DNA from: Thermococcus sp. MAR1
GTDB taxonomy: Archaea > Methanobacteriota_B > Thermococci > Thermococcales > Thermococcaceae
Assembly: GCF_012027305.1 (NCBI RefSeq)
Contig: NZ_SNUF01000001.1
Span: 372,001 to 436,000 of the forward strand
DNA: 64,000 nt
Reading direction: 5' to 3'
In this document: one piece after another, positions 1 to 64,000 of the stretch
Layout: every line of letters starts with the position of its first letter
How positions within the stretch are numbered: position 1 is the first letter of the stretch
Notes under the pieces: generated by a model
Seen by the model: the letters and a program-made list of their open reading frames with translations, nothing else
Databases searched by the model: none
Told to the model about the DNA's origin: nothing
Program-made: the position numbers and the translations under genes

Positions 1-1145
1 CCGACCTTTCTCTTGATGTTGAGGTCCTCCTCGAGGAGGGCGGTGAGGTAGTTGTACATGGCTATGGCTGAGGTGAAGCCCGCGAACCAGAGGAGGAGGA
101 ACCACATTGCTCCGAAGAGCTTTCCTATGTCACCCATGCTGACGAAGACGTTGGGCAAGCTGGTGTAAGAGAATCCGAGGCCGAACTTCTGGCCTATCCA
201 CGCGAGGGCCTCACTCTTGCCCTGGGCAAGAACATCGGGCGGCACGATCTTGGGGGCGTAGGCGGTAGCCAGCGGGACGGCGAGTGAACCACCGAGAACT
301 ACCTCGGCGAACTCGTTCAGGGAGACCGTTGCGAGACCGCTGAGGGCGACGTCGTCATCAGGGCCGAGGTAGCTGGCGTAGTTCTGGATGATACCCATAC
401 CGAGCGAGAGGGTGAAGAATATCTGCCCGGTTGCGGCGAGCATGACCGTCGCGAAGTGGTCCTTGAGGTACGCCCAGTTGGGGCTCCAGATGAACCTGAA
501 TCCATCAATGGTGCTCCAGTTGGGGTCTATTGGTGAGCCGAGGACGAACACGTAGCCGACCATTATGATGGCGAAGACGTAGAGGAGCGGCATCATGACC
601 TTGACCCATCTTTCTATTCCCTTGCTGACGCCCTGTCCGACGGCTATGGCGAGGAGGATCACTGTTATGCCCCAGAAGAGCATGACCTGGGCGTGGTTGC
701 CGAGGTAGTTGCCGAAGAACTCTCCGGTGTTCTGGCCGAAGTAGGCTCCAGTGGCGCTGAAGTAGGAGTAAGCCGCGGACCAGCCGATGAGGTGGAGGTA
801 GTAGCTGTTCAGGAGAACGGTCAGTGAAAAGGCCAGCATTCCGCTGATAACTCCCCACCACAGTGCGCCTCTCGGCTTGACGCGCTCCCTGGCCATGAGG
901 TAGTACGTGGGACCGAGGGTGCCGTGACCATACTTTCCACCGTAGCGACCGGCGACCCACTCAATCCACATCACCGGTATTCCCAGGAAGAACAGAGCTA
1001 TAAAGTACGGCACCATAAAGGCTCCGCCACCGTTCTGGGCAACCTGCGTTGGAAACCTCACGAAGTTGCCCAGACCGACGGCGTTTCCAGCCATTGCTAA
1101 AATCAAACCAATCTTAGTTGCCCATTGATCCCTCTGTTGTTCCAC
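1..1145 (-). CDS. Sodium:neurotransmitter symporter family transporter (partial, C-terminus off the left edge)
   Basis: This is a multi-pass inner-membrane transporter of the SNF/LeuT family, which couples Na+ entry to uptake of amino acids or related solutes. Reading the minus strand from a GTG at 1145 gives about 381 residues without a stop. The N-terminus shows the family hallmark of an unwound first helix (AGNAVGLGNFVRFP), and many hydrophobic helices follow. The start is chosen because GGGGGTG lies a few bases upstream; no ATG fits. The reading frame continues past base 1, so the last helices are not visible. A TATA-like element (CTTTTTATAG, minus strand, near 1229-1240) lies about 90 bases upstream. 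Substrate cannot be told from sequence. The gene is divergent from gdhA, suggesting but not proving an amino-acid link. Confidence 0.9.
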   Translation of the reverse strand, partial: MEQQRDQWATKIGLILAMAGNAVGLGNFVRFPTQVAQNGGGAFMVPYFIALFFLGIPVMWIEWVAGRYGGKYGHGTLGPTYYLMARERVKPRGALWWGVISGMLAFSLTVLLNSYYLHLIGWSAAYSYFSATGAYFGQNTGEFFGNYLGNHAQVMLFWGITVILLAIAVGQGVSKGIERWVKVMMPLLYVFAIIMVGYVFVLGSPIDPNWSTIDGFRFIWSPNWAYLKDHFATVMLAATGQIFFTLSLGMGIIQNYASYLGPDDDVALSGLATVSLNEFAEVVLGGSLAVPLATAYAPKIVPPDVLAQGKSEALAWIGQKFGLGFSYTSLPNVFVSMGDIGKLFGAMWFLLLWFAGFTSAIAMYNYLTALLEEDLNIKRKV

Positions 1146-1431
1146 AATATTCACCCCCGTTCTTAAATGTCCGGATCATGAAACCCCTGTGTATGGCTTT
1201 GGGGCATTATGTATAAGGTGAGGCATTCTATAAAAAGCTTTCTGATAGTTTTTTTCGACAAAAGACGATTTACTCAAGCGTTAAACCATGGTACTCATGC
1301 TCTCGCCATTTTTTTAATACGCTAACCGGACGTAAACACCTTTTTGACGTTATGACAATTTCAAGGCCAAAATTATTCAAAATGACAAATCTTTGGCCGA
1401 TTCCCTCCGCCAAAATATTTAACTGAATGCG

Positions 1432-1445
1432 ATTACAGTTGTAAT
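1432..1445. promoter_or_regulatory. Perfect 14-base palindrome, possible operator
   Basis: ATTACA-GT-TGTAAT is an uninterrupted dyad in the symporter/gdhA intergenic region. Its arm length and symmetry suit an Lrp-type or wHTH dimer site. No regulator can be assigned from sequence. Confidence 0.3.
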
Positions 1446-1697
1446 GGTGCCCGATGATTGGAACGCGAGTGATCTGATGGGTGATGACCGACTTCTCGCT
1501 GAGGGCCTCGTTCTAACATTGTTTCATGCATTTATATCCAGTGGTGCTTTTTTATGTGCGTCAATGTATAAAAAATCTTGGATGTACAGTCCCGTTTTTG
1601 TCCTAAAATTTCGGGAGGATTTTTCTTTTCGTCGAAAATTTGCGTATATAACTTTTTGTTTAAAATTAACCGTTCTCCGGCCTTCTTTATCGAAAGG

Positions 1698-1706
1698 TTT
1701 ATATAT
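1698..1706 (+). promoter_or_regulatory. gdhA TATA box
   Basis: TTTATATAT preceded by purine-rich CGAAAGG (BRE-like) lies about 50 bases before the gdhA start. Transcription would begin near 1725-1730, leaving a leader of about 30 bases with the ribosome binding site GAGGTG at 1745-1750. It is a strong match to the Thermococcales consensus, as expected for a highly expressed gene. Confidence 0.75.
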
Positions 1707-1756
1707 GCAAATGCCTAAGAGCCTATCGCAAATTACCGAAACCTGAGGTGGTAAAG

Positions 1757-3016
1757 ATGGTTGAGATTGACCCGTTTGAGATGGCCGTTAAGCAGCTCGA
1801 GAGGGCTGCCCAGTTCATGGACATAAGCGAAGAGGCCCTTGAGTGGCTCAAGAAGCCCATGAGGATTGTTGAGGTCTCAGTTCCGCTTGAGATGGACGAC
1901 GGTTCTGTTAAGGTTTTCACCGGTTTCCGTGTTCAGCACAACTGGGCCCGCGGTCCGACCAAGGGTGGTATAAGGTGGCACCCGGCCGAGACCCTCAGCA
2001 CCGTTAAGGCCCTCGCCACCTGGATGACCTGGAAGGTCGCCGTCGTTGACCTCCCCTACGGTGGAGGTAAGGGTGGTATCATAGTCGACCCGAAGAAGCT
2101 CTCCGAGAGGGAGAAGGAGAGGCTTGCCAGAAACTACATAAGGGCCATCTACGACGTCATCAGCCCGTACACCGACATCCCGGCCCCTGACGTTTACACC
2201 AACCCACAGATAATGGCCTGGATGATGGACGAGTACGAGGCCATCAGCAGGAGGAAGGTTCCGAGCTTTGGAATCATCACCGGTAAGCCGCCCGGTGTCG
2301 GTGGTATCGTCGCCAGGATGGATGCCACTGCCAGGGGTGCCAGCTTCACCGTCAGGGAAGCCGCTAAGGCCCTCGGAATGGACCTCAAGGGCAAGACCAT
2401 CGCCATCCAGGGTTACGGTAACGCCGGCTACTACATGGCCAAGATCATGAGCGAGGAGTACGGCATGAAGGTCGTCGCCGTCAGCGACAGCAAGGGCGGT
2501 ATCTACATGGAGGACGGCATAAACGCCGACGAGGTTCTCAAGTGGAAGCGTGAGCACGGCTCAGTTAAGGACTTCCCAGGCGCGACTAACATCACCAACG
2601 AGGAGCTCCTCGAGCTTGAGGTCGACGTCCTCGCCCCGAGCGCCATTGAGGGTGTCATCACCAAGGACAACGCCGACAAGATCAAGGCCAAGATCGTTGC
2701 CGAGCTCGCCAACGGCCCGACAACGCCGGAGGCCGACGAGATACTCCACGAGAAGGGCGTCCTCATCATACCTGACTTCCTCTGTAACGCCGGCGGTGTT
2801 ACCGTCAGCTACTTCGAGTGGGTCCAGAACATAACCGGCGACTACTGGGACACCGAGACTACAAGAGCAAAGCTCGACAAGAAGATGACCAAGGCCTTCT
2901 GGGACGTTTACAACACCCACAAGGAGAAGGCCATCCCGATGAGGGATGCCGCCTACGTCGTCGCCGTCCAGAGGGTCTACGACGCCATGAAGTGGCGCGG
3001 ATGGGTGAAGAAGTGA
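1757..3016 (+). CDS. gdhA: Glutamate dehydrogenase
   Basis: Catalyses reversible oxidative deamination of glutamate to 2-oxoglutarate with NAD(P)+, linking peptide catabolism to nitrogen assimilation in the cytoplasm. The 419-residue product matches the hexameric archaeal GDH in length and sequence. The substrate-binding region PYGGGKGGI (catalytic lysine environment, about residues 98-106) is followed by the PAPDVYTN segment and a Rossmann nucleotide-binding loop (QGYGNAGYY, about 219-227). The start ATG at 1757 follows GAGGTG with six bases between and gives the usual MVEIDPFE start; a GTG at 1748 would overlap that site. Codon use is strongly biased (gcc, ctc, aag, gag), as in highly expressed thermococcal genes. 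The gene is monocistronic and convergent with the K+ channel gene. Confidence 0.98.
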
Positions 3017-3031
3017 TTTCTTCTCCCTTTT

Positions 3032-3382
3032 CTATCCGTTTCTTCCGCCCTGCATCCGGTAGAGTCTTGCTATGGCCTGCATCGCCGCGGCCACCATTAT
3101 GCCCGTGAATATCATCCCCAGTAGGGGCAAAACAAAGGCCGCAAGAAACTTTGTTAGAGCCTTCGTTGGGACTATATCCCCATATCCAACGGTGTAAGCT
3201 GAGATAAAGGCGAAGTATATACCGTTCCAGATGTCGATATTTTCCTGGCCTGCTATTACTATCCCAAGGGCGGTTATTATAAGGAACAGCCCGAGGAGAA
3301 TGCTCCTTACGTAGTAGAGAACCCTCAAAAATTCGTGAAAAAAGGTGCGGAAGCCCACGAGTTCGAACTCGCTTTCTCCCAT
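3032..3382 (-). CDS. Small two-transmembrane potassium channel subunit
   Basis: A 116-residue membrane protein with the minimal K+-channel plan: outer helix (about 26-45), a pore loop carrying the selectivity filter TVGYGD (about 63-68), and inner helix (about 80-100). The acidic N-terminal tail and short C-terminus leave no room for an RCK gating domain, so it is either ungated or regulated by another protein. It begins three bases after the stop of the upstream gene (3386-4549) on the same strand, so the two are almost certainly co-transcribed. That suggests the partner could be its nucleotide-sensing regulator, which is an inference. The ion selectivity call rests on the intact filter. Confidence 0.85.
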   Translation of the reverse strand: MGESEFELVGFRTFFHEFLRVLYYVRSILLGLFLIITALGIVIAGQENIDIWNGIYFAFISAYTVGYGDIVPTKALTKFLAAFVLPLLGMIFTGIMVAAAMQAIARLYRMQGGRNG

Positions 3383-3385
3383 GGC

Positions 3386-4549
3386 TCACACCTTGGCCCA
3401 GTATTCCTTTTCCTCGACCATGGCTTTTACCATCTCGTCCTCATCCTTGAACATCGTCCTCCGAGATGGATTCTGCATGCCGTAGAACTCCATGAAAGGG
3501 CTCGGTCGTCTCTTGAACGGATAGTAGAGGTATATCGCCGCCAGCGTCCTGTATGCCTCGGCCATCTCGCTGATAACGCCGGCGGAAACGCCTTCGGCGT
3601 AGTGGTAAACCGCTATGGCCTTGCTGACATCGACGAGGTTGAAGTCCCTCTCGACGAGCTGGCGCCTTAGTATGTCGGTGGCCTGCTCTATGTCCTCTCT
3701 GTCGAGTTCCTCGACCTCCTCACCGTCCAGAAGGTGCTTTATCCTGATGCGCGTTATTGATGGGTCTCTGTTGACCTGGGCGTCGTATTCAGCAACGACC
3801 CACCAGTCGTCCAGGGCGCCGGGGTCAAGGACTGTAAAGTGTTCACTGAGCTTGTTGTAGAATCCCCTGACCCGCTGGTAGTACTCCTCCTCGTGACCGG
3901 TCATCGGATAGCTGAGGTAAACGAGCGGCTTCTCCCCTTCCCTGAATATCAGGTCAAGGAAGACTCCGTAGGGGTGTCTTATGCCGAACTGGAGGATGTA
4001 GCGGACCTCGATGCCTTCTTTCTTCAGCTCATGGATGAGGGTCTTGACGTGGTTTATGGCATCCTCGCGCCACATGACGAGGGTTGTCAGCTTTATGTTC
4101 TCGGGATCCTCGCCGAAGCGCTCGAACCACTCCTGGTCGTTGATGATGCGTCTTCTGACAGAGAGGACGTCGTCGAGGACTATTATCACACGGTTCGGCC
4201 TTAGAAGCTTTAGATTGCTCGTCGTGAACCCTATAACGCTCCCGCTTCCCCAGCGGAAGAGGCTTGGAGTTGAAACGAGATGGAAGTTTTTGTCACTTTC
4301 GTCTATTTCCTTTCTTATTCTATTGAAAGCCTCGTCCCGTATCTCGTTCATCAGATCCTGATGGCTTATGGCGAAGTCGAGAACGTTCTTCCTCGTTATC
4401 TTGACACCCAGCTCCTTTCCGACCTCCCTGATGTAGTCGAAGACGTGGTAGTAGGCGTAGCTCTCCCCGTCGGCGAGCTTCAGCGCCTCGGTTATGTACT
4501 CGTCGCGCCCGTTGAGCGGCGGACCCGTTAGGAGTATAACCTCCTTCAT
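3386..4549 (-). CDS. P-loop-kinase-like / deoxyribosyltransferase-like two-domain protein, function unknown
   Basis: A 387-residue cytoplasmic protein of two apparent halves. The N-terminal half (about 1-190) looks like an adenylate-kinase-type fold: beta strand VILLTG then GPPLNGRDE where a Walker A motif would sit, but the usual GK[ST] lysine is absent. A strand RVIIVLDD follows in a Walker-B-like context. The C-terminal half opens with VYLSYPMTG, like the start of nucleoside 2-deoxyribosyltransferase-fold domains. The ATG at 4549 is chosen because GGTGG lies five bases upstream; a longer frame to 4564 would remove it. It is co-transcribed with the K+ channel gene. A nucleotide-sensing partner is plausible; no reaction can be assigned. 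Confidence 0.75.
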   Translation of the reverse strand: MKEVILLTGPPLNGRDEYITEALKLADGESYAYYHVFDYIREVGKELGVKITRKNVLDFAISHQDLMNEIRDEAFNRIRKEIDESDKNFHLVSTPSLFRWGSGSVIGFTTSNLKLLRPNRVIIVLDDVLSVRRRIINDQEWFERFGEDPENIKLTTLVMWREDAINHVKTLIHELKKEGIEVRYILQFGIRHPYGVFLDLIFREGEKPLVYLSYPMTGHEEEYYQRVRGFYNKLSEHFTVLDPGALDDWWVVAEYDAQVNRDPSITRIRIKHLLDGEEVEELDREDIEQATDILRRQLVERDFNLVDVSKAIAVYHYAEGVSAGVISEMAEAYRTLAAIYLYYPFKRRPSPFMEFYGMQNPSRRTMFKDEDEMVKAMVEEKEYWAKV

Positions 4550-4667
4550 TTTACCACCCCACACCGTCTAAATGTAGGCTTCGGACGAAACCTTTAAATA
4601 CTATTCCCCTAAATTGGCGTTGTAGAGGTTCTTCTATTCTAAAAACATACCAGCAGGGGTGTTGTAA

Positions 4668-5279
4668 TTGGCTGAAAAGCTAAAGGGAACGACTACGGTC
4701 GGCATTGTATGTAAGGACGGCGTCGTCCTAGCGGCGGACAGAAGGGCATCGCTCGGCAGCATGGTGCTTTCAGAGAACGTTACCAAGGTGTTCCAGATAG
4801 ACGACCACTTGGCCTTGGCCGGTGCGGGGAGTGTTGGAGACATACTCTCGCTCGTCAGGCTTCTGAGGGCCGAGGCCAAGCTGTACAGGGCGAAGGTTGG
4901 GTATGAAATGAGCGTGAAAGCCCTTGCTACGCTGACTTCTAACATCCTTCATGGCAGCAGGTTCATGCCGTACTTCGGATGGTTTCTCATAGCTGGCTAC
5001 GATGTGAAGCCCGGGCTGTACTCGATAGACATGGCCGGGGGCATTACCGAGGATAAGTTCACCGCCGCGGGCTCTGGAATGGAGTTCGCCTTCGCGGTTC
5101 TGGAGGATAGCTACACCGAGGACATTAAATTGGAAGAGGGCATAAAACTTGCCCTCCGGGCGATAAAAGCCGCCACAAGGCGTGATGTTTTCACCGGAGA
5201 TGGGATAACCCTCGTTACCGTGACAAAGGATGGCTACAGAGAGCTGAGCAAGGAGGAGATAGAGGCTCTTCTAAAGTGA
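4668..5279 (+). CDS. psmB: Proteasome beta subunit (catalytic)
   Basis: Catalytic subunit of the 20S proteasome, an N-terminal-nucleophile hydrolase. The frame gives 203 residues with a short propeptide (MAEKLKG) ending just before TTTVGIV, so autocleavage at Gly7-Thr8 exposes the nucleophile Thr8. The supporting active-site residues are present in [12 protein letters not shown] (Asp and the Lys/Arg position) and in the conserved AAGSGMEFA turn. The start is a TTG at 4668, placed by the GGGGTG upstream and by the expected propeptide length. Thermococcales usually have two beta subunits; which one this is was not resolved. FttA starts about ten bases downstream and is probably in the same operon, linking protein and RNA turnover. 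Confidence 0.95.
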
Positions 5280-5289
5280 GGTGGTGACT

Positions 5290-7236
5290 TTGATAAGGAG
5301 AGAAACTTTCGTTGATGACATATTACGGGACATAAAGGCCGTTATAAGTCAGATGGTTCCCAGGGAAGCCAGGATAACCGATGTTGAATTCGAGGGGCCG
5401 GAGCTGGTTATATACGTCAAGAACCCAGAGGCGATAATGCAGGACGGTGATTTAATACGAAACCTCGCCAAGGTTCTCAAGAAGCGCATCAGCGTTCGTC
5501 CGGATCCTGAGGTTCTTCTTCCCCCTGAAAAGGCCGAGGAGATGATAAAAGAACTCGTGCCCAAGGAGGCGGAGATAACCAACATAAGCTTTGACCCTTC
5601 CGTCGGAGAGGTCCTCATAGAGGCCAAGAAGCCCGGCCTCGTTATAGGAAAGAACGGCGAAACTCTGAGACTCATAACCCAGAGGGTCCACTGGGCCCCT
5701 AGGGTCATAAGGACCCCCCCTCTCCAGAGCCAGACCATCTACTCCATAAGGCAGATACTCCAGGCCGAGGCGAAGGACAGGAGGAAGTTCCTCAGACAGG
5801 TCGGGCGGAACATCTACCGCAAGCCCGAGCTGAAGAGTGAGTGGATTAGAATCACCGGCCTTGGAGGCTTCCGCGAGGTTGGAAGGAGCGCTCTCCTGGT
5901 TCAAACCAATGAAAGCTACGTCCTGGTCGATTTTGGTGTCAACATAGCCGCCCTGCGCGACCCCAAGAAGGCCTTTCCGCACTTCGAGGCGCCGGAGTTC
6001 AGGTACGTCCTCGATGCCGGTCTTCTTGACGCCATCATCATAACCCACGCTCACCTTGACCACAGCGGAATGCTACCGTACCTCTTCCGCTACAAGCTCT
6101 TCGACGGACCGATATACACCACTCCCCCGACCAGAGACCTGATGGTCCTCCTCCAGCAGGACTTCATCGAGATACAGCAGATGAACGGCGTTGAGCCGTT
6201 GTACCGCCCGAGGGACATCAAGGAGGTTATCAAGCATACAATAACCCTCGACTATGGAGAGGTTAGGGACATAGCCCCGGACATGAGGCTCACCCTCCAC
6301 AACGCCGGCCACATACTCGGTTCGTCTATAGTCCACCTCCACATAGGCAACGGCCTCCACAACATAGCCATAACCGGTGACTTCAAGTTCATCCCGACGA
6401 GGCTCTTCGAGCCTGCCGTCAGCAGGTTCCCGAGGCTTGAGACGCTGGTTATGGAGTCCACCTACGGCGGAAGCAACGACTACCAGATGCCCAGGGAGGA
6501 GGCGGAGAAGAGGCTCATAGAGGTGATTCACCAGACGATACGTAGGAAGGGCAAGGTTCTCATCCCGGCCATGGCCGTCGGCAGGGCGCAGGAGATAATG
6601 ATGGTCCTTGAGGAATACGCGAGAGTTGGCGGTATAGAGGTGCCCATATACCTCGACGGAATGATATGGGAGGCCACCGCCATACACACGGCTTATCCAG
6701 AGTACCTCAGCAGGCACCTCCGTGAGCAGATATTCCACGAGGGCTACAATCCGTTCCTAAACCCGATATTCAAGCCAGTCGCCAACAGCAGGGAGAGGCA
6801 GGACATCATCGACAGCGGCGAACCTGCGATAATCATAGCGACATCGGGCATGCTCGTTGGCGGACCGAGCGTCGAGTACTTCAAGCAGCTCGCCCCCGAC
6901 CCGAAGAACAGCATGATATTCGTCAGCTACCAGGCGGAGGGAACGCTTGGACGGCAGGTTCAGAGGGGCCTGAGAGAGATTCCACTCGTCGGAGAGGGTG
7001 GAAAGACCGAAGTGGTAAAGGTGAACATGGAGGTTCACACCATAGACGGCTTCTCCGGTCACGCCGACAGGAGGGAGCTCATCAGCTACATAGCCAGGCT
7101 GAGACCGAGGCCTGAGAGGGTGATAACCGTCCACGGAGAGCCCCACAAGTGTCTTGACCTTTCAACGAGCATCCACAAGAAGTTCGGTATCTCAACGCGC
7201 GCCCCCAACAACCTGGATGCAATAAGGCTCAAGTAA
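5290..7236 (+). CDS. fttA: Transcription termination factor FttA (aCPSF1), KH / beta-CASP metallo-beta-lactamase ribonuclease
   Basis: Archaeal homologue of CPSF73; it cleaves nascent RNA and terminates transcription with RNA polymerase. Domains in order: two N-terminal KH-type segments (about 1-140, with the GKNGE loop near 121-125), a metallo-beta-lactamase domain with the zinc motif HAHLDH (about 253-258), the beta-CASP insertion (about 375-560), and the C-terminal histidine segments GFSGHADR and VHGEPHK. The 648-residue length agrees with thermococcal FttA. TTG at 5290 is chosen because GAGGTG ends six bases before it and it gives MIRRETF; GTGs at 5281 and 5284 overlap that site. It follows psmB directly. 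Confidence 0.95.
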   Translation: MIRRETFVDDILRDIKAVISQMVPREARITDVEFEGPELVIYVKNPEAIMQDGDLIRNLAKVLKKRISVRPDPEVLLPPEKAEEMIKELVPKEAEITNISFDPSVGEVLIEAKKPGLVIGKNGETLRLITQRVHWAPRVIRTPPLQSQTIYSIRQILQAEAKDRRKFLRQVGRNIYRKPELKSEWIRITGLGGFREVGRSALLVQTNESYVLVDFGVNIAALRDPKKAFPHFEAPEFRYVLDAGLLDAIIITHAHLDHSGMLPYLFRYKLFDGPIYTTPPTRDLMVLLQQDFIEIQQMNGVEPLYRPRDIKEVIKHTITLDYGEVRDIAPDMRLTLHNAGHILGSSIVHLHIGNGLHNIAITGDFKFIPTRLFEPAVSRFPRLETLVMESTYGGSNDYQMPREEAEKRLIEVIHQTIRRKGKVLIPAMAVGRAQEIMMVLEEYARVGGIEVPIYLDGMIWEATAIHTAYPEYLSRHLREQIFHEGYNPFLNPIFKPVANSRERQDIIDSGEPAIIIATSGMLVGGPSVEYFKQLAPDPKNSMIFVSYQAEGTLGRQVQRGLREIPLVGEGGKTEVVKVNMEVHTIDGFSGHADRRELISYIARLRPRPERVITVHGEPHKCLDLSTSIHKKFGISTRAPNNLDAIRLK

Positions 7237-7252
7237 CCCTGGAGTGATGGGA

Positions 7253-8587
7253 ATGGAGGTTCGCTGCCCCTCCTGTGGCAGGCTCTACTCCTCCCTTATT
7301 CCTCCAACGTGCTCCTGTGGGGAGCCGCTTAGAATAACGTACGACTACGAATCCGTGGACGTTTCTGCCTGGAAAGGTAGAAAGCCAGGTGTCTGGAAGT
7401 ACCGGGAGCTTCTTCCAGATGTAAACCGTGTCATCAGTCTGAATGAGGGCGGAACGCCTCTTTTGAGGGCGAAACTCGGTGAAGAACTCGGGCTGAACGT
7501 CTTCATCAAGGACGAAACCAGGAATCCAACCGGTTCGTTCCGCGACAGGCTCATCACCGTGGCGGTCTCCTACGGCATTCCCCACGCAGAGAACGGCTTT
7601 GTTGTGGCCAGCAACGGAAACGCCGCCGCTTCCCTTTCGGCCTATGCAGCCCGGGCAGGAAAGCCTGCTTACACTGTCGTTCCAAAACTTGTCGAGCAGG
7701 GGAAGCTGAACCAGATAGTGGCCTTTGGTGCGAAGGTGATCCGCTACGGTGAGAGCGTTGATGAGGGCATAAGCTACGCGGAAGGATTGGCTGAGGGCAA
7801 GGGACTCTACAACGTCACCCCCGAGAGCAACCTCATTGGTCTGGAGGGGCAGAAAACGCTGGCCTTCGAGCTCTGGGAGGAGCTGAACCCTACTCACGTG
7901 GTGGTTCCGACCGGCAGCGGAAGCAACCTCTACAGCATCTACAAGGGGTTCGTTGAGCTCATGGAGATAGGTGCCATTGAGGAGATGCCCAGACTCATAG
8001 CGGTTCAGGCCGAGAAGTGTTCCCCCATAGCGAGTGAGGTTCTGGGCGTCGAGCCAAAGGCGGAACCTACAAAGGCGCTGGCGCTCTACGTGAAGAACCC
8101 CGTGATGAAGGAGCTGGCTTTGAAGGCCATAGGCGAGACCGACGGAACCGCAGTGATGGTCGGTGAGGATGAGCTCGACCTTGGACAGAGACTGCTTGCC
8201 GGCGAGGGAATCTTTGCGGAGTATGCCTCGGCAGTGATAGTTCCGGCCCTACTCAAGCTGGCCGAGGAGGGCTACTTTGAGAGGGACGACAGGATAGCGC
8301 TCATCGTGACCAGCTCCGGCCTCAAGGGCCACTACTCCGAGACCAGGGAGAAGTTCAGCATAGGTGGGACGAAGCTCGATATACTCAGACTCCTCGGCGA
8401 TAGAACCATGTACGGCTACGAGATATGGGAGGCCCTGGAGAAGCCGCTCAAGTACCAGGCAGTTTACCAGCACCTCCGTGAGCTCGAAAGCCTGGGCCTG
8501 ATAGGAGAATCCCACCGAAAGGGCAGGCGCGTCTACTACAGGCTGACGGATAAGGGCCGCAAGTTCCTGGAGACACTGTCCGGGTAA
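7253..8587 (+). CDS. Threonine-synthase-fold protein lacking the PLP lysine, fused to a PadR-type winged helix
   Basis: A 444-residue fusion. Residues 1-25 form a zinc-ribbon-like unit (Cys5, Cys8, Cys20, Cys22). Residues about 30-360 follow the fold-type II threonine synthase plan with NPTGSF at 91-96, SNGNAAAS, and the phosphate-binding loop PTGSGSN. The residue after NPTGSF is Arg97 (codon CGC) where threonine synthases have the PLP Schiff-base lysine of SFKDR. Residues about 365-440 match a PadR/MarR-like DNA-binding domain (LLGDRTMYGYEI, VYQHLRELESLGLI, RRVYYRLT). The protein is therefore more likely a regulator or ligand sensor than an enzyme. ATG 7253 has GGAGTG six bases upstream; GTG 7244 and ATG 7247 are alternatives. 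It sits between fttA and a membrane protein gene. Confidence 0.8.
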   Translation: MEVRCPSCGRLYSSLIPPTCSCGEPLRITYDYESVDVSAWKGRKPGVWKYRELLPDVNRVISLNEGGTPLLRAKLGEELGLNVFIKDETRNPTGSFRDRLITVAVSYGIPHAENGFVVASNGNAAASLSAYAARAGKPAYTVVPKLVEQGKLNQIVAFGAKVIRYGESVDEGISYAEGLAEGKGLYNVTPESNLIGLEGQKTLAFELWEELNPTHVVVPTGSGSNLYSIYKGFVELMEIGAIEEMPRLIAVQAEKCSPIASEVLGVEPKAEPTKALALYVKNPVMKELALKAIGETDGTAVMVGEDELDLGQRLLAGEGIFAEYASAVIVPALLKLAEEGYFERDDRIALIVTSSGLKGHYSETREKFSIGGTKLDILRLLGDRTMYGYEIWEALEKPLKYQAVYQHLRELESLGLIGESHRKGRRVYYRLTDKGRKFLETLSG

Positions 8588-8635
8588 CGGAAAGGTTTTA
8601 AAAGGTCTTTTTAAAGCTAAGCGTAGGTGAAGAAC

Positions 8636-8980
8636 GTGGAGCTGGCAATTGAACACAAGTTTTCACTCTCAGTTTACCTCTGGGGACTCATCTGTGGCCT
8701 GGTCAGCGGGGTGGCAGCCGCAAAGTTCCAGTATGGCTGGATGATAGGCATTGCCATGTTTCTGGTCATCGACAAGGTAGTCATGGCCCTCATAAAGGAG
8801 CTCCCCCCCGACATCGAGGAGGAGCGCCTGATACTCAGGAAGGCCTTCTTTGGTTGGTTCCTGTTCTGGCTGTACTTCACCATGCTCAGCTACACCCTGA
8901 TGGTCAGCTTCCAACCCCAGTTCTACTCAAACCAGAGCCTGCTGTATCAACTCACACAGAACGGAACGGTGATGGGGTGA
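8636..8980 (+). CDS. Small EMC6-like integral membrane protein
   Basis: A 114-residue protein with a soluble N-terminus and three hydrophobic segments (about 12-30, 33-52 and 78-102), separated by an acidic loop (LPPDIEEE). The arrangement of the first two helices resembles the archaeal EMC6-like membrane proteins thought to be related to the eukaryotic membrane insertase subunit; this is recognition by pattern only. GTG at 8636 is chosen because AGGTGA (8625-8630) lies five bases upstream; a GTG at 8627 overlaps it. A TATA-like TTTTAAAA lies near 8597. It is five bases from rpiA and probably co-transcribed with it, although no functional link is evident. Confidence 0.6.
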   Translation: MELAIEHKFSLSVYLWGLICGLVSGVAAAKFQYGWMIGIAMFLVIDKVVMALIKELPPDIEEERLILRKAFFGWFLFWLYFTMLSYTLMVSFQPQFYSNQSLLYQLTQNGTVMG

Positions 8981-8984
8981 GCCT

Positions 8985-9668
8985 ATGGAGGAATTCAAGA
9001 GGGCCGTCGCTAAGGAGGCGTTGAAGTTCATCGAGGACGACATGATAGTCGGCCTCGGCACGGGCTCCACTACCGCTTACTTCATCGAGTACCTTGGCAA
9101 GCTCATAATGGAAGGGGAGCTTGAGGACGTCTACGGTGTTCCCACATCCTACCAGGCTAGGCTTCTCGCCCTCGAGAACGGCGTTCCGGTAGTCGGCCTG
9201 GACGAGGTCGATGCGATAGACATAGCCGTTGACGGCGCCGACGAAGTTGACCCCCACCTGAACCTCATAAAGGGCCGCGGTGCCGCTTTGACAATGGAGA
9301 AGATAATCGAGTACCGGGCAGGAACTTTCCTCGTCCTCGTTGACGAGAGCAAGCTGGTCGAGAGGCTCGGCCAGAAGATGCCCGTTCCCATCGAGGTGAT
9401 TCCGGCGGCCTGGCGCGCCATAGCCGAGGAGATAGAGGTCTTCAACGCCACTGCTGAACTGAGGATGGCGAGCAAGAAGGACGGGCCGGTCGTTACCGAC
9501 AACGGCAACTTCATTCTCGACGCCAGGTTCCACCGCATAGACGACCCGCTCGACCTTGAGATAGAGCTCAACAACATCCCCGGCGTGGTGGAGAACGGCA
9601 TCTTTGCGGACATAGCCGACATAGTCCTCGTCGGCACGAGGGAAGGCGTCAAGAAGCTGGAGCGCTGA
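8985..9668 (+). CDS. rpiA: Ribose-5-phosphate isomerase A
   Basis: Interconverts ribose 5-phosphate and ribulose 5-phosphate; Thermococcales lack a full oxidative pentose pathway, so this feeds nucleotide synthesis from the ribulose monophosphate route. The 227-residue product has the family motifs in order: GLGTGSTT (phosphate loop, about 23-30), DGADEVD (about 80-86), KGRGAALTMEK (about 93-103, catalytic region), and DNGNFILD near 166. Length is typical. The ATG at 8985 follows GGGGTGA, which overlaps the stop of the preceding gene. A run of T (9671-9680, TTTTTCTTTT) immediately after the stop is a likely archaeal terminator. Confidence 0.97.
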   Translation: MEEFKRAVAKEALKFIEDDMIVGLGTGSTTAYFIEYLGKLIMEGELEDVYGVPTSYQARLLALENGVPVVGLDEVDAIDIAVDGADEVDPHLNLIKGRGAALTMEKIIEYRAGTFLVLVDESKLVERLGQKMPVPIEVIPAAWRAIAEEIEVFNATAELRMASKKDGPVVTDNGNFILDARFHRIDDPLDLEIELNNIPGVVENGIFADIADIVLVGTREGVKKLER

Positions 9669-9670
9669 GG

Positions 9671-9680
9671 TTTTTCTTTT
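9671..9680 (+). terminator. T-rich terminator after rpiA
   Basis: TTTTTCTTTT begins two bases after the rpiA stop codon. Short T tracts act as intrinsic terminators for archaeal RNA polymerase; no hairpin is needed. Confidence 0.45.
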
Positions 9681-9810
9681 CCAACCTCTTGCTTGGTGGT
9701 TTTCCCTATAATGAATTCGTTCTTTCCACAAGGGCAAAGAGTCAGTCTCCAAAGGTGCACTAACCTTCCGTCATCCGTTAAGGACGCTTGAACGATAGTG
9801 AAAGCGGCGC

Positions 9811-10172
9811 TGAAGCTTTTGGAAAGCTTCACCAAGGAAACTTTGCCTGTGCAAAGTTTCATCAAAGTTCTTGATTCCTTTCAAAAATGCAACTTGGAGA
9901 ACGTTTGCACTCTCAAATGGCCCTCTTAATCAAGAATTCATTCTTCAGGGCATCAAGACTGGAGGTTAACTCTAAAAGCGCTCCGAAGGAGCGCGGAAGA
10001 GTGTAAACCTCAACACGATTACCCAATTAAAAGGAATTCCAAGCCAAAGAGTTTGGCTTGAAAGGCAAACACTCCCGAGAAGACAACTCAAACAGGAATC
10101 ACCAACCTTGGTCAAACTCAACGGGACTGTCGTCCCGTGCGTTGAAGCTTCGCTTCAACGTCGCCCAGGCGA
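9811..10172. repeat. Array of perfect short stem-loops beside tRNA-Leu
   Basis: The stretch between rpiA and tRNA-Leu has no credible gene but carries a string of perfect inverted repeats with tiny loops: 9811-9831 (9-bp arms, loop TGG), 9837-9860 (10-bp arms, loop CTGT), 9932-9945 (6-bp arms), 9978-9994 (GCGCTCC-GAA-GGAGCGC) nested in an outer interrupted stem 9962-10011 (GAGGTT/AACCTC and ACTCT/AGAGT), 10040-10060 (9-bp arms, loop GAG), 10121-10138 (ACGGGAC-TGTC-GTCCCGT), 10140-10160 (9-bp arms, loop TTC) and 10161-10172 (5-bp arms). Composition is more AT-rich than the flanking genes. It could be a structured RNA, a remnant of an element inserted at the tRNA 3' end, or a dispersed palindromic repeat. 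Confidence 0.7.
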
Positions 10173-10180
10173 AGTTTGTG

Positions 10181-10268
10181 TGGTGCGGGGGCGGGGATTT
10201 GAACCCCGGAACCCCTGCGGGAGTGGATCTTGAGTCCACCGCCTTTGACCAGGCTCGGCAACCCCCGC
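10181..10268 (-). tRNA. tRNA-Leu (anticodon CAA), CCA encoded
   Basis: The minus strand folds as a class II tRNA. The acceptor stem GCGGGGG (10268-10262) pairs with CCCCCGC, the D arm is GCCGAGCCTGGTCAAAGGC, and the anticodon stem GGTGGA/TCCACT carries loop CTCAAGA, giving anticodon CAA (reads UUG). The long variable arm is CCCGCAGGGG, and the T arm is CGGGG-TTCAAAT-CCCCG. The discriminator A at 10184 is followed by an encoded CCA (10183-10181). No intron is seen. A TATA-like element lies at 10305-10312 on the minus strand, about 40 bases upstream. Class II tRNA 3' ends are common integration sites for archaeal elements, relevant to the hairpin array directly downstream. Confidence 0.95.
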
Positions 10269-10304
10269 GCACCGCGGGTTTCAAAAAGAATAACAAAAGG
10301 CCGG

Positions 10305-10312
10305 CTTATAAA
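10305..10312 (-). promoter_or_regulatory. TATA box of tRNA-Leu
   Basis: Minus-strand TTTATAAG, 37-44 bases upstream of the mature tRNA 5' end. The spacing fits a start about 10-12 bases before the tRNA. Confidence 0.6.
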
Positions 10313-10351
10313 TTTAACGTCCGCGAGCAGAGAAAACGGAAAGAAGGAATT

Positions 10352-11020
10352 TCAAACCTTAATCGGCGCACCGAAGGCCCTGTCGCCGGCATCGCCGAGG
10401 CCGGGGAGTATGTAGCCGTGGTCGTTGAGCTCCCTGTCTATGGCCGCCACGAACATCTCGACCTCCGGGTGGGCTTCTTTTATCCTGCTTATTCCCTCTG
10501 GAGCCGCGAGAACCCCAACTATGACGTAGCGCTTGGCCTTTCCGTACTTCTTGACCTCTTCGAGAACCCTGATGAGCGTTGAACCGGTTGCTATCATCGG
10601 ATCCGCTATGATAACCGTATCCTCCGGCTTAATCTGCGGCACCTTGACGTACTTCATCTCTATCTCGAACTTCGGGGCCTTTCCACGCGATGCTGAGACT
10701 ATTCCAACCCTTGCGTGGTCGAGAACCTTTATGAGGCCCTCCATGAGGGGAATCGCCGCGCGGAGAACGGTGATTATGACGACGTTTCTCCTGTCTTTGA
10801 CTATCGTTCCAACGGTTTCTTCAAGCGGCGTTTTTATCGGAACCGTCTCAGTTTCCATCGTCTTGGTCAGCTCGTATGCCATGTAGCGGCCGAGTTTGAC
10901 GAGCCCCTTTCTGAAGGCTATCGGCCCGGTTCTCTCATCGCGAAGCTCCGTCAGAATCTCCATGATGAACGGGGAGTCCTCGAAGGAGTAAACACCCTTC
11001 CACCGTTTATCCTCTATCAT
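10352..11020 (-). CDS. upp: Uracil phosphoribosyltransferase
   Basis: Salvages uracil with PRPP to UMP. The 222-residue product has the type I phosphoribosyltransferase PRPP loop [13 protein letters not shown] (about 130-142) and the uracil-binding segment near the C-terminus, GDAGDRAFG. The start is the ATG at 11020, giving [10 protein letters not shown], with GGTGAGAG just upstream; a longer frame reaching 11131 reads into non-coding sequence of different character. It lies upstream of tRNA-Leu and 50 bases downstream of a MATE gene on the same strand, so it may have its own promoter. Confidence 0.95.
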
Positions 11021-11070
11021 CGCTCTCACCGGTGGTGGGTCGGGGGAAGGGTTTATTAGCCTTCCGGCTG

Positions 11071-12525
11071 TTAAGCCGTGGCCTTCCCGGGCTCGGTTTT
11101 TGATTTTTCTTCGATTATCCGTCTCATCCATGTGCCACGCAGGAACCAGGCGAGGGCAACTATTCCAGCTAAGAAGTTGCTCATTCCCATGCCGAAGAAT
11201 ACTCCCTTGCTCGTGAAGTCGAAGAGCCTCGCGAGAGGTATGGAGATTCCGAGGATTGTTATGGCCCCGATGTATCCGAAGGCGTAGCTGAGCGGAATCC
11301 TCAGCCCCCAGAGGCGGAATATTCCAAGGGCCATGCTCTTCTTGGTGTGGCCTGCCGAGCTGAAGGTTCTGTTCACGACTATGAAGATTCCGTTGAAGAA
11401 GGGCACCGAAATGAGGAAGTACTTCATAACTATCTCGCTCTCCTGGATGACGGCAGGGTCATTGAGGAACACGCGGAATATCTCGACGCGGAAGACCCCG
11501 ATTATCAGTATCGCAAGGCTCGCTATTGTGAAGTTTATGACCATAGTCCTCTCGGCTATTCTTTTTGCCCTTTCGTAGTTCTCCGCCCCGACGTTCTGTG
11601 CTATCATCGTTCCCATGGCCATGCTTATGCCGCGAGAGATGCTCGTGAGGAAGTTCACCAGCCTGGTGGTTATGACGTAGGCCGCGTAGGTGACGTCGCC
11701 GAAGCCGAAGATTATCCTAGTAAGGATGACGAAGCCGAAGCTGTTCGCGGACTGGCCGATGCTCGACGGCAGGCCAACCTTGAATATCTTCTTGTAGAAC
11801 TCAAAATCCGGCTTGAGGCTCTCAAGGCTCAGGCTCAGCCCAACCCTATCGGTGAAGAGAAGGTAGAGGCCTATGAAGGCTCCAACCGAGTTTGCAAAGA
11901 CCGTCGCTATTGCGGCCCCTGCAACTCCCAGCTTCGGGAAGCCCAGCCAGCCGAATATGAGTATCGGATCGAGGATTATGTTTATCGCCACCGTGAGAAG
12001 GGTTATCTTGACCGGTGTTTTCGTGTCCCCAGTTGCCCTCACGAGCGCTCCAAAGGCCATGAAGGTGAAGGAAAATGGGATGCCGAGGAATATTATCGTA
12101 GCGTATGTGAGAGAGTATGGATAGACGTTCTCGCTGACCTTCATGAAGTGCAGCGCATACGGTAGGAGGAGCGTTCCGATTATGGCAGTTGCCGTCGCGA
12201 AGAATAGCATGAGTGAGTAAAGGGCCCCAGCCGAGCGGTTGGCCTTCTTGTACTCTCCCGCCCCGATGTACTGCCCGACGAAGGCGAAACCGGCAGTAGT
12301 GAAGCCCATGCCCAGCGCCATGAGGGTTCCGATTATCGGCCAGGTAACGCCTGGAGCAGAAAGCGCTTCCCTCCCGAGTTTGCCTAACCAAAACGTGTCC
12401 GTGATGTTGTAGATAACCTGGACTAGGTTGTTAACGATAAGCGGGCCCGCCAGAACGAGGAGGGTTTTCTCTATGGGCCCGGTTAGTATCTCTTCGCGCA
12501 TCTTCCCGATTTTCTCGCTCTTCAT
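11071..12525 (-). CDS. MATE family multidrug/cation exporter (second of a tandem pair)
   Basis: A twelve-helix membrane exporter of the MATE/NorM family, which expels organic cations in exchange for Na+ or H+. The 484 residues show two similar six-helix halves; the first contains [20 protein letters not shown], the typical MATE helix-1/2 signature. It is clearly paralogous to the neighbour at 12565-13965 along its full length, indicating duplication. The ATG at 12525 is preferred; a TTG at 12531 is possible. A TATA-like element (12553-12561, minus strand) places transcription start within a few bases of the ATG, so the mRNA may be leaderless. Substrate unknown. Confidence 0.9.
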
Positions 12526-12552
12526 GTGCAATCAGACCGCAATCGAAACGGT

Positions 12553-12561
12553 GATATAAAA
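12553..12561 (-). promoter_or_regulatory. TATA box of the downstream MATE gene
   Basis: Minus-strand TTTTATATC lies about 30 bases before the ATG at 12525, leaving almost no leader. The second MATE gene is thus probably transcribed independently of its upstream paralogue. Confidence 0.55.
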
Positions 12562-12564
12562 GGT

Positions 12565-13965
12565 TTATGATGCGCTCGCCGATTCCTCGATTATCCTTTC
12601 CATCCAGCTCCCGGTCAGGAACCAGGCGAGAGCAACAACCGCGCCGAGAACGTTGCTCAGACCCATCCCCAGCCACATTCCGGCGGTGTCCCTCACGAGG
12701 ATTCCGAGGCCGTAGCTGAGGGGAAGCCTTAACCCCCAGAGGCGGAGCATGCTGAGGAGCATGCTCTTCTTGGTGTGGCCGGAGCTCTGGAAGACATTGT
12801 TTACAGCGGAGAATATGCCGAAGAAAGGCAGCGATGCGGAGAAGTACTTAACGACCTTAGCGCTCTCGGCTATTATCGCCGGGTCGTTGATGAAAAAGCT
12901 GAATATCTCCACGCGGAAGAAGGCGAAGAGGAGCGTCCCGACGCTCAGGATGGCAAAGTTTATCGCCATCGTCTTCTCGGCTATGGTCTTGGCCCTCTCG
13001 TAGAGCTTTGCCCCAACGGTCTGACCCACCATTGTCCCCATCGCCATGCTCATGCCGTCCGAGAAGGCGAACATGAAGTTGGTGAGCCTGTTGGTTATGG
13101 AGTAGGTCGCGAAGGCCACATCGGCCTCGCCGAACTGACCGCCGAGGGTGAAGATTATCCTCGTGAGTATGACGAAGCCGAGGGCTGTGGTTGACGAACC
13201 AACGCTTGAGGGTATGCCAACGCGGAAGATGCGCTTGTAGAATGGCCAGTCTGGCTTCAGGCCTTCCACCGTGAGGTGTATCCCGACCTTCCCCCTGAAG
13301 AGGAGGTATCCGCCGACGAGCGAGCCGAGGCTGTTGGAGAACATCGTGGCTACCGCGGCACCGACGACTCCAAGTTCCGGAAACGGCCCCCAGCCGAATA
13401 TCAGGAAGGGGTCCAGGATCAGATTGAGAAGCACGGTGGCTATGTTTATCTTAACCGGTGTTTTGGTGTCGCCTATAGCCCTCAGGAGGAAGTTGAAGGC
13501 GAAGAGCGTGAAGGCGAAGGGTATCCCGGCGAAGATGACGCGGGTGTAGTTGAGTGCGTAGGGATAGACCGTATCGCTAACGTTCATGAACCCGAGGAGG
13601 TACGGGGCGGAGAGGACACCGAATATTCCAACCCCGAGGGCAAAGAACATCATAAGAGAGTAGAGCGCTCCCGCGGCGCGGTTTGCCTTCTCGTACTCCC
13701 TTGCACCGACGTACTGGCTGACGAAGGCGAAGCCTGCCGTTGCAAAGCCCATCCCTATGGCCATGAAGAACCACACCAGGGGCCACGCCGTCCCCGGTGC
13801 CGCCAGCTCCTCCCTTCCGAGCTTTCCAAGCCAGAACGTGTCGGTGAGGTTGTAAAGAACCTGAACGAGCTGGTTTACGATTAGAGGATAGGCTAGCACG
13901 ATGAGGGTCCTGACTATAGGCCCGCTGATGATCTGCTCCCGCATCGCCTCTACTTCACGCCTCAT
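12565..13965 (-). CDS. MATE family multidrug/cation exporter (first of a tandem pair)
   Basis: A 466-residue MATE/NorM-type exporter with twelve predicted helices, matching the paralogue at 11071-12525 in the N-terminal signature ([21 protein letters not shown]) and in the mid-protein segment VKINIATVLLNLILDPFLIFGWGPFPELGVVGAA-type region (near residues 170-200). ATG 13965 is used; an internal ATG at 13944 with GAGG upstream is an alternative. A TATA-like TTTTTATA on the minus strand near 13990 lies about 25 bases before 13965, so the transcript is probably leaderless, as for the paralogue. The substrate is unknown. Confidence 0.9.
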   Translation of the reverse strand: MRREVEAMREQIISGPIVRTLIVLAYPLIVNQLVQVLYNLTDTFWLGKLGREELAAPGTAWPLVWFFMAIGMGFATAGFAFVSQYVGAREYEKANRAAGALYSLMMFFALGVGIFGVLSAPYLLGFMNVSDTVYPYALNYTRVIFAGIPFAFTLFAFNFLLRAIGDTKTPVKINIATVLLNLILDPFLIFGWGPFPELGVVGAAVATMFSNSLGSLVGGYLLFRGKVGIHLTVEGLKPDWPFYKRIFRVGIPSSVGSSTTALGFVILTRIIFTLGGQFGEADVAFATYSITNRLTNFMFAFSDGMSMAMGTMVGQTVGAKLYERAKTIAEKTMAINFAILSVGTLLFAFFRVEIFSFFINDPAIIAESAKVVKYFSASLPFFGIFSAVNNVFQSSGHTKKSMLLSMLRLWGLRLPLSYGLGILVRDTAGMWLGMGLSNVLGAVVALAWFLTGSWMERIIEESASAS

Positions 13966-14021
13966 TGAGATGACTATCGAAACGTTGGTATAAAAAGTTT
14001 ATTGTGGATAAAAGAGCCATT

Positions 14022-14435
14022 TCACGGCAAGACTTTGACATCGAGGTGTACAAAGTGTCTGTCGAAGGTATATATCTCCTCCAATCCTAGCTCTTTCATC
14101 TTCAGGTATGCAAGGGCGTCATTTACGCTTATCCTTTTTTCGGACGCTATTATATCGGCTTTTAAATATTCCTCAGGAGTAACTGCTAAAACCTTGACGT
14201 TTTGGGCGGTTAGCAGTTCTTCTACGAACTCAATTGCGGTGGTTAAATTTACCTTCGCCTCGATGATGTTAGCGACCTCGCTTAAATGAACAACGGTAGT
14301 GACGACTTTTTCACCTTTTTCTATTCTCCTCAAAATCTCCTGTGCCTTCTTTTTTCTTTCTATGACTTCATCTGGAATACCGGGCCTTGGTCTAATCAGG
14401 GCATACAAGAAAACGTTGGCATCTATGAACCTCAT
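14022..14435 (-). CDS. vapC: VapC-type PIN-domain toxin ribonuclease
   Basis: A 137-residue PIN-domain protein, probably an Mg2+-dependent endoribonuclease toxin. The four acidic positions of the PIN active site are visible: Asp4 in RFIDANVF, Glu in LSEVANI (about 53), Asp in SVNDALAY (about 105) and Asp in YTFDRHF (about 124). It lies nine bases downstream of its antitoxin gene, the standard vapBC order. The start ATG at 14435 has a GGTGT-type site upstream. Target RNA unknown. Confidence 0.9.
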   Translation of the reverse strand: MRFIDANVFLYALIRPRPGIPDEVIERKKKAQEILRRIEKGEKVVTTVVHLSEVANIIEAKVNLTTAIEFVEELLTAQNVKVLAVTPEEYLKADIIASEKRISVNDALAYLKMKELGLEEIYTFDRHFVHLDVKVLP

Positions 14436-14444
14436 AATGACACC

Positions 14445-14666
14445 TCAGTAAAGGCTTTCCAGTAGTTCCTTTTCCAGGTCGGTTCCTTTTATTTCCGCGT
14501 CTATTATATCGAAGAACCTAGAGAGTCTTGGTCTCTTTCGGGGGATTATCTCGATCTTGTCCTCAAGCTCGATAACGATTACTTCATTTCCCCACCTCTC
14601 ACGCCAGGATTTTGGTATGACGAGTCTTCCCTGGGGATCAATTCTTTTAACTTCCACAACAGCCAT
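14445..14666 (-). CDS. vapB: VapB-type antitoxin (AbrB/SpoVT swapped-hairpin)
   Basis: A 73-residue antitoxin. Residues about 4-45 form an AbrB/SpoVT DNA-binding domain (VKRIDPQGRLVIPKSWRERWG), and the C-terminal tail (FFDIIDAEIKGTDLEKELLESL) is the expected VapC-wrapping segment. It would bind its own promoter and neutralise the toxin encoded just downstream. The start ATG at 14666 follows GGTGGT. The pair lies between ppsA and the MATE genes, on the same strand as both. Confidence 0.88.
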   Translation of the reverse strand: MAVVEVKRIDPQGRLVIPKSWRERWGNEVIVIELEDKIEIIPRKRPRLSRFFDIIDAEIKGTDLEKELLESLY

Positions 14667-14756
14667 TGAACCACCATTAAAGAGTCCTAACTGGAATTAA
14701 TAAGCTTTTAGGTACAGCACACCATGAGGGAAAGGGAACAGAAAAGGGAAGGAAGC

Positions 14757-17108
14757 TCACTCGAAGAGCCTCTTGCGAGCCGCCTCAAGGATGAGCTTCT
14801 GCTCCTCCTGGGCGACAGTCTTCCTGATGAGCTCCACCGCGTCGGGGTTGGCTGAGATGCTGTCGATGCCGAGCCTGACGAGGATCTTGGCCATCTTCGG
14901 GTCGCTTCCTGCCTGTCCGCAGATGCTGGTCTCGACGCCGTACTTCTTGGCGACCTTGATGACGTTCTCGATGAGCTTGAGCACCGCCGGGTGCTTCTCG
15001 TCGTAGAGGTATGCTATCCTGTCGTTGTCCCTGTCGATGGCGAGGGTGTACTGGGTGAGGTCGTTGGTGCCGAAGCTGACGAAGTCGAGGCCCTCCTTGA
15101 TGAGGTCCTCGATGATGAGAGCCGCTGCCGGAACCTCGATCATTATTCCCCACTCGACGTCCTTGTGCGGCTCAAGGCCGACTGAGCGAGCTATCTCCTT
15201 GGCCTTCCTGATCTGCTCGGGGTTGGCGACGAGCGGGAGCATGACGCCGATGTTGTCGTAGCCCTCTTCGACGACCTTCTTGATGGCCTTGAACTCAGCC
15301 TTTAGGAGCTCAACCTGGTCAAGGCTCCTCCTGATTCCGCGCCAGCCGAGCATCGGGTTCCTCTCGTCCGGTTCGTCCTCTCCGCCGGGCATCTCCTTGA
15401 ACTCGTTGGTCGGAGCATCAAGCGTCCTGTACCAGACAGGCCTCGGGTAGAACGCTGAAGCAACGGTCCTGATGCCGTCGGCGAGCTTCTCGACGAGCTC
15501 CTCCTCCTTGCCCTCCTTGATGAACTTGACCGGGTGCTTGCCTATGGTGAGTATCATGTGCTCGGCGCGGAGGAGACCGACACCGTCGGCGCCGGTGGCT
15601 GCAGCGCGCTCAGCGACCTCCGGCATGGAGACGTTGACCTTGACCTTGGTGGCGGTGACGAGCGGAGCACCGGCAACGACGACCTGACCTGTGGCCTTCT
15701 CTTCCTCCTTCTTCTCGACGAGGCTCTTGACTATGCCCTTGTAGACAACACCCCTGGTTCCGTCAACGGTGACGTAGTCGCCGGTCTTGAGCTTCTTGGT
15801 GGCCTCCTTGGTACCGACGACTGCCGGGATGCCGAGCTCACGGCTGACGATAGCGGCGTGGCTGGTTCTTCCGCCCTCGTCAGTAACTATGGCTGAAGCC
15901 CTCTTCATGGCCGGAACCATGTCCGGGTTGGTCATGGTGGTGACGAGAACGTCGCCCTCCTTGACCTTGTCGATCTCGTCGGCCTCGAAGATGACGACGA
16001 CCCTTCCGGCACCTATGCCCGGTGAGGCACCGAGTCCCTTGAGGATGACCTCGGCCTCCTCAACTTCGGCGGCCTCCTGGGCGGTCTCGGCCTCCTTGAG
16101 GGTGGTGATCGGCCTGCTCTGGACGATGTAGAGCTTGCCGTCGTCGGCGTCGTAGGCCCACTCGATGTCCTGCGGCCAGCCGTAGTGCTCCTCTATCTTG
16201 GCACCGATCTTGGCGACCTCTATGATCTGCTCCTCTGTGAGGACCTGCTTCTCAACCCACTCCGGGCCGAGGTAGTCGGCGACCTTGACGTAGATGGTGC
16301 CCTTGCCGGTCTCCGGGTTGCGGACGACCATGACCTCCTTCTTGGCGATGTACTTCTCCTTTATCTTCCAGGTGCCCTTCTCGACGATGTACTCGTCAGG
16401 AGAAACACTGCCGCTGACGACGGCCTCACCGAGGCCCCAGCTGGCGTTGATCATGATCTCGTTCCTGTTGTTGGTGACCGGATTGGCGGTGAACATAACA
16501 CCGCTGGTCTTGCTGTTGACCATCTTCTGGACGACCGCTGAGAGGTAGACCTTGCTGTGGTCGAAGCCCTGCTTGGCCCTGTAGAAGGTAGCGCGAGCGG
16601 TCCAGAGGCTGGCCCAGCACTTCTTGACCTTGTCTATGACGTCGTCAACGCCGTAGACGTCGAGGTAGGTCTCCTGCTGGCCGGCGAAGCTGGCCTCCGG
16701 GAGGTCCTCAGCGGTGGCAGATGAGCGGACGGCAACATAAACCGCATCCTTGTTGAATCTCTGAGAGAGCTCCTTATAGGCCCTCTCGATCTCTCCGGCT
16801 ATCTCTGCCGGCATCGGGAGCTCGATTATCTTCTGCCTGATCTTGGCGGTGTTCTCCTGGAGCTGCTTGGAGTCATCGACGTTGGTCTCGGCGATGACAC
16901 CCATAATCCACTCCTGGAGGGTCTTTCCGTCCTCAAGCTTGACGTTCTCGACGAAGTACTTGTATGCCTCGGCGGTAACACAGAAGCCGGGCGGAACCGG
17001 AATGCCGGCGTTGGTCATTTCTCCAAGGTTGGCACCCTTTCCGCCAACAAGAGCGACGTCGCCCTTTCCGAGTTCCTCAAACCACTTTATAAACTTGTAT
17101 TCGCTCAT
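14757..17108 (-). CDS. ppsA: Phosphoenolpyruvate synthase
   Basis: Converts pyruvate, ATP and water to PEP, AMP and phosphate; in Thermococcales it may also run in the catabolic direction. The 783 residues show, in order, the ATP-grasp domain (about 1-340; GGKGANLGEM, RSSATAEDLPEASFAGQQ), the swivelling phosphohistidine domain with catalytic His in GGRTSHAAIVSRELGIPAVVG (about 405-425), and the PEP/pyruvate TIM barrel (about 480-783; RAEHM, PMLGWRGIRR, SFGTNDLTQ, SICGQAG). Codon use is strongly biased, implying high expression. A TATA-like TTTTAAATAT lies on the minus strand near 17155-17164. A degenerate TATCAC half-site follows it but is not a full TGM. Confidence 0.98.
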   Translation of the reverse strand: MSEYKFIKWFEELGKGDVALVGGKGANLGEMTNAGIPVPPGFCVTAEAYKYFVENVKLEDGKTLQEWIMGVIAETNVDDSKQLQENTAKIRQKIIELPMPAEIAGEIERAYKELSQRFNKDAVYVAVRSSATAEDLPEASFAGQQETYLDVYGVDDVIDKVKKCWASLWTARATFYRAKQGFDHSKVYLSAVVQKMVNSKTSGVMFTANPVTNNRNEIMINASWGLGEAVVSGSVSPDEYIVEKGTWKIKEKYIAKKEVMVVRNPETGKGTIYVKVADYLGPEWVEKQVLTEEQIIEVAKIGAKIEEHYGWPQDIEWAYDADDGKLYIVQSRPITTLKEAETAQEAAEVEEAEVILKGLGASPGIGAGRVVVIFEADEIDKVKEGDVLVTTMTNPDMVPAMKRASAIVTDEGGRTSHAAIVSRELGIPAVVGTKEATKKLKTGDYVTVDGTRGVVYKGIVKSLVEKKEEEKATGQVVVAGAPLVTATKVKVNVSMPEVAERAAATGADGVGLLRAEHMILTIGKHPVKFIKEGKEEELVEKLADGIRTVASAFYPRPVWYRTLDAPTNEFKEMPGGEDEPDERNPMLGWRGIRRSLDQVELLKAEFKAIKKVVEEGYDNIGVMLPLVANPEQIRKAKEIARSVGLEPHKDVEWGIMIEVPAAALIIEDLIKEGLDFVSFGTNDLTQYTLAIDRDNDRIAYLYDEKHPAVLKLIENVIKVAKKYGVETSICGQAGSDPKMAKILVRLGIDSISANPDAVELIRKTVAQEEQKLILEAARKRLFE

Positions 17109-17242
17109 GCGAATCCCTCCACAATCGTTTACTGCGGGTGATATATCGAAGGTTCATATTTAAAATTAACTATCCAAGGCTGTTCTTTGGCGTACAGGAA
17201 TGAAAAAGATGGAGAATGTGCTCATTTTTCTATTGAAATCTT

Positions 17243-18667
17243 TTAGTGTTCTTGATTTTCGAGAAGGTCTTTCCTGAGGAAGATTTCAAACTTGCCATCG
17301 TAGAAGTCCTCTACCTTGACGTAGTTCCCACTGGTGATTATGTTGAGATATGTGTTTGGGTTCTTGTGGATAATCAGGTCGTAATAACCATTGGCTATTT
17401 TTTCTCTTGTTTTGTTGTTGTACATAATCATTTCAATCCTGGCATTGGGATAGTAGAAACCTGCCATTGTGTACAGATACGGAGACACTAGGAGAGTGGT
17501 GGCATGATAGTGCTCTGAGGAGTATTGGAGAACCTCAGAGTCGTATCTTCCAACCACGTTCCAGTCTTCCTTTAGACCTTTGGCCCTTAGTCCCACGGGG
17601 GCAATTAGTATCAACCCAAGGAAAAGTACCGTGAAGGGCTTCCATCCAGCAGGGCTTTTGCCCCTAAGCTTTCCTAGCACCAGATCTATGCCATCTCTCA
17701 GGAGGAACAGGCCTTCCGCCGCAAGCATTCCCATGGCAGGAGAGAGAAACGTTATGAACCGGGTCTCCTTATGGGTGACCGTGAGTATTCCAGCGAGCCC
17801 AATAAAAAGCCAGCTCACTAAGAGCCACCCTTCATCATTTTTCTTTATCCTAAAGAAGCCCGCGAGTGCCAGCAGTGGCAGGAGATATCCAATGTCTTGG
17901 AGGAGCATTTTCATGTAATCCGATACTGAGACGGGTCTGTCGAGTGTGACGACCCTTGAGGCTACACTGAAAGGCCTTAGGGCACCACCATAGTAGAGAT
18001 GCCCCATGTAGAGCCAGGGGGCGAGCGTTATTGCCAAAATGAGGAACCCCACCCAGTACTCCTTTTTCCTAACCCACTTCCAGTCATCTACCAGCCAGAG
18101 ATATGCCAAGAAAACTCCAAAGATTGAGAGTCCAGTGTATCTAGTGAGTATTGCCAGGCCCGCAGAAACGAAGGAAAGGTATATCCTTGTGATATTTCCT
18201 CTTTTCCTTCCGCTGTAAAGCATGTAGAGGGATAGGGTATAAAACAGAGTGAATTCGCTGTGGACTAGCTCCCTTGTGGCCATTGTAAACGCGAGGGGAT
18301 TGAATATATAGAACCCAGAGGCTATGATAGCTTTTACTCGATCACCCAACATCTCCACAACCAATAGGTAAACAAGAAGTGCGGTAAGTCCAAAGCTCAA
18401 AAGGGAGACCAATCTCGCTACCGTAAGGTGGAGTTCCATAGGTGTAACTCGAAAGAAGACCGAGAGTGTGTAGGGATACAGCGGTGGCCTGTACATCATG
18501 TACACTCCTTGATACGTAAAATTGGTTATGTCTTCGGCCAGATTGCGGGCTATGTTTATGTAAAGGGCGCCATCGTAGGTTAATGTGTTCCTTGATGGGA
18601 ACGTTGCAATTCCCACTAACATCGCCGCCAGAAATGGAATCAGACCCAGTGTTCTGTTCTTTCCCAT
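17243..18667 (-). CDS. GT39-like membrane glycosyltransferase (ArnT/PMT fold)
   Basis: A 474-residue integral membrane protein with about ten to twelve helices, resembling dolichyl-phosphate-sugar transferases of the GT-C class. The first luminal loop carries an acidic pair region (TYDGALYINIARNLAED, about 29-45) where GT-C enzymes place the catalytic aspartate, followed by YRPPLYPYTL, a typical lipid-sugar transferase motif. The C-terminal 110 residues are extracellular-type sequence. It would add sugars to surface lipids or proteins. ATG 18667 follows GGGGGTGA and lies within the last 28 bases of the preceding gene, so translation is coupled. It is the last gene of a four-gene operon in the AT-rich island. 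Confidence 0.75.
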   Translation of the reverse strand: MGKNRTLGLIPFLAAMLVGIATFPSRNTLTYDGALYINIARNLAEDITNFTYQGVYMMYRPPLYPYTLSVFFRVTPMELHLTVARLVSLLSFGLTALLVYLLVVEMLGDRVKAIIASGFYIFNPLAFTMATRELVHSEFTLFYTLSLYMLYSGRKRGNITRIYLSFVSAGLAILTRYTGLSIFGVFLAYLWLVDDWKWVRKKEYWVGFLILAITLAPWLYMGHLYYGGALRPFSVASRVVTLDRPVSVSDYMKMLLQDIGYLLPLLALAGFFRIKKNDEGWLLVSWLFIGLAGILTVTHKETRFITFLSPAMGMLAAEGLFLLRDGIDLVLGKLRGKSPAGWKPFTVLFLGLILIAPVGLRAKGLKEDWNVVGRYDSEVLQYSSEHYHATTLLVSPYLYTMAGFYYPNARIEMIMYNNKTREKIANGYYDLIIHKNPNTYLNIITSGNYVKVEDFYDGKFEIFLRKDLLENQEH

Positions 18668-19764
18668 GTCTTCACCCCCAGTGCTAGATATGCCAAAAAT
18701 GCCGTGGTTGGAAGGAAGAATCCGTCTATTCCAATGGGTATCATGAGAATAAAGAGCGTTAGGGCGAGCACTTCCGTAACCCGGGTTCCCTCGGTATCTT
18801 TGAGTATTCCTCCGAGTAGGAAACCCTCGCCCAAGCCCAAAATTCCAAAATCATGAACAGGTTGCCCAAAAATTGTGTAGTTGTAAACAACACTGCTCCC
18901 AAAGAGCCTCCCAACATAGCCCTTTGGATCCGTCGAGATAAGTATTTTCAGGTCACCCCAGGGTATTCCAATCTCAAACAGCCTCTCATACACGCTGTAA
19001 GTGAATCCCATCCTGTAGAAGAGCGTTTCAAAGAAGCCCAGCTTCCACTCCGGATAAGTGTGCAGCGTTGCATAGTACCTCACCAAGAAGAGCGCCATGA
19101 CGCCCGCCGAGAGAGTCCCTATCTTCAATAACCATTTTTCTGCCCCTGCCTTTAAGTTGCCTTCTTGGACTAACTTCAACAGATATGCTATCGTTACAGC
19201 CAGTCCCACAGTCCTGAACGTTGAGATGATAGCTATTGCCAAACCGATCAGGAAAACTCTGAAATCCGAACGTACGGAGAGCGCTGAGACCACCAAGTAC
19301 CCTGAGGCCAGGTAGAAAAATCGGACATTCGTATACCTTACTTGAGGGTGGAGGAGGGGCATCTTGCCCATAACAACTGGAATCATAGCCAGTATGAGGG
19401 CAACTGCGACCAATAGTACATCTATCGTTACTGCAACAGTGGTGGGAGCTTTCTTGATTTTCCTACCCTCCTCTCTCGCTAGCGCGGCAGGCATTGCGAT
19501 GGCTGCTAGGGCCACGGGAAACCCCCACCATCCCGTGGCGGACAGGACGAGGAGTACTGTGAGGACATACGTAACAGCTCGAACCCTTCGGGGGATTATC
19601 CTCGCAACGGCATATCCAGAGGCCATTGCGATAGCAAAGGCAACGGCATAAAGAAGTGGGAATGTTCTCGGAGGAGGGAGTAGCTCAGGAAAGACCAGTT
19701 TTGCAATTATCCCGGAAATCGTGTAGATGGCCAGTAACACCCAGAAAACCACACTCAGCCTCAT
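18640..19764 (-). CDS. Polysaccharide-polymerase-like membrane protein (Wzy/O-antigen ligase type)
   Basis: A 374-residue multi-pass membrane protein with about ten helices and one large loop near residues 240-300. It shares with its upstream neighbour a motif near the C-terminal third (DFGILGLGEGFLLGGIL here, DFGILALIEGFLLGVYYG there), as well as the general layout, so the two are distant paralogues. Polymerases of surface polysaccharides have this plan; the assignment is by analogy and operon context. It starts three bases after the end of gene 19768-20760 and overlaps the GT39-like gene by 28 bases. No catalytic residues can be named. Confidence 0.6.
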   Translation of the reverse strand: MRLSVVFWVLLAIYTISGIIAKLVFPELLPPPRTFPLLYAVAFAIAMASGYAVARIIPRRVRAVTYVLTVLLVLSATGWWGFPVALAAIAMPAALAREEGRKIKKAPTTVAVTIDVLLVAVALILAMIPVVMGKMPLLHPQVRYTNVRFFYLASGYLVVSALSVRSDFRVFLIGLAIAIISTFRTVGLAVTIAYLLKLVQEGNLKAGAEKWLLKIGTLSAGVMALFLVRYYATLHTYPEWKLGFFETLFYRMGFTYSVYERLFEIGIPWGDLKILISTDPKGYVGRLFGSSVVYNYTIFGQPVHDFGILGLGEGFLLGGILKDTEGTRVTEVLALTLFILMIPIGIDGFFLPTTAFLAYLALGVKTWERTEHWV

Positions 19765-19767
19765 GCC

Positions 19768-20760
19768 TCAACGCCTCAGTTTCTTGAAGCCTTTAAGGCC
19801 TTTTATCACGATGTACGCTCCGAGTGCGAAGAGCAGATAGACGGGCAGATCAAGTATGCCAGTTTCAACTCCGACTATTCCATAGGCTAGGGTGGAGTAA
19901 TACAGGGCCCTTGTGGAGTTATGGGTTGCTCCGCTTATACTCCCGTAGTAAACACCTAGGAGAAATCCCTCAATAAGGGCGAGAATACCAAAATCGAGGT
20001 ACATTCCCCCGAGCAGAGTTGCGGTCATGGTTACCCCCGTTTTAATGTAAAGGAACTTGGCGATGAGTCCGCGCGGGGAGTATCCCCCTAGCAGATAGGA
20101 GGTTACTCCGCTGAGTTGGAGGGCACCGTGATAGAAACCGTGCCACCTCGTTCGCAGGACTATTACATCCAGGACGGAAGTTGTTCCCTGCACCCTTGTC
20201 CAAATGCTCTGGACGGCCTCCCCCCTTATAATGCTGATTCCCGCACCGAGGAAAGTCGCGATAAGCAGAATTCCCAGTAGGTGGTAACTCCTCAGTTTTC
20301 TATGTTCCATAGCGCTTTCGTAGTATGCACTTCCAATGGCTATAACACTTACTAAGACGGGTGTTCTGTAAGCGTAGAGGGCCACTATAAAAGGATAGAG
20401 GAGTGCATATTTCCTCCCCCCTAGGAACAGATATACGCTTGCGGGAACCCCCAGGAAGTATGTGAGGGCCGTCAGGCGGGGATTTAGGCTAGTTCTAATA
20501 GCAGGGTTCAGAAGAGGGATACCCCTTAGAATTAAGATCTGAATAAATATTATGGCGATTGAAATCCAGAACGCCCAAGTCATGTACTTTTCCTCAATAT
20601 CAATGCCAGTATCCACCCACTCTATCTTTTGTCCTTTTAATATTCCAATTACCATTGCAATTGCAAAAAGGGCACCCACAAAGAGCGTCTTTGGCTGGGC
20701 CAGTCCCAAGGATATGAACGCAATGAAGAGTACTGGGATGAGTACCGGAAGATTTCTCAT
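19768..20760 (-). CDS. Polysaccharide-polymerase-like membrane protein (Wzy type), paralogue of its neighbour
   Basis: A 330-residue membrane protein with eight to ten helices. The central loop contains LRTRWHGFYHGALQLSG and GGYSPRG, polar segments facing outward, and is followed by the shared DFGILALIEGFLLG motif. This arrangement resembles oligosaccharide repeat-unit polymerases, but identity is too low to call a specific function. ATG 20760 overlaps the stop of the upstream gene as ATGA, with GGTGAGGAG upstream. It belongs to the minus-strand operon 21425-17243. Confidence 0.58.
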   Translation of the reverse strand: MRNLPVLIPVLFIAFISLGLAQPKTLFVGALFAIAMVIGILKGQKIEWVDTGIDIEEKYMTWAFWISIAIIFIQILILRGIPLLNPAIRTSLNPRLTALTYFLGVPASVYLFLGGRKYALLYPFIVALYAYRTPVLVSVIAIGSAYYESAMEHRKLRSYHLLGILLIATFLGAGISIIRGEAVQSIWTRVQGTTSVLDVIVLRTRWHGFYHGALQLSGVTSYLLGGYSPRGLIAKFLYIKTGVTMTATLLGGMYLDFGILALIEGFLLGVYYGSISGATHNSTRALYYSTLAYGIVGVETGILDLPVYLLFALGAYIVIKGLKGFKKLRR

Positions 20761-21425
20761 CCGCTCCTCACCTCAAGCACTTTCAGGGGGAGGTTGCGCT
20801 CCTCTGAGTTGACGTACAGTGTGCCGTACATGTAAACGGTATAGTTTGACAGGCCTCCCTTCAGAAAGGAAAGAGGCACCATGTTAGCCGTTAATATCGC
20901 TCCTTCCGAGCTTACGTGGTTTATCGTGAGGGAGCCGTAGCTTAAGTAATCCGCCTGGTATTTCAGGGTTCCGAGCTCGATTGGACTGATGTGCCCTTTT
21001 ACATAGATAATACCGCTGAACCTCTCGGAATAGGCGTCTACCGTCAGATTGGCGATGACATCTTTCATATTCCCGTACACGGGAGGTAGAAGCTCATAGA
21101 CATAAACTTTTCCTCTATAGTGAAGTGTTAGGAACTTTGCTTTTATGTCCTCTTTGGTCGCGCTGGGTCCACCGATGGTAACGATTTCTCCATGGGAGAG
21201 TATGGTTATTGTAGATCCCTGGACACTAATCAAGGTTCCCTCGATGGTTTTTCCATCGATGCTCTCTGCCCGGAGAGTGACGTTGAAACCTTTTGTGAGG
21301 AGGCTGAAGCCCCTGTTGGCCGCTTCATATATCTCAGCACCTTGATAGTGCTTCACATAGCTGTTTACCATAAATCCAAAAGCCACTATCAGCACTATAA
21401 TCGCAACGGGCTTCTTCCACTCCAT
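20757..21425 (-). CDS. Single-pass membrane-anchored extracytoplasmic protein, unrecognised family
   Basis: A 222-residue protein with one N-terminal hydrophobic helix (about 6-22, PVAIIVLIVAFGFMV), which serves as an uncleaved signal anchor, followed by an extracellular domain rich in short beta strands (TLISVQGSTITILSHG, FLTLHYRGKVYVYELLPP). The ATG at 21425 follows GGTGTGGTGAC; the frame continues upstream for 89 residues but in intergenic sequence. First gene of the polysaccharide operon, it may be a chain-length or assembly partner for the two polymerase-like proteins; this is inference from position only. Confidence 0.7.
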   Translation of the reverse strand: MEWKKPVAIIVLIVAFGFMVNSYVKHYQGAEIYEAANRGFSLLTKGFNVTLRAESIDGKTIEGTLISVQGSTITILSHGEIVTIGGPSATKEDIKAKFLTLHYRGKVYVYELLPPVYGNMKDVIANLTVDAYSERFSGIIYVKGHISPIELGTLKYQADYLSYGSLTINHVSSEGAILTANMVPLSFLKGGLSNYTVYMYGTLYVNSEERNLPLKVLEVRSG

Positions 21426-21728
21426 GTTCGTCACCACACCTTTCACTAAATCCCCTTGAGAGTGAAGCGGTTTTATATCTTTTGTTGATGCGTTTTTCTT
21501 GGTGGTGTGGTTACAGTACTTAGATTGAATTTTATCGGCATGGGTATGAGGTTTCAACATGACATTGTTCTTTGTGAAACTGCTCCAGAGACATCTGTAT
21601 TGGACTAATTTAGTCACTATAGGTGTTATATGGCATATACTGCCTACTGAACAACTTTGTAGGCCGAAATGTTTATATCGGTGCTCTATCAACAGTATGG
21701 GTGAGCATTACAACCTGGAGGTGTCAGG
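21426..21728. other. Divergent AT-rich intergenic region of the surface island
   Basis: About 300 bases between the polysaccharide operon (minus) and the subtilase (plus), with no credible gene. It holds a minus-strand TATA-like GATATAAAA near 21468-21477, a plus-strand TATA box at 21672-21679 and a perfect 13-base dyad GACTAATTTAGTC at 21603-21615, which may be an operator for either side. Confidence 0.6.
21672..21679 (+). promoter_or_regulatory. TATA box of the subtilase gene
   Basis: TTTATATC preceded by CGAAATG. It places the start near 21700, 25-30 bases before the ATG at 21729, with ribosome binding site GGAGGTG at 21717-21723. Confidence 0.65.
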
Positions 21729-24700
21729 ATGAATCGGAAGGCGTTGAGTCTTTTGATTGTGGTAGTAATGTTGTTGGCAGTAATCCCAGCGGCGTATTCA
21801 GGGGTTGCAGCAACAGAACTCACCAGGAGCCTTGGAAATAATATAAACTCCCTCTCTGAAAAAATATCAACTAAAGAAATAACAGATAAATCCTCGGCAG
21901 TGATTCCTAAGTCCGTTATTGCTGAGATGATATATGCCAAGGCTCTTGGAAAAGATTCTGTACCCCTAATCGTCCAATTGAGACCGGGATATTCATCAGA
22001 AATTCTTGAGACTCTAGGCTTTGAGGTTAGAAAAGACTTTGGTCACTTTGGCTTAGTAGCAGTTTCAATATCACCTTCCAACGTTGATGCGTTATATCAG
22101 GCTAGCAAATACCTCAAGCATGTGTGGGTTAGCAGACTTTACAAGTTAGCTCCTCCTGCACCACGTCCGAATTGGTTTGCAGGCAATGTTACCCTAAATA
22201 TGACAGAAGTCCAAGAACTTGCCAACATTAGCACTGAAACCACAGGCGCAAAGGACATGTGGGCATTAGGTTATGACGGAAGGAATGTTACTGTGGCAGT
22301 TATAGATACTGGCGTTGATCCTGGGCATCCGGATCTTCAGTGGACGACCGATGGAAAACCTAAGATAGTTGATTACGTTGATCTTAGTTACTGGGACACA
22401 ATATCAGAACAGTATGGGCTTCCAAACAAGCCCGTATCAGGATGGTTCAATACTTCCACGATAGTTAAAGCCCAAGGCGATACCGTCATATATAAGGGGA
22501 GAACCTTTGAGCTACCTACTGACGCAATCTCCAAGAGTGGAAATTACCACATTGGACATGTGGAGGAATGGGGCGTTGAGCTTGATGGAGACTTCGTTAA
22601 TAACCCCAACCACTGTCCTTACACAAATGATCCCCTACTCGAGAGTTGTTACTTGAACCACCATGATCCTTGGGCAGGGGCCATTCTCGTAGTTGACAAT
22701 CAAACCGCAGGAGTATATGACTTGGTTTATGTCGACACTGACGATGATGGAAGTTTTGCTGACGAAAAGCCATTAAGGGTGTACAGGACTGCGCCTGGTC
22801 CGGACAATGTTGGTGCTTGGATCTGGAATGAAACTCTGGGACAGAAGAAGGACTTTGTTGTCTCTGACATAGATCCACAGGGCAACTGGGTTGTCTTGGG
22901 TTATGACATGGGAGACCACGGAACCCACGTTGCTGGCACTATCGCGGCAAATGGCTTCATTAAAGGGGTTGCTCCAGGCGCTCAGCTTATGGTAATAAAG
23001 GTTGGAACAGACTTTGGAGGATACATACCAACAGAATCCATCATCGATGCGTTCCTCTATGCGGCGTTTGGTCCAGATGGCGAACCCAACACTGGAGATG
23101 AGGCTGACGCCATTAGTATGAGCATTGGATGGACGCCGATATTCCAGGGATGGCCACTTATTGAGGATGATGCAAATGTTTTGGACTATGTAGCGGAGCT
23201 TACGGGAATTCCTTTCTCAATCTCCGCTGGCAATGAGGGGCCTGAGGTTAACTCAATTGGAAGCCCTGCGGATGCATTTAATGCGATAGCCGTTGGAGCA
23301 TACATTGAAAAAGAAAGGATGGACTGGCTTGACCAGCACATGTTCAACACCCCCGAATACGGAGCTGGGTTCTTCAGTGTCGCCTGTGCAGGTTGCAACG
23401 TTACTGGAGATCCAATATCGGGCTTTGAAATGGCTACTGATGCTGTAGTTGGTTTTAGTTCAAGGGGGCCAACTGACACGGGAATACTAAAACCTGAAAT
23501 AGTGGCTCCTGGCGATGCAATAATGTCAACAATGCCGCTTACCATGCTTGGGGATTATAACCCACAGGGATATTACAATGCAGAACCTACAATTGCATAC
23601 CAGTATATGCAGGGAACGAGCATGGCGGCTCCACACGTTGGTGGTGCTTTGGCAATACTGATTGGTGCTTACAAGGAGAAATACGGTGTTAAGCCGACTG
23701 CTGACATGCTCAAACTCTCCCTTGAGCTTGGAGCGGATGACCTAGGGATGCCCTTTGCGGATCAGGGATTCGGAGCATTGAACATAACCAGTGCGTGGAG
23801 CCTTCTTGATTCATTCAATGGAGAGATCATCAACGAGCCGATTGTCTACTCCGGATACTACGCCAGAAATATCGGCTACAAGAATTTGATCTTTGGAGAC
23901 CCTGCACTCATAGATTTTGCAACGGATTGGGAAAACGGAACCTTCAGTGACATCGGCTTTGCCTTGGCCCCAGGTTATGACTTCCCAATTGGTGCATTCT
24001 GGATAAAGAATAATGGGGACAGGAATATTACCCTCAAGTTTGCGGGGGCTTCCCTCGGAGCGGGAGATGGAATCACGATATTCAATGATCTAGCATTCTT
24101 CGACATAGTGACTGGAGATCCAGTAGATCCATACAATCTGACTATACCTTCCCATGGTTTCCTCTGGCTCGGCTTCACAACTCCATACTACTGGGGAGAC
24201 ACACTGCCATCGGGACTCAATGAACTCATCCTCTACTGGGACGACCCGGATTCCCCACTTCCAGTTGACGCTATAACCCCGATAACAATAGTGGTTCCAG
24301 AGGACATTGGAAATGGAAACATAGTAAAAAACGTTCACGTTAGTAAAATGGACGTCCCGCCGACCAGAATCTTCTTTGACATTCCTGAGGACGTTGATCT
24401 GGTGGGGATCACAATAAACCAGACTTCTGGTGGTGACCTATGGACAGGCATATACTATCCAATAGCCAGTAGCTTTATCTATGATGCATTCAGAACTACT
24501 GGCCCGGATTATCCGTGCAACTGTACTTACACCCCAAGCAACCCCACTAACTGCTCTAACTACGGAGGTCCATTTGAAGCCACCAGCATCAGCAAAGAGA
24601 GTGTAGTTAGTCCAGTATTAATACCGGGAACTTGGGAGATATTCCCGAGTACTTCAATGATAACTGCTTGGCCGCAGACTGGGTTCTTCCCAGTTTTAAC

Positions 24701-26240
24701 GGATGTAGACGCAACCTTTAACATTACATACTATGGCATTACAGCCACTCCGCCCGGTGAAGAGATTCCGACTGTAGAGTACTCTAGTGGGACTCAGGAA
24801 TTCAATTACACGCTGGTTAACAAGTACTACAAAATCCAGGGCAATATATCGGCAGTTGGTGTCGGACCCTACAACTCGACTATTGAACAGATAAAGGAAG
24901 CTGACTTTGCGTATCTTGACTTTACCGTTCCAGAGGGTGCAGTAAACGCTCACTTCGAAATACAGTACGTGAATGATTCGACGGCAGATCTTGACCTCTA
25001 CGTGATCGCACCCGATGGTACCGTGTACTCCTCAGCTACCGCTAGTGCCAATGAGGTAGTGGATATATCAGATCCAGTGCCTGGAGTTTACCACGTAATG
25101 GTTTACTGGTGGGTTCTGAACCCAGCAAGCATTGAAGTGCCAAAAATCGCAAACTTCCAGATTGCCCAGTATGCAATAGTTCCAGGTACCCTTAGTACCG
25201 AGCAAAACACGATCAACTTGGAGACTGGAGCAACAACCAACATAACCCTAATGCTCAATGCTACTGAAAACGTGCTACCAGGACTCAACATAGGAAAGCT
25301 TATACTGACTCCAGATGTGCCATGGCTAGAGGGTACTGTAACAACAACAATACTCGTCAAGGTCGGAGGTTCATCCTTTGCAGTAGGCCTCGAAAAGAAT
25401 CAGCTTGAACTCGGAAAAGAGGCTCCGACAATACTCGTTAGAGATGCACTTACAGGGGTGCCTGTACCTGGTGCCGAAGTGTACATCAACGGTGAATACT
25501 ACGGGCTTACGGATGAGAACGGAAAACTTAAACTTGAGCTTGAACCAGAAATGCTCAGCATAGGGAAGCATACGGTCGATGTAACTGTCAAGAGAGAAGG
25601 ATACGCTGAACTCTCTAAGGAACTTACATACACCGTTGTTGACGCTGCTCCAGGTAAGGTGCTTGCTCCAAGTGACGTTGAACCATTCATAGCCATCGGG
25701 GAAGGTAGTGTAACCGATGTAAACGTGGACAAAACAACTATAACAATAACAGCAGATGGTCCAAGTGGAAGCGTTGCTTACTTGGTAGTCACATTGCCTG
25801 TGGACACCCAGTACATCAACATTGCTGGAACTCACGTACTTAGCTACTACACTACCTCTGGAGAGAACGCAATTTATCTCATCATTAAAGTTAAGTACGC
25901 CTCTCCGGTCACCATAACCGTCGAGTACAAGACTGCCCGCTGGATCGTCAGCACCTGGAACTACGTCTGGTACATGCTCTACTGGAGGTACGACCAGAAG
26001 TTCGACCCGCTCTACCAGAAGGCGGTTGAACTCGGCGTCGACAATGAGACCCTCCAAGAGGCCATGCAGTACAAGCAGCTTGCCGACCAGTACTATGAGG
26101 AGGCCAAGAAATACATCACTCCTGGCAGGGAGAACCTAGCCATCGCGGCACTACCTTACATCCGCAAGGCTTACATCAACATCCTCAAGGCTTACAGCAT
26201 CCTTGAGGAGGCCATTGAGGAACTTGAGGCTCAGGGATGA
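21729..26240 (+). CDS. Large secreted subtilisin-like serine protease (pyrolysin-like, S8 family)
   Basis: A 1503-residue exported protease for extracellular peptide degradation. The layout is: signal peptide (about 1-24), propeptide (to about 150), then an S8 catalytic domain with Asp193 in VIDTGVD, His397 in GDHGTHVAG, oxyanion Asn502 in SAGNEGP and Ser631 in QGTSMAAPH. There is a long insert between Asp and His, as in pyrolysin. Beta-sandwich domains follow (about 720-1180), then a carboxypeptidase-regulatory-like domain (VPVPGAEVYINGEYYGLTDENGK, about 1245-1265), and a helical C-terminus (about 1395-1503) rich in Tyr, Lys and Glu. It is longer than typical pyrolysins. Codon use is AT-rich up to about 25890, then switches to the GC-rich chromosomal pattern for the helical tail. 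Confidence 0.93.
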   Translation: MNRKALSLLIVVVMLLAVIPAAYSGVAATELTRSLGNNINSLSEKISTKEITDKSSAVIPKSVIAEMIYAKALGKDSVPLIVQLRPGYSSEILETLGFEVRKDFGHFGLVAVSISPSNVDALYQASKYLKHVWVSRLYKLAPPAPRPNWFAGNVTLNMTEVQELANISTETTGAKDMWALGYDGRNVTVAVIDTGVDPGHPDLQWTTDGKPKIVDYVDLSYWDTISEQYGLPNKPVSGWFNTSTIVKAQGDTVIYKGRTFELPTDAISKSGNYHIGHVEEWGVELDGDFVNNPNHCPYTNDPLLESCYLNHHDPWAGAILVVDNQTAGVYDLVYVDTDDDGSFADEKPLRVYRTAPGPDNVGAWIWNETLGQKKDFVVSDIDPQGNWVVLGYDMGDHGTHVAGTIAANGFIKGVAPGAQLMVIKVGTDFGGYIPTESIIDAFLYAAFGPDGEPNTGDEADAISMSIGWTPIFQGWPLIEDDANVLDYVAELTGIPFSISAGNEGPEVNSIGSPADAFNAIAVGAYIEKERMDWLDQHMFNTPEYGAGFFSVACAGCNVTGDPISGFEMATDAVVGFSSRGPTDTGILKPEIVAPGDAIMSTMPLTMLGDYNPQGYYNAEPTIAYQYMQGTSMAAPHVGGALAILIGAYKEKYGVKPTADMLKLSLELGADDLGMPFADQGFGALNITSAWSLLDSFNGEIINEPIVYSGYYARNIGYKNLIFGDPALIDFATDWENGTFSDIGFALAPGYDFPIGAFWIKNNGDRNITLKFAGASLGAGDGITIFNDLAFFDIVTGDPVDPYNLTIPSHGFLWLGFTTPYYWGDTLPSGLNELILYWDDPDSPLPVDAITPITIVVPEDIGNGNIVKNVHVSKMDVPPTRIFFDIPEDVDLVGITINQTSGGDLWTGIYYPIASSFIYDAFRTTGPDYPCNCTYTPSNPTNCSNYGGPFEATSISKESVVSPVLIPGTWEIFPSTSMITAWPQTGFFPVLTDVDATFNITYYGITATPPGEEIPTVEYSSGTQEFNYTLVNKYYKIQGNISAVGVGPYNSTIEQIKEADFAYLDFTVPEGAVNAHFEIQYVNDSTADLDLYVIAPDGTVYSSATASANEVVDISDPVPGVYHVMVYWWVLNPASIEVPKIANFQIAQYAIVPGTLSTEQNTINLETGATTNITLMLNATENVLPGLNIGKLILTPDVPWLEGTVTTTILVKVGGSSFAVGLEKNQLELGKEAPTILVRDALTGVPVPGAEVYINGEYYGLTDENGKLKLELEPEMLSIGKHTVDVTVKREGYAELSKELTYTVVDAAPGKVLAPSDVEPFIAIGEGSVTDVNVDKTTITITADGPSGSVAYLVVTLPVDTQYINIAGTHVLSYYTTSGENAIYLIIKVKYASPVTITVEYKTARWIVSTWNYVWYMLYWRYDQKFDPLYQKAVELGVDNETLQEAMQYKQLADQYYEEAKKYITPGRENLAIAALPYIRKAYINILKAYSILEEAIEELEAQG

Positions 26241-26311
26241 GCCATCTTTTTCTTCTCCATTTTACCCAAGACTTTTAAACCTTCAGGCGTTTCCTCCTCC
26301 GGTGTCGCTCC

Positions 26312-26611
26312 ATGATATACGTTAAAATCTACCGCGTTCAGGGGGAAGTTCTCCTCGCTGCCTGCGATGAGGAGCTCCTCGGAAAAACTTTCAGGGAAGG
26401 CGAGCTGAAGCTCGAAGTGAAGGAGCGCTTTTACAAGGGGGAGCTGGTTGACGAGGATGCTCTGGATGCCATGCTGGAAGAGGCAACCATCGCCAACCTT
26501 ACGGGTGAGCGTTGCGTTGGAAAAGCAATAGAGCTCGGTTACATTGATGAGGCGAGGGTACTCAGGATTCAAGGGGTTCCCCACGCTCAGATGGCGAAGC
26601 TCTTTCTCTGA
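26312..26611 (+). CDS. DUF424 family protein
   Basis: A 99-residue cytoplasmic protein of the archaeal DUF424 family, whose structure is known in related species but whose function is not established. Recognisable features are the N-terminal MIYVKIYRVQGEVLLAACDEELLGKTFREG and the C-terminal GYIDEARVLRIQGVPHAQ. Acidic and lysine-rich overall. ATG 26312; the upstream sequence CTCCGGTGTCGC provides a GGTGT site. It is followed 46 bases later by NMD3, a neighbourhood consistent with a translation-related role, though this is inference. Confidence 0.85.
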   Translation: MIYVKIYRVQGEVLLAACDEELLGKTFREGELKLEVKERFYKGELVDEDALDAMLEEATIANLTGERCVGKAIELGYIDEARVLRIQGVPHAQMAKLFL

Positions 26612-26657
26612 GATTAGGTTTTTAAACTTCCTTCCTCACTACCTTCCGGTGAGAGAG

Positions 26658-27824
26658 ATGAGCGAGAGATTCTGTTACCGCTGCGGGATAAGCGAGAGCG
26701 AGGGAGGACCGCTGATAGATGGTCTCTGTCAGGTATGTTACCGAAAAGAAAACCCCGTCCTGCTCATAGAGGGAGAGATAAATACCGAGCTCTGCCAGAA
26801 CTGTGGGAGCTACAAGCGCAGGGGTGTTTGGGTAGATCCCCACAGTTACGACCTCGAGGAGCTGATATTCGAGGTTGCAGATAACGCCCTGCTGGAGACC
26901 ATTGGGGATTCGCTGGACGAGAGGATAAGAGAGTTCGAGATAGTTCACTTCGATGAACTTGAGGAGACGACGGAGCTTCCAATTGGAAGAGCCCTCGTTG
27001 CCTTCCGGCCCCTCGACTGGCACATAGAGTACTTCCCAGCCATAATTACCTATGAGGTCCGGGTCAAAGCCAGAATACACGAGCTCCAGCGTGAACTCCA
27101 TGATGAGGCCAAAAAAGTCACAGTCTATGTAAGGCAGACCGTCTGTCCGCGCTGTTCCAAGTTCCTCGGCGGCTACTTCGAGGCGATACTCCAGGTTCGA
27201 GCCGAGGACAGGCCACTAACCGATGAGGAGAGAAAGGCGATTGGGAAGCTCGTCGAGGAGAAGGTGGACGAGATAATGCGCAGGGACCGGATGGGCTTCA
27301 TTCAGGACACAATAGAGAAGGAAGAGGGCTTGGACTTCTATATGGGCTCAACGTCGAGTGCAAGGAAGCTGGCACAGGCAATAAGGGAGCGCTTTGGTGG
27401 GACGATAAGCGAGGCCTATGAGCTAGTCGGCGTTGACAGGCAGACGAGCAGAGAAGTTTACCGCACCAGCGTGAGCGTGAGGATTCCAAAGTTCCAGAGG
27501 GGGGATATCGTAGCGGACAGGCACGGCAACGTCTACGAGGTCGAGCGGGTTGACGGCAAGGGCATGAGTATGAGGAATCTGGCCACTCTTGAAAGCGAAT
27601 ATCGTGATTGGAAGACGATTAAGCGTGAGGGTATGGAGGTTGTCGAGGGAGAAATGAGCGAGGCGATGGTGACCAGTATAACTCCGACCGAGGTCCAGCT
27701 CATGGACATGGAGACCTACGAGACCTACGAACTCGAAAGACCTCCCATGGAGCTCAGAGAAGGCGAGGTCTACCGCATGGTGGAGGTCAAGGGCAGGAAG
27801 TACTTTCTCGGCAGAAAGGAATGA
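26658..27824 (+). CDS. NMD3-family ribosome-associated zinc protein
   Basis: Archaeal homologue of NMD3, the eukaryotic 60S export adaptor; archaeal members are presumed to act in large-subunit assembly or quality control. The 388 residues begin with two zinc units (CYRCGISES...CQVC at about 5-24 and CQNCGSY at about 44-50), then a third (CPRCSKF, about 161-167) and a C-terminal beta-rich region (FQRGDIVADRHGNVYEVERV). ATG 26658 follows GGTGAG; a longer frame from 26544 overlaps the DUF424 gene and is not supported. Confidence 0.88.
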   Translation: MSERFCYRCGISESEGGPLIDGLCQVCYRKENPVLLIEGEINTELCQNCGSYKRRGVWVDPHSYDLEELIFEVADNALLETIGDSLDERIREFEIVHFDELEETTELPIGRALVAFRPLDWHIEYFPAIITYEVRVKARIHELQRELHDEAKKVTVYVRQTVCPRCSKFLGGYFEAILQVRAEDRPLTDEERKAIGKLVEEKVDEIMRRDRMGFIQDTIEKEEGLDFYMGSTSSARKLAQAIRERFGGTISEAYELVGVDRQTSREVYRTSVSVRIPKFQRGDIVADRHGNVYEVERVDGKGMSMRNLATLESEYRDWKTIKREGMEVVEGEMSEAMVTSITPTEVQLMDMETYETYELERPPMELREGEVYRMVEVKGRKYFLGRKE

Positions 27825-27843
27825 CCCGTTTCTGTCCCACCAA

Positions 27844-27852
27844 TCTTTTTAA
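27844..27852 (+). promoter_or_regulatory. TATA-like element of the sulfur reductase gene
   Basis: CTTTTTAAC lies 33-41 bases before the start at 27885. It overlaps the first bases of the SurR-like site, so a bound regulator would block the promoter. Confidence 0.5.
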
Positions 27853-27867
27853 CCTTAGGTTTTGAAC
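27851..27867 (-). promoter_or_regulatory. SurR-like binding site at the sulfur reductase promoter (perfect consensus)
   Basis: On the minus strand the sequence is GTT-CAA-AAC-CTAAG-GTT, an exact match to GTTn3AACn5GTT. The core GTTTTGAAC is also a GTTn3AAC half on the plus strand. It overlaps the end of the TATA element and covers the start-site region, a position expected for repression. SurR is known to repress sulfur-responsive genes when reduced. Confidence 0.75.
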
Positions 27868-27884
27868 CTTTCCTGGTGATGCTC

Positions 27885-29210
27885 ATGAGGAAGACGGTGG
27901 TTATCATAGGCGGTGGAGCTGCAGGAATGAGCGCGGCTTCGCGCGTTAAGAGGCTCAAACCTGAATGGGACGTCAAGGTTTTCGAGGCTACCGAGTGGGT
28001 CAGCCACGCTCCCTGTGGAGTTCCCTACGTTGTTGAGGGTATCTCCCCAAAGGAAAAGCTGATGCATTACCCCCCTGAGGTCTTTATCAAGAAGCGCGGC
28101 ATAGACCTCCACATGAAGGCGGAGGTGGTTGAGGTCGGTCAGGGCACCGTGCGAGTTCGCGAGGAAAATGGGGAACACACCTACGAGTGGGACTACCTCG
28201 TCTTCGCCAACGGTGCATCGCCGAGGGTTCCCGCGGTGGAGGGCGTTGATTTGCCCGGCGTCTTTACTGCCGATCTGCCCCCGGATGCAGTGGCGATAAG
28301 AGATTACATGGAGAAAAACAGCGTTGAAAACGTCGTCATAATAGGTGGGGGCTACATCGGCGTTGAGATGGCGGAAGCATTCTCCGCCCAGGGAAAGGAA
28401 GTCACCCTCATTGAGAGGAACGAGAGGGTCATGGCCAAGGCCTTCGATAAGGAAGTCACCGATGTCCTTGAGGAGGAGATGAGGCGGAGGATCAACCTCC
28501 ACCCCCAGGAGATAGTCCTGAGGATAGAGGGTAAGGAACGGGTCGAAAGGGTTATCACCGACGCCGGGGAGTACAAAGCCGACCTCGTTATCCTCGCGAC
28601 TGGCATAAGGCCCAACGTCGAGCTGGCCAGGGAGCTCGGCGTTAGGATGGGTGAGACCGGCGCGATATGGACAAACGAGAAGATGGAAACCAGTGTCGAG
28701 AACGTCTATGCTGCTGGAGACGTCGCCGAGACGAGGCACCTCATAACCGGAAGGCGCATCTGGATTCCCCTCGCCCCGGCCGGAAACAAGATGGGCTACG
28801 TCGCCGGAAGCAACATAGCGGGCAAAGAGCTTCACTTCCCAGGGGTTCTTGGAACGAGCGTAACGAAGTTCTTCGACGTGGAAATAGGCAAGACTGGTCT
28901 GACGGAGACCGAGGCGATAAGGGAGGGCTACGATGTCAGAACGGCCTTCATAAAAGCAGGCACTAGGCCGCACTACTACCCAGGCTCAAGACCGATATGG
29001 CTGAAGGGCGTCGTTGATAACGAGACCAATAAACTCCTCGGCGTCCAAGCTGTAGGTGCAGAGATACTGCCCAGAATAGACACCGCTGCTGCAATGCTAA
29101 CTGCCGGCTTTACTACCAAGGACGTTTTCTTCACTGACTTAGCTTACGCGCCGCCCTTCGCCCCTGTCTGGGACCCGCTCATAGTCCTTGCCAGGGTTCT
29201 CAAGTTCTGA
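27885..29210 (+). CDS. CoA-disulfide reductase / NAD(P)H-dependent sulfur reductase (flavoprotein)
   Basis: An FAD-dependent pyridine nucleotide-disulfide oxidoreductase of the CoADR/Nsr type, which uses NAD(P)H to reduce CoA disulfide or elemental sulfur. The 441 residues contain the FAD loop [11 protein letters not shown] (about 8-18), the single catalytic cysteine in HAPCGVPY (about 43), the NAD(P)H loop [15 protein letters not shown] (about 152-166), the second FAD motif YAAGDVAE (about 278-285) and the C-terminal dimer segment [14 protein letters not shown] 27885 has GGTGAT four bases upstream. A perfect SurR-like site in its promoter supports the sulfur-reductase reading, although the family also includes NADH oxidases. 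Confidence 0.9.
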
Positions 29211-29216
29211 CTTCTC

Positions 29217-30461
29217 TTACTTTTTCAGCAGGGCGATGCTCCCCCCGATCAGGACAAGCCCGAGGCCAAACGCCGCACCAAATCCCGCCGATGATATGAG
29301 TGCCCCGCTTATGGCGCTGCCCGTGATGTATCCGGCTGAGCCCACGACGTTGTAGGTCCCCATTGCGCTGCCCTTCTTCTTTTCTCCAGCCTTTTCACTC
29401 ACTATTGCGGTGGAAGAGACCCCGATGAAAGCCCATGAGTAGCCCGCCAGGATGTAGGAGGCAAAGGCCAGTGGAAGCAGCGCTGGAGCGATTAGGGTTC
29501 CGAGAATCATCGTAGCGAAGGCTCCGGCACGGAGGAGCAGTCCCTTTCTCAGGACCCCTTCCTTTATTCTCCCCATTGCGGCCCCGACACGGGTGTAGTT
29601 CATCGCTGAGACCGCGGAGTTTGCTATGAGCGCCAGGTACACGACTTCTCTCGTGTAGCCCTCACTCGTAAGGAGCACCGGCATCTGAGGGAAGTAGAGT
29701 CCAGCCGCTATCCAGAAGAGCAGGAAGGCTACGTAGAACCTCCCTAAGCCATCGGGAAGGCTGAAGTTGGTGTGCAAGATGAAGGACGGCATGTATCTGG
29801 CCTTTTCAACGACGTAGTTCCCGAACGCTCTAATAGCTTGCCTGTTGATGTATATCGGAGCCTCCCGTATCATCCGCTTCCCCATGAAGACCGATGGCAA
29901 GCCCAGGATTGCGAATGCCATGAACAGCTGTGGTATGCTCAGGGACCCCGATAGGCCGAAACCGAGAACCAGTCCGAGAACCCACCCCCAGCCGCTTATC
30001 TCGTTGAACTTTCCAATGGCGTGGTCCCAGCTGTGCTTCCTGACGCTCCTTAAAACAAGCGCTATGGGGACCGATAGAGTAGAGGCGAGGAAAAATGCGT
30101 ATACCGTGTTTACCACGATGAGCTGGGCGGGGGTCTTCACAAAGGCCATCGCCGTGAGGAAGAGCGGAACGCTGGCAAAGCCAAGGAGTATGAACGGCTT
30201 TCTTCTCAGCGTTTTGTCGCTCAGCCTTCCCCAGAACAGTGCGCCGAGCATTGAAGCCAAACTCGCAAGGGCAAAGGCAATTCCAACGGTTGAGGCGTTT
30301 CCCCCGAGTTCCAGGAGGTAGAGGCTCACCAGGGCGGAGCTTCCACCCGTGGCTACTTTGAAGGGCACGAAGGAGTAGAACCACCCCGGCATCTTGGGGA
30401 TGTAGCGGTAGCGGTTTGCTACCGATGCGTTCCTCACCGCGATGGCAACTCTCTGACTCAT
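29217..30461 (-). CDS. Major facilitator superfamily transporter
   Basis: A 414-residue secondary transporter with about twelve helices. The loop between helices 2 and 3 carries the MFS signature GRLSDKTLRRKP (about 77-88). ATG 30461 follows GGTGAGAAA; the GTG at 30470 would overlap it. A TATA-like CTTTTTAAACC (minus strand, 30496-30506) and a perfect GC-rich dyad at 30476-30490 lie upstream. The gene is convergent with the sulfur reductase gene, seven bases apart. Substrate unknown. Confidence 0.85.
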   Translation of the reverse strand: MSQRVAIAVRNASVANRYRYIPKMPGWFYSFVPFKVATGGSSALVSLYLLELGGNASTVGIAFALASLASMLGALFWGRLSDKTLRRKPFILLGFASVPLFLTAMAFVKTPAQLIVVNTVYAFFLASTLSVPIALVLRSVRKHSWDHAIGKFNEISGWGWVLGLVLGFGLSGSLSIPQLFMAFAILGLPSVFMGKRMIREAPIYINRQAIRAFGNYVVEKARYMPSFILHTNFSLPDGLGRFYVAFLLFWIAAGLYFPQMPVLLTSEGYTREVVYLALIANSAVSAMNYTRVGAAMGRIKEGVLRKGLLLRAGAFATMILGTLIAPALLPLAFASYILAGYSWAFIGVSSTAIVSEKAGEKKKGSAMGTYNVVGSAGYITGSAISGALISSAGFGAAFGLGLVLIGGSIALLKK

Positions 30462-30475
30462 TTTTCTCACCTTGA

Positions 30476-30490
30476 GGCCTCCGGGAGGCC
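30476..30490. promoter_or_regulatory. GC-rich perfect dyad at the MFS promoter
   Basis: GGCCTCC-G-GGAGGCC lies between the TATA-like element (30496-30506) and the start codon at 30461 of the minus-strand MFS gene, around the expected transcription start. The position suits a repressor site; a leader hairpin is the alternative. Confidence 0.45.
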
Positions 30491-30574
30491 AGTTTGGTTT
30501 AAAAAGATTCGTGACGTTAGTGATACTTCAAAGTCCAAAAATGGCCATGTAGTGGGGATGGAAGAAATGGAACC

Positions 30575-31315
30575 TCAAACTTCGAGAACGTACTTTCTGC
30601 TCTCGTCGGAGAAGCCCCTGAAGCGTCCGAGCTTCAGGTGAAGTATCGCCCTTTCAACATTCATGACCTTCATGGCTCCAACGTGTGTTACCCCGGTGCC
30701 CTGGAGGAACTCCGGGAGAACCTGTCCAGTGGGACCGGTCAGGAGAAAAATCTTGGCGTTCTTTGACCTCTCTAAAAGCATGTCAATGGTTCCATTGAGC
30801 ATGCATGAGGCACTCGCTATAACCGCCTCAACCTCCGGCAGGAGCCAGTACTCCAGGGAATCGCTCAGCGTTTCCCTGTCCCAGAGCTTCGGGTTTCTCT
30901 CGAAGACGTAGAGCTTGAAGCCCCTCTCCCTGAGATTTCTGACTATCGGCGGCATGTTTCCGATGACCGCTACCTTCTCGATGTCCTTCTCAAGAAGTTC
31001 CACGGCGTCGATCCACTTTGCACTGCCGAGGTCGATGTAGTACTGCGAAACCGCGTTTATCGCGGCTAAACCAATGGTTCGCTCGATGATGTTTAGGCTG
31101 TCGGCCCGTTCAATGAACGCCTCAAGCGTGGGCTCCTCTATGGAGTTGTCGAACCTCCCTATCTCCTCGGGGAGGGTCATGGCAACGCCGAGGGCTTTTC
31201 CCAGCTTCCCCTCAATCAGCACGTAGGTGTAGGGCAGGCCGAAGGAGAAGTCTAGGAGCTTGAAATCTTCATCGATGAGCCCCAGGGTCTTTTTCTTGAG
31301 CTTAGCCAGCAGCAT
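30575..31315 (-). CDS. DUF364-like (Rossmann, heavy-metal-chelate type) protein
   Basis: A 246-residue cytoplasmic protein with the two-part layout of DUF4213/DUF364 proteins: an N-terminal sensor-like part (about 1-90) and a Rossmann-like part with KVAVIGNMPPIVRNL (about 118-132) and the motif VIASASCMLNGTID near 170. Members of this group often lie near metal-uptake genes, but none is adjacent here. ATG 31315 follows GGGGTG; the frame extends to 31387 without a ribosome site. It is divergent from the radical SAM gene. Confidence 0.7.
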   Translation of the reverse strand: MLLAKLKKKTLGLIDEDFKLLDFSFGLPYTYVLIEGKLGKALGVAMTLPEEIGRFDNSIEEPTLEAFIERADSLNIIERTIGLAAINAVSQYYIDLGSAKWIDAVELLEKDIEKVAVIGNMPPIVRNLRERGFKLYVFERNPKLWDRETLSDSLEYWLLPEVEAVIASASCMLNGTIDMLLERSKNAKIFLLTGPTGQVLPEFLQGTGVTHVGAMKVMNVERAILHLKLGRFRGFSDESRKYVLEV

Positions 31316-31400
31316 GGAAACACCCCGCTTTCCGTCTTGATTAATCTGGTACCGCTCCAATTTTAACCTTCCGTTTGGGTTGGGCAAACCTTATACGCTT

Positions 31401-31414
31401 TTAGGTTAACCTAA
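31401..31414. promoter_or_regulatory. Perfect 14-base palindrome at the radical SAM promoter
   Basis: TTAGGTTAACCTAA sits about 14-27 bases before the radical SAM ATG and just after a CTTATAC TATA-like element, at the expected start site. It is in the divergent region shared with the DUF364-like gene, so it may control either. It is not a SurR site. Confidence 0.45.
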
Positions 31415-31427
31415 TTCCGGTGGTGAT

Positions 31428-32375
31428 ATGATAGCCTTCGGTCCGGTTCCGTCGAGGAGACTCGGTAAGAGTCTTGGGATAAACAACATACCCGACAAGG
31501 TCTGCTCCTACGCCTGTCTTTACTGTCAGATAGGCAGAACGTTAAAGATGGAGGTTGAGAGGAGGGCTTTTTACGAGCCAGAACTGGTATTTGAGGAGGT
31601 GTCGAAGAAGGTCGAGGAGGCTGAAGCTGCCGGGGAGAGGATAGACTACATCACATTCGTTCCCGACGGGGAGCCGACGCTCGACGTGAACCTGTCCAGA
31701 GAGGTTGAGATGCTGAAAACCCTCGGAATACCCTTGGCGATACTCACGAACTCGTCCCTGATCTGGAGGGAAGACGTCAGGGAAGACCTGTTTGAGTTCG
31801 ACTTTGTCTCCCTGAAGCTCGACGCGGTCAGCGAGCCCCTCTGGAGAAGAATTGACAGACCCCACAAGAGCCTCTCGCTTGAGAAAATCCTCGACGGCAT
31901 GCTGGCCTTCGCGGAAGGTTTCGGGGGAAGGCTCATCACCGAGACCATGCTGGTAAACGTTGATTACGGCGGGGAGCTTGAAAAGATCGCCGACTTCCTG
32001 GGTGAGCTCAAACCGGAGAAAGCCTACATAGCCATTCCCACCAGGCCTCCTGCCGAGCCATGGGTGGAACCCCCTTCGGAGGAGACGATACACCTCGCCT
32101 ACCAGCTGTTCTCGGAGAGGCTCAGTGGGAGAGTCGAGTACCTCATAGGCTACGAGGGGAATGCCTTTGCCTCAACCGGGAACGTCGAGGAGGACCTGCT
32201 GAGCATTACGGCAGTTCACCCGATGAGGGAAGAAGCGGTTAGGGAGCTTCTGAGAAAAGCCGGAGCCGACTGGGACGTGGTGGAGAGACTCCTCAGGGAC
32301 GGAAAGCTGATCAAACTCGAATACGGGGGAAGGCGCTTCTACATGCGCGCCCTACCGAGCAGGAGAAAACCTTAA
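31428..32375 (+). CDS. Radical SAM protein with C-terminal helical extension
   Basis: A 315-residue radical SAM enzyme. The 4Fe-4S motif CSYACLYC (CxxxCxxC, about 27-34) lies after the FGPVPSRRLGKSLGIN segment that is typical of a conserved archaeal-bacterial subgroup; VPDGEPTLD (about 78-86) is the SAM-contact strand. The last 70 residues look like a winged-helix-type domain (REEAVRELLRKAGADWDVVERLLRDGKLIKLEYGG region). The reaction is unknown; the subgroup is often linked to tRNA or cofactor modification by analogy only. ATG 31428 follows GGTGGTGAT. Confidence 0.85.
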   Translation: MIAFGPVPSRRLGKSLGINNIPDKVCSYACLYCQIGRTLKMEVERRAFYEPELVFEEVSKKVEEAEAAGERIDYITFVPDGEPTLDVNLSREVEMLKTLGIPLAILTNSSLIWREDVREDLFEFDFVSLKLDAVSEPLWRRIDRPHKSLSLEKILDGMLAFAEGFGGRLITETMLVNVDYGGELEKIADFLGELKPEKAYIAIPTRPPAEPWVEPPSEETIHLAYQLFSERLSGRVEYLIGYEGNAFASTGNVEEDLLSITAVHPMREEAVRELLRKAGADWDVVERLLRDGKLIKLEYGGRRFYMRALPSRRKP

Positions 32376-32407
32376 TTATTTGGGAAACTAGTTTACCGGG
32401 GAGAGCC

Positions 32408-33853
32408 ATGTGCGAGTACACCTACGAGAACGGGCAGAGGTGCAGACTGAAGCCCATCGAAGGCTCCGCCTACTGTCCACTGCATATCCCCTACGACGAA
32501 GGCGAGAAGCTCTTGGGGGATGAAATAAAGAGGGTGAAGGAGGAGACCTTTCTCAAAAGGCTCAAGGCCGGCCAGACCTATTTTGAGGGAGTCTACCTTT
32601 ACGATGTCAAAATAAGCGATTTCAAGGCCGAGAAGCCGATAGTCTTTAAAAACTCGCAGATCAGGACGGTGCTCTTCGACGGCCTTAACGTGCCGGGTGT
32701 AACCGTCTACAACTCCACGGTGGGAAGGCTGGTCGTCTTTGAGAGCAGGCTGGGGACATTCACGGTTCACGATTCAAGGGTTTTCGGCCTGAACCTGCTC
32801 CGTGTCGGGTTCTCCAACTCGGTCTACATCAGGAATTCGAGCGTTCGCTACGTCATGATAAACTCGACCGAGTACATCGGCAAGGGGGCTGAGGGGGAGA
32901 GGGAGTACGGAGAAAAAAGAACCGCCACTGGAAGGATAGAGCTGAGCGGCCTGAACGAAGTCCGCAGGATTGGAATAAACGTCCGTTATCCCCTTCTGCG
33001 GAAAATCCTTGAGGAGCATGGGGTAAAGCCATCTGAATCGCGTGAGAGGGCCGTTAAGGCCACAGCCCTTGTTCTCCGGGACATAGACTTCGACCAGTCG
33101 GCGCGCTTCAAGAGACAGGTCAGGCTCAGCATAAGGCGGTTCCACGGCAACCTCGTCCTTGAGAACCTCAACGTCTTCGGCCACGCCGAGATCCTGGGAA
33201 GCTGGCTCAGGAATCCCGAGTTCGTGCATACGAGGGTCATGGGCAACCTGATATTCCGGAAGGTATCTTTCCACGGCGACTTTGCCTGGAACTCCACGGT
33301 TCTGCCCAACATCCCGGTGGAACTCAGCGTTGAAGGCTTCGTTGAAGTCGAGGACTGTAAGTTCAACAGCCACCGCGCGGCGGAGGTTCTCTACCGTCTG
33401 GCAAGAATAAGCTGGGAGCGGAACGGGGACTTTGAGAGGGCCGACCGCTACTACTACCTGGAGATGGTGGCCAAGAGGAACTCCCGGCTGAGCGGCAGGA
33501 GAAAGGGAATCAAAAGGCTCTTCATGAGGATGGAATCCGTCTTTGAGTGGCTCTTCGCGGATTTGACCTGCAAGTACGGTACCGACTGGAAGAGGCCCAT
33601 ACTCATATGGCTCGGTGCGGTAAACGTCTTCTTCCCGGTTCTCTTTTACCTGACCAGAAGCGTTGAGGGACTCTCCGGAGCGCTGAGCTTCCTGGACTAC
33701 GAGTACTTCAGCGTTGTTACCGCCACAACCCTCGGCTACGGCGACTACCATCCGATAGGCGTCGGCAGGGTTATAGCGTCGGTCGAGGCCCTCTTTGGCA
33801 TGTTCATGTGGGCGGTCTTCCTGACGGTGTTCGCGAGGAAGTACATGAGGTGA
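32408..33853 (+). CDS. Zinc-motif / repeat / potassium-channel fusion protein
   Basis: A 481-residue protein of unusual architecture. The N-terminus has a compact Cys/His zinc motif (Cys2, Cys12, Cys23, His26). Residues about 35-330 are made of short beta-strand repeats (DFKAEKPIVFKNSQIRTVLF, YNSTVGRLVVFESRLG), resembling pentapeptide-like or right-handed beta-helix proteins. A helical segment (about 335-395) is followed by a two-helix K+-channel module with filter TTLGYGD (about 442-448). The large domain is probably cytoplasmic, so it could sense a ligand and gate the pore; this is inference. ATG 32408 follows GGGGAG. The ATP-NAD-kinase-like gene begins four bases after it. Confidence 0.82.
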   Translation: MCEYTYENGQRCRLKPIEGSAYCPLHIPYDEGEKLLGDEIKRVKEETFLKRLKAGQTYFEGVYLYDVKISDFKAEKPIVFKNSQIRTVLFDGLNVPGVTVYNSTVGRLVVFESRLGTFTVHDSRVFGLNLLRVGFSNSVYIRNSSVRYVMINSTEYIGKGAEGEREYGEKRTATGRIELSGLNEVRRIGINVRYPLLRKILEEHGVKPSESRERAVKATALVLRDIDFDQSARFKRQVRLSIRRFHGNLVLENLNVFGHAEILGSWLRNPEFVHTRVMGNLIFRKVSFHGDFAWNSTVLPNIPVELSVEGFVEVEDCKFNSHRAAEVLYRLARISWERNGDFERADRYYYLEMVAKRNSRLSGRRKGIKRLFMRMESVFEWLFADLTCKYGTDWKRPILIWLGAVNVFFPVLFYLTRSVEGLSGALSFLDYEYFSVVTATTLGYGDYHPIGVGRVIASVEALFGMFMWAVFLTVFARKYMR

Positions 33854-33857
33854 TACC

Positions 33858-34988
33858 ATGAGGATAGGGCTCATAATCAACCCCATAGCGGGAATGGGAG
33901 GCAGAGTGGCGCTCAAAGGTACTGACGGTGTCGTTGAGGAGGCGATACAGAGGGGTGCAAAGCCCATCGCGGCTGACGTTGCGAGGCTTTTCCTCCACGA
34001 GCTGAACAACTACGCGGAGGGAAGGGGGGTCGAGTTTTTAACCGGCCCCGATGGTTTGGGGGAAGAGGTTCTGGCGGAGTTCGATTTCCCCTACGAGGTC
34101 ATCAGACACAGGGATGTACGTTACCGCGAAGTCCTCGGCGTTAGGATTCCGGATACGGATAGCGAGGACACGAAGGAACTTGTGAAGAGAATGCTCGACC
34201 AGGTTGAGCTGATAGTCTTTGCCGGCGGCGACGGAACCGCGAGGGACGTTTTCAGCGTCGCCGGGAGAAAGGTTCCAATACTCGGCGTTCCGACGGGCGT
34301 TAAGATGTTTTCTGGAGTCTTTGCGGCATCCCCAGAGGACGCGGCAAGGCTCGTCGCCGAGTTCCTCAAAGGGAACGCCGAGCTGGTGGAGCGGGACGTC
34401 ATGGACTTGGACGAGAACGCCTTCAGGCACGACGAGGTGAGGCCGAAGCACTATGGAAAGGCCCAGACCCCCTACGCCGAGCTCCTCCTTCAGGGTGCGA
34501 AGGAGCCCACGAAGACGGACGAGGCCGAGGATGTGGATGCCATAATAGAGGCCCTGGCCGAGGAGCTTGAGGATGGGATATATTTCCTCGGCGCTGGCTC
34601 GACCCTCAAGAAGCTCAAAGATCTGCTTGGGATAAACGGAACTCTCCTGGGCGTTGACATCGTCGAGATTAAGAACGGTGAGGCCAGGCTCCTCGTTAAA
34701 GACGCCGCGGAGAAAGACCTGCTGAGGTTCGCGGGGGAGAACACAAGGGTAGTTGTAACCGTAATCGGGGGCCTTGGATTTCTCTTCGGTAGGGGAAACC
34801 AGCAGTTCTCGGCGGAAGTCCTTAGGAGGATTCCGAAGGAGAACATAATCGTCGTGGCGACGCCTTCCAAGCTCAGGAATGGCTTTGTCAGGGTTTACAC
34901 AGGAAATAAGGAGGTTGATGACAAGCTGCGCGGCTACATCCGCGTCCGCGTCAGCCCCTGGATGGAGCGTATGGTGAGGGTAATCTAA
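33858..34988 (+). CDS. ATP-NAD kinase family protein
   Basis: A 376-residue protein of the PpnK/NadK-like family, longer than standard NAD kinases and typical of a distinct archaeal subgroup. Residues 1-15 (GLIINPIAGMGG) form the N-terminal strand and loop; the diagnostic GGDGTARDV motif is at about 121-129, followed by GVPTGVKMFSG. The C-terminal region (VIGGLGFLFGRGNQQFS) is characteristic of the subgroup. It is likely to phosphorylate NAD or a related small molecule; specificity is not determined by sequence. It is in an operon with the K+-channel fusion gene, four bases apart. Confidence 0.85.
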   Translation: MRIGLIINPIAGMGGRVALKGTDGVVEEAIQRGAKPIAADVARLFLHELNNYAEGRGVEFLTGPDGLGEEVLAEFDFPYEVIRHRDVRYREVLGVRIPDTDSEDTKELVKRMLDQVELIVFAGGDGTARDVFSVAGRKVPILGVPTGVKMFSGVFAASPEDAARLVAEFLKGNAELVERDVMDLDENAFRHDEVRPKHYGKAQTPYAELLLQGAKEPTKTDEAEDVDAIIEALAEELEDGIYFLGAGSTLKKLKDLLGINGTLLGVDIVEIKNGEARLLVKDAAEKDLLRFAGENTRVVVTVIGGLGFLFGRGNQQFSAEVLRRIPKENIIVVATPSKLRNGFVRVYTGNKEVDDKLRGYIRVRVSPWMERMVRVI

Positions 34989-35042
34989 GCCAAACCAGAA
35001 GTCGTTTATAGGACCTTTCCCTATTTTCAGTCGGTGAACCGT

Positions 35043-35942
35043 ATGAAGTACAGCCGTATAGCGGTTAGGCTCTTTGAGAGGGAGGGGGAGGACACGTTCT
35101 ACGACCCCGTTTACCATGGCAGGACTCTCAAGGTTTTCGGAATGGACGAATGGCCGGGAAAGGCCCTTAAGTACCTGGTGGATAGATACCGGGAGATTGA
35201 TTACGGGACCGTTATCTTCGACACTGAGGGGGACTTTCCGGAGGATGGGTTTGACACCATCATCCGGGTGAAGGACGGCGAGGGAACGGGCCTTGACCCG
35301 ATAGCCCTTGCGAGGAAGGGCCTTTTGGACGGCTACACCGCGGCAACGATAGTCCAGACCGTCTATGGGTTGGACAGAACCCTGACGGAGAGGCTCTACG
35401 CTGACTTCCTTGCCGGGAAGGTGAGGAGCGTTCCAGAGGCCATGAAGTCGGACGGAAAGTACGCCGAGGTTATCAGGGAAAGCTACACGCCCCTGGACGA
35501 GGCATTCTACTCTGGAAAGCCTCCTGAGTTCGGAAAGAACATCCTGGTGGAGCTGGGGGAGACCTACAGCATAACAATGGCTGGTATAGCTTTTCTGGTT
35601 GTGAGCGCGGTGATTAGACACAGGAGGAACACCATGATAGGTGTCAACGATGCGGCCGTTTTGGCCTACACAACAGCCGGTGGTGCCGCCATACCGTTAA
35701 TAACGAGGCCCATAAGGGCGAGGGTGACGGTCCTCGCAACTCAGTACGCGATAGACTCGATAATGAACTTGGCTGGCCCGAGCTTGGTTCTCTACCACGA
35801 CCCTGACACTCAGAGCGTTATCTACGAGACGAACGGAGTTCCACCCGGCCCGATGAGGAAGCACGTCCACAAGGGAGAGGCGGCCTTTATCTACCGCACT
35901 CCGGAGACGATAAACGTGGAGTGGGGGGAGCTACCCCGCTGA
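35043..35942 (+). CDS. Conserved archaeal protein of unknown function
   Basis: A 299-residue cytoplasmic protein that I do not recognise with confidence. Visible features: YGTVIFDTEGDF (about 56-67) looks like a Walker B strand, and IIRVKDGEGTGLDPIALARKGL resembles the region following it in HerA/VirB4-type ATPases, but there is no Walker A motif in the protein. A hydrophobic stretch (ITMAGIAFLVVSAVI, about 182-196) is present and could be buried rather than membrane-spanning. ATG 35043 follows CGGTGA; GTG 35034 overlaps that site. It follows the NAD-kinase-like gene by 54 bases with a TATA-like GTTTATAGG between. Confidence 0.65.
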   Translation: MKYSRIAVRLFEREGEDTFYDPVYHGRTLKVFGMDEWPGKALKYLVDRYREIDYGTVIFDTEGDFPEDGFDTIIRVKDGEGTGLDPIALARKGLLDGYTAATIVQTVYGLDRTLTERLYADFLAGKVRSVPEAMKSDGKYAEVIRESYTPLDEAFYSGKPPEFGKNILVELGETYSITMAGIAFLVVSAVIRHRRNTMIGVNDAAVLAYTTAGGAAIPLITRPIRARVTVLATQYAIDSIMNLAGPSLVLYHDPDTQSVIYETNGVPPGPMRKHVHKGEAAFIYRTPETINVEWGELPR

Positions 35943-35988
35943 TTTACCTTTTCTTGAACGGCAGTCTTTCAAAAGGAAAAGAGGGAAA

Positions 35989-37185
35989 TCACTTCAGGCT
36001 CCTCACCAGCTCCTCCATGACGCCGAGGAAAGTCTCGACCTCCTCAATGCTGTTGTAGACGTGGAACGAGGCCCTCACCGTGCCGTTTATTCCGAGCTTC
36101 TTCATCACCGGTAACGCGCAGTGATGGCCGGAACGAACCATTATATTGTTCTCGTCGAGTATTGCTGCAACGTCGTGAGGGTGAAGCGGAGGAACGTTGA
36201 AGCTCACCACACCGGCGTGCTTCTTCAGGTCTCTCGGCCCGTACCAGGGAATTTCGAGTTCATCGAGCCCCTTGGTTATGCGCTTGACGAGTTTATGCTC
36301 CTGCCTTTCAATCTTGTCTATCCCGATCCGCTCGATGTACCTTATTCCGGCGGCGAGGCCTATCGCACCGCCTATGTTTGGGGTTCCCGCTTCGAACCTC
36401 TCCGGCGGTCCGGTCAGCTTATAGGAGTCGAGCTCAACGTCCTCTATCGTTCCCCCACCTATCAATGGAGGTTCAAAGGTATCGAAGAACTCCTCGTTGA
36501 TGTAGAGGACTCCAATTCCCGTCGGTCCCATCGGCCCCTTGTGGCCCGAGAAGGCAAGAAAGTCCGCGTGGAGCTTCTTCACGTCCACTTCCATGTGGCC
36601 GGCACTCTGGGCGGCGTCAACCACAAAGATGGTCCCCTCTTCCTTTGCCATCTTCCCGAGCTCCTCAACCTCATGGATAACGCCCAGGGCGTTGGAAACG
36701 TGCTGAACGGCAACGAGCTTTGCACCTTTAATCTTCCTCTCAGCGTCGCTCAAATCCAGGTTGCCCTCGTTGTCTCCTTCAATGAACTCAAGCCTTAGTC
36801 CGAGCTTTTTAGCCAGCCTCTGCCAGGGGAGTAAATCTGAGTGGTGCTCGTAGGGAGTCGTCACTATCTTGTCTCCGGGCTTGAAGAGGTGCTCAAGGCC
36901 GAGGGCGACGAGGTTTAAACTCTCGCTCGTGTTCTTGGTGAAGACGATCTCTTCAAAGCGCGCATTGAGGAAATCCGCAACGATTTTCCTGCTCTCCTCG
37001 TACCTGTGGGTCGCCATCTGGGAGAGCCTGTGTATCCCCCTGTGGACGTTGGCGCGGTATCTAAGATAGTACTCGTCCATCGCCTCCACAACCGGCCTCG
37101 GCGTGAGCGAAGTGGCCGTGTTGTCGAAGTATATGACTTCCCCTGTCAGCGGGATGTCCTTTCTAACATCCTCCGGAATCCTCAT
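35989..37185 (-). CDS. Cysteine desulfurase (class V aminotransferase, SufS/CsdA type)
   Basis: A PLP enzyme that takes sulfur from cysteine for iron-sulfur cluster or thio-cofactor assembly. The 398 residues include the PLP-binding histidine region YEHHSDLLPW, QSAGHMEVD, the Schiff-base lysine in FSGHKGPMGPTG (about 230) and the persulfide cysteine in RSGHHCALP (about 361), the short-loop group II arrangement. ATG 37185 overlaps the stop of gene 37182-37475 as ATGA and follows GGAGGTGA. Co-transcription with that gene and a SurR-like site upstream suggest that sulfur trafficking is controlled together with hydrogenase maturation. Confidence 0.95.
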   Translation of the reverse strand: MRIPEDVRKDIPLTGEVIYFDNTATSLTPRPVVEAMDEYYLRYRANVHRGIHRLSQMATHRYEESRKIVADFLNARFEEIVFTKNTSESLNLVALGLEHLFKPGDKIVTTPYEHHSDLLPWQRLAKKLGLRLEFIEGDNEGNLDLSDAERKIKGAKLVAVQHVSNALGVIHEVEELGKMAKEEGTIFVVDAAQSAGHMEVDVKKLHADFLAFSGHKGPMGPTGIGVLYINEEFFDTFEPPLIGGGTIEDVELDSYKLTGPPERFEAGTPNIGGAIGLAAGIRYIERIGIDKIERQEHKLVKRITKGLDELEIPWYGPRDLKKHAGVVSFNVPPLHPHDVAAILDENNIMVRSGHHCALPVMKKLGINGTVRASFHVYNSIEEVETFLGVMEELVRSLK

Positions 37186-37475
37186 GAAATCACCTCCAGA
37201 ACTCCAGCGCAGTCGTATATGATTCGAGCGAGCTCCTCACCCTTCTTTGCGTCCTCTAGGAGCTTGATTATTATCTTGCCGCTGGGATAGACGCTCGTTT
37301 CGTAGTCGTCGATCTCAAGAATCAGCATCATTCCGGGCAGGAGCTTCTTCACGGTGTAACCCTTCTCCTTCAAGCACTGGGCTGTTCTCGTGAGGTCTAT
37401 CTTTACCTGGCGCTCCCAGGAGTAGCCGCTTATGACGATGCCCTTCATGGTTACACAGGGTTTTGCTATTATCAT
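37182..37475 (-). CDS. Small conserved protein co-transcribed with cysteine desulfurase, unknown
   Basis: A 97-residue alpha/beta protein not recognised. It begins MIIAKPCVTMKGIVISGYSW, with strands separated by an amphipathic helix (KIDLTRTAQCLKEKG), and ends with a strand-turn (YETSVYPSGKIIIKLL) and a helix containing Cys (YDCAGVL). Three cysteines (about residues 7, 34 and 89) are available, which might carry sulfur. ATG 37475 follows GGTGAGAG. The stop overlaps the desulfurase start, so translation is coupled. A sulfur-acceptor or regulatory partner is a reasonable guess from context only. Confidence 0.75.
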   Translation of the reverse strand: MIIAKPCVTMKGIVISGYSWERQVKIDLTRTAQCLKEKGYTVKKLLPGMMLILEIDDYETSVYPSGKIIIKLLEDAKKGEELARIIYDCAGVLEVIS

Positions 37476-37506
37476 ACTCTCACCGGTTCGAAATTGGAAA
37501 AAGGGC

Positions 37507-37514
37507 CTTATACG
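37507..37514 (-). promoter_or_regulatory. TATA-like element of the cysteine desulfurase operon
   Basis: Minus-strand GTATAAGG lies about 32-39 bases before the ATG at 37475, with the SurR-like site just upstream. Confidence 0.5.
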
Positions 37515-37523
37515 GCTTTCCTA

Positions 37524-37540
37524 AACCGAAGGTTAAGGAC
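37524..37540 (-). promoter_or_regulatory. SurR-like site upstream of the cysteine desulfurase operon (one mismatch)
   Basis: Minus strand GTC-CTT-AAC-CTTCG-GTT, differing from GTTn3AACn5GTT only in the third base. It lies about ten bases upstream of the TATA-like element, the position expected for activation. Confidence 0.55.
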
Positions 37541-37564
37541 AAAAGTGGGAATCGGGAAAAGGGC

Positions 37565-38581
37565 TCAGCAGACCCTCGGAACAGGGTCTCCTGCTGGAGG
37601 CTCCAAAAAGCGTTTTCCGCCTATGCCGGTCTCGACCAGAACCTTGCCCCTGTAGTCTCCTATGACCTCGCCGATTATCGCCGCGTTCTTCCCTTTTTCT
37701 GTGCCCCTCATGGCCTCCAGTGCCTCTTCCGCGTGCTCTCTGGCAACAATAATCACGACCTTGCCCTCGTTGGCAACGTCGAAGGGGCTTATGCCCAGCA
37801 TGTCGCTCGCTGCCCTGACTTCCGGCCTGACCGGCACATCGGCTTCCCTTATGAGTATTCCCACGTTGGCCTTTCTCGCCATCTCGTTGAGCGCATTGCT
37901 GAGCCCGCCCCTCGTGGGGTCTTTCATTGCATGGATGTTCTCCCAGCCAATGGCTTTGGCAACCCCCTCAACCACCTCCCAGATTGGAGCCACGTCGCTT
38001 TCCAGCTGTGTCTCGAAGGCTATTCCCTCCCTGTGGCTCATTAAGGCGATGCCATGGTCGCCTACCGTTCCGCTGATTAAAACCAAGTCGCCGACCTTCG
38101 CTCCGGCGTCGCTTATCGGCCTCTCGGCTATTCCAATCCCCGCTGTTATGACGAAGATTCCTATCCCGTCCTCAACAACTTTGGTGTCGCCGGTGACGAT
38201 TGGAACGGGGACTTCCCTTGCAGTTTCGTCCATCGAGTTCAGGATTCTCTTCAGGTCTTCGCCGTCGAAGCCTTCGCCGATTATCATGGAGTTGGCCAGG
38301 GCGAGGGGCTTCGCGCCCATTACCGCCAAGTCGTTCACGGTTCCGCTGACGGCTAATCTTCCGATGTCTCCGCCGGGGAAGAATAGGGGCCTGACTGTGT
38401 GGCCGTCTATTGTAAAGACGAGGTGCTTATTGCCGAAGGGTATAGTTGCACCATCGTCGAGCTGGTCAAGTCCGATTCCACCGGCAGATTTCAGGCTGAG
38501 ATTTTTGAGTATGACGTCCCTCAGGAGCTCCTCCATTATTTCCCCGCCCGCTCCGTGTTCTAGCTTTATCTTCTCCACCAT
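37565..38581 (-). CDS. hypE: Hydrogenase expression/formation protein HypE
   Basis: Dehydrates the carbamoyl group transferred by HypF to its C-terminal cysteine, making the cyanide ligands of the [NiFe] active site. The product has the N-terminal HGAGGEIMEELL, the PurM-like ATP-binding region (GDTKVVEDGIGIFVITAGIG) and the diagnostic C-terminus PVPRVC, whose last residue carries the thiocyanate. About 338 residues. ATG 38581 follows GGAGGA with suitable spacing; ATG 38587 overlaps the preceding HEPN gene stop and is the alternative. It is the last gene of a run with MNT and HEPN genes downstream of hypF. Confidence 0.96.
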   Translation of the reverse strand: MVEKIKLEHGAGGEIMEELLRDVILKNLSLKSAGGIGLDQLDDGATIPFGNKHLVFTIDGHTVRPLFFPGGDIGRLAVSGTVNDLAVMGAKPLALANSMIIGEGFDGEDLKRILNSMDETAREVPVPIVTGDTKVVEDGIGIFVITAGIGIAERPISDAGAKVGDLVLISGTVGDHGIALMSHREGIAFETQLESDVAPIWEVVEGVAKAIGWENIHAMKDPTRGGLSNALNEMARKANVGILIREADVPVRPEVRAASDMLGISPFDVANEGKVVIIVAREHAEEALEAMRGTEKGKNAAIIGEVIGDYRGKVLVETGIGGKRFLEPPAGDPVPRVC

Positions 38582-38583
38582 AC

Positions 38584-38976
38584 TCATTCCTCCAGAAAGC
38601 CCTTGGATGAGAGGTATTCTTTCGTGAATGCGAGGAACTCTTCGGCGCGCCTTATGTTCTCGCGCGCCTCTTCCTCGGTTATATCCACCACAAAAGAGTA
38701 ATCCGCCGTCTGCCTGAGGTTGAATGCAGTTCGCAGGTGTGTGAAAAACTTATGAGGAACCTCACCTGTTTTAATAAACTCTCTCCCGAAGAGCGCTATT
38801 AGGGCAGAATGCTTTGAGACGCTGATGCCTTTTGTCAGGAGGAGGGCCTCCGAGCAGTAGAACATTGTGTAGTATGCCCTCGATAGTGCGAATCCATAGA
38901 ACCCCCTCTTCAGCAGAATTTTAGCCGCTTCAAGGCTTTCCTGGGCCTTTTTCAAGATTTCCTTGTATTGCTTCAT
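38584..38976 (-). CDS. HEPN-domain protein (toxin-like partner of MNT)
   Basis: A 130-residue all-helical HEPN protein, the RNase-type partner of MNT nucleotidyltransferases. Visible features are the first helix with KKAQESLEAAKILLKRGFYGFALSRAYYTMFYCSEALLL-like pattern (about 8-46), typical of the family, and the SKHSALIALFGREF segment. The catalytic R-x4-6-H motif is not clear, so activity is uncertain. ATG 38976 overlaps the end of the MNT gene as ATGA; the stop lies close to or overlapping the hypE start. Confidence 0.85.
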   Translation of the reverse strand: MKQYKEILKKAQESLEAAKILLKRGFYGFALSRAYYTMFYCSEALLLTKGISVSKHSALIALFGREFIKTGEVPHKFFTHLRTAFNLRQTADYSFVVDITEEEARENIRRAEEFLAFTKEYLSSKGFLEE

Positions 38977-39299
38977 ACCTTGATGCCCTCCGCCTGGACG
39001 TTTTGAATCAAAGGATCATATTTCATTTTCCTGCTGAGAGGATATACGATCAGCGAGACGACGATTCCCCTCTCCAGAACGTATCTATCCGTTACTTCGG
39101 TTAGCTTATCGTGCTCTTTGAGCGTTAGCTTTCTCCTCACCACCACGAGAACGTCAACGTCGCTGTCTTCCCTTGCTTCTCCCCTCGCGTACGAGCCGAA
39201 GAGTATGACCTCCACCAGGTCATCTCCGAGGATTTCCTCCAGCTTTTCCTTAACCTCACGGAGGATCTTTTCCAGCTCGTCTCTCTGGATTACCGGCAT
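38973..39299 (-). CDS. MNT-type minimal nucleotidyltransferase (antitoxin-like)
   Basis: A 108-residue DNA polymerase-beta-fold nucleotidyltransferase. The active-site motif ILFGSYARGEAREDSDVDVLVVV (about 37-59) has GSYARG followed by the DxD pair. Such proteins modify and silence the adjacent HEPN toxin. ATG 39299 follows GGGTGTGG; a GTG at 39308 is less likely. A 12-base palindrome lies just upstream. Confidence 0.88.
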   Translation of the reverse strand: MPVIQRDELEKILREVKEKLEEILGDDLVEVILFGSYARGEAREDSDVDVLVVVRRKLTLKEHDKLTEVTDRYVLERGIVVSLIVYPLSRKMKYDPLIQNVQAEGIKV

Positions 39300-39314
39300 C
39301 AACCACACCCATTT

Positions 39315-39326
39315 ACACAGTTGTGT
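39315..39326. promoter_or_regulatory. Perfect 12-base palindrome upstream of the MNT-HEPN pair
   Basis: ACACAGTTGTGT lies 16-27 bases before the MNT start and in the short gap after hypF. It could be an autoregulatory operator of the toxin-antitoxin pair. Confidence 0.35.
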
Positions 39327-39346
39327 TTTTTAGTTAAATCCTTATC

Positions 39347-41665
39347 TCACAGCATCAAATCCTCCCTCGTCAGGTAGCCCTCAAGGTAAAGCCCTCCGAG
39401 GAAGGCCTGGCCGACGTTTATTCCGTTGTCGCCGCGCGGGACCTCGTGTGTTGTGTGGAACTTCAGGCCAGCGGCCTCTACTATTTTCCTGGCGGTCTTG
39501 ACTATGAGCTCGTTGTAGGCAACGCCGCCGCTTATTCCGACGTTCTTGACACCGAACTCTCTTGCCCTCTCCACAGCTGTTTCAGCGAAGGCCCTTCCAA
39601 GGGCGAGGTGTGCCGAGTAGGCTATGTCCGCGGGACTGGCGGTGTCAATGACGTCGAGTGCCTGCGAGAATAGCTCCTCAACCTTTATCAGCTCTCCCTC
39701 CACCGGAACCTCAAACTTCAGGTCGTTCTTGCCGCGCATCGCGAAGCTTTCCAGCTTCATTGCCGGCTCGCCCTCGTAGTGCCTTCTGTACGCCACGTTG
39801 AGGAGAACCGAGAGGGCGTCGAGGACCCTACCGGTTGAGGATGCGTAGCTCGTGTTGACCTCCTTCGCCAGCTGGGTCAGCACGACGTTGAACTCTACCT
39901 TTCCATAGCGGAGGCCCTCGATGGCCTTCGGGCAGCACCCCCCTATTATCCCCTCGAGCTCATCTATGCTATAGACCTTGCTCAGGATTCCCATCAGGGC
40001 CCTCAGCGGGTAGTAGCTGGCCAAATCGCCACCTGGGAGCGGGTAGTAGTCTATGTGGGCCAATCTTTCAACATCCTCGTAGCTCAGGTAGAGAACCTCT
40101 CCTCCCCAGGTGTGGCCGTCCGTCCCGTAGCCGACGCCGTCAACGGCTATACCTATCATCTCGTCCAGCTTCCTCTCGGCCAAAACGCTCGCTATGTGTG
40201 CGTAGTGGTGCTGCACCTGGAGGAACTCCACGTTTAGCTCGTTTGCCATCTCCATGGCGAGTTTAGTGGTGTTGTAGCTCGGGTGAAGGTCGGCTATAAT
40301 GAGGTCGAACTCGTTCACGCGGAGAATTCTCTTGAAGTGTTCTATGGCCTTCTCCATGAACTCAAGGACTTCGATCTTCGAGGTGTTCCCGATGTACTGG
40401 CTTGGGTAGACTTTCCCGTTTTTAGCAACGCCAAAGGCGTTGAGAAGCTCGGCTCCCACTGCCAAGCCACGGTAGCTGAAGGGAATCTCTATGGGCAGCG
40501 GCACGAAGCCGCGGGAGCGCCTTATCACCGCTCTCCTCCCGTTGACGAACCTGATGACGCTGTCATCCGCGCGGTTGAGTATCTCCCTGTTGTGGAGGAG
40601 GAAGTAGTCGGCAACGTCCTTTAACTCCTCGAAGGCCCGGTCGTTGTCCTTCACCATGGGCATGCCCGGGTAGTTGGCCGAGGTCATCACGTAGACTTTG
40701 CTTTTGCTCCAGTGGAAGAGTATGTAATGAGTTCCCGCGTAGGGGAGCATGACGCCTATGGTGTGCAGTCCCGGTGCGAGGTTTTCAGGCAGGGGAAACG
40801 GCTCCTTCTTGCGGAGGGTTATTATCGGTCTCCTGTAGGAGGTCAGCTCCTCAAGTTCTTCCCTGCTTAAAAAGGCGAACTCCTCAACCGTTTCGACGTC
40901 CTTCGCCATTATCGCGAAGGGCTTCTGCGGCCTGTGGGTTCTCCGTCTCAGCTCCGCGACTGCCTCCTCGTTGGCGGCGTCACAGGCAAGGTGGATCCCG
41001 CCTATCCCCTTGATGGCGACGATGTATCCCCTATCTATCAGCTCCGCCGCCCTCTTCAGCGGGTCTCCAATGATTTCCTCCCCGTCGTTCGTGTAGAGGC
41101 GGTAACTCGGCCCGCAGACTGGACAGCAGACGGGTTCGGCATGATAGCGTCTGTTGAGTGGGTCTTTATATTCACCCTCGCAGTAGCCGCACATCGGAAA
41201 CTCTCTCATCGTCGTGTTGATTCTATCGTAGGGGAGGTCTTCGATGATTGTAAACCTGGGTCCGCAGTTGGTGCAGACTATGAATGGGTACATGTAGCGC
41301 TTGTCGGTCGGGTCAAATAGCTCTCTCAGACAGTCGTCACATATCGCTATGTCCGGTGGGATTATTGAATCCCCACCTTCTCCGCCCTGGGAGCTCTTCT
41401 CGATGTAAAAGCGGTCGAAGCCCTGTGGGGGGAGCTCCTTCTTCTTTATCGTCTCTATCCGCGCGAGTGGGGGAAGCTTCTCCCTGAGGTCTCGCAGAAA
41501 AGACTCTATGTCCTCCTCCCTGCCCTCAACGACGATCTCAACGCCGGCATCGCCGAGGTTCTTGACGTAGCCCCTCAGGCTGTGCTCGTGGGCTATCCTG
41601 TAGACGAAGGGCCGGAATCCGACGGCCTGAACGATGCCCTGAACGTGAAGCCTGTAAGCTTTCAT
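39347..41665 (-). CDS. hypF: Carbamoyltransferase HypF
   Basis: Transfers carbamoyl from carbamoyl phosphate to HypE for cyanide ligand synthesis. The 772 residues comprise an acylphosphatase domain (about 1-90; GIVQAVGFRPFVYR), a zinc-finger pair with CDDCLREL, CTNCGPRFT, CGYCEGEYKD and CCPVCGPSY (about 105-190), a YrdC-like domain (about 195-380) and the C-terminal Kae1-like domain (LQVQHHYAHIASVLAE, VGVDGVGYG-type metal site). ATG 41665 follows GGTGAGAGG. A perfect SurR-like site and a TATA element lie upstream. Confidence 0.97.
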   Translation of the reverse strand: MKAYRLHVQGIVQAVGFRPFVYRIAHEHSLRGYVKNLGDAGVEIVVEGREEDIESFLRDLREKLPPLARIETIKKKELPPQGFDRFYIEKSSQGGEGGDSIIPPDIAICDDCLRELFDPTDKRYMYPFIVCTNCGPRFTIIEDLPYDRINTTMREFPMCGYCEGEYKDPLNRRYHAEPVCCPVCGPSYRLYTNDGEEIIGDPLKRAAELIDRGYIVAIKGIGGIHLACDAANEEAVAELRRRTHRPQKPFAIMAKDVETVEEFAFLSREELEELTSYRRPIITLRKKEPFPLPENLAPGLHTIGVMLPYAGTHYILFHWSKSKVYVMTSANYPGMPMVKDNDRAFEELKDVADYFLLHNREILNRADDSVIRFVNGRRAVIRRSRGFVPLPIEIPFSYRGLAVGAELLNAFGVAKNGKVYPSQYIGNTSKIEVLEFMEKAIEHFKRILRVNEFDLIIADLHPSYNTTKLAMEMANELNVEFLQVQHHYAHIASVLAERKLDEMIGIAVDGVGYGTDGHTWGGEVLYLSYEDVERLAHIDYYPLPGGDLASYYPLRALMGILSKVYSIDELEGIIGGCCPKAIEGLRYGKVEFNVVLTQLAKEVNTSYASSTGRVLDALSVLLNVAYRRHYEGEPAMKLESFAMRGKNDLKFEVPVEGELIKVEELFSQALDVIDTASPADIAYSAHLALGRAFAETAVERAREFGVKNVGISGGVAYNELIVKTARKIVEAAGLKFHTTHEVPRGDNGINVGQAFLGGLYLEGYLTREDLML

Positions 41666-41698
41666 TCCTCTCACCGGTTTCTTCTTCGTAATTCGGGC

Positions 41699-41707
41699 CT
41701 TTATAGG
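41699..41707 (-). promoter_or_regulatory. TATA-like element of hypF
   Basis: Minus-strand CTATAAAGG, about 34-42 bases before the hypF ATG and just downstream of the SurR-like site. Confidence 0.55.
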
Positions 41708-41714
41708 TTTCTAA

Positions 41715-41731
41715 AACCAAAAGTTAAAAAC
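41715..41731 (-). promoter_or_regulatory. SurR-like site upstream of hypF (perfect consensus)
   Basis: Minus strand GTT-TTT-AAC-TTTTG-GTT, an exact GTTn3AACn5GTT. It is immediately upstream of the TATA-like element, the activating position. Confidence 0.75.
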
Positions 41732-41757
41732 CGGAGAGGAGTTTTCAACCTTTGGTG

Positions 41758-42876
41758 TCAGAACAAAGCTCCGTACTTGTAGAAGATGCTGCATGTTCCC
41801 TCGTAGGAGACCATGCACGGCCCTATTGGACTCCTCGGCGTGCAGGTCTTGCCGAAGTGCGGGCACTGTGGGGGTAGCGCCAGACCGCGAAGGATGGCGC
41901 CGCAGATGCAGCCCTTTTCGAGGTCTGGAAGCTCCGGAACCTCCGGATCGTAGTACGTCCTTATCTCCAGCTCCTTCCACTCCTTCCTAAGCTCAAGTCC
42001 GCTTTCGGGTATGGTCCCGAGGGCGCGCCACCTGGCGTCCTTGACTTCGAAGAACTTCTCGATGAGCCTCTGAGCCGTTACGTTGCCCTCGTACTTGACA
42101 ACCCTCGTGTACTCGTTGAGTATCCTGACCTCGCCGTTCTTAACCATCCGTATGAGGAGCAGAATAGCCATCAGCATGTCCACCGGTTCAAAGCCCGCTA
42201 TGACCTGCGGTATGCCGTAGTCGGTCGTTATGTACTCCCAGCCCCTTACGCCGATTATCGTTGAGACGTGACCAGGGTCTATGAGTCCGTGGAAGCGCGT
42301 TCCGGCCTTCACGAGGGCCTCAACGGCCGGGGGAGTTAGGCGGTGGACGGAGTATATCTTGAAGTTCTCTAGGCCTTCTTCAACGACGGCGTTCAGCATT
42401 CCAGCGGCGGGAGCCGTTGTCGTCTCAAAGCCGGGACTGAAGTGGACGACGGTTCTCTCCGGGTTCTCTTTGGCTATCTTGTAGGTGTCAAATATTGAGT
42501 AAACAACGCGCACGTCGTAACCCTCGCCCCTCAAATCCGCGAAGCTCCCGAGGGGAGTTGGTATTTTGTACATGTCGCCAAAGGTGGTCAGGATTATCCT
42601 CTCTCCCTCCGCGTAGGCCTCCTTCATAATCTCGCGCATCTTGACGATGTCCTCGACCGGAGTTATACAGACAGGACAGCCCGGCCCGCTGACTATCTTG
42701 ACGTTCTCCGGAAGGAGGGAGCGTATCCCGGAGCGGGTTACAGTGTCTTCGTGCGTTCCGCAGACGTGCATGAACCGGAGCTCATCGAGGCCCTTCGCCT
42801 CCTCACGTATCTTCCTCACGACCTTCTGGGCCAGCTCCCTGTCCTTGAAGGCGTTCAGGACGTCAGTCACGTTCAT
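41758..42876 (-). CDS. hypD: Hydrogenase formation protein HypD
   Basis: Iron-sulfur scaffold on which, with HypC, the Fe(CN)2CO unit is assembled. The 372 residues contain the active-site motifs FMHVCGTHEDT (about 38-48), GPGCPVC (about 69-75) and PGFETTTAP (about 152-160), and the C-terminal cysteine-rich cluster CICGAILRGL, CPHFGKTC, CMVSYEGTC, which binds the 4Fe-4S centre. ATG 42876 overlaps the hypC stop as ATGA and follows GGAGGG; the frame to 42906 lies inside hypC. Confidence 0.97.
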   Translation of the reverse strand: MNVTDVLNAFKDRELAQKVVRKIREEAKGLDELRFMHVCGTHEDTVTRSGIRSLLPENVKIVSGPGCPVCITPVEDIVKMREIMKEAYAEGERIILTTFGDMYKIPTPLGSFADLRGEGYDVRVVYSIFDTYKIAKENPERTVVHFSPGFETTTAPAAGMLNAVVEEGLENFKIYSVHRLTPPAVEALVKAGTRFHGLIDPGHVSTIIGVRGWEYITTDYGIPQVIAGFEPVDMLMAILLLIRMVKNGEVRILNEYTRVVKYEGNVTAQRLIEKFFEVKDARWRALGTIPESGLELRKEWKELEIRTYYDPEVPELPDLEKGCICGAILRGLALPPQCPHFGKTCTPRSPIGPCMVSYEGTCSIFYKYGALF

Positions 42877-43097
42877 CCCTCCAGGGCTCTCTCCACTTCG
42901 GCCCATGCCTCGAGTATCTCCAGTGCCCTTTCCTCGTCGAGCCTCTCTATTGCGAAACCCGTGTGAACTATGACGTAGTCCCCGACCCCCACCTCAGGGA
43001 GCAGATCGAGGCGAACCTCCCTCCTCACTCCTCCAAAGTCTACAACTGCGGTTTTTCCTGTGATTTCGATTATCCTTCCTGGAATCGCTAGGCACAT
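42873..43097 (-). CDS. hypC: Hydrogenase assembly chaperone HypC
   Basis: A 74-residue chaperone that carries the iron unit from HypD to the hydrogenase large subunit. The conserved N-terminus MCLAIPGRI with the essential Cys2 is intact, followed by VDFGGVRREV and VGDYVIVHTGFAIERLDEE, the family pattern. ATG 43097 follows GGTGAG. It is co-transcribed with hypD. Confidence 0.97.
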   Translation of the reverse strand: MCLAIPGRIIEITGKTAVVDFGGVRREVRLDLLPEVGVGDYVIVHTGFAIERLDEERALEILEAWAEVERALEG

Positions 43098-43137
43098 TTT
43101 CTCTCACCTGTGATTAGTTCTCACAGGCCTTTTTAGG

Positions 43138-43146
43138 GATTTTTTA
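43138..43146 (-). promoter_or_regulatory. TATA-like element of hypC
   Basis: Minus-strand TTTAAAAAA, about 41-49 bases before the hypC ATG, directly downstream of the SurR-like site. The same AT-rich block reads TTTTTTAAA on the plus strand and may serve mobA. Confidence 0.45.
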
Positions 43147-43163
43147 AACCTCTGGTTTTCAAC
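43147..43163 (-). promoter_or_regulatory. SurR-like site between hypC and mobA (perfect consensus)
   Basis: Minus strand GTT-GAA-AAC-CAGAG-GTT, exact to GTTn3AACn5GTT. It is upstream of the hypC TATA-like element (activating) and downstream of the possible mobA one (potentially repressing). Confidence 0.75.
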
Positions 43164-43189
43164 CGTCAACCCTAAAAGCCCGGAGTCCA

Positions 43190-43780
43190 ATGGATATCAT
43201 GCTCGGTGCGGTTCTTGCAGGGGGTAGGAGTAAGCGCTTCGGAGGCGACAAGCTCCTCTTCAGGATAGGTGGAAGGCCGCTTATTTCGTACGCCCTTGAG
43301 AGAATTGAGTCGGCGTCGCTTATCAAGGAAGTCGTTATCGTGGCATCTCCCGACAACGCCGGGAGGCTCAGAAGCCTCGGCTACGAGGTGGTGGTTGACG
43401 AACTCTCTATTGGACCTATGGGTGGAGTTTATACCGCATTGGGCGTCGGTGATTCGTTCGTCGTCGCGGGGGACATGCCGCTTATCGTCCCGGAGTTCGT
43501 TGACCGAATGATCCGGGAATTCCGGGGGAGTGAAAAGCTCGTCTGCGTTCCCCGCTGGACCAACGGATACCTTGAACCCCTCCATGCGATATACTCAAAG
43601 GCGTTCCGCCGGGTTCTCAAGGGCAGGATACGCGATGGGGACTACTCGCTGAACGGTGCGATACGCTTTGCCGACGTATGCTATTTGAATGTGGAGAAGT
43701 TGCCCCCTTCGTGGAGGGAGAGCTTCTTCAACGTTAATCGCCGGAGCGACCTCAGAAAGCTCGTGGGGGACTCAAAGTGA
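43190..43780 (+). CDS. mobA: Molybdenum cofactor guanylyltransferase
   Basis: Attaches GMP to molybdo- or tungstopterin. The 196 residues start with the nucleotide-binding signature GAVLAGGRSKRFGGDK (about 5-20), followed by DELSIGPMGGVYTAL (about 67-81) and VVAGDMPLI (about 90-98) with the metal-binding aspartate. In Thermococcales the pterin is chiefly tungsto-bispterin, and the presence of a guanylyl form is less certain. ATG 43190 has GGAG upstream; an ATG at 43199 is possible. It is divergent from hypC and its end overlaps the convergent acetyltransferase gene by nine bases. Confidence 0.88.
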   Translation: MDIMLGAVLAGGRSKRFGGDKLLFRIGGRPLISYALERIESASLIKEVVIVASPDNAGRLRSLGYEVVVDELSIGPMGGVYTALGVGDSFVVAGDMPLIVPEFVDRMIREFRGSEKLVCVPRWTNGYLEPLHAIYSKAFRRVLKGRIRDGDYSLNGAIRFADVCYLNVEKLPPSWRESFFNVNRRSDLRKLVGDSK

Positions 43781-44644
43781 CTTCGCTAGTATGATAACCT
43801 CATCCAGGGGTGTTATGCCGAACTCCAGCCTTCCGCTTACCAGCTTTCTGCTGAGGCTCGTTCTGAGGGTTTTGAAGCCCCTGCTCCTCGCAAGGGTCGC
43901 GAGCTTTCTCAGACCCTCCAGGCCGTCCTCCCCCCAGAAATAGGCCGTTGCTGTCTGTCTATCGAAGAAGCTGCCCTCAAGAACGTAAAAGCCTCCCTCA
44001 ATGCTCCCGCTCTCGAAGTGAACCCTCCCGTCCACATCGGCGATCCTGTCAACGAACTCTGAGAACCAGTGGTTGTAGGAGCTCTGAAACTGCCCCAGGC
44101 TGAGGGGCAGCCCTCTCAGGTCGTCCCAGTCGGGGATCAGTTCGGCAGCAGTAGGAGCCCTCCTCCCGGTGTCCGTTGAGATGTCTGCGATAATCCCTTG
44201 GTAGACTGTTCTGTTAAATCCAAGCTTTCTGTAGAACCCGAGGGCCTTCTTCTCGGGGGTCACCGTGAGGAGATCGCAACCCTTCTCCTTTGCCAGCTCC
44301 ACCACGCGCTCCAGCAGGGCCCTTCCGACGCCTTTTCCCTGATACCACCGTGCTACTTCGATGACGCTGAGGTGTGCGGTTTTTACGAGCTCCCCGTCCC
44401 AGACTTCATCGCTTATGAACACCTCGGTCTCGCCGGCTATCTTTCCGTTCAGCTCAGCCACGAGCGCTATTCCGCCAGCAAGTTTGAGGTTGTTCAGGTG
44501 GATCGCACAGGTCTCCTCCAGCCCCCAGGGGCCGACTTGAAGGTATGTCTCGTAGGGCGAGTCCTTCCAGGGCGAGTTGGAGAGGTATATGCCCACTATT
44601 CTCCGGCAGTCCCAGATTGTGGCTTCCCTAACCCTCAGTTTCAT
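43772..44644 (-). CDS. GNAT-family acetyltransferase
   Basis: A 290-residue protein with an N-terminal GNAT fold: LRVREATIWDCRRIVGIY at the start, VIEVARWYQGKGVGRALLERVVELAKEKG (acetyl-CoA loop with the Q/RxxGxG/A motif YQGKGVGRA, about 99-107) and ALGFYRKLGFNRTVYQG. The C-terminal 130 residues form a second domain of unrecognised type. Acceptor substrate unknown. ATG 44644 follows GGTGTT and overlaps the end of the maturation protease gene by 17 bases, so the two are translationally coupled. Confidence 0.88.
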   Translation of the reverse strand: MKLRVREATIWDCRRIVGIYLSNSPWKDSPYETYLQVGPWGLEETCAIHLNNLKLAGGIALVAELNGKIAGETEVFISDEVWDGELVKTAHLSVIEVARWYQGKGVGRALLERVVELAKEKGCDLLTVTPEKKALGFYRKLGFNRTVYQGIIADISTDTGRRAPTAAELIPDWDDLRGLPLSLGQFQSSYNHWFSEFVDRIADVDGRVHFESGSIEGGFYVLEGSFFDRQTATAYFWGEDGLEGLRKLATLARSRGFKTLRTSLSRKLVSGRLEFGITPLDEVIILAKSL

Positions 44645-45107
44645 TGAGAACACCGGCCATGGATTTTGCGAGAACCTCGGCCCTTTCAACCACAACCTCG
44701 CTTGGCTTCTGGAAGAGGCCCAGAACGGCCGGCTGGCAACCGACGAGGACGAACTCCGCGTTGAGGCGCGTCTTCAGGTAGCCCACCAGAACCTTGAGCG
44801 GCAGGCTGTGGGTCGAGACCGCCTCTCCGAGCGTTCCCTCTGGGTCGGCGAGTATGACTTCACCGTGCTCCCCGCCGAAGTCAACTGCATCAACGAAGAC
44901 CACCAGATCCGGCTCGAATTTTGTTATCTTCCCTGTATAGCTCTCCGGAACCTCCCCGCAGTTGAGGATGAGAACGTTTGGATTGCTCACCAGCTCCTTC
45001 AGCCTCTCGGCAACGAGGACGCCGAATGCATCGTCACCCCTAACCTCGTTCCCTATTCCGCAGACGACGACACGTTTCGCCTTTCTGAGGAGTTCGGAGA
45101 GTTTCAT
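44628..45107 (-). CDS. Hydrogenase maturation protease (HycI/HyaD family)
   Basis: A 159-residue endopeptidase that trims the C-terminus of a [NiFe] hydrogenase large subunit after nickel insertion. The nickel-sensing residues are visible in GIGNEVRGDDAFG (about 17-29), VFVDAVDFG (about 70-78) and STHSLPL (about 97-103). Which hydrogenase it serves cannot be told; no hydrogenase structural gene is in the window. ATG 45107 lies four bases after the stop of the HEPN gene. Cluster context supports the function. Confidence 0.92.
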   Translation of the reverse strand: MKLSELLRKAKRVVVCGIGNEVRGDDAFGVLVAERLKELVSNPNVLILNCGEVPESYTGKITKFEPDLVVFVDAVDFGGEHGEVILADPEGTLGEAVSTHSLPLKVLVGYLKTRLNAEFVLVGCQPAVLGLFQKPSEVVVERAEVLAKSMAGVLNETEG

Positions 45108-45111
45108 AAAT

Positions 45112-45483
45112 TTATTCCCCCAGCCGTCGAATGATAAAATCCAGAACCTGCTTTGCAGTTTTTATTGCTTCCTCTGCTAGTTCTTTTGGCACAGGGTAGT
45201 AACCAGGATATCTAACCTCAACGGCAAAGTCCGAGAGGTAATGAGCTCCTAAGTTGTAGAGTTCTTCAAAAGAGGGGTCTATCTCTTTACATTTCTCAAT
45301 AAGGTAAGCTATCTCATGAGTTCTTACCAGCGGTTTGTTGTTTTTGAGAAGGAATGCCTTTAGGAACTTTTCAACGGCCTGTTGGGCATGAAATGCAGCA
45401 TAGTCAGGAATATCATTCTCCAATGCGAGTTCGGCTAACCTGAGGTCGTCTTCTCCCTTTCGTATCCAATCGAGATAACTCAT
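45112..45483 (-). CDS. HEPN-domain protein (second toxin-like partner)
   Basis: A 123-residue HEPN protein. The family pattern is clear: YLDWIRKGEDDLRLAELALENDIPDYAAFHAQQAVEKFLKAFLL-type start (helices 1-2), LVRTHEIAYLIEKC (about 52-65) and the C-terminal VRYPGYYPVPKELAEEAIKTAKQVLDFI pattern. ATG 45483 overlaps the MNT gene stop as ATGA. It is not a close paralogue of the other HEPN protein in the window. Confidence 0.9.
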   Translation of the reverse strand: MSYLDWIRKGEDDLRLAELALENDIPDYAAFHAQQAVEKFLKAFLLKNNKPLVRTHEIAYLIEKCKEIDPSFEELYNLGAHYLSDFAVEVRYPGYYPVPKELAEEAIKTAKQVLDFIIRRLGE

Positions 45484-45800
45484 ACTGGGATACCCTCCCT
45501 AACGGCATAGTAGTATATGTACTCCTTAGAGTCCCTAAGCCTTTCAAGCTCCTCCTTGGATACAACGAGGATGTCCATGGCTAGGCCCTTCTTCGCAAGT
45601 CTTTTCCTTATTTCCCCGGTAAGATGCACTCTTTTTCTCCATTTCACTTGGTTCTCCGTGACGAGCAGAATGTCCCAGTCGCTGCCTTCTCTGGAGGTGC
45701 CCTTGGCCCTCGACCCAAAGAGTATTATCTCAACTACATTAACTCCCTGTTCCCTGCAGACGTTGATTACTGTGTCATGAATCAGCTTTCGCACTTCCAT
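45480..45800 (-). CDS. MNT-type nucleotidyltransferase (second antitoxin-like protein)
   Basis: A 106-residue minimal nucleotidyltransferase. The catalytic motif EIILFGSRAKGTSREGSDWDILLV (about 24-47) has GSRAKG and the DxD pair (DWD). ATG 45800 follows GGTGA; ATG 45812 overlaps the site. It pairs with the HEPN gene downstream and forms the second MNT-HEPN unit inside the hyp cluster. Confidence 0.9.
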   Translation of the reverse strand: MEVRKLIHDTVINVCREQGVNVVEIILFGSRAKGTSREGSDWDILLVTENQVKWRKRVHLTGEIRKRLAKKGLAMDILVVSKEELERLRDSKEYIYYYAVREGIPV

Positions 45801-45847
45801 GCTTTCACCCATTAAGCCTTTGCAATGAAGAAAAGAAAAACCCTTCG

Positions 45848-46591
45848 CTAAATCTTCTCCGCGACTTTCCTTATCTTCTCCGCGAACTCGGTCTTCAGGA
45901 GCTCTTCAACGTTCCCAATCTTGGATTCGAGGTCCGGATAAAAGGGTATTCCGGCAAGGTATGGGACGTTGTAGCGCTCCGCGAGCTTTTTAACATCCCT
46001 TTCGTCGAGTTGCCCCGGACGGAGAACCATGTTCTCGACGACTCCCATGATTCTGTGCTCCCTCTCCCTGAGAAGGGTCAGAAGCTTTTCAACGACGTTG
46101 ATTGACAGCTTCGACGGCGTTGCAACGACGAGGAACTCGCCCCTCTTGAGGAACCTCAGCACGTCGAGGAACTGGTCGCCGAGGCCGGGGGGCATGTCTA
46201 TGATGAGGTAGTCCAGCTCGTCCCAGCGCGTTATGGCGAGGAGCTCGATGAGGGCATCGCTTATCTCCATGCCCCTCATGGGTGTGGGTTTGTCCTCGGA
46301 GTAGTAGACGATGCTCATGAACTTTATTCCGTGAACCGTCGGCGGGATTACACCGTACTCCTCCTCGGGGAACTCCTTTGGCTCGAAGCCGAGAATCACG
46401 TGGTCGCTCGCGCCGTGGAAGTCGAGGTCAAGCAGTCCAACCTTGTAACCCTTCTCCGCCAGAACAAGGGCGAGGGTTGTTGAGACGAGCGACTTTCCAA
46501 CGCCGCCCTTCCCGCTGACGACGGGAATTATGCGCTTCACCTTCTCAAGCCTGCCCTCTATGCCCTTGACGCGCGGGTCTATGCTTATCAT
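45848..46591 (-). CDS. hypB: Mrp/MinD-type ATPase, nickel-insertion factor HypB of the Thermococcales type
   Basis: A 247-residue P-loop ATPase with the deviant Walker A motif VSGKGGVGKS (about 24-33), the switch region LLDLDFHGASDH (about 53-64) and DMPPGLGDQ (about 132-140). Thermococcales lack the bacterial GTPase HypB; the Mrp/MinD-like ATPase beside hypA takes this role in nickel delivery, which is established for T. kodakarensis. The lack of the CxxC pair near the C-terminus distinguishes it from Fe-S scaffold Mrp proteins. ATG 46591 overlaps the hypA stop as ATGA. Confidence 0.88.
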   Translation of the reverse strand: MISIDPRVKGIEGRLEKVKRIIPVVSGKGGVGKSLVSTTLALVLAEKGYKVGLLDLDFHGASDHVILGFEPKEFPEEEYGVIPPTVHGIKFMSIVYYSEDKPTPMRGMEISDALIELLAITRWDELDYLIIDMPPGLGDQFLDVLRFLKRGEFLVVATPSKLSINVVEKLLTLLREREHRIMGVVENMVLRPGQLDERDVKKLAERYNVPYLAGIPFYPDLESKIGNVEELLKTEFAEKIRKVAEKI

Positions 46592-47007
46592 GCCTCTCCC
46601 TCCTTCTCGATCTTTATGCCGCTTATGTAGACTCCCCTCCCCTGGAGAACCTCAAAGTCCCTGCTCCCGCACTTCGGACAGGCTAGAAACGCGTGTACTA
46701 CCTCGGGGATGAAGTGTATGTCCTCCTTTATGCGCTCGTCGAAGTTTCCCTTGACCTCCTTCAGCTTCCACTCGTGACCGCAGTTGCGGCACTTAAAAAC
46801 CGCCTCTTCCTCGATGAACTCTATCTCTGCCCCCTCTCCTATCGTCCCCTTGAGGAGCTCCTTCATTGCGAACTCGACTATCTCGGCGTTGACGTCCTGG
46901 AGTTCGCCGAGAACGACCTGGATCGCGAGGAGCTTTGACGCGCCTTCCCTTTCAGCGTAATCTAGGGCAGTTCTAACTATACCATCGGCGAGTGCCCACT
47001 CGTGCAT
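46588..47007 (-). CDS. hypA: Hydrogenase nickel chaperone HypA
   Basis: A 139-residue nickel-delivery protein. The N-terminal MHEWALAD supplies the nickel ligands (amine, His2), and the zinc domain has FKCRNCGHEW (about 71-80) and ACPKCGSRDF (about 108-118), with an insertion between them as in other thermococcal HypA. It acts with the adjacent ATPase. ATG 47007 follows GGAGGG. A SurR-like site lies upstream. Confidence 0.95.
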   Translation of the reverse strand: MHEWALADGIVRTALDYAEREGASKLLAIQVVLGELQDVNAEIVEFAMKELLKGTIGEGAEIEFIEEEAVFKCRNCGHEWKLKEVKGNFDERIKEDIHFIPEVVHAFLACPKCGSRDFEVLQGRGVYISGIKIEKEGEA

Positions 47008-47041
47008 CTCAATCCCTCCGTTCAGATTTTATTCCTGAACG

Positions 47042-47050
47042 CTTAAAAAT
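47042..47050 (-). promoter_or_regulatory. TATA-like element of hypA
   Basis: Minus-strand ATTTTTAAG, 35-43 bases before the hypA ATG; the SurR-like site is upstream of it. Confidence 0.5.
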
Positions 47051-47056
47051 GGGCGG

Positions 47057-47073
47057 GTTTCAAACCTTGGGTT
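47057..47073 (+). promoter_or_regulatory. SurR-like site upstream of hypA (perfect consensus)
   Basis: Plus strand GTT-TCA-AAC-CTTGG-GTT, exact to GTTn3AACn5GTT, with the palindromic core reading GTTTGAAAC on the minus strand. It lies upstream of the hypA TATA-like element and inside the last codons of the neighbouring membrane protein gene. Confidence 0.72.
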
Positions 47074-47992
47074 CACTGGCTTCCATCTCCCTCAGCTTCC
47101 ACGCGAGAACCGCGAAGGTGACCACGCCTAGGAGGGCCTCACCCCTCACGCCGTTGACCTCTAGGATTACATCGTAGGGCACGAGCCAGAAGGCCAGGAA
47201 GCCCAGGGCTAGGGCATACTTTCTCCTCTCGTCAAGATGGGAGGGTGTGGAGTAGAAGTGGAGGGTTACCAGAAGTCCGAGGACAGAGGGCACAACGGGG
47301 TGTGCTGAGGAGTGGGGGAAGGCTGTGAAGATAAAGAACAACGCGAAGGAGACAGTGAAGCCATAGACGAAGGGATGTCTCCTTGGAATGCCGCGCTTGA
47401 AGAGAGTCTCCCTTTTTACCTTCCTTGCGAGGATCAGCAGGAGCACCGTGAGGAGGATGGTGAGGGAATACTGAACTGCCGGCGGGCGGTACTGGGCCAG
47501 GAACGCTGAGAACACCGCAGCGGAGGCTCCGAAAGAGAGTGCCGTCACGGTTATCCCCCGCGTTCCAAGGAGTGTTTCATTGGAGAACTCTGGATAGAGG
47601 GCATCGACAACCATTATCGGCATCGCTATGCTCATCAGGGAGTGAAACATCGTCAGCCACACCGCCCAGACTGCGTTAACTCCCCATACCCTCCCATAAA
47701 CGCTGAAAACGTCCAGGTCTGGCCATTTCGGATTGAACCACGACTTTACGACGAGTCCCTCCTCCACGATTCCATAGACAAAGCCGAGGAGCATGAGCCT
47801 AACGTAGTTCCTCCCCCACCTGATCCAGGCCTCGCGGACGAGGAGAACGCCAGCACCGTAGTAGGCCCACAGAAACGGAAACGAGAGGGGATTCGTGAGG
47901 ACTTCTAGGGGTGGGGTGGAGCCGCTCAGCACCTCTGCGAAGAAGGGCGAGATTAGCGAGAGGACTAAAGCGACCCTGGTTTTGGAGTTCAT
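47060..47992 (-). CDS. Multi-pass membrane protein, unknown function
   Basis: A 310-residue integral membrane protein with about eight to nine helices. Notable is FVYGIVEEGLVVKSWFNPKWPDL (about 69-91), an EE motif followed by a charged loop, and MFHSLMSIAMPIMVVDALYP with a conserved-looking histidine. EExxx and histidine residues in membrane helices recall CPBP-type intramembrane proteases, but the full motif set is not present, so this is only a suggestion. ATG 47992 is chosen; GGAGAG lies upstream, and the frame to 48061 is in promoter-like sequence. It is divergent from the TauE gene and its stop overlaps the SurR-like site of hypA. Confidence 0.7.
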   Translation of the reverse strand: MNSKTRVALVLSLISPFFAEVLSGSTPPLEVLTNPLSFPFLWAYYGAGVLLVREAWIRWGRNYVRLMLLGFVYGIVEEGLVVKSWFNPKWPDLDVFSVYGRVWGVNAVWAVWLTMFHSLMSIAMPIMVVDALYPEFSNETLLGTRGITVTALSFGASAAVFSAFLAQYRPPAVQYSLTILLTVLLLILARKVKRETLFKRGIPRRHPFVYGFTVSFALFFIFTAFPHSSAHPVVPSVLGLLVTLHFYSTPSHLDERRKYALALGFLAFWLVPYDVILEVNGVRGEALLGVVTFAVLAWKLREMEASEPKV

Positions 47993-48043
47993 GTATTGAA
48001 CTCGGCTCTCCTGTTTAACACCTTTTTGGATGAGAAAATTTTT

Positions 48044-48063
48044 AAATGAGGTTCTTCTCATTT
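48044..48063 (+). promoter_or_regulatory. AAATGA-N8-TCATTT operator at the TauE promoter
   Basis: An inverted repeat AAATGA (48044-48049) and TCATTT (48058-48063) with eight bases between. It is fused to the TATA-like TTTTTAAA immediately upstream and covers the expected start-site region. The same arrangement occurs at the TDT exporter gene (49826-49845). Confidence 0.6.
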
Positions 48064-48080
48064 TGTTTGGGTGACCTAAA

Positions 48081-48820
48081 ACGAACTACCCTGAACTCGC
48101 ACTTGTTGCCTTTATCCTCAGTATCGTCTTCTCGATAGGGGGTGTTGGTTCTGCAATAGCCATAGTCCCGGTCATGGGCTGGCTTGGGGTTCCTCTCATG
48201 ACCGCGAAACCAACCGGTCTGTTCATCAACACACTCTCAATGCTCTCCGCAACGCTGAAGAACATCAGACATGGCAAGCTCGACGTTCGATTCGGCCTGC
48301 CAATCCTCATCGTGACACGGCTATTTCTCCGATTGGTGCATACTCCGGGAAGTTCATACCTCGTCGCGTTGTCCTTGTCGTTTTCGTGCTCTTCCTGCTT
48401 TACTCAGGCACGATGATGCTCTTTTTCCGGCCCAGAAAGCGGAGGGGAGGGGGAAACCACGTCATTGAGGGCTCGCTCATCGGTGGAATAGCAGGCTTTC
48501 TGGGTGGACTCCTCGGTGTTGGGGGAGGCGGAATAATCAGTCCCGCATTGATACTTCTCGGCTATGAACCGAAAAAAGTCGCCTCGACAACAGCATTGAT
48601 AGTGTTCTTCTCGTCCCTGAGCGGGTTCCTGACGTACTGGGGCATGGGAACTTTGGACTTAAAACTGCTCCTCTGGGTCTCCGTTCCTGCAATAGTCGGG
48701 GGCTGGCTTGGAACGCACCTGATGCACTTTAAGATGAGCTCCGACCAGGTGAAAAAGATGATAGGGGTCATAATGTACCTCATAGCCCTTAAGACGCTTC
48801 TCGTTGCTCTGAACCTCTGA
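48081..48820 (+). pseudogene. TauE/SafE-family anion exporter, broken by frameshift and start-codon change
   Basis: TauE/SafE proteins export sulfite or organosulfonates. The reading frame from 48081 gives family-like sequence (PELALVAFILSIVFSIGGVGSAIAIVP, GLFINTLSMLSATLKNIRHGKL), but at 48314-48317 the frame shifts: GTGAC-ACGGCT appears to lack one base, and the family sequence resumes in another frame (AISPIGAYSGKF, GGIAGFLGGLLGVGGGGII) to the stop at 48820. In addition, the codon placed correctly after GGTGA (48070-48074) is ACG where ATG is expected. Two separate lesions argue for decay rather than a single sequencing error; re-sequencing or a programmed frameshift cannot be excluded. The 3' end overlaps the convergent TDT gene by 32 bases. 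Confidence 0.75.
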
Positions 48821-49811
48821 AGGCGAAGTTTCTGAGCGTAAGACCTCCAGTGACCAGCCATATCGCCAGGAGGAGCCAGTAGAGGACGAATCCAAAGTCT
48901 GTGATGGCGTTTATCCCGAAGGTTGTCCCTACGTTGAAGGTCGCACTAACGTAGGCTCCAAGCGGGAATATGAAGGCCCACCAGGCGAGGCTGTAGGGGA
49001 GGTTGAGCTTCCTGAGGTAGTGGAGCGTCATCAGAATCGCCATGAGAAGCCACCATATTCCAAAACCCCAGAGGAGCAGTCCAAAGACTAAGAAAGGCTC
49101 CTTCACCGTTACGAAGTCGCTCGCCTTTATTAGTGCGTAGAGGGTTGAAGTCCCGGCTCCGATGGGTCCGAGGTTTATCCATATTGCTGGCGCCATACCG
49201 CATGGCAGGGGTTCGTGGGTTATGAACCTGTGCATGACTATCGCAAAGAGCGCCAGGTAGAGAAAGAAGCCGGAGCCCCAGGCAAAGTAGTTTATCGCAT
49301 ATGTGACCTCCCTGGTGGCTCCAGCGAGTGTTGAGGCTATCACCGAGCCGCTGAGTGGAATCACTATCAGTCCAACCGGGGGAATAAACCACGCGGGAGT
49401 CACGGTTCTGATGTCTATTCCCCCCTCGATAAACATCAGGTATGGAATCAGCAGGGCAAAGAACACCGTGAGAACTGTTCCTGTGGCCCAGAATACCACT
49501 GCAACGAATTCCCTCCGGAGGATGAAAAGGTAGTCCGCTGAGAGGACGAGCATTGCCACCGCTATTGTGCCGTAGAAGTGGCATATGACGGGATGCCTCA
49601 AGTCACCGAGGGCGTCTTCTCTATATCTTAGCCACCTCAGAACCCAGGGCACCAGCAGGACGAAGAACAGAACGGTGTTGATGTAAGTCAGAAGCTCTGC
49701 AAAGTTCCCTAGGGGTGGGAGTTTCCCCGAGTATGCCTTGCTCACGAGCGCTAGAGCACCGGTTCCCATAACGCTCGCGAACCAGCTCGGTGCGAAGTCT
49801 TTGATTCCCAT
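48789..49811 (-). CDS. TDT/SLAC1-family anion exporter (tellurite-resistance/dicarboxylate/sulfite type)
   Basis: A 340-residue membrane protein with ten predicted helices, the TDT (TehA/SSU1/SLAC1) plan: FAPSWFASVMGTGALALV at the N-terminus (helix 1), FWATGTVLTVFF, MHRFITHEPLPCGMAPAIWINLGPIGAG (helix 5-6 region near 195-220) and LPYSLAWWAFIFPLGAYVSAT. Family members carry sulfite, malate or chloride. ATG 49811 follows GGTGGTCG. The promoter carries the same inverted repeat as the TauE gene. The 3' end overlaps that gene. Confidence 0.9.
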   Translation of the reverse strand: MGIKDFAPSWFASVMGTGALALVSKAYSGKLPPLGNFAELLTYINTVLFFVLLVPWVLRWLRYREDALGDLRHPVICHFYGTIAVAMLVLSADYLFILRREFVAVVFWATGTVLTVFFALLIPYLMFIEGGIDIRTVTPAWFIPPVGLIVIPLSGSVIASTLAGATREVTYAINYFAWGSGFFLYLALFAIVMHRFITHEPLPCGMAPAIWINLGPIGAGTSTLYALIKASDFVTVKEPFLVFGLLLWGFGIWWLLMAILMTLHYLRKLNLPYSLAWWAFIFPLGAYVSATFNVGTTFGINAITDFGFVLYWLLLAIWLVTGGLTLRNFAFRGSEQREAS

Positions 49812-49825
49812 ACGACCACCAAATT

Positions 49826-49845
49826 AAATGAAAAAAATTTCATTT
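49826..49845 (-). promoter_or_regulatory. AAATGA-N8-TCATTT operator at the TDT exporter promoter
   Basis: On the minus strand TTTTTAAATGA is followed after eight bases by TCATTT, ending 14 bases before the ATG at 49811. It forms part of a longer perfect inverted repeat (49824-49847, 10-bp arms, loop of four A/T). The TATA element and first half-site overlap exactly as at 48044-48063. Confidence 0.65.
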
Positions 49846-49855
49846 AAAAACTTTT

Positions 49856-50227
49856 TCACTGGTGCTTCGTCGCCTCTATCCTCTCCCTCCAGTGAGGGTC
49901 GACCTCAAGAACCTGGTGTATGAAGGCCTCAACGACGTTTTTAACCCTCCCGTAGGCCCCGGTGACGACGGTTATTCCTAGGCCCTCGAAGTATGCCATG
50001 GCCTTTCCTCCCATCCCGTAGGCAAGCACAACCTCCCCGCCGTGCTCCTTCACGAAGTTTGGGATGTCACCTGGGCCGTGCTCTTCGAAGGGAACCTCGA
50101 CAACCTCGAAACCTTTGATGGTGGCATCATCGACCTCAACGAACGCGAAATATTTTGCCCTGCCAAAGTGCTCACAGACCTCGCTCTCCAGCCCTCTATC
50201 ATCCTTAAGGGGGACCGCGATTCTCAT
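49856..50227 (-). CDS. NifX/NifB-like (dinitrogenase Fe-Mo cofactor type) protein
   Basis: A 123-residue protein of the Nif-Fe-Mo-co superfamily, which binds iron-molybdenum or related clusters. The fold is marked by MRIAVPLKDDRGLESEVCEHFGRAKYFAFV-type start (about 1-30), a central VVLAYGMGGKAMAYFEGLGITVV (about 66-88) and a C-terminal helix. In archaea without nitrogenase these proteins have unknown roles, perhaps in metal-cluster handling. ATG 50227 is preceded by GGTGGT. It is divergent from fmdE with a SurR-like site between. Confidence 0.85.
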   Translation of the reverse strand: MRIAVPLKDDRGLESEVCEHFGRAKYFAFVEVDDATIKGFEVVEVPFEEHGPGDIPNFVKEHGGEVVLAYGMGGKAMAYFEGLGITVVTGAYGRVKNVVEAFIHQVLEVDPHWRERIEATKHQ

Positions 50228-50255
50228 GAAACCACCAATACTATGAAAAAGTCTT

Positions 50256-50265
50256 CAAATATAAA
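50256..50265 (-). promoter_or_regulatory. TATA-like element of the NifX-like gene
   Basis: Minus-strand CTTTATATTT lies 29-38 bases before the start codon at 50227. Confidence 0.55.
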
Positions 50266-50269
50266 GTTT

Positions 50270-50281
50270 GTGCATATGCAC
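50270..50281. promoter_or_regulatory. Perfect 12-base palindrome GTGCATATGCAC
   Basis: It sits five bases upstream of the TATA element of the NifX-like gene, where an activator or a metal-responsive regulator could bind. No other copy was noticed in the window. Confidence 0.45.
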
Positions 50282-50299
50282 GCTTTTCTAAAGCACCAA

Positions 50300-50316
50300 C
50301 ACCAAAGGTTAATAAC
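50300..50316 (-). promoter_or_regulatory. SurR-like site in the NifX-like/fmdE divergent promoter (one mismatch)
   Basis: Minus strand GTT-ATT-AAC-CTTTG-GTG differs from GTTn3AACn5GTT in the final base. It is upstream of the TATA-like elements of both divergent genes, an activating position for each. Confidence 0.5.
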
Positions 50317-50372
50317 ACCTAGCTCAAAAAATCGTTAAAAAATGTGTTACCCAATTCGCCTTTGGTGATACA

Positions 50373-51068
50373 ATGCTCGCTCTCAACAGGCTGGTGGAGG
50401 AGGGTGACGCTCGGGGAATCCTAGAGTACGCCAGGGAGTTTCACGGCCACGTCTGTCCCTACCTGGCGCTCGGAATCCGGGCGTCGCTCATAGCCATGGA
50501 GGAACTCGGTGTTGGAAGGCTCGACTACTCTGGAAGTGTTGACGAATCCGTTCTCGCCATAGTCGAGATCAATAGCTGCTTCACCGACGGTGTTCAGGTG
50601 ACGACAGGCTGCACCTTAGGAAACAACTCTCTGATATACCTCGACTTGGGAAAGACAGCCCTCACACTGGTGAAGCGCTCCATCTGGGAGGGGGTTAGAG
50701 TTTATGCAGATGCCGAGGAGCTGAGGAAGTATTACCCACCAGATGCCACAGAGCTCTTCAGGAGGGTAGTCAAGGAAAGAAAGGGAACCGAAGAAGAGCG
50801 GAGGCGCCTCTGGGAACTCTGGGAGGATATAGCATACACCATGCTGGAGCTCCCGAGGGAGGAGTTCAAGATTGAACGGGTTAAGTTTCCCCCGATAGAG
50901 CAGGCGCCGATAGTGGAGAGCGTCCGCTGCTCGGAGTGCGGGGAGCTGGTTATGGAAACCCGGGCAGTTTACATAAACGACGAGCCCTTCTGCCTCCGCT
51001 GTGCCGGGGAAACCTACCGGGCGGTGGTTGGTAGGGGAATAGTGAAAGTCTCGCCAAGGGGGTGCTGA
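50373..51068 (+). CDS. FmdE family protein
   Basis: A 231-residue FmdE-type protein, associated with molybdenum/tungsten formylmethanofuran dehydrogenase operons in methanogens but also present near metal transporters. The domain motifs are [16 protein letters not shown] (about 24-39), [34 protein letters not shown] (about 66-99), with Cys and His placed to bind a metal, and a C-terminal zinc ribbon CSECGELV...FCLRC (about 190-215). ATG 50373 follows GGTGAT. It starts the operon with the ABC transporter genes. Role here probably linked to the metal imported. Confidence 0.88.
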
Positions 51069-51069
51069 G

Positions 51070-52188
51070 ATGAGAAGGTTCCTTGCCCTGTTTTTAATCC
51101 TGCTCGTGGTTTCAATAAGCGGCTGCATTGGGAGCAGCACGAACACCGAAACCGGAAAGGCTACGATAACCGTCACGGACGCCCTTGGGAGGAGCGTCGA
51201 GGTTTCGGCGAAGGTGAACCGGGTCGTTGCCGTCGGTCCCGGAGCGCTACGGCTGGTGGTTTACCTGAACGCGAGCGATATGGTGGTCGGCGTTGAGGAC
51301 TTCGAGAAACGCTACAACTTTGGAAGGCCCTACATCATAGCCCACCCTGAACTCCGGGAGCTGCCGACCGTCGGACCGGGCGGGCCTGGCAAACTGCCGG
51401 ACTTCGAGGCGCTCATAGAGCTGAAGCCCGACGTTATCTTCATAACCTACGTGGACAAGAAGACGGCCGATGATATACAGGCCAAGACCGGAATCCCCGT
51501 CGTCGTCCTCAGCTACGGCCAGCTGGCGACCTTCGAGGACGAGGAGCTCTTCAAATCCCTCGAACTGGCGGGCAGGATACTCGGAAGGGAGAAGAGGGCA
51601 GAGGAGGTAATCAACTTCATCAATGCAACCCAGAAGGACCTGATGAAGCGCACCTCTGGAGTTGAACCGAAGACCGTTTTCGTCGGCGGAATCGGTTACA
51701 AGGGAGCCCACGGAATTGAGAGCACGGAGGCCAGTTATCCGCCGTTCATCGTCGTTCACGCCAAGAACGTTGCCGACGGGCTTGGGAGCGGCCACCAGTT
51801 CATCGACAAGGAGAAGCTCCTCGAGTGGCAGCCCGAGTACATATTCATCGACGAGGGTGGCCTTAAGCTGATCCTCGACGATTACTCAAAGAATCCGGAC
51901 TTTTACGCCTCTCTTAAGGCCGTCAAGGAGGGCAACGTCTACGGCATACTTCCCTATAACTTCTACACCACCAACGTTGGAACGGCCTTGGCCGATGCGT
52001 ACTTCATCGGGAAGGTGCTCTACCCCGAGAGGTTCAGCGACGTTGACCCGGCGAAGAAGGCCGACGAGATATACGCCTTCCTGCTCGGAAAGCCCGTTTA
52101 CGATACCATGAAGGAGCAGTTCGGGGGATTCGGGAAGATAGATCTCTCCAACGGAACGATTAAATACTCACTGCCGACCTCACCGTGA
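51070..52188 (+). CDS. ABC transporter substrate-binding lipoprotein (FecB/BtuF type)
   Basis: A 372-residue periplasmic-type binding protein for iron chelate, cobalamin, heme or an oxometalate. It begins with a lipoprotein signal ([19 protein letters not shown], Cys19), followed by [12 protein letters not shown], the typical start of the FecB fold, and [16 protein letters not shown]. The C-terminal lobe ends in a Ser-containing tail. ATG 51070 follows GGTGCTGAG and lies two bases after the fmdE stop. The ligand cannot be determined by sequence; the FmdE and NifX-like neighbours hint at a molybdenum, tungsten or iron species. Confidence 0.9.
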
Positions 52189-52193
52189 TGGGA

Positions 52194-53228
52194 ATGGACT
52201 ACGAGGGCTACGTGGCCAGGAAACTGTCCATCGGCCTTTTCCTTCTTCTTTCCATCCTCGCAGTTAGCCTGTACTCCCTCTCCCACGGTGCCTACTTCCT
52301 CTCGGTGAGGGAGGTCGTTGATGCACTCCTCGGCGGCGGGACGGATGGCGCCAGAGTGGTAGTTTGGAACATAAGGATGCCGAGAATAGTTGCAGGTCTC
52401 CTGGTCGGTGCCTCCCTTGCCGTGGCCGGTGCCGTCATGCAGGGCTTTCTGCGGAATCCATTAGCGACCCCTTTCACAATGGGTGTCTCCCACGGGGCGA
52501 TGTTCGGTGCTTCCCTTGCGATACTCCTGGGGGCAGGCTATGCTGAGAGTTCCGGAAGGATTTCGCTTGACAACCCCTACGCCGTTGTGCTCTTTGCCTT
52601 CATCGGCGCCATAAGCGCCACGGCCGTGATTCTTGCACTGGCGAGACTGAAGGGACTCAGCCCGGAGGCCATAATTCTGGCGGGGGTTGCCATGAGTTCA
52701 CTCTTCGTTGCACTAACTACCCTCGTCCAGTATTTCGCCGACGAGCTCCAGCTGGCGGCCATGGTCTACTGGAGTTTCGGCGACCTCGGAAGGGCCACTT
52801 GGCGGGAAAACGCGATAATGCTCGTTGTGTTCGTTCCAATCTTCGCGTACTTCGTCGTTAAGCGCTGGGATTTGAACGCCTCAGTTATGGGGGACGACGT
52901 TGCAAAGAGCGTTGGGGTTGACGTTGAGAGGGTTCGCCTTATCTCGACCTTCCTGGCGGCACTGATAACCGCGGTGAGCGTTGCCTTTGTAGGTGTCATC
53001 GGCTTCGTTGGCCTCATAGCACCCCACGCCATTAGGCTTGTTGCCGGCGGTGACTATCGCTTCCTCATTCCCCTGTCGGCCCTCGCCGGCGCCCTGCTAC
53101 TCGTGGCCGCCGACACTATTGCCAGGCTGGTTTTGTCCCCGATGATCCTTCCGGTGGGCATAGTGACTTCTTTCCTCGGTGCCCCCGCGTTCATATACCT
53201 CCTGATAAGGATGGAGGGACGGAGATGA
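52194..53228 (+). CDS. ABC transporter permease (FecCD family)
   Basis: A 344-residue permease with ten helices of the BtuC/FhuB/FecCD type. Signature segments are RMPRIVAGLLVGASLAVAGAVMQGFLRNPLATP (about 64-96) and GFVGLIAPHAIRLVAGGDYR (about 267-286), the latter including the helix that couples to the ATPase. The ATG at 52194 is used; GTG 52185 and ATG 52188 overlap the previous stop and are alternatives. It ends four bases into the ATPase gene. Confidence 0.93.
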   Translation: MDYEGYVARKLSIGLFLLLSILAVSLYSLSHGAYFLSVREVVDALLGGGTDGARVVVWNIRMPRIVAGLLVGASLAVAGAVMQGFLRNPLATPFTMGVSHGAMFGASLAILLGAGYAESSGRISLDNPYAVVLFAFIGAISATAVILALARLKGLSPEAIILAGVAMSSLFVALTTLVQYFADELQLAAMVYWSFGDLGRATWRENAIMLVVFVPIFAYFVVKRWDLNASVMGDDVAKSVGVDVERVRLISTFLAALITAVSVAFVGVIGFVGLIAPHAIRLVAGGDYRFLIPLSALAGALLLVAADTIARLVLSPMILPVGIVTSFLGAPAFIYLLIRMEGRR

Positions 53229-54007
53229 AGGCCGTACGGGTGAGGAACCTCCACTTCACCTATAACGGCTCGGAGGCCCTCAGGGGTGTTGAGCTGGAGA
53301 TTGAAGAGGGGGAGTTCGTGGCGATACTCGGCCCCAACGGTGCCGGAAAGTCAACCCTCCTCAAGTGCATCGCTGGAATCCTGGACTGTGGGGCGGTTGA
53401 AGTGCTTGAACGCCCGGTGGAGAATTACTCCAGGGATGAGCTGGCGAGGATTCTCGCTTACGTGCCCCAGAGGTGCGAGCCAGGGTTTATGACGGTTTTT
53501 GATACAGTTCTGCTCGGCAGGAGGCCCTACATGGGGCTGAGGCCGTCGAAGCGAGATGTTGAGACCGTAAAGAGAGTCCTGAGGATGATGGGTATAGCTC
53601 ACCTTGCGCTGAAGCCCACCAAGGAGCTGAGCGGCGGGGAACTCCAGAAGGTGAGCATTGCGAGGGCCCTGGCTCAGGAGCCTAGAATACTCCTCATGGA
53701 CGAGCCGACCAACAACCTTGACATCAAGAGCCAGCTGGAGGTTATGGAAACTGCTAAGAAGTTCGCGGAAGATGGGAAAACTTCGATCGTGGTCATGCAT
53801 GACGTCAACCTGGCCCTTCGCTTCGCCAGGAGGTTCGTCTTCATGAAGGGTGGAAGGATTGTGGCCGACGGTGGGAGGGAAATACTGAAGCCTGCTCTCT
53901 TCGAGGAGGTCTATGACGTGAAGGTTGGGATAGAAGAGGTAGGGGGAATCCCCGTCGTGGTTCCCCTCTCACATCTCGGCCTCTCCGAGGAACTCAAGGA
54001 GGTCTAG
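53225..54007 (+). CDS. ABC transporter ATPase (FecE/BtuD type)
   Basis: A 260-residue ATP-binding cassette protein. Walker A GPNGAGKS (about 38-45), signature LSGGELQK (about 138-145), Walker B ILLMDEPTNNLD (about 158-169) and the switch histidine in VMHDVN (about 191-196) are intact. It energises import with the FecC-type permease. ATG 53225 overlaps the permease stop as ATGA. The 3' end overlaps the convergent TPR gene by 39 bases. Confidence 0.95.
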   Translation: MKAVRVRNLHFTYNGSEALRGVELEIEEGEFVAILGPNGAGKSTLLKCIAGILDCGAVEVLERPVENYSRDELARILAYVPQRCEPGFMTVFDTVLLGRRPYMGLRPSKRDVETVKRVLRMMGIAHLALKPTKELSGGELQKVSIARALAQEPRILLMDEPTNNLDIKSQLEVMETAKKFAEDGKTSIVVMHDVNLALRFARRFVFMKGGRIVADGGREILKPALFEEVYDVKVGIEEVGGIPVVVPLSHLGLSEELKEV

Positions 54008-54928
54008 CAGGCGCGGGTCCTTGACCTTTTCTATAGCCTTTCCTGCCTCTTCCGCCTCGATCTTGCCGTCCTTGTAGAGGGCTATCGCCTTCACGGCCTC
54101 AAAGAAGTCCGCCAGCTCCGGCATTGCTTTGGCGAACATATCCATGTGCAGGTAAACCGTCTCGAAGTCGTCCTCAAGGAACAGCTGCCAGAGGACGTCC
54201 ATCAGCGAACCGAAGGTGATATCCTCGTAGTCGCTTCCTCTGGCATGAATCAGTGCGTAGAGGCACTCCTGCAAAGCAGCATCGTAGTTCTCGTCCTCCT
54301 CAAATATCTCCTCGAAGCTGAGGTGTATCTCAACGAGGAGGTCGCTCTTGTCTAAGACTCTTGGTAGAAGGCCGGCGAGCATTGCCTTTGCCTCGTAAGT
54401 CTCTCCCGACTCGAAGAGAACGTAGGCCTTGTGGATGGCTATCCTCAGGACCTCGTCCTCGTTTTCGAGCTCGCGGTATATCTCCTCCGCCTTTTCCATG
54501 AGCCCTATGGCCTTTTCGTACTCTTGGAGTTCCTCGTGGATGAGCGCCATGGCGTAGTAGATTTTCGCTATGTTCTCCCTGTTCCCCTTCTCGGTCTCCT
54601 CTTCAAGCAGTGCCCTGTAAAGGTCGAGGCCCTTTTCAAGCTCTCCTATCAGGTAGTAGAGGTCGGCAAGCTCGAACTTTACCTCAAAGGTGTCCTTCTC
54701 CTCGGCCATCTTTTCAAACTCGCTCAGCTTGTCTATGCCCAGAAGTTCGTGGAAGTAGTAAACGGTGAGCTTGTACAGTTCGAAATCTCCACACTCCAGG
54801 GCGAGCTTTTCGGCCTTTTCGAGGACCTCTTTAAGCTCCTCGTCGCCCAGCTCGTCAACCCTGTGGTACAGAAGGGTTGCAACCTTTTTGCAGTCCTTTT
54901 CCTCGATTGCCTTCAGAATCTCTTCCAT
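53969..54928 (-). CDS. Tetratricopeptide-repeat protein
   Basis: A 319-residue acidic, all-helical protein with TPR-type repeats: GDFELYKLTVYYFHELLGI, FELADLYYLIGELEKGLDLYRALLEEE, IYYAMALIHEELQEYEKAIGLMEKAEEIYREL, and AYVLFESGETYEAKAMLAGLL, spaced by about 34-40 residues from about residue 40 to 250. It presumably acts as a protein-protein adaptor; no partner is evident. ATG 54928 follows GAGGTG; the frame to 54982 is not supported. It is convergent with the ABC ATPase gene. Confidence 0.85.
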   Translation of the reverse strand: MEEILKAIEEKDCKKVATLLYHRVDELGDEELKEVLEKAEKLALECGDFELYKLTVYYFHELLGIDKLSEFEKMAEEKDTFEVKFELADLYYLIGELEKGLDLYRALLEEETEKGNRENIAKIYYAMALIHEELQEYEKAIGLMEKAEEIYRELENEDEVLRIAIHKAYVLFESGETYEAKAMLAGLLPRVLDKSDLLVEIHLSFEEIFEEDENYDAALQECLYALIHARGSDYEDITFGSLMDVLWQLFLEDDFETVYLHMDMFAKAMPELADFFEAVKAIALYKDGKIEAEEAGKAIEKVKDPRLLDLLEFLGEAEM

Positions 54929-54997
54929 CTCGGAACACCTCAGAATAATTAGCCGTCCGGAGGTATTTAACGCTTTGGTCAAAATTAAATGGAGGAG

Positions 54998-57994
54998 TCA
55001 GCGCCTCCTCCAGAGGGCAACTAGGATCGCCAGAACCGCTATCACTCCCGGGCCGCAGGTGCCCCCTGACTCGGTCGGGGATGGTTGGGTGCTGGAGGGA
55101 CTCGTCTCTGGAGAGCTAGTTGTCCCACTCGGCGTGCTCGACGTCGTCTCAGGTGGTGTGGTGGTAGTTAGGGCTTCGGTTGATGTAGTCTCGGTTGGAG
55201 AGGGGCTCTCCGCGGCTCCAACCGTGATGGTGATTTTCTTGACGTCCTCCCCTCCTGCGTCGTCCGTTACCGTCAGCGTTACAGTGTAGTTGCCGGCCTT
55301 CTCGAAGGCGTGAACAGGCTCGGCCTCGCTTGATGTGCCTCCGTCTCCAAAGTCCCAGCTCCAGCTCACCACTTCCCCATCTCTGTCGTGGGACTTGTCT
55401 GCAAAGCTTACCTCCTCCCCGGCCTTCGGCTCCTTCGGTAGGAATGTGAAGTCCGCGGTGGGCAGGTAGTTCCTTGGTTCAACGGTTATCTCCTTGGAGT
55501 AGGCATTCTTAAGGCCGCTCTCATCCTCGACCGTCAGCAGGACGGTGTATTTGCCCGGCTGAGAATAGGTATGCCGGGGGTTCCTCTCGGTCGAGGTGCT
55601 TCCGTCTCCGAAGTTCCAGTTCCAGCCTGCAACTTCTCCATCAGGGTCAGTGGAGCTGTCTATGAATCTTACCTCTTCACCGACCTTCAGCTCCGCTGGC
55701 GAGTAGCTGAAGAGTGCCGTGGGTTCTTTGTTCTGCTGGACGTTGATGGTTGCGCTGCACGTCGAGTTCTTGCCCCATGAGTCGTAGACCGTGAGGAGTG
55801 CGTTGTAAACTCCTTCTCTGTCGTAGACGTGGTCAAGTTCACTCCCGTTGCCCTCAACGCTGAAGCCGTCCCCGAAATCGAGCTCCCAGCGCATGGTGTC
55901 GTTGTCGGGATCGTTCAGGTGGAGCTGGAAGTTCGCCTTTAGTGGTCTCTTCCCGGCTGTGGGAGTTACCTCCATGGTGCACTCGGGGGGATTGTCCATT
56001 GCCAGGAGGACGTTGTAGTTGAAGTGGAGGAACCCGAAGTTAAACACTATCGGGCTGTTTTCACGGTTCTTGTAGTAGTCTCCCTTGCTCGGCACGTAGA
56101 AGTCGAGAACTAAATGCCCGTCCTCGCTGTCAGTGTAGATAACGCCAGTGGCGTTGTACCACTTGTCCCTGTCATCTATCCTGCCTTCATACGCGACCAG
56201 GATGCTCGTTTCGTCGGAGAAGGTCACTTCGTGGGTGCTGACCCTCTCATATCCGTAGTTCCCCTCCATACTGCCCTCGACGGTCGTGATCCCCGAGACG
56301 CCTCCGCCTCCCTTGGCGCTCAGGGAGACACCGACGGTGAAGGTGTTCTTGCTCTTCTTCCAGTTCAGCTGCTTTGTGTACTGCTCGTAGGAGCTCCCAA
56401 CCTTTCCAGCTTCGATTGTGAAAACTCCGAGGACGTTCCCGACCTCGTAGTTCTTCAGCTCGGTTATCTTCGTGGGGTATGTGTTGATGTCCCCTATTTC
56501 GTGCAGCTGGGAGTCGTAGTTCACGAAGTGGACGTTGGGCGGCCCCTTGGGGATGCTGACGAGGATGTACTGCTGCTCGCCGTTGATGATGGCAAGCTCG
56601 GGAGGGCTTATTATTGGGAACTCGTAGACCTCGTAGTCAGTGCTCACGTAGAGCGCCCCATCGGCCATGTCCGAGAGCATCTTGTAGGTTATGGCAGTCT
56701 CATAGGACTTCCCGGTTTCCCTCTGCATCTTGAAGCCGAGGGAGGTTTTTAGGGAAAACTCGCTTCCACCTCCCAGTACCTTGCTGCCGGTCTTCACGGT
56801 GAGCCCTATCGTCATCTTGACGTCGTGGGTGGCCTTGACCGATGCCACCTGCTTCTCTCCCTTCTTGTTCTTGTACTCCGCGTAGAAAACCCCGGTATCG
56901 TTTATCACATCAAAGTCCACTGGCGGTGCGTTGATGACCGCTATCACTTCGTCAACGACGCTCATAGTTGCTTTGTTTGGCGGTCCGACGATTATGGAAT
57001 CGCCGTTCACATCTCCAACCGCCAGTCCGGCCCCGTAGGTGAACTCCGTCTTCAGGCCCTTCGGTCCGTTGAGCAGTTCTCCCCCCATGTTGTAGGCCTT
57101 GACGTATCCGTCTTGCGATGCCCAGAGTATCTCATCAACGCCGTCGGTGTTGACGTCGCCAACCGCTATCCTGTCTCCCTTCTTGAAGGGGACCGTGAAC
57201 TTGGCTATCTCCGAAGCTTTGTACTGACCGCCGTTCTTGCTCAGGGAGAAAACGTGTATCCCCACCGTCGGGGTGTCCCGGCTCGCTATGACTATCTCGT
57301 CCAGTCCGTCGAGGTTCACATCGCCGGTTGCGAGTTCGTCCCTGTCCTTGAGGTTGAAGTAGTCCTCGGTTGAGAAGCTCCCCATGACGTTGCCGCTTGT
57401 GTCGTATATCCTCACGGTATCCTCGTCGTAGTCGGCATGGACTATCTCCGCTTTCCCGTCGCCGTCAAAATCGCCGGCCCCTATCGAATCGCCTATCTCG
57501 AAATCATCCACCTTGAACTTGCCCAGGACGTTGAAGTTCCCATCAAAGACCTTTATCCAGTTGTTCCTGTCGGCGAAGATTATCTCCTCCTTTCCGTCCC
57601 CGTCAACGTCGCCGCATGCCAAATCGTCCCCTTCCTCAAAGTTCACGTCGTGCTTTCCAAGCTCATCGCCGGTCATGGTGTAGATGTATATCTTATCGGT
57701 GCTCCTGTCTCCCTGGATTATCTCCGCCTTTCCGTCGCCGTTGACATCGCACGAGACGAGCTCGTCCCACTTTTCATAGCCGGTGTGGAACTGGACGACG
57801 TAGCCACCGGTCTCGTTTTCATAGCCCCAGATGTAGTCTCCCCTATCACCTATGATGATCTCTTCGTTCGCTATCACCATTCCCCCGGAACCATAGAGAA
57901 GGTCGGCCTCTCCAGCCTTCACTGAATGGGAGGGCACGGCAAGTAGGGAGATGATAAGAAATAACCAAACCAGAAGGGCAGTTCCCTTTTTCAT
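54998..57994 (-). CDS. Surface-anchored FG-GAP / PKD-repeat protein with CGP-CTERM-like tail
   Basis: A 998-residue exported protein. Signal peptide about 1-27; N-terminal beta-propeller-like repeats (about 45-345) with calcium-binding loops of the form DVNGDGKAEI, DVDGDGKEEI, DFDGDGKAEI and DVNTDGVDEI; a mid region of unrecognised type (about 350-680); three PKD domains (about 690-930) with WELDFGDG, WNWNFGDG and WSWDFGDG; a Ser/Thr-rich linker (about 930-975); and a C-terminal GGTCGPGVIAVLAILVALWRRR-type membrane anchor, matching the CGP-CTERM signal known only in Thermococcaceae. The last Cys probably carries the anchor. ATG 57994; a possible leader hairpin is upstream. Confidence 0.93.
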   Translation of the reverse strand: MKKGTALLVWLFLIISLLAVPSHSVKAGEADLLYGSGGMVIANEEIIIGDRGDYIWGYENETGGYVVQFHTGYEKWDELVSCDVNGDGKAEIIQGDRSTDKIYIYTMTGDELGKHDVNFEEGDDLACGDVDGDGKEEIIFADRNNWIKVFDGNFNVLGKFKVDDFEIGDSIGAGDFDGDGKAEIVHADYDEDTVRIYDTSGNVMGSFSTEDYFNLKDRDELATGDVNLDGLDEIVIASRDTPTVGIHVFSLSKNGGQYKASEIAKFTVPFKKGDRIAVGDVNTDGVDEILWASQDGYVKAYNMGGELLNGPKGLKTEFTYGAGLAVGDVNGDSIIVGPPNKATMSVVDEVIAVINAPPVDFDVINDTGVFYAEYKNKKGEKQVASVKATHDVKMTIGLTVKTGSKVLGGGSEFSLKTSLGFKMQRETGKSYETAITYKMLSDMADGALYVSTDYEVYEFPIISPPELAIINGEQQYILVSIPKGPPNVHFVNYDSQLHEIGDINTYPTKITELKNYEVGNVLGVFTIEAGKVGSSYEQYTKQLNWKKSKNTFTVGVSLSAKGGGGVSGITTVEGSMEGNYGYERVSTHEVTFSDETSILVAYEGRIDDRDKWYNATGVIYTDSEDGHLVLDFYVPSKGDYYKNRENSPIVFNFGFLHFNYNVLLAMDNPPECTMEVTPTAGKRPLKANFQLHLNDPDNDTMRWELDFGDGFSVEGNGSELDHVYDREGVYNALLTVYDSWGKNSTCSATINVQQNKEPTALFSYSPAELKVGEEVRFIDSSTDPDGEVAGWNWNFGDGSTSTERNPRHTYSQPGKYTVLLTVEDESGLKNAYSKEITVEPRNYLPTADFTFLPKEPKAGEEVSFADKSHDRDGEVVSWSWDFGDGGTSSEAEPVHAFEKAGNYTVTLTVTDDAGGEDVKKITITVGAAESPSPTETTSTEALTTTTPPETTSSTPSGTTSSPETSPSSTQPSPTESGGTCGPGVIAVLAILVALWRRR

Positions 57995-58015
57995 AAATTC
58001 GCCCCCTTTCGATAG

Positions 58016-58057
58016 GAGTTTACAAAGACCTGCAAAAGAGCAGACCTAAGTAAACTC
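58016..58057 (-). promoter_or_regulatory. Inverted repeat in the leader of the FG-GAP/PKD gene
   Basis: GAGTTTAC (58016-58023) pairs with GTAAACTC (58050-58057), and an inner CTGC/GCAG stem (58030-58043, loop AAAAGA) lies between. A minus-strand TATA-like element near 58077-58088 puts the transcript start near 58055, so the structure would fold in the 60-base leader. Leaders this long are uncommon in Thermococcales, where a structure could act on RNA stability or translation. Confidence 0.45.
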
Positions 58058-58134
58058 ATGATACCATTGGACTTTGAAATATAAAAGGCTTTTCACCCAT
58101 CGTGTTACGATTCTCGGTTATAACTCCTGGGAGA

Positions 58135-58143
58135 GCTTTTTAA
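58135..58143 (+). promoter_or_regulatory. TATA-like element of the RNase Z gene
   Basis: CTTTTTAAG lies 23-31 bases before the ATG at 58166, which would leave almost no leader. Confidence 0.5.
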
Positions 58144-58165
58144 GTCCCCCTTCCTATGATGTAAC

Positions 58166-59110
58166 ATGCTCGAAGTGATTTTCCTCGGCACGGGCGGCAT
58201 AATGCCCACCAGGGAGAGAAACGTTCCGGCCATAGCGCTCCGCTACAACGGTGAGATTATACTCTTCGACGTCGGGGAGGGCACTATGAGGCAGATGAAC
58301 ACGGCAAAGCTCAGCCCAATGAAGGTGGAAAAGATTTTCATCACCCACTTCCACGGCGACCACTACCTCGGTTTAGCCGCGCTGATCCAGACGATGAACC
58401 TGTGGGACAGGGAAAAACCGCTCCATATCTACGGCCCCAAATACACCTTCGAGTTCGTCCAGCACTTCCTCCAGAGCGGCTTCTTCAGGCCGGGCTTTGA
58501 GATACACGTCCACGAGATTGGGGAAACCCGCTTGAAGTTCAATGGTTATGAAATCTGGTCATTCAAGGTCGAGCATGGAATTCCGGCTCTGGGCTACGTT
58601 TTTAGGGAAAAAGACCGGCGCGGGAAGTTCCTGCCGGAGAAGCTGAGGAAATACGGCCTGAGCGAGGGGCCGATACTCGGGAAGCTTGAGCGTGAAGGTA
58701 AAATCGAGTGGAACGGAAAAACGATTTACCTTGAGGACGTCACCGGGCCGAGGAGAAAGGGACTCAAGATAGCCTACACCGGCGACACCGAGCCCGCTGA
58801 AAGGGTCAGGCTCTTCGCCGAGAGGGCAGACCTTCTAATCCATGAGGCCACCTATCTGGATCCGGCCCATAGGGGCGACAGCTACCACTCAACGGTGGAG
58901 GAAGCCTGTGAGGTCGCTAAGAGGGCCAAGGTGAAGCTTTTGGCATTATTCCACAGGGCCTTCCGCTACACCTACGACGAATACACGAGCGGGGCCTCGC
59001 GAATATGCCGTGATTTTGGAGTGGATTTCGTAGTTCCGAGGGATTTTGATGTCCTGGAGTTTAAATCCGGCGAATTCAGTGTGAGAAACCTTCTGGAGGA
59101 GAGGGGATGA
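58166..59110 (+). CDS. rnz: Ribonuclease Z (tRNA 3' endonuclease)
   Basis: Removes 3' trailers from precursor tRNAs. The 314-residue product is the short-form tRNase Z: LGTGGIMPTRERNVPAI at the start, zinc ligands in THFHGDHYLG (about 60-69), the exosite arm region (about 145-200), YTGDTEPAE (aspartate ligand, about 206-214) and LFHRAFRY (histidine, about 262-269). ATG 58166. It overlaps the TraB-like gene by four bases, so the two are probably co-expressed. Confidence 0.96.
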   Translation: MLEVIFLGTGGIMPTRERNVPAIALRYNGEIILFDVGEGTMRQMNTAKLSPMKVEKIFITHFHGDHYLGLAALIQTMNLWDREKPLHIYGPKYTFEFVQHFLQSGFFRPGFEIHVHEIGETRLKFNGYEIWSFKVEHGIPALGYVFREKDRRGKFLPEKLRKYGLSEGPILGKLEREGKIEWNGKTIYLEDVTGPRRKGLKIAYTGDTEPAERVRLFAERADLLIHEATYLDPAHRGDSYHSTVEEACEVAKRAKVKLLALFHRAFRYTYDEYTSGASRICRDFGVDFVVPRDFDVLEFKSGEFSVRNLLEERG

Positions 59111-59808
59111 GCTACCTTCGTTACGTCAGGCTCATAGGCACGATGCACGTTTCGCCGAGGAGCAGGGAGGAGGTAATCAGGACAATACTCAATGAGAGGC
59201 CCCATGCTGTTGCTATAGAGCTCGACAGAGCGCGCTTTTTGGCGATGAACGAGAACAGGAGGCTAACTCTGGAGGAATCACTGCGCTTCGGCAGGAAGGG
59301 GCTGATAAACTACGTTTTAGCCAAGGTCGAGGAGAAGCTCGGTGAGGAGTTTGGCATGAAGCCCGGAGAGGAGATGAAAGCTGCCATAAACGCCGCCCAG
59401 AGGCTGGGTGTCCCGCTCTACCTCATAGACGAGGACATAAACCTCATACTCTCGAAGATTCTCGCCGCACCGGGAAGGGAGAAGCTCCTCATGGCGCTGG
59501 AGGCGCTTGGAATATTCCTGCCGGTTAAGTCCGGTGAAATGGCCGACCCGATGGCGGAGTACAGGGTCATGATGATTCAGTTTCGGAGGAGATACCCCTA
59601 CCTCTACCGCGTCCTGGTCGAGGAGCGCAACGAGGTCATGGCGAGGAATTTGATCTCAATCGTGGAGAACCTCAAGCTCCGGGGGGTTAAGAGGCCCAGG
59701 GTTGTGGCCGTTGTCGGCCTCGGCCACAAGCCCGGGATAGAGCACCTCCTCGAGAGGGCGAAGGAGAGAAGGTTTCTCTCGCCCTACTGGACTGCGGGGG
59801 TGGTATGA
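59107..59808 (+). CDS. TraB/PrgY-family protein
   Basis: A 233-residue TraB-family protein with the fold of the ancestral erythromycin-esterase/Tiki type metalloenzymes. The first strand carries the GTMH motif (RLIGTMHVS, about 8-16), followed by AIELDRARF and a C-terminal VVAVVGLGHKPGIEHLL (about 205-220) with the matching GxxH motif. Function in archaea is unknown. The start overlaps the end of rnz as ATGA. A small zinc-ribbon gene follows with overlap. Confidence 0.88.
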   Translation: MSYLRYVRLIGTMHVSPRSREEVIRTILNERPHAVAIELDRARFLAMNENRRLTLEESLRFGRKGLINYVLAKVEEKLGEEFGMKPGEEMKAAINAAQRLGVPLYLIDEDINLILSKILAAPGREKLLMALEALGIFLPVKSGEMADPMAEYRVMMIQFRRRYPYLYRVLVEERNEVMARNLISIVENLKLRGVKRPRVVAVVGLGHKPGIEHLLERAKERRFLSPYWTAGVV

Positions 59809-59984
59809 TGGAAAGGAGGCATCTGGTCTGCCCGCTCTGCGGGGGAACGGACTTTGATGTTGAGGAAGGCAAGATAGACAGCAAATGGGGGTTCACCGCC
59901 CACAAGGTGAAGATAGTCATCTGCAGGAACTGCGGCTACGTAATGATGTTCTACAAGGGCAGAACCATCTGGGACTTCGACTGA
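59808..59984 (+). CDS. Small zinc-ribbon protein
   Basis: A 58-residue protein with two Cys pairs, CPLCGG (about 8-13) and CRNCGY (about 39-44), forming a zinc ribbon, and an aromatic tail (FYKGRTIWDFD). The ATG at 59808 overlaps the last base of the TraB-like gene and has GGGTGG four bases upstream; ATG 59805 is an alternative. Such ribbons often bind RNA or protein in ribosome or RNA-polymerase contexts. No function can be assigned. Confidence 0.8.
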   Translation: MERRHLVCPLCGGTDFDVEEGKIDSKWGFTAHKVKIVICRNCGYVMMFYKGRTIWDFD

Positions 59985-60032
59985 TTCGTTACTTTTATAT
60001 TTGAAAGAGCCCCAGCATTCTTGGGGATCACC

Positions 60033-60212
60033 ATGAAGGACAGACTCGAAAAGATGCTCAACGTCAAGATTCTTGAAATCGAGGAGCTTGAGGACAAGAT
60101 AGTCGTTTACGTCCCGGAGGATCAGGTGAGGATAGCCGTTGGGAGCGGCGGCGCGGCCGTTAAGGCGGCAGAGCTCGTAATCGGTAAGAAGATTGAAGTG
60201 AAGGGCAGGTGA
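60033..60212 (+). CDS. Small KH-domain protein
   Basis: A 59-residue protein that looks like a single truncated KH domain: strands KILEIEELEDKIVVYVPED, the GxxG-like loop GSGGAA (about 38-43) after VRIAV, and helix VKAAELVIGK. The arrangement resembles the NusA KH2 unit in archaea. It presumably binds RNA. ATG 60033 follows GGGGAT; a TTG at 60021 would overlap it. It sits between zinc-ribbon and membrane-protease genes in an RNA-processing neighbourhood. Confidence 0.72.
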   Translation: MKDRLEKMLNVKILEIEELEDKIVVYVPEDQVRIAVGSGGAAVKAAELVIGKKIEVKGR

Positions 60213-60233
60213 ACCTCCCCGTGGGGCGTTCTG

Positions 60234-60845
60234 ATGAACTACGAACCCTGGCGCACCGTGAATAAACCCCGGAGTGCCGGAAGGAGGGAGATCGAAGACC
60301 TGCTGGTTTCTTTTTTAGTCCTTACTCTGCTGTTTTCCAACTTTGACCCCTACGCCCTCCCCTACGCGGCCGTGGCAGTTCTGACGGCGTTCCTCTTCCA
60401 CGAGCTCGCCCACAGGCAGATTGCGAGGCACTACGGCTACAGGGCGTACTACCGCAGATGGGACACCGGCATACTTCTGGCGCTTCTCATGGGTGTAGCG
60501 ACGCGCCTTCTCACGGGGAGCACCTGGATATTCGCCGCCCTCGGTGCCGTCCAGGTCTACGCTCCCTACGCTGTGGATTCCAGGGAGGCCTTTGGAAAGA
60601 TAGCCCTTGCGGGTCCGCTTACCAACATAGCCGTTGGCATAGTAGCTCTAGTTGTTTTAAGAACCACTCACCCATTCACGACCCTCTGGTGGATTTTCAG
60701 GACGACGGCAACGGTCAATCTGTGGCTGGCCTTCTTCAACCTGCTCCCGTTCCCGCCGCTGGACGGCTCCAAGGTCGTTCGCTGGAACGCCGGGGCATGG
60801 GCAGTTTCCATCGGCGTCGCCTACCTCCTCTTCAGACTGCTGTAA
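60234..60845 (+). CDS. M50-type membrane metalloprotease (site-2 protease-like)
   Basis: A 203-residue multi-helix protein. The zinc-binding motif HELAH (about 61-65) lies in a helix, and the second motif NLLPFPPLDGSK (about 168-179), with the aspartate ligand, is in place, so the catalytic core of the site-2 protease family is complete. It would cleave membrane-embedded substrates. No PDZ domain is present. ATG 60234. Substrates unknown; a role in membrane stress signalling is only by analogy. Confidence 0.85.
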   Translation: MNYEPWRTVNKPRSAGRREIEDLLVSFLVLTLLFSNFDPYALPYAAVAVLTAFLFHELAHRQIARHYGYRAYYRRWDTGILLALLMGVATRLLTGSTWIFAALGAVQVYAPYAVDSREAFGKIALAGPLTNIAVGIVALVVLRTTHPFTTLWWIFRTTATVNLWLAFFNLLPFPPLDGSKVVRWNAGAWAVSIGVAYLLFRLL

Positions 60846-60911
60846 CACTTTCGGTGATACAGAAGGGAAAGGTTAAATAGGCCCACCCTCACTTCTATCA
60901 CGGTGATTCCA

Positions 60912-61481
60912 ATGGAGTACAAGAACCCGCTGGGTGTTGATATTGACCTCGAAACCGGTGTCATTCCCGGGGCCAAAAAGCTCGTCAGAAGGCTCAGCGA
61001 CCTGAAGGGATACTTCGTCGATGAAAAAGCCTACGAAGAGCTTCTCAAGGAGAACCCGGTCGTTTACGAGGTTTACGCGATTGAGCAGGAAGAGAAGGAT
61101 GGAGACCTGAACTTCGCCACGACGGTCCTCTACCCGGGCAGGGTTGGAAAGGAGTTCTTCTTCACCAAGGGCCACTACCACTCCAAAGCTGACAGGGCGG
61201 AGATATACTACGGCATCAAGGGGAAGGGCGGAATGCTCCTCCAGACCCCGGAAGGAAAGGCCGAATGGATAGAGATGAGGCCCGGAACGGTCGTCTACGT
61301 CCCGCCATACTGGGCGCACAGGACCGTCAACACGGGCGACGAGCCGTTCATCTTCCTGGCGATATATCCGGCCGATGCCGGCCACGACTACGGCAGCATA
61401 GCCGAGAAGGGCTTCTCTAAACTGGTCATCGAGGAGAACGGGGAAGTCAAGGTCGTGGACAACCCGAGATGGAAGGAGTGA
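60912..61481 (+). CDS. pgiA: Glucose-6-phosphate isomerase, cupin type
   Basis: Interconverts glucose 6-phosphate and fructose 6-phosphate in the modified Embden-Meyerhof pathway of Thermococcales, using a metal-dependent cupin fold unrelated to classical PGI. The 189-residue length equals that of P. furiosus PGI. Cupin metal ligands are in TKGHYHSKADRAEIYYG (about 86-102) and VPPYWAHRTVN (about 130-140). ATG 60912 follows GGTGAT four bases away; GTG 60903 overlaps it. TATCAC occurs before the ribosome site but with the wrong spacing for a TGM. Confidence 0.97.
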   Translation: MEYKNPLGVDIDLETGVIPGAKKLVRRLSDLKGYFVDEKAYEELLKENPVVYEVYAIEQEEKDGDLNFATTVLYPGRVGKEFFFTKGHYHSKADRAEIYYGIKGKGGMLLQTPEGKAEWIEMRPGTVVYVPPYWAHRTVNTGDEPFIFLAIYPADAGHDYGSIAEKGFSKLVIEENGEVKVVDNPRWKE

Positions 61482-61489
61482 ATCTTTGA

Positions 61490-62917
<1,428 letters not shown>

Positions 62918-62999
62918 AACAAACCTTTTTATTTTCGTGGTCCCAAATTTTTTACGGGGTTTCCTTTTCATACCCGAAAATTATCAAGGGGTGGTTGAA

Positions 63000-64000
63000 T
63001 TGCTTTTGGAGGCTCCGGTCTACAAGGAGCTGTTTGGAGCGGTTGAGATTTACGAGGTTCAGAAGGTCATCAAGCTGGACACTCAGACGCGAGACGTGAG
63101 GAGCTTTACTGTCACGAACGTGCCCCGCGAGGACATCTACGAAATTCTTGAAGACATCGCGATAGTCGTCCCGATGAAGAACGAGAAGCTCCAGCTTGTC
63201 GACGGTGTTCTGAAAGCCATACCTCATCAGTGCCCGATAATAATCGTCTCGAACAGCAAAAGGAAGGGACCAAACCTCTTCAAGCAGGAGGTTGACCTCG
63301 TCAAGCACTTCTACAACCTCACCCACTCGCGTATAATAATGGTTCACCAGAAGGATGTGGGGGTCGCCGAGGCATTCCGTGAGGTGGGGTACACTGATAT
63401 CCTCGATGAAAACGGAAGTGTGAGGAGTGGAAAGGGCGAGGGGATGCTGATAGGAATTCTCCTTGCGAAGGCCATAGGGGCCAAGTACGTGGGCTTCGTT
63501 GATGCCGACAACTACATTCCCGGCTCCGTCAATGAGTACGTAAAGGACTATGCCGCTGGCTTTCTGATGAGCGAGAGCGAATATGCGATGGTCCGTCTGA
63601 GCTGGCGCCACAAGCCCAAGGTCAGCACGAAGGGGCTGTACTTCAGAAAGTGGGGCCGCGTGAGCGAGATAACAAACCGCTACATGAACGCCCTCTTTGG
63701 CGTGGCCACCAACTTCGAGACGAACATCATAGTGACCGGAAACGCCGGTGAGCACGCTATGAGCATAAAGCTGGCCGAGATAATGCCGTTTTCGACTGGT
63801 TACTCGATAGAACCCTTTGAGCTGGTTTACCTCTTCGAGACCTTCGGGAGGTGGGGTGAGGATCCCCACACGGACGTTTACGACCAGGGGGTTGAGGTGT
63901 TCCAGATAGAAACGCTGAACCCCCACCTGCACGAGGACAAGGGACAGGAGCACGTCGTTAACATGATCCTCAGCTCCCTCGGGACGATATACCACTCCAA
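63000..64000 (+). CDS. mpgS: Mannosyl-3-phosphoglycerate synthase (partial, 3' end off the window)
   Basis: Transfers mannose from GDP-mannose to 3-phosphoglycerate, making the precursor of mannosylglycerate, a compatible solute used under salt or heat stress. At least 333 residues are present: [14 protein letters not shown] at the N-terminus, [20 protein letters not shown] (about 50-70), [20 protein letters not shown] (about 165-175, metal-binding DxD), and [15 protein letters not shown] near the right edge. The start is TTG at 63000, placed by GGGGTGGT just upstream and by the conserved start of the family. A TATA-like CCTTTTTATT lies near 62923. The phosphatase partner would lie outside the window. 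Confidence 0.96.

Follow-up and report, generated by a model that had tools for sequence, protein, structure and literature searches.

What does a protein do that has the fold of threonine synthase (ThrC), lacks the lysine with which that enzyme forms its Schiff base to PLP, and ends in a winged helix? The question is raised by an uninterrupted reading frame of 444 aa at positions 7253–8587 of the plus strand of the window, the 64,000-nt stretch of Thermococcus sp. MAR1 DNA analysed here, which has Thermococcus MAGs as its closest kin. Its start is a predicted one, since in-frame starts are also present upstream (GTG at 7244 and ATG at 7247). A preliminary description, made from the sequence alone, had reported a threonine-synthase fold with a C-terminal PadR domain, an arginine encoded by CGC in place of the PLP lysine at residue 97, and a retained phosphate loop PTGSGSN. 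Pfam recovers both domains, and the arginine codon and the loop are where they were said to be (Table 1). To these features we add a zinc-ribbon-like N-terminus, absent from that description, in which C5, C8 and C20 are invariant, and C22 is nearly so, across our alignment A1.

Table 1. Features of the fused gene and its neighbours (window positions)
Feature	Positions	Strand	Details
Fused gene (candidate regulator)	7253..8587	+	444 aa; threonine-synthase-like (fold type II) domain + PadR winged helix; PRK05638/NF004170 family
Zinc-ribbon-like N-terminus, C5-x2-C8 ... C20-x-C22	7265..7321	+	From sequence; also in the archaeal ThrC paralogues of the same genome
PALP (fold type II PLP) domain, residues 61–353	7433..8311	+	Pfam PALP, E=8e-66; proposed PLP-sensing domain
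Arg97 at the Schiff-base Lys position, codon CGC	7541..7543	+	Motif NPTGSFRDR
Asn123, kept; aligned to the Asn of the ThrC S-T-G-N loop	7619..7621	+	No substitution in 69 fused proteins or any ThrC compared
PLP phosphate loop P219-T-G-S-G-S-N225	7907..7927	+	Glycines G221 and G223 kept
Thr353, kept; aligned to a ThrC Thr	8309..8311	+	Thr in 56/63 main-clade and 6/6 sister-clade proteins
PadR-like winged helix-turn-helix, residues 377–440	8381..8572	+	Pfam PadR, E=1.5e-10; 41.3 bits vs cut-off 27
Proteasome beta subunit (psmB; named by sequence recognition)	4668..5279	+	Upstream; conserved Thermococcaceae gene string
KH / beta-CASP RNase, aCPSF1 type (named by sequence recognition)	5281..7236	+	Upstream; ends 16 bp before the fused gene
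Small membrane protein	8627..8980	+	Downstream neighbour; no Pfam family reaches its cut-off; not an ECF S component
Ribose-5-phosphate isomerase, rpiA (named by sequence recognition)	8985..9668	+	Downstream neighbour

The protein is a full-length member of NCBIfam NF004170 (PRK05638, 'threonine synthase'), a profile of 442 positions that includes the PadR part and is matched by residues 3–442 at 755 bits (cut-off, 421). With the thrC profile TIGR00260 it scores 143.7 bits, below the cut-off of 167.1, which some fused members from Thermoproteota exceed (e.g. 224 bits for the protein of locus L164). Threonine synthases are its nearest solved structures, both by sequence and by the fold of an AlphaFold2 model (mean pLDDT 75.6), and they are also the best Foldseek matches of that model, with TMt values of up to 0.79. 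The PadR domain was recovered again in the homologues of loci L164, L207, L195, L019 and L209. Like the PadR family, the protein has a PadR-type winged helix and, as described below, a palindromic candidate site; however, the PadR proteins in the PDB (e.g. 9qbc and 5dym) are of ~120 residues, whereas here the winged helix occupies the last 68 residues of a much longer, enzyme-like chain and does not form a separate small protein that carries a dimerisation helix of its own.

The gene, whole or partial, is found in 67 of the 94 Thermococcaceae genomes and in none of the other 27, and full-length fused relatives occur in about 56 of 398 Thermoproteota genomes; among the matches listed for 295 genomes of the haloarchaeal phylum, none passes the cut-off or covers the PadR part. 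In all 59 Thermococcaceae loci read (some of which overlap), the lysine position is occupied by arginine. In an alignment of 69 fused proteins, it holds R in 59, K in two, M in one and F in one of the 63 members of the main clade, and I in two, L in two, M in one and V in one of the six members of a sister clade (the fused genes of loci L204–L209, divergent from the main clade). This recurrence across the Thermococcaceae loci and the main clade rules out a sequencing slip or chance as the source of Arg97. In a tree of 90 sequences, one clade holds all fused proteins (SH-aLRT 97), with a single lysine loss at its base. The two lysine-bearing fused proteins (L195:3977-5386 and L203:3983-5392, motif NPTNSFKDR) are sisters nested among arginine-bearing ones and, because they lie inside a lysine-less clade, their lysine probably represents a reversal, judging by their placement in the tree; they may offer a natural test case. 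The idea that lysine loss and the PadR domain always go together thus holds for all but these two of about 70 proteins. Unfused ThrC homologues retain the lysine, the sole exception being a haloarchaeal protein with leucine; this change (NPTGTVLDRG; L021:4001-5143 of Halorubrum rubrum, and L101), with no PadR match, is apparently a separate loss.

Around the lost lysine, the PLP pocket is largely kept. N123 is retained in 69/69 fused proteins and, within the main clade, G221 in 62/63 and G223 in 63/63; T353, D98 and R99 are retained as well. From general knowledge of the fold, we take the asparagine aligned with N123 to be PLP-contacting in ThrC, and the threonine aligned with T353 to lie near the PLP pyridine nitrogen. 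An arginine conserved in ThrC, aligned with residue 196, is missing from the fused proteins. Such a pattern would fit a protein that has retained PLP binding and given up catalysis. Compared with ThrC, the protein thus shares the fold, the zinc-ribbon-like N-terminal part and the pocket residues, but differs in its replaced Schiff-base lysine, the lost arginine and the added PadR domain, and a separate ThrC is encoded in the same genome. Indeed, that genome carries two further ThrC-like genes, both with the lysine, and one of them (L215) passes the cut-off of the curated threonine synthase profile PRK08329 (565 vs 358 bits), so threonine synthesis does not need the fused gene.

These observations bear on whether the protein might still be a threonine-synthase-like enzyme that works with Arg97, another lysine or PMP and uses its winged helix in a side role. 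The database name of the family, the mostly conserved pocket and the lysine of two members would agree with this, but a single lysine loss that has persisted through R, M, F, L, I and V does not look like a catalytic requirement, and L215 already provides a protein above the threonine synthase cut-off. We therefore hold continued enzymatic activity to be very improbable, and the name 'threonine synthase' is unsupported by the sequence evidence here.

If the protein is a transcription factor, its neighbourhood should be considered next. In Thermococcaceae, the gene order is psmB, the aCPSF1-type gene, the fused gene, the small membrane protein gene and then usually rpiA. The aCPSF1-type gene and the fused gene are probably co-transcribed, given the 16-bp gap between them. 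A binding site directly upstream of position 7253, as the preliminary description envisaged, is not found in this short gap, and the palindrome discussed below lies elsewhere in this genome, on contig C2; within the window, an exact CAAG-N6-CTTG occurs only at 45545–45558, as expected by chance. Further along, on the minus strand, two adjacent genes recognized by sequence as MATE-type transporters (11071–12531 and 12565–13965) are probably a tandem duplication.

A more informative neighbour is found in the second phylum. In 40 of 61 Thermoproteota loci, the fused gene is adjoined, usually as the next gene, by a gene for an ECF S component of family PF07155 (matches of up to 1e-33), and in several loci genes for an ECF ATPase and a T-component-like protein come after that of the S component. 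In three of the sister-clade loci the S component is divergent to the fused gene, and near the lysine-bearing pair L195 and L203 none was found at either locus. Many Thermoproteota loci have an AIR-synthase/HypE-like gene after the S component; this gene (cluster c8, e.g. L160:6226-7239) is present in 17 loci. The B6 importers PdxU and PdxU2/HmpT belong to PF07155/COG4720 (PMC9997740), and the best solved relative of the archaeal S components is 4hzu_S, the HmpT/PdxU2 of Lactobacillus brevis, the substrate of which was identified as pyridoxamine (PMC4860826). Four of the six HmpT pocket residues (E/D41, Y120, N140 and Q143) are kept in all 38 archaeal S components aligned, and the other two are uniformly changed (H84 to K and Q87 to E). 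We infer that the cargo of these S components is probably vitamin B6; in Thermoproteota, the adjacency to the S component is what links the fused gene to B6.

The fold of the protein, being that of threonine synthase, also invites a different reading, namely that it regulates threonine biosynthesis: its ligand would be threonine, homoserine phosphate or some similar amino acid, either alone or together with PLP, and its target thrC. About nine Thermoproteota loci do have an ordinary, lysine-containing thrC in divergent orientation beside the fused gene (87 bp away in L168, for example), either in place of the S component or along with it, but the S component adjoins the gene far more often, the Thermococcaceae palindrome sits at pdxS and the S gene, and the ThrC arginine aligned with residue 196 is lost. 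This leaves the threonine reading with little probability, and control of thrC, whose product is itself PLP-dependent, could be an extra branch of a PLP regulon. The preliminary description had named threonine or a PLP derivative as a possible signal; its second suggestion agrees with the B6 neighbourhood and the palindromes, and its first has become less likely with L215 at hand as the other threonine synthase.

In Thermococcaceae, the fused gene adjoins neither pdxS, which NCBIfam identifies as the PLP synthase lyase subunit, nor the S gene, and the link there consequently rests on co-occurrence. The S component of our genome, at C2:48364-48984, was found from a Thermoproteota one at 42% identity; an aminotransferase-like gene (L213:3430-4776, also on C2; recognized by sequence and probably PLP-dependent) ends just before it, and this gene pair seems to recur in many Thermococcaceae. 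The S component is strongly present in 66 of the 67 genomes with the fused gene (the remaining one having a fragment) vs 12 of the 27 without it. As for pdxS, it is missing from 21 of the 94 genomes. Among genomes at least 90% complete, all 11 without pdxS have the S component and all six without the S component have pdxS, a complementarity that is consistent with B6 transport and is not proof of it, because chance alone would give only about one genome without either. Judging by its sequence relationships, the Thermococcaceae S component is probably a B6 importer.

The promoters of these two genes provide the second line of evidence. Our genome has AAGTTNNAACTT at just two sites, one of which, C2:48354, falls within the S-gene promoter at C2:48340-48390. 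When all 94 genomes were searched with AAGTTNNAACTTGA, the S-gene promoter was matched in most of the genomes that encode the fused protein and have any match, and a second place recurred, directly upstream of pdxS; other matches (L302, L304, L308 and L311–L315) lie in or beside unrelated genes and were treated as chance. The palindrome TTCAAG-N6-CTTGA stands directly downstream of the pdxS TATA box in Thermococcaceae, the pdxS promoters read in 54 genomes having TATATTCAAG-TTTTNN-CTTGA right after this box, and CAAGTT..AACTTG-type palindromes at the TATA box of the S gene are common to genomes with the fused gene and missing in those without it. In several Thermococcaceae (L298, L303, L306, L307 and L309), pdxS is immediately preceded, in the same orientation, by a gene recognized from its sequence as that of a Thi4-like thiazole synthase.

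With the palindrome scored as present when 7 or all 8 letters of CAAG-N6-CTTG matched, it was found at the pdxS promoter in 39 of 39 genomes with the fused gene vs 2 of 15 without it (Fisher 9e-11, treating genomes as independent, which they are not). The two exceptions are G052, a 73% complete assembly in which the fused gene may simply be missing, and G028, with a 7/8 match only. At the S promoter, the related form was present in 33/39 vs 1/11 (p=7e-6, again with related genomes counted as if independent, which they are not). Across the 39 pdxS promoters of genomes with the fused gene, CAAG and CTT are invariant, the TATA box lies immediately 5' of the palindrome in 38, and 33 have a second copy, 32 of them at a distance of 23–25 bp downstream and the last at 27 bp; in our genome, three overlapping matches fall within 42 bp before pdxS, the promoter of which is at C2:328200-328260. 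Genome-wide, TTCAAG-N6-CTTG has 17–29 matches per genome in close relatives, and the cluster at pdxS recurs in all six compared. Losses of the fused gene are clustered on the tree, and only four independent changes are usable; when these gains or losses were paired on a pdxS tree of 30 genomes, the palindrome followed the gene in three, showed no difference in one and opposed it in none. In most Thermoproteota loci, no shared palindrome precedes the fused gene; the exceptions are L207 and L209 of the sister clade, in which the S component is divergent and the intergenic region has well-placed palindromes of the same AAG-N6-CTT spacing.

Given that the Thermococcaceae evidence is one of co-occurrence with few independent changes, another transcription factor of the same distribution might read the palindrome, and the PRK05638 protein might be its fellow traveller, for example a PLP carrier or buffer. 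The protein has a winged helix of its own, however, it adjoins the S component in a second phylum, and the intergenic regions of L207 and L209 share the spacing of the palindrome, which makes such a bystander role improbable.

Taken together, we consider it highly probable that the fused protein is a repressor of transcription that responds to PLP and controls both the synthesis and the uptake of vitamin B6. The proposal that an enzyme fold had been turned into a metabolite-sensing transcription factor gains support from the gene neighbourhood and from an operator-like palindrome that tracks the gene at pdxS and the S gene. In the mechanism that we envisage, PLP would bind as a reversible ligand, without catalysis, in a pocket that is intact except for its lysine, and the PadR winged helix would, as a dimer, occupy the palindrome TTCAAG-N6-CTTGA. 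Sitting between the TATA box and the transcription start, the dimer would stop initiation at the pdxS and S-gene promoters, and it is this position of the putative operator that supports repression. Both the pocket and the regulon point to PLP as the effector and suggest that PLP favours DNA binding: when plentiful, it would act as a co-repressor and the promoters would be blocked, and they would open as PLP falls.

The closest parallel is with the bacterial MocR regulators PdxR, PdxW and PdxQ, in which a winged helix is likewise fused to a PLP-enzyme fold. Their regulon comprises pdxST and pdxU-type importer genes (PMC5320631), and the candidate sites described here are at pdxS and the PF07155 S gene. 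Nevertheless, MocR proteins combine an N-terminal GntR winged helix with a fold type I aminotransferase domain, whereas the archaeal protein, in which a Pfam search found no GntR match, combines a C-terminal PadR winged helix with a lysine-less fold type II domain. Moreover, several bacterial PdxR respond to PLP yet activate pdxST (PMC5320631), whereas the site position in Thermococcaceae points to repression. Considering that Archaea are stated to have no MocR proteins (PMC5320631), and that the winged helix, its position and the PLP fold all differ, we conclude that the protein is probably an independently evolved archaeal counterpart of MocR/PdxR, outside the MocR family. We found no paper on PRK05638 or on an archaeal PLP-sensing PadR protein (subscription journals being sparsely covered), and no description of how archaea control PLP in the literature searched. 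It is likely, if a little less so than the repressor role itself, that PRK05638 founds a class of PLP-sensing transcription factors based on fold type II enzymes, which arose once in Archaea, independently of MocR, by fusion of ThrC with PadR and loss of the catalytic lysine, and that it regulates B6 in Thermococcaceae and in many Thermoproteota, for which no such regulator had been known.

PLP is reactive and has to be kept scarce. On comparative evidence, the protein studied here is a dead enzyme turned gene switch, and, if this is true, heat-loving archaea control their B6 genes, something previously known only in Bacteria, where the control is built from a different fold. It would represent a second, independent route from PLP enzyme to PLP sensor, here by removal of the catalytic lysine. 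Metabolic models should then stop treating the many archaeal 'threonine synthases' of PRK05638 as enzymes, and the linkage to the regulator suggests a substrate for the archaeal ECF transporter. The finding supplies a regulator, a candidate site and two target genes, all of which can be tested in the genetically tractable Thermococcus.

Follow-up and report, generated by a model that had tools for sequence, protein, structure and literature searches.

A conserved palindrome directly downstream of TATA elements, probably the operator of one transcription factor, precedes transporter and iron-sulfur protein genes in Thermococcaceae

In Thermococcus sp. MAR1, a gene of the TauE/SafE family and a gene of the TDT/SLAC1 transporter family share a locus, and the promoters of both carry the palindrome AAATGA-N8-TCATTT, which raises the question of whether one regulator controls the pair and, if so, whether the pair is all that it controls. 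We analysed the locus within a window, the whole stretch of 64,000 nucleotides that was examined (positions 372001-436000 of contig C1 of the 2.02 Mb genome, designated G000, in 53 contigs), and across 94 genomes of the GTDB family Thermococcaceae. An earlier note on this DNA had described identical, TATA-fused sites at the two promoters, and these proved exact as described: a scan of the whole genome returned exactly two matches, those at the TauE and TDT promoters (Table 1), with no match to the reversed control pattern in the same 2.02 Mb. In 300 simulated windows (Markov-1), the pattern occurred 0.003 times on average and two or more times in none of the 300 runs; when two mismatches were allowed, three sites were observed against 1.78 expected, and the signal was lost in noise. 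The TDT-side site, given as AAATGAAAAAAATTTCATTT, reads AAATGAAATTTTTTTCATTT on the minus strand, and each of the two sites has TTTTTAAAT fused ahead of it in the direction of the gene and a GGTG-type ribosome-binding site after it. On the minus strand, a gene of unknown family (47060-47992) faces away from TauE across window positions 47992-48081; the two may use a common TATA region, in which case the operator could act on both genes.

Table 1. Features of the TauE-TDT-NafY-like locus, in window coordinates
Feature	Position	Strand	Basis
TATA element TTTTTAAAT, TauE promoter	48039..48047	+	sequence; T-rich columns ahead of the site conserved in the alignment
Operator AAATGAGGTTCTTCTCATTT, TauE promoter	48044..48063	+	sequence, genome scan, simulation; orthologous sites in 14 genomes
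Ribosome-binding site GGTGACC of TauE	48070..48076	+	sequence; kept in relatives
TauE/SafE-family gene (PF01925), frameshifted, ACG at start-codon position	48081..48820	+	Pfam on two pieces
TDT/SLAC1-family transporter gene	48789..49811	-	PF03595 E 9.5e-73; TIGR00816 tdt E 1.1e-86
Operator AAATGAAATTTTTTTCATTT, TDT promoter	49826..49845	-	sequence, genome scan, simulation; orthologous sites in 12 genomes
TATA element TTTTTAAAT, TDT promoter	49842..49850	-	sequence
NafY/NifX-like gene (PF02579)	49856..50227	-	PF02579 E 6.9e-21; directly upstream of TDT, same strand
Third operator copy ATTTGAAGACTTTTTCATAG, NafY-like promoter, degenerate	50241..50260	-	NafY-like promoter collection and sequence
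TATA element TTTATATTT, NafY-like promoter	50257..50265	-	sequence
Second palindrome GTGCATATGCAC	50270..50281	-	just upstream of the NafY-like TATA element

The TDT gene scores above the Pfam and TIGRFAM cut-offs and thus belongs to the TDT/SLAC1 transporter family. The window's TauE gene has a broken frame, with a first stop at codon 111 when it is read from the conserved start position; in a relative (G014) the frame is intact over 246 codons. Both pieces of the window's gene match PF01925. The frameshift, noted in the region 48310-48420, reflects either recent decay or an assembly error. The claim that both families move sulfite held only at the level of families: neither the TDT nor the TauE protein had a sequence relative in the PDB at E 0.01, the window's TauE is frameshifted, and the label of sulfite exporter is for both genes a matter of family names.

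A separate observation concerns the start of TauE. In seven genomes (G000, G014, G016, G022, G025, G033 and G043), ACG stands at the usual ATG start of the TauE orthologue, at 48081-48083 in the window and at six further loci. A GGTGACC-type ribosome-binding site lies ahead of it, as in the ATG-start orthologues; the frame is uninterrupted in six of the seven (245-246 codons), and five of the seven have no in-frame ATG, GTG or TTG ahead of codon 31. A conserved ACG start codon would be unusual in archaea.

Spacing was assessed on 79 target and 55 control promoters, each set made non-redundant at no more than 70% identity, the controls being promoters of the HypA, HypB, FmdE, c13 and wHTH4 genes of the same loci. 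In each promoter, the 56 bases that stop 6 nt short of the start codon were taken, and TGA-Nk-TCA was counted for every k between 3 and 14 inclusive. A spacer of 8 occurred in 36 of the 79 target promoters, and no other spacer in more than four. None of the 55 controls had it; with this result and with the site's conservation at orthologous TDT and TauE promoters (below), the reading of a shared operator withstood the refutation that the earlier note had proposed for it. The fair, independent part of this test is that on the TDT, TauE and NafY-like orthologues. The spacer of 8 was found in 17 of 43 TDT promoters (6 of 18 non-redundant; Fisher p = 1.1e-4 against controls), 16 of 40 TauE promoters (5 of 20; p = 9.0e-4) and 34 of 50 NafY-like promoters (14 of 19; p = 2.5e-11), the last having mostly entered the collection because they adjoin TDT or TauE, independently of the motif; most of those collected show the layout of TATA followed by TGA-N8-TCA. 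Counts for four further families, namely CVCQG, a small cysteine-rich protein with no Pfam or NCBIfam match (8/8; 3/3 non-redundant), ferredoxin-like (5/22; 3/10), ACR3 (4/5; 3/4) and 4Fe-4S proteins (2/6; 2/5), are biased upward, since it was the motif that drew attention to these families.

Aligned on the core, 34 non-redundant sites (two of the 36 were left out, lying too close to the end of the 56-base stretch) gave the consensus TTTTAAATGAA-N6-TTCAT and a conserved core ATGAA-N6-TTCAT, which contains TGA-N8-TCA, straight after the TATA element. ATGA and TTCAT are fixed or nearly so, and spacer columns 4-9 show hardly any constraint (0.08-0.29 bits). The outer AAA is largely part of the TATA element and the outer TTT is weak past its first T, so these outer letters are not the conserved part of the site. 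Symmetry outside the fixed core did not clearly exceed the column expectation, one position excepted; at one locus (G026) both halves are altered, giving ATATGA...TCATAT, and one of the 34 rows, from a TDT1 promoter that lacks a correctly aligned TATA, probably matches by chance. The TGA lies 30-46 nt ahead of the start codon throughout the 34 promoters and the TATA element directly precedes the site; such a symmetric site, constant in position and either overlapping TATA or immediately following it, has the form of a steric-block operator. The overlap of the first half-site with TATA could also be read as a palindrome-like basal promoter feature made up of TATA and the initiation region, in which case the AAA is conserved for that reason, or each gene could have a regulator of its own, as the gene-by-gene loss of the site in some lineages might suggest. 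Both versions are, however, unlikely, given that the N8 core is missing from all 55 controls and that, across unrelated genes, the spacer of 8 alone is enriched.

Across the family, the exact AAATGA-N8-TCATTT is present in 23 of the 94 genomes. The pattern TTWAWATGA-N8-TCAT, which joins TATA and site, returned 59 matches in 39 of the 94 genomes against 18 for its reversed control. These comprise 44 sites before seven gene families, 14 elsewhere, near the reversed-control level, and one TDT site read backwards. The downstream genes are TauE and TDT, at whose orthologous promoters the expected conservation was found (14 and 12 of the 94 genomes, respectively), CVCQG (6), ferredoxin-like (4), NafY-like (3), ACR3 (3) and 4Fe-4S proteins (2), the ACR3 and ferredoxin-type genes having been assigned by Pfam/NCBIfam. 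A scan with the core pattern gave 105 matches versus 3 in the reversed control, a contrast that is overstated because the reversed control lacks start-codon-like words (ATGAA, TTCAT); several of the recurrent matches are not promoters, lying at the coding ends of upstream genes or in stretches without a reading frame, and gene assignment was partial. In the window's genome, the shortened core WATGA-N8-TCAT matched 18 times per strand, and the 30 matches inspected lay mostly within reading frames; the core with a relaxed TATA matched exactly the TDT and NafY-like promoters. A scan of public genomes returned 18 loci, few of them in Thermococcus. A methyltransferase-like gene (MHELYTALAEYY...) carries TTTTAAATCTGAAGCCCACTTCATTTTTGGTG or a near variant before its start in several genomes (four loci) and is a possible further target of the ATGAA-N6-TTCAT operator.

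The distribution of the site also shifts from gene to gene. In G017 and G039 it has been lost at the TauE promoters and kept at TDT; in G016 it is kept at TDT, with the first half damaged at TauE; and one further group of TDT promoters lacks it. In one related group, the NafY-like promoters have a spacing of 10 instead of 8 (7 of 50 promoters). From this gene-by-gene loss and the altered NafY-like spacing, we conclude that the TDT/TauE pair is part of a larger, shifting regulon. The shared operator that the earlier note saw at the two genes is thus conserved, but it does not define a module of two exporters, since NafY-like, ACR3, ferredoxin-type and 4Fe-4S genes have it as well; likewise, co-control of TauE and TDT agrees with the shared site but is not obligatory, as the two genomes that lost it at TauE alone demonstrate.

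The NafY-like promoter of the window holds, besides the degenerate third copy of the operator, a second palindrome, which is probably the site of another regulator with another regulon. The related palindrome TGTGCATATGCACA, from which the window's own copy differs at the first base, occurs in one to three copies in 85 of the 94 genomes (reversed control, 0). In the 30 loci inspected, it often lies ahead of NafY/NifX-like, Mrp-type ATPase and CDF-type transporter genes, and its regulon perhaps serves a metal.

GTTn3AAC-like elements of the SurR type lie upstream of CVCQG promoters (four loci) and of ferredoxin-like promoters (three loci), and the promoters that have them also hold the ATGA-N8-TCAT site, either as such or as a relic; this suggests that these CVCQG and ferredoxin-like promoters are under double control. 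Could SurR, the sulfur-responsive regulator of Thermococcales, itself act at the ATGA-N8-TCAT sites? The target genes look sulfur-related, and in the window a GTTn3AAC element also lies near the divergent FmdE promoter (GTTAATAAC, 50308-50316). However, the SurR motif is GTTn3AAC and not ATGA-N8-TCAT (PMC6316755), and neither the TauE nor the TDT operator contains it, which makes SurR a barely credible occupant of these sites, although it may co-regulate some of the target genes through sites of its own.

Which protein, then, would bind the palindrome? The earlier note had proposed to find a co-occurring winged-helix regulator, and the two linked candidates, wHTH4 and wHTH21, both failed, being missing from the window's own genome. 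The first, a TrmB/MarR-like winged-helix gene, lies beside TauE or beside a second TDT paralogue in many relatives, and in three of them (G022, G033 and G043) it adjoins TauE in the same direction, with the site between the two genes. In G000, however, the best profile match to wHTH4 is a distant paralogue at 41 bits; at a threshold of at least 200 bits, wHTH4 occurs in 16 of the 35 genomes in which a target promoter carries the site and in 28 of the 59 others, a distribution that shows no association. Its partner is rather the second TDT paralogue, with which it co-occurs in 18 of 18 genomes. It falls below 200 bits in 19 of the 35 site-bearing genomes, G000 included. Because it is missing from the window's genome and shows no association with the sites, we rejected wHTH4, which is very unlikely to be the common regulator. 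The distant paralogue itself (178-190 aa; G000:C2:61578-62000), which is widespread (E about 1e-10), was set aside too: nothing ties it to the site, and it is below the cut-off in site-bearing G025, G068 and G069.

The second TDT paralogue (48-56% identical) was found in 18 genomes, all with wHTH4 at 200 bits or more. Its promoters (loci L070, L072-L080, L085, L087 and L088) have a TTTAAG-N4-CCTAA-like element after the TATA in 11 of 16 cases, and this element is a possible wHTH4 operator.

The second candidate, wHTH21, is an ArsR/PadR-like gene with an ArsR-type HTH by Pfam and no PDB sequence relative, and lies directly upstream of the NafY-like gene, on the same strand, in several genomes (for example, G030, G032 and G067). 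Against it, no match at E 0.001 was obtained in many site-bearing genomes, among them G000, G013, G014, G022, G023, G025 and G033, and the copies beside NafY-like in G001, G020, G027 and G028 are fragments; its absence from G000 at that threshold led us to reject it as the common regulator, a role in which it is very unlikely. No regulator gene was found among the genes behind the sites and none besides wHTH4 and wHTH21 among the inspected neighbours, where a CopR-like gene lies near the G093 sites; autoregulation, for this reason, gave no lead.

From the observed sites, with their spacing, position, conservation and target genes, we infer that a single transcription factor, conserved throughout Thermococcaceae and a putative repressor, has the palindrome as its operator, and assign this reading a probability of roughly 0.75. 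A symmetric dimer would recognise ATGAA-N6-TTCAT directly downstream of TATA. In ordinary archaeal promoter geometry, the site would span TATA to shortly before +1, and a protein bound there would occupy the DNA between TATA and the transcription start, blocking TBP/TFB or RNA polymerase, until an inducer lifts the repression. The earlier note's reading is partly supported, through the shared, conserved operator; repression as such, deduced from the position of the site, is probable, and an activator is a possible alternative. In the window, the predicted targets are TauE, TDT and, more weakly, the NafY-like gene, and in relatives they would also include the ACR3 arsenite exporter, an OsmC-like gene and iron-sulfur proteins. 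As the target genes include ACR3, the OsmC-like gene and iron-sulfur proteins, the inducer would probably be an oxyanion of sulfur or arsenic, a reactive sulfur species or an associated stress on thiols or Fe-S centres. The names of the target families suggest a function in sulfur/arsenic oxyanion export together with protection or repair of iron-sulfur proteins. A fuller and distinctly more tentative picture is that of a stress regulon spanning Thermococcaceae, in which a family-wide DNA-binding protein on ATGAA-N6-TTCAT would control TauE, TDT, ACR3, NafY/NifX-like and iron-sulfur protein genes, with the ACG start of TauE, kept in seven species of one lineage, serving there as a second, translational brake.

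In the literature searched, largely of open access, we found no published description of the ATGAA-N6-TTCAT site, though RegPrecise may list it unnamed; the regulon therefore appears to be new, whereas palindromic operators at TATA are familiar as a kind. The main text of the Thermococcus gammatolerans cadmium transcriptome report (PMC3407056), in the passages covered, contains none of the words tellurite, TauE and sulfite. Archaeal operators on record are few, and for most of them the regulator was discovered first. Here, the order is reversed: the operator comes with its exact spacing, its place in the promoter and a coherent target list ahead of the regulator, so that one short duplex in DNA affinity capture could name the protein. 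Such a regulator would tie the poorly understood TDT, TauE and NafY-like genes to one shared signal in organisms whose way of life depends on sulfur.

The earlier note knew of no archaeal regulator with this site, and the regulator motifs that we checked, those of SurR, CopR and TFB-RF1, indeed do not explain the operator. The SurR regulon (ArsR family, Pyrococcus and Thermococcus) is similar in its sulfur-linked Thermococcales targets and in control at the promoter, but its motif differs from ATGAA-N6-TTCAT, which places the TauE and TDT operators outside that regulon. CopR of Pyrococcus furiosus (Lrp family) similarly brings metal and stress genes under one semi-palindrome, which is TTNNCAWWWTGNNAA, located upstream of the BRE (PMC7830388), whereas the present site has another sequence and lies downstream of TATA. 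TFB-RF1 of P. furiosus resembles the present case in that a palindrome is conserved among Thermococcales at a set place in the promoter; that protein is an activator at TCTGAANTTCAGA, upstream of a weak BRE (PMC5937170), and both sequence and position differ from those found here. The feast/famine regulators of the FL11/LrpA type have a 13-bp palindromic site (PMC2995911). Its A/T-rich, TGAA...TTCA-like form recalls the operator described here. The FL11 site, TGAAAWWWTTTCA, has a spacer of 7 between TGA and TCA as opposed to 8, and a spacer of 7 was found in none of the 79 non-redundant target promoters, compared with 36 for a spacer of 8. Finally, in bacteria, sulfide and persulfide repressors of the BigR/SqrR and CstR types control TauE-like exporters, and the SqrR site is ATTC-N8-GAAT; the half-site differs from that of the Thermococcaceae operator, but the TauE-like exporter target and, for SqrR, the spacer of 8 are the same.
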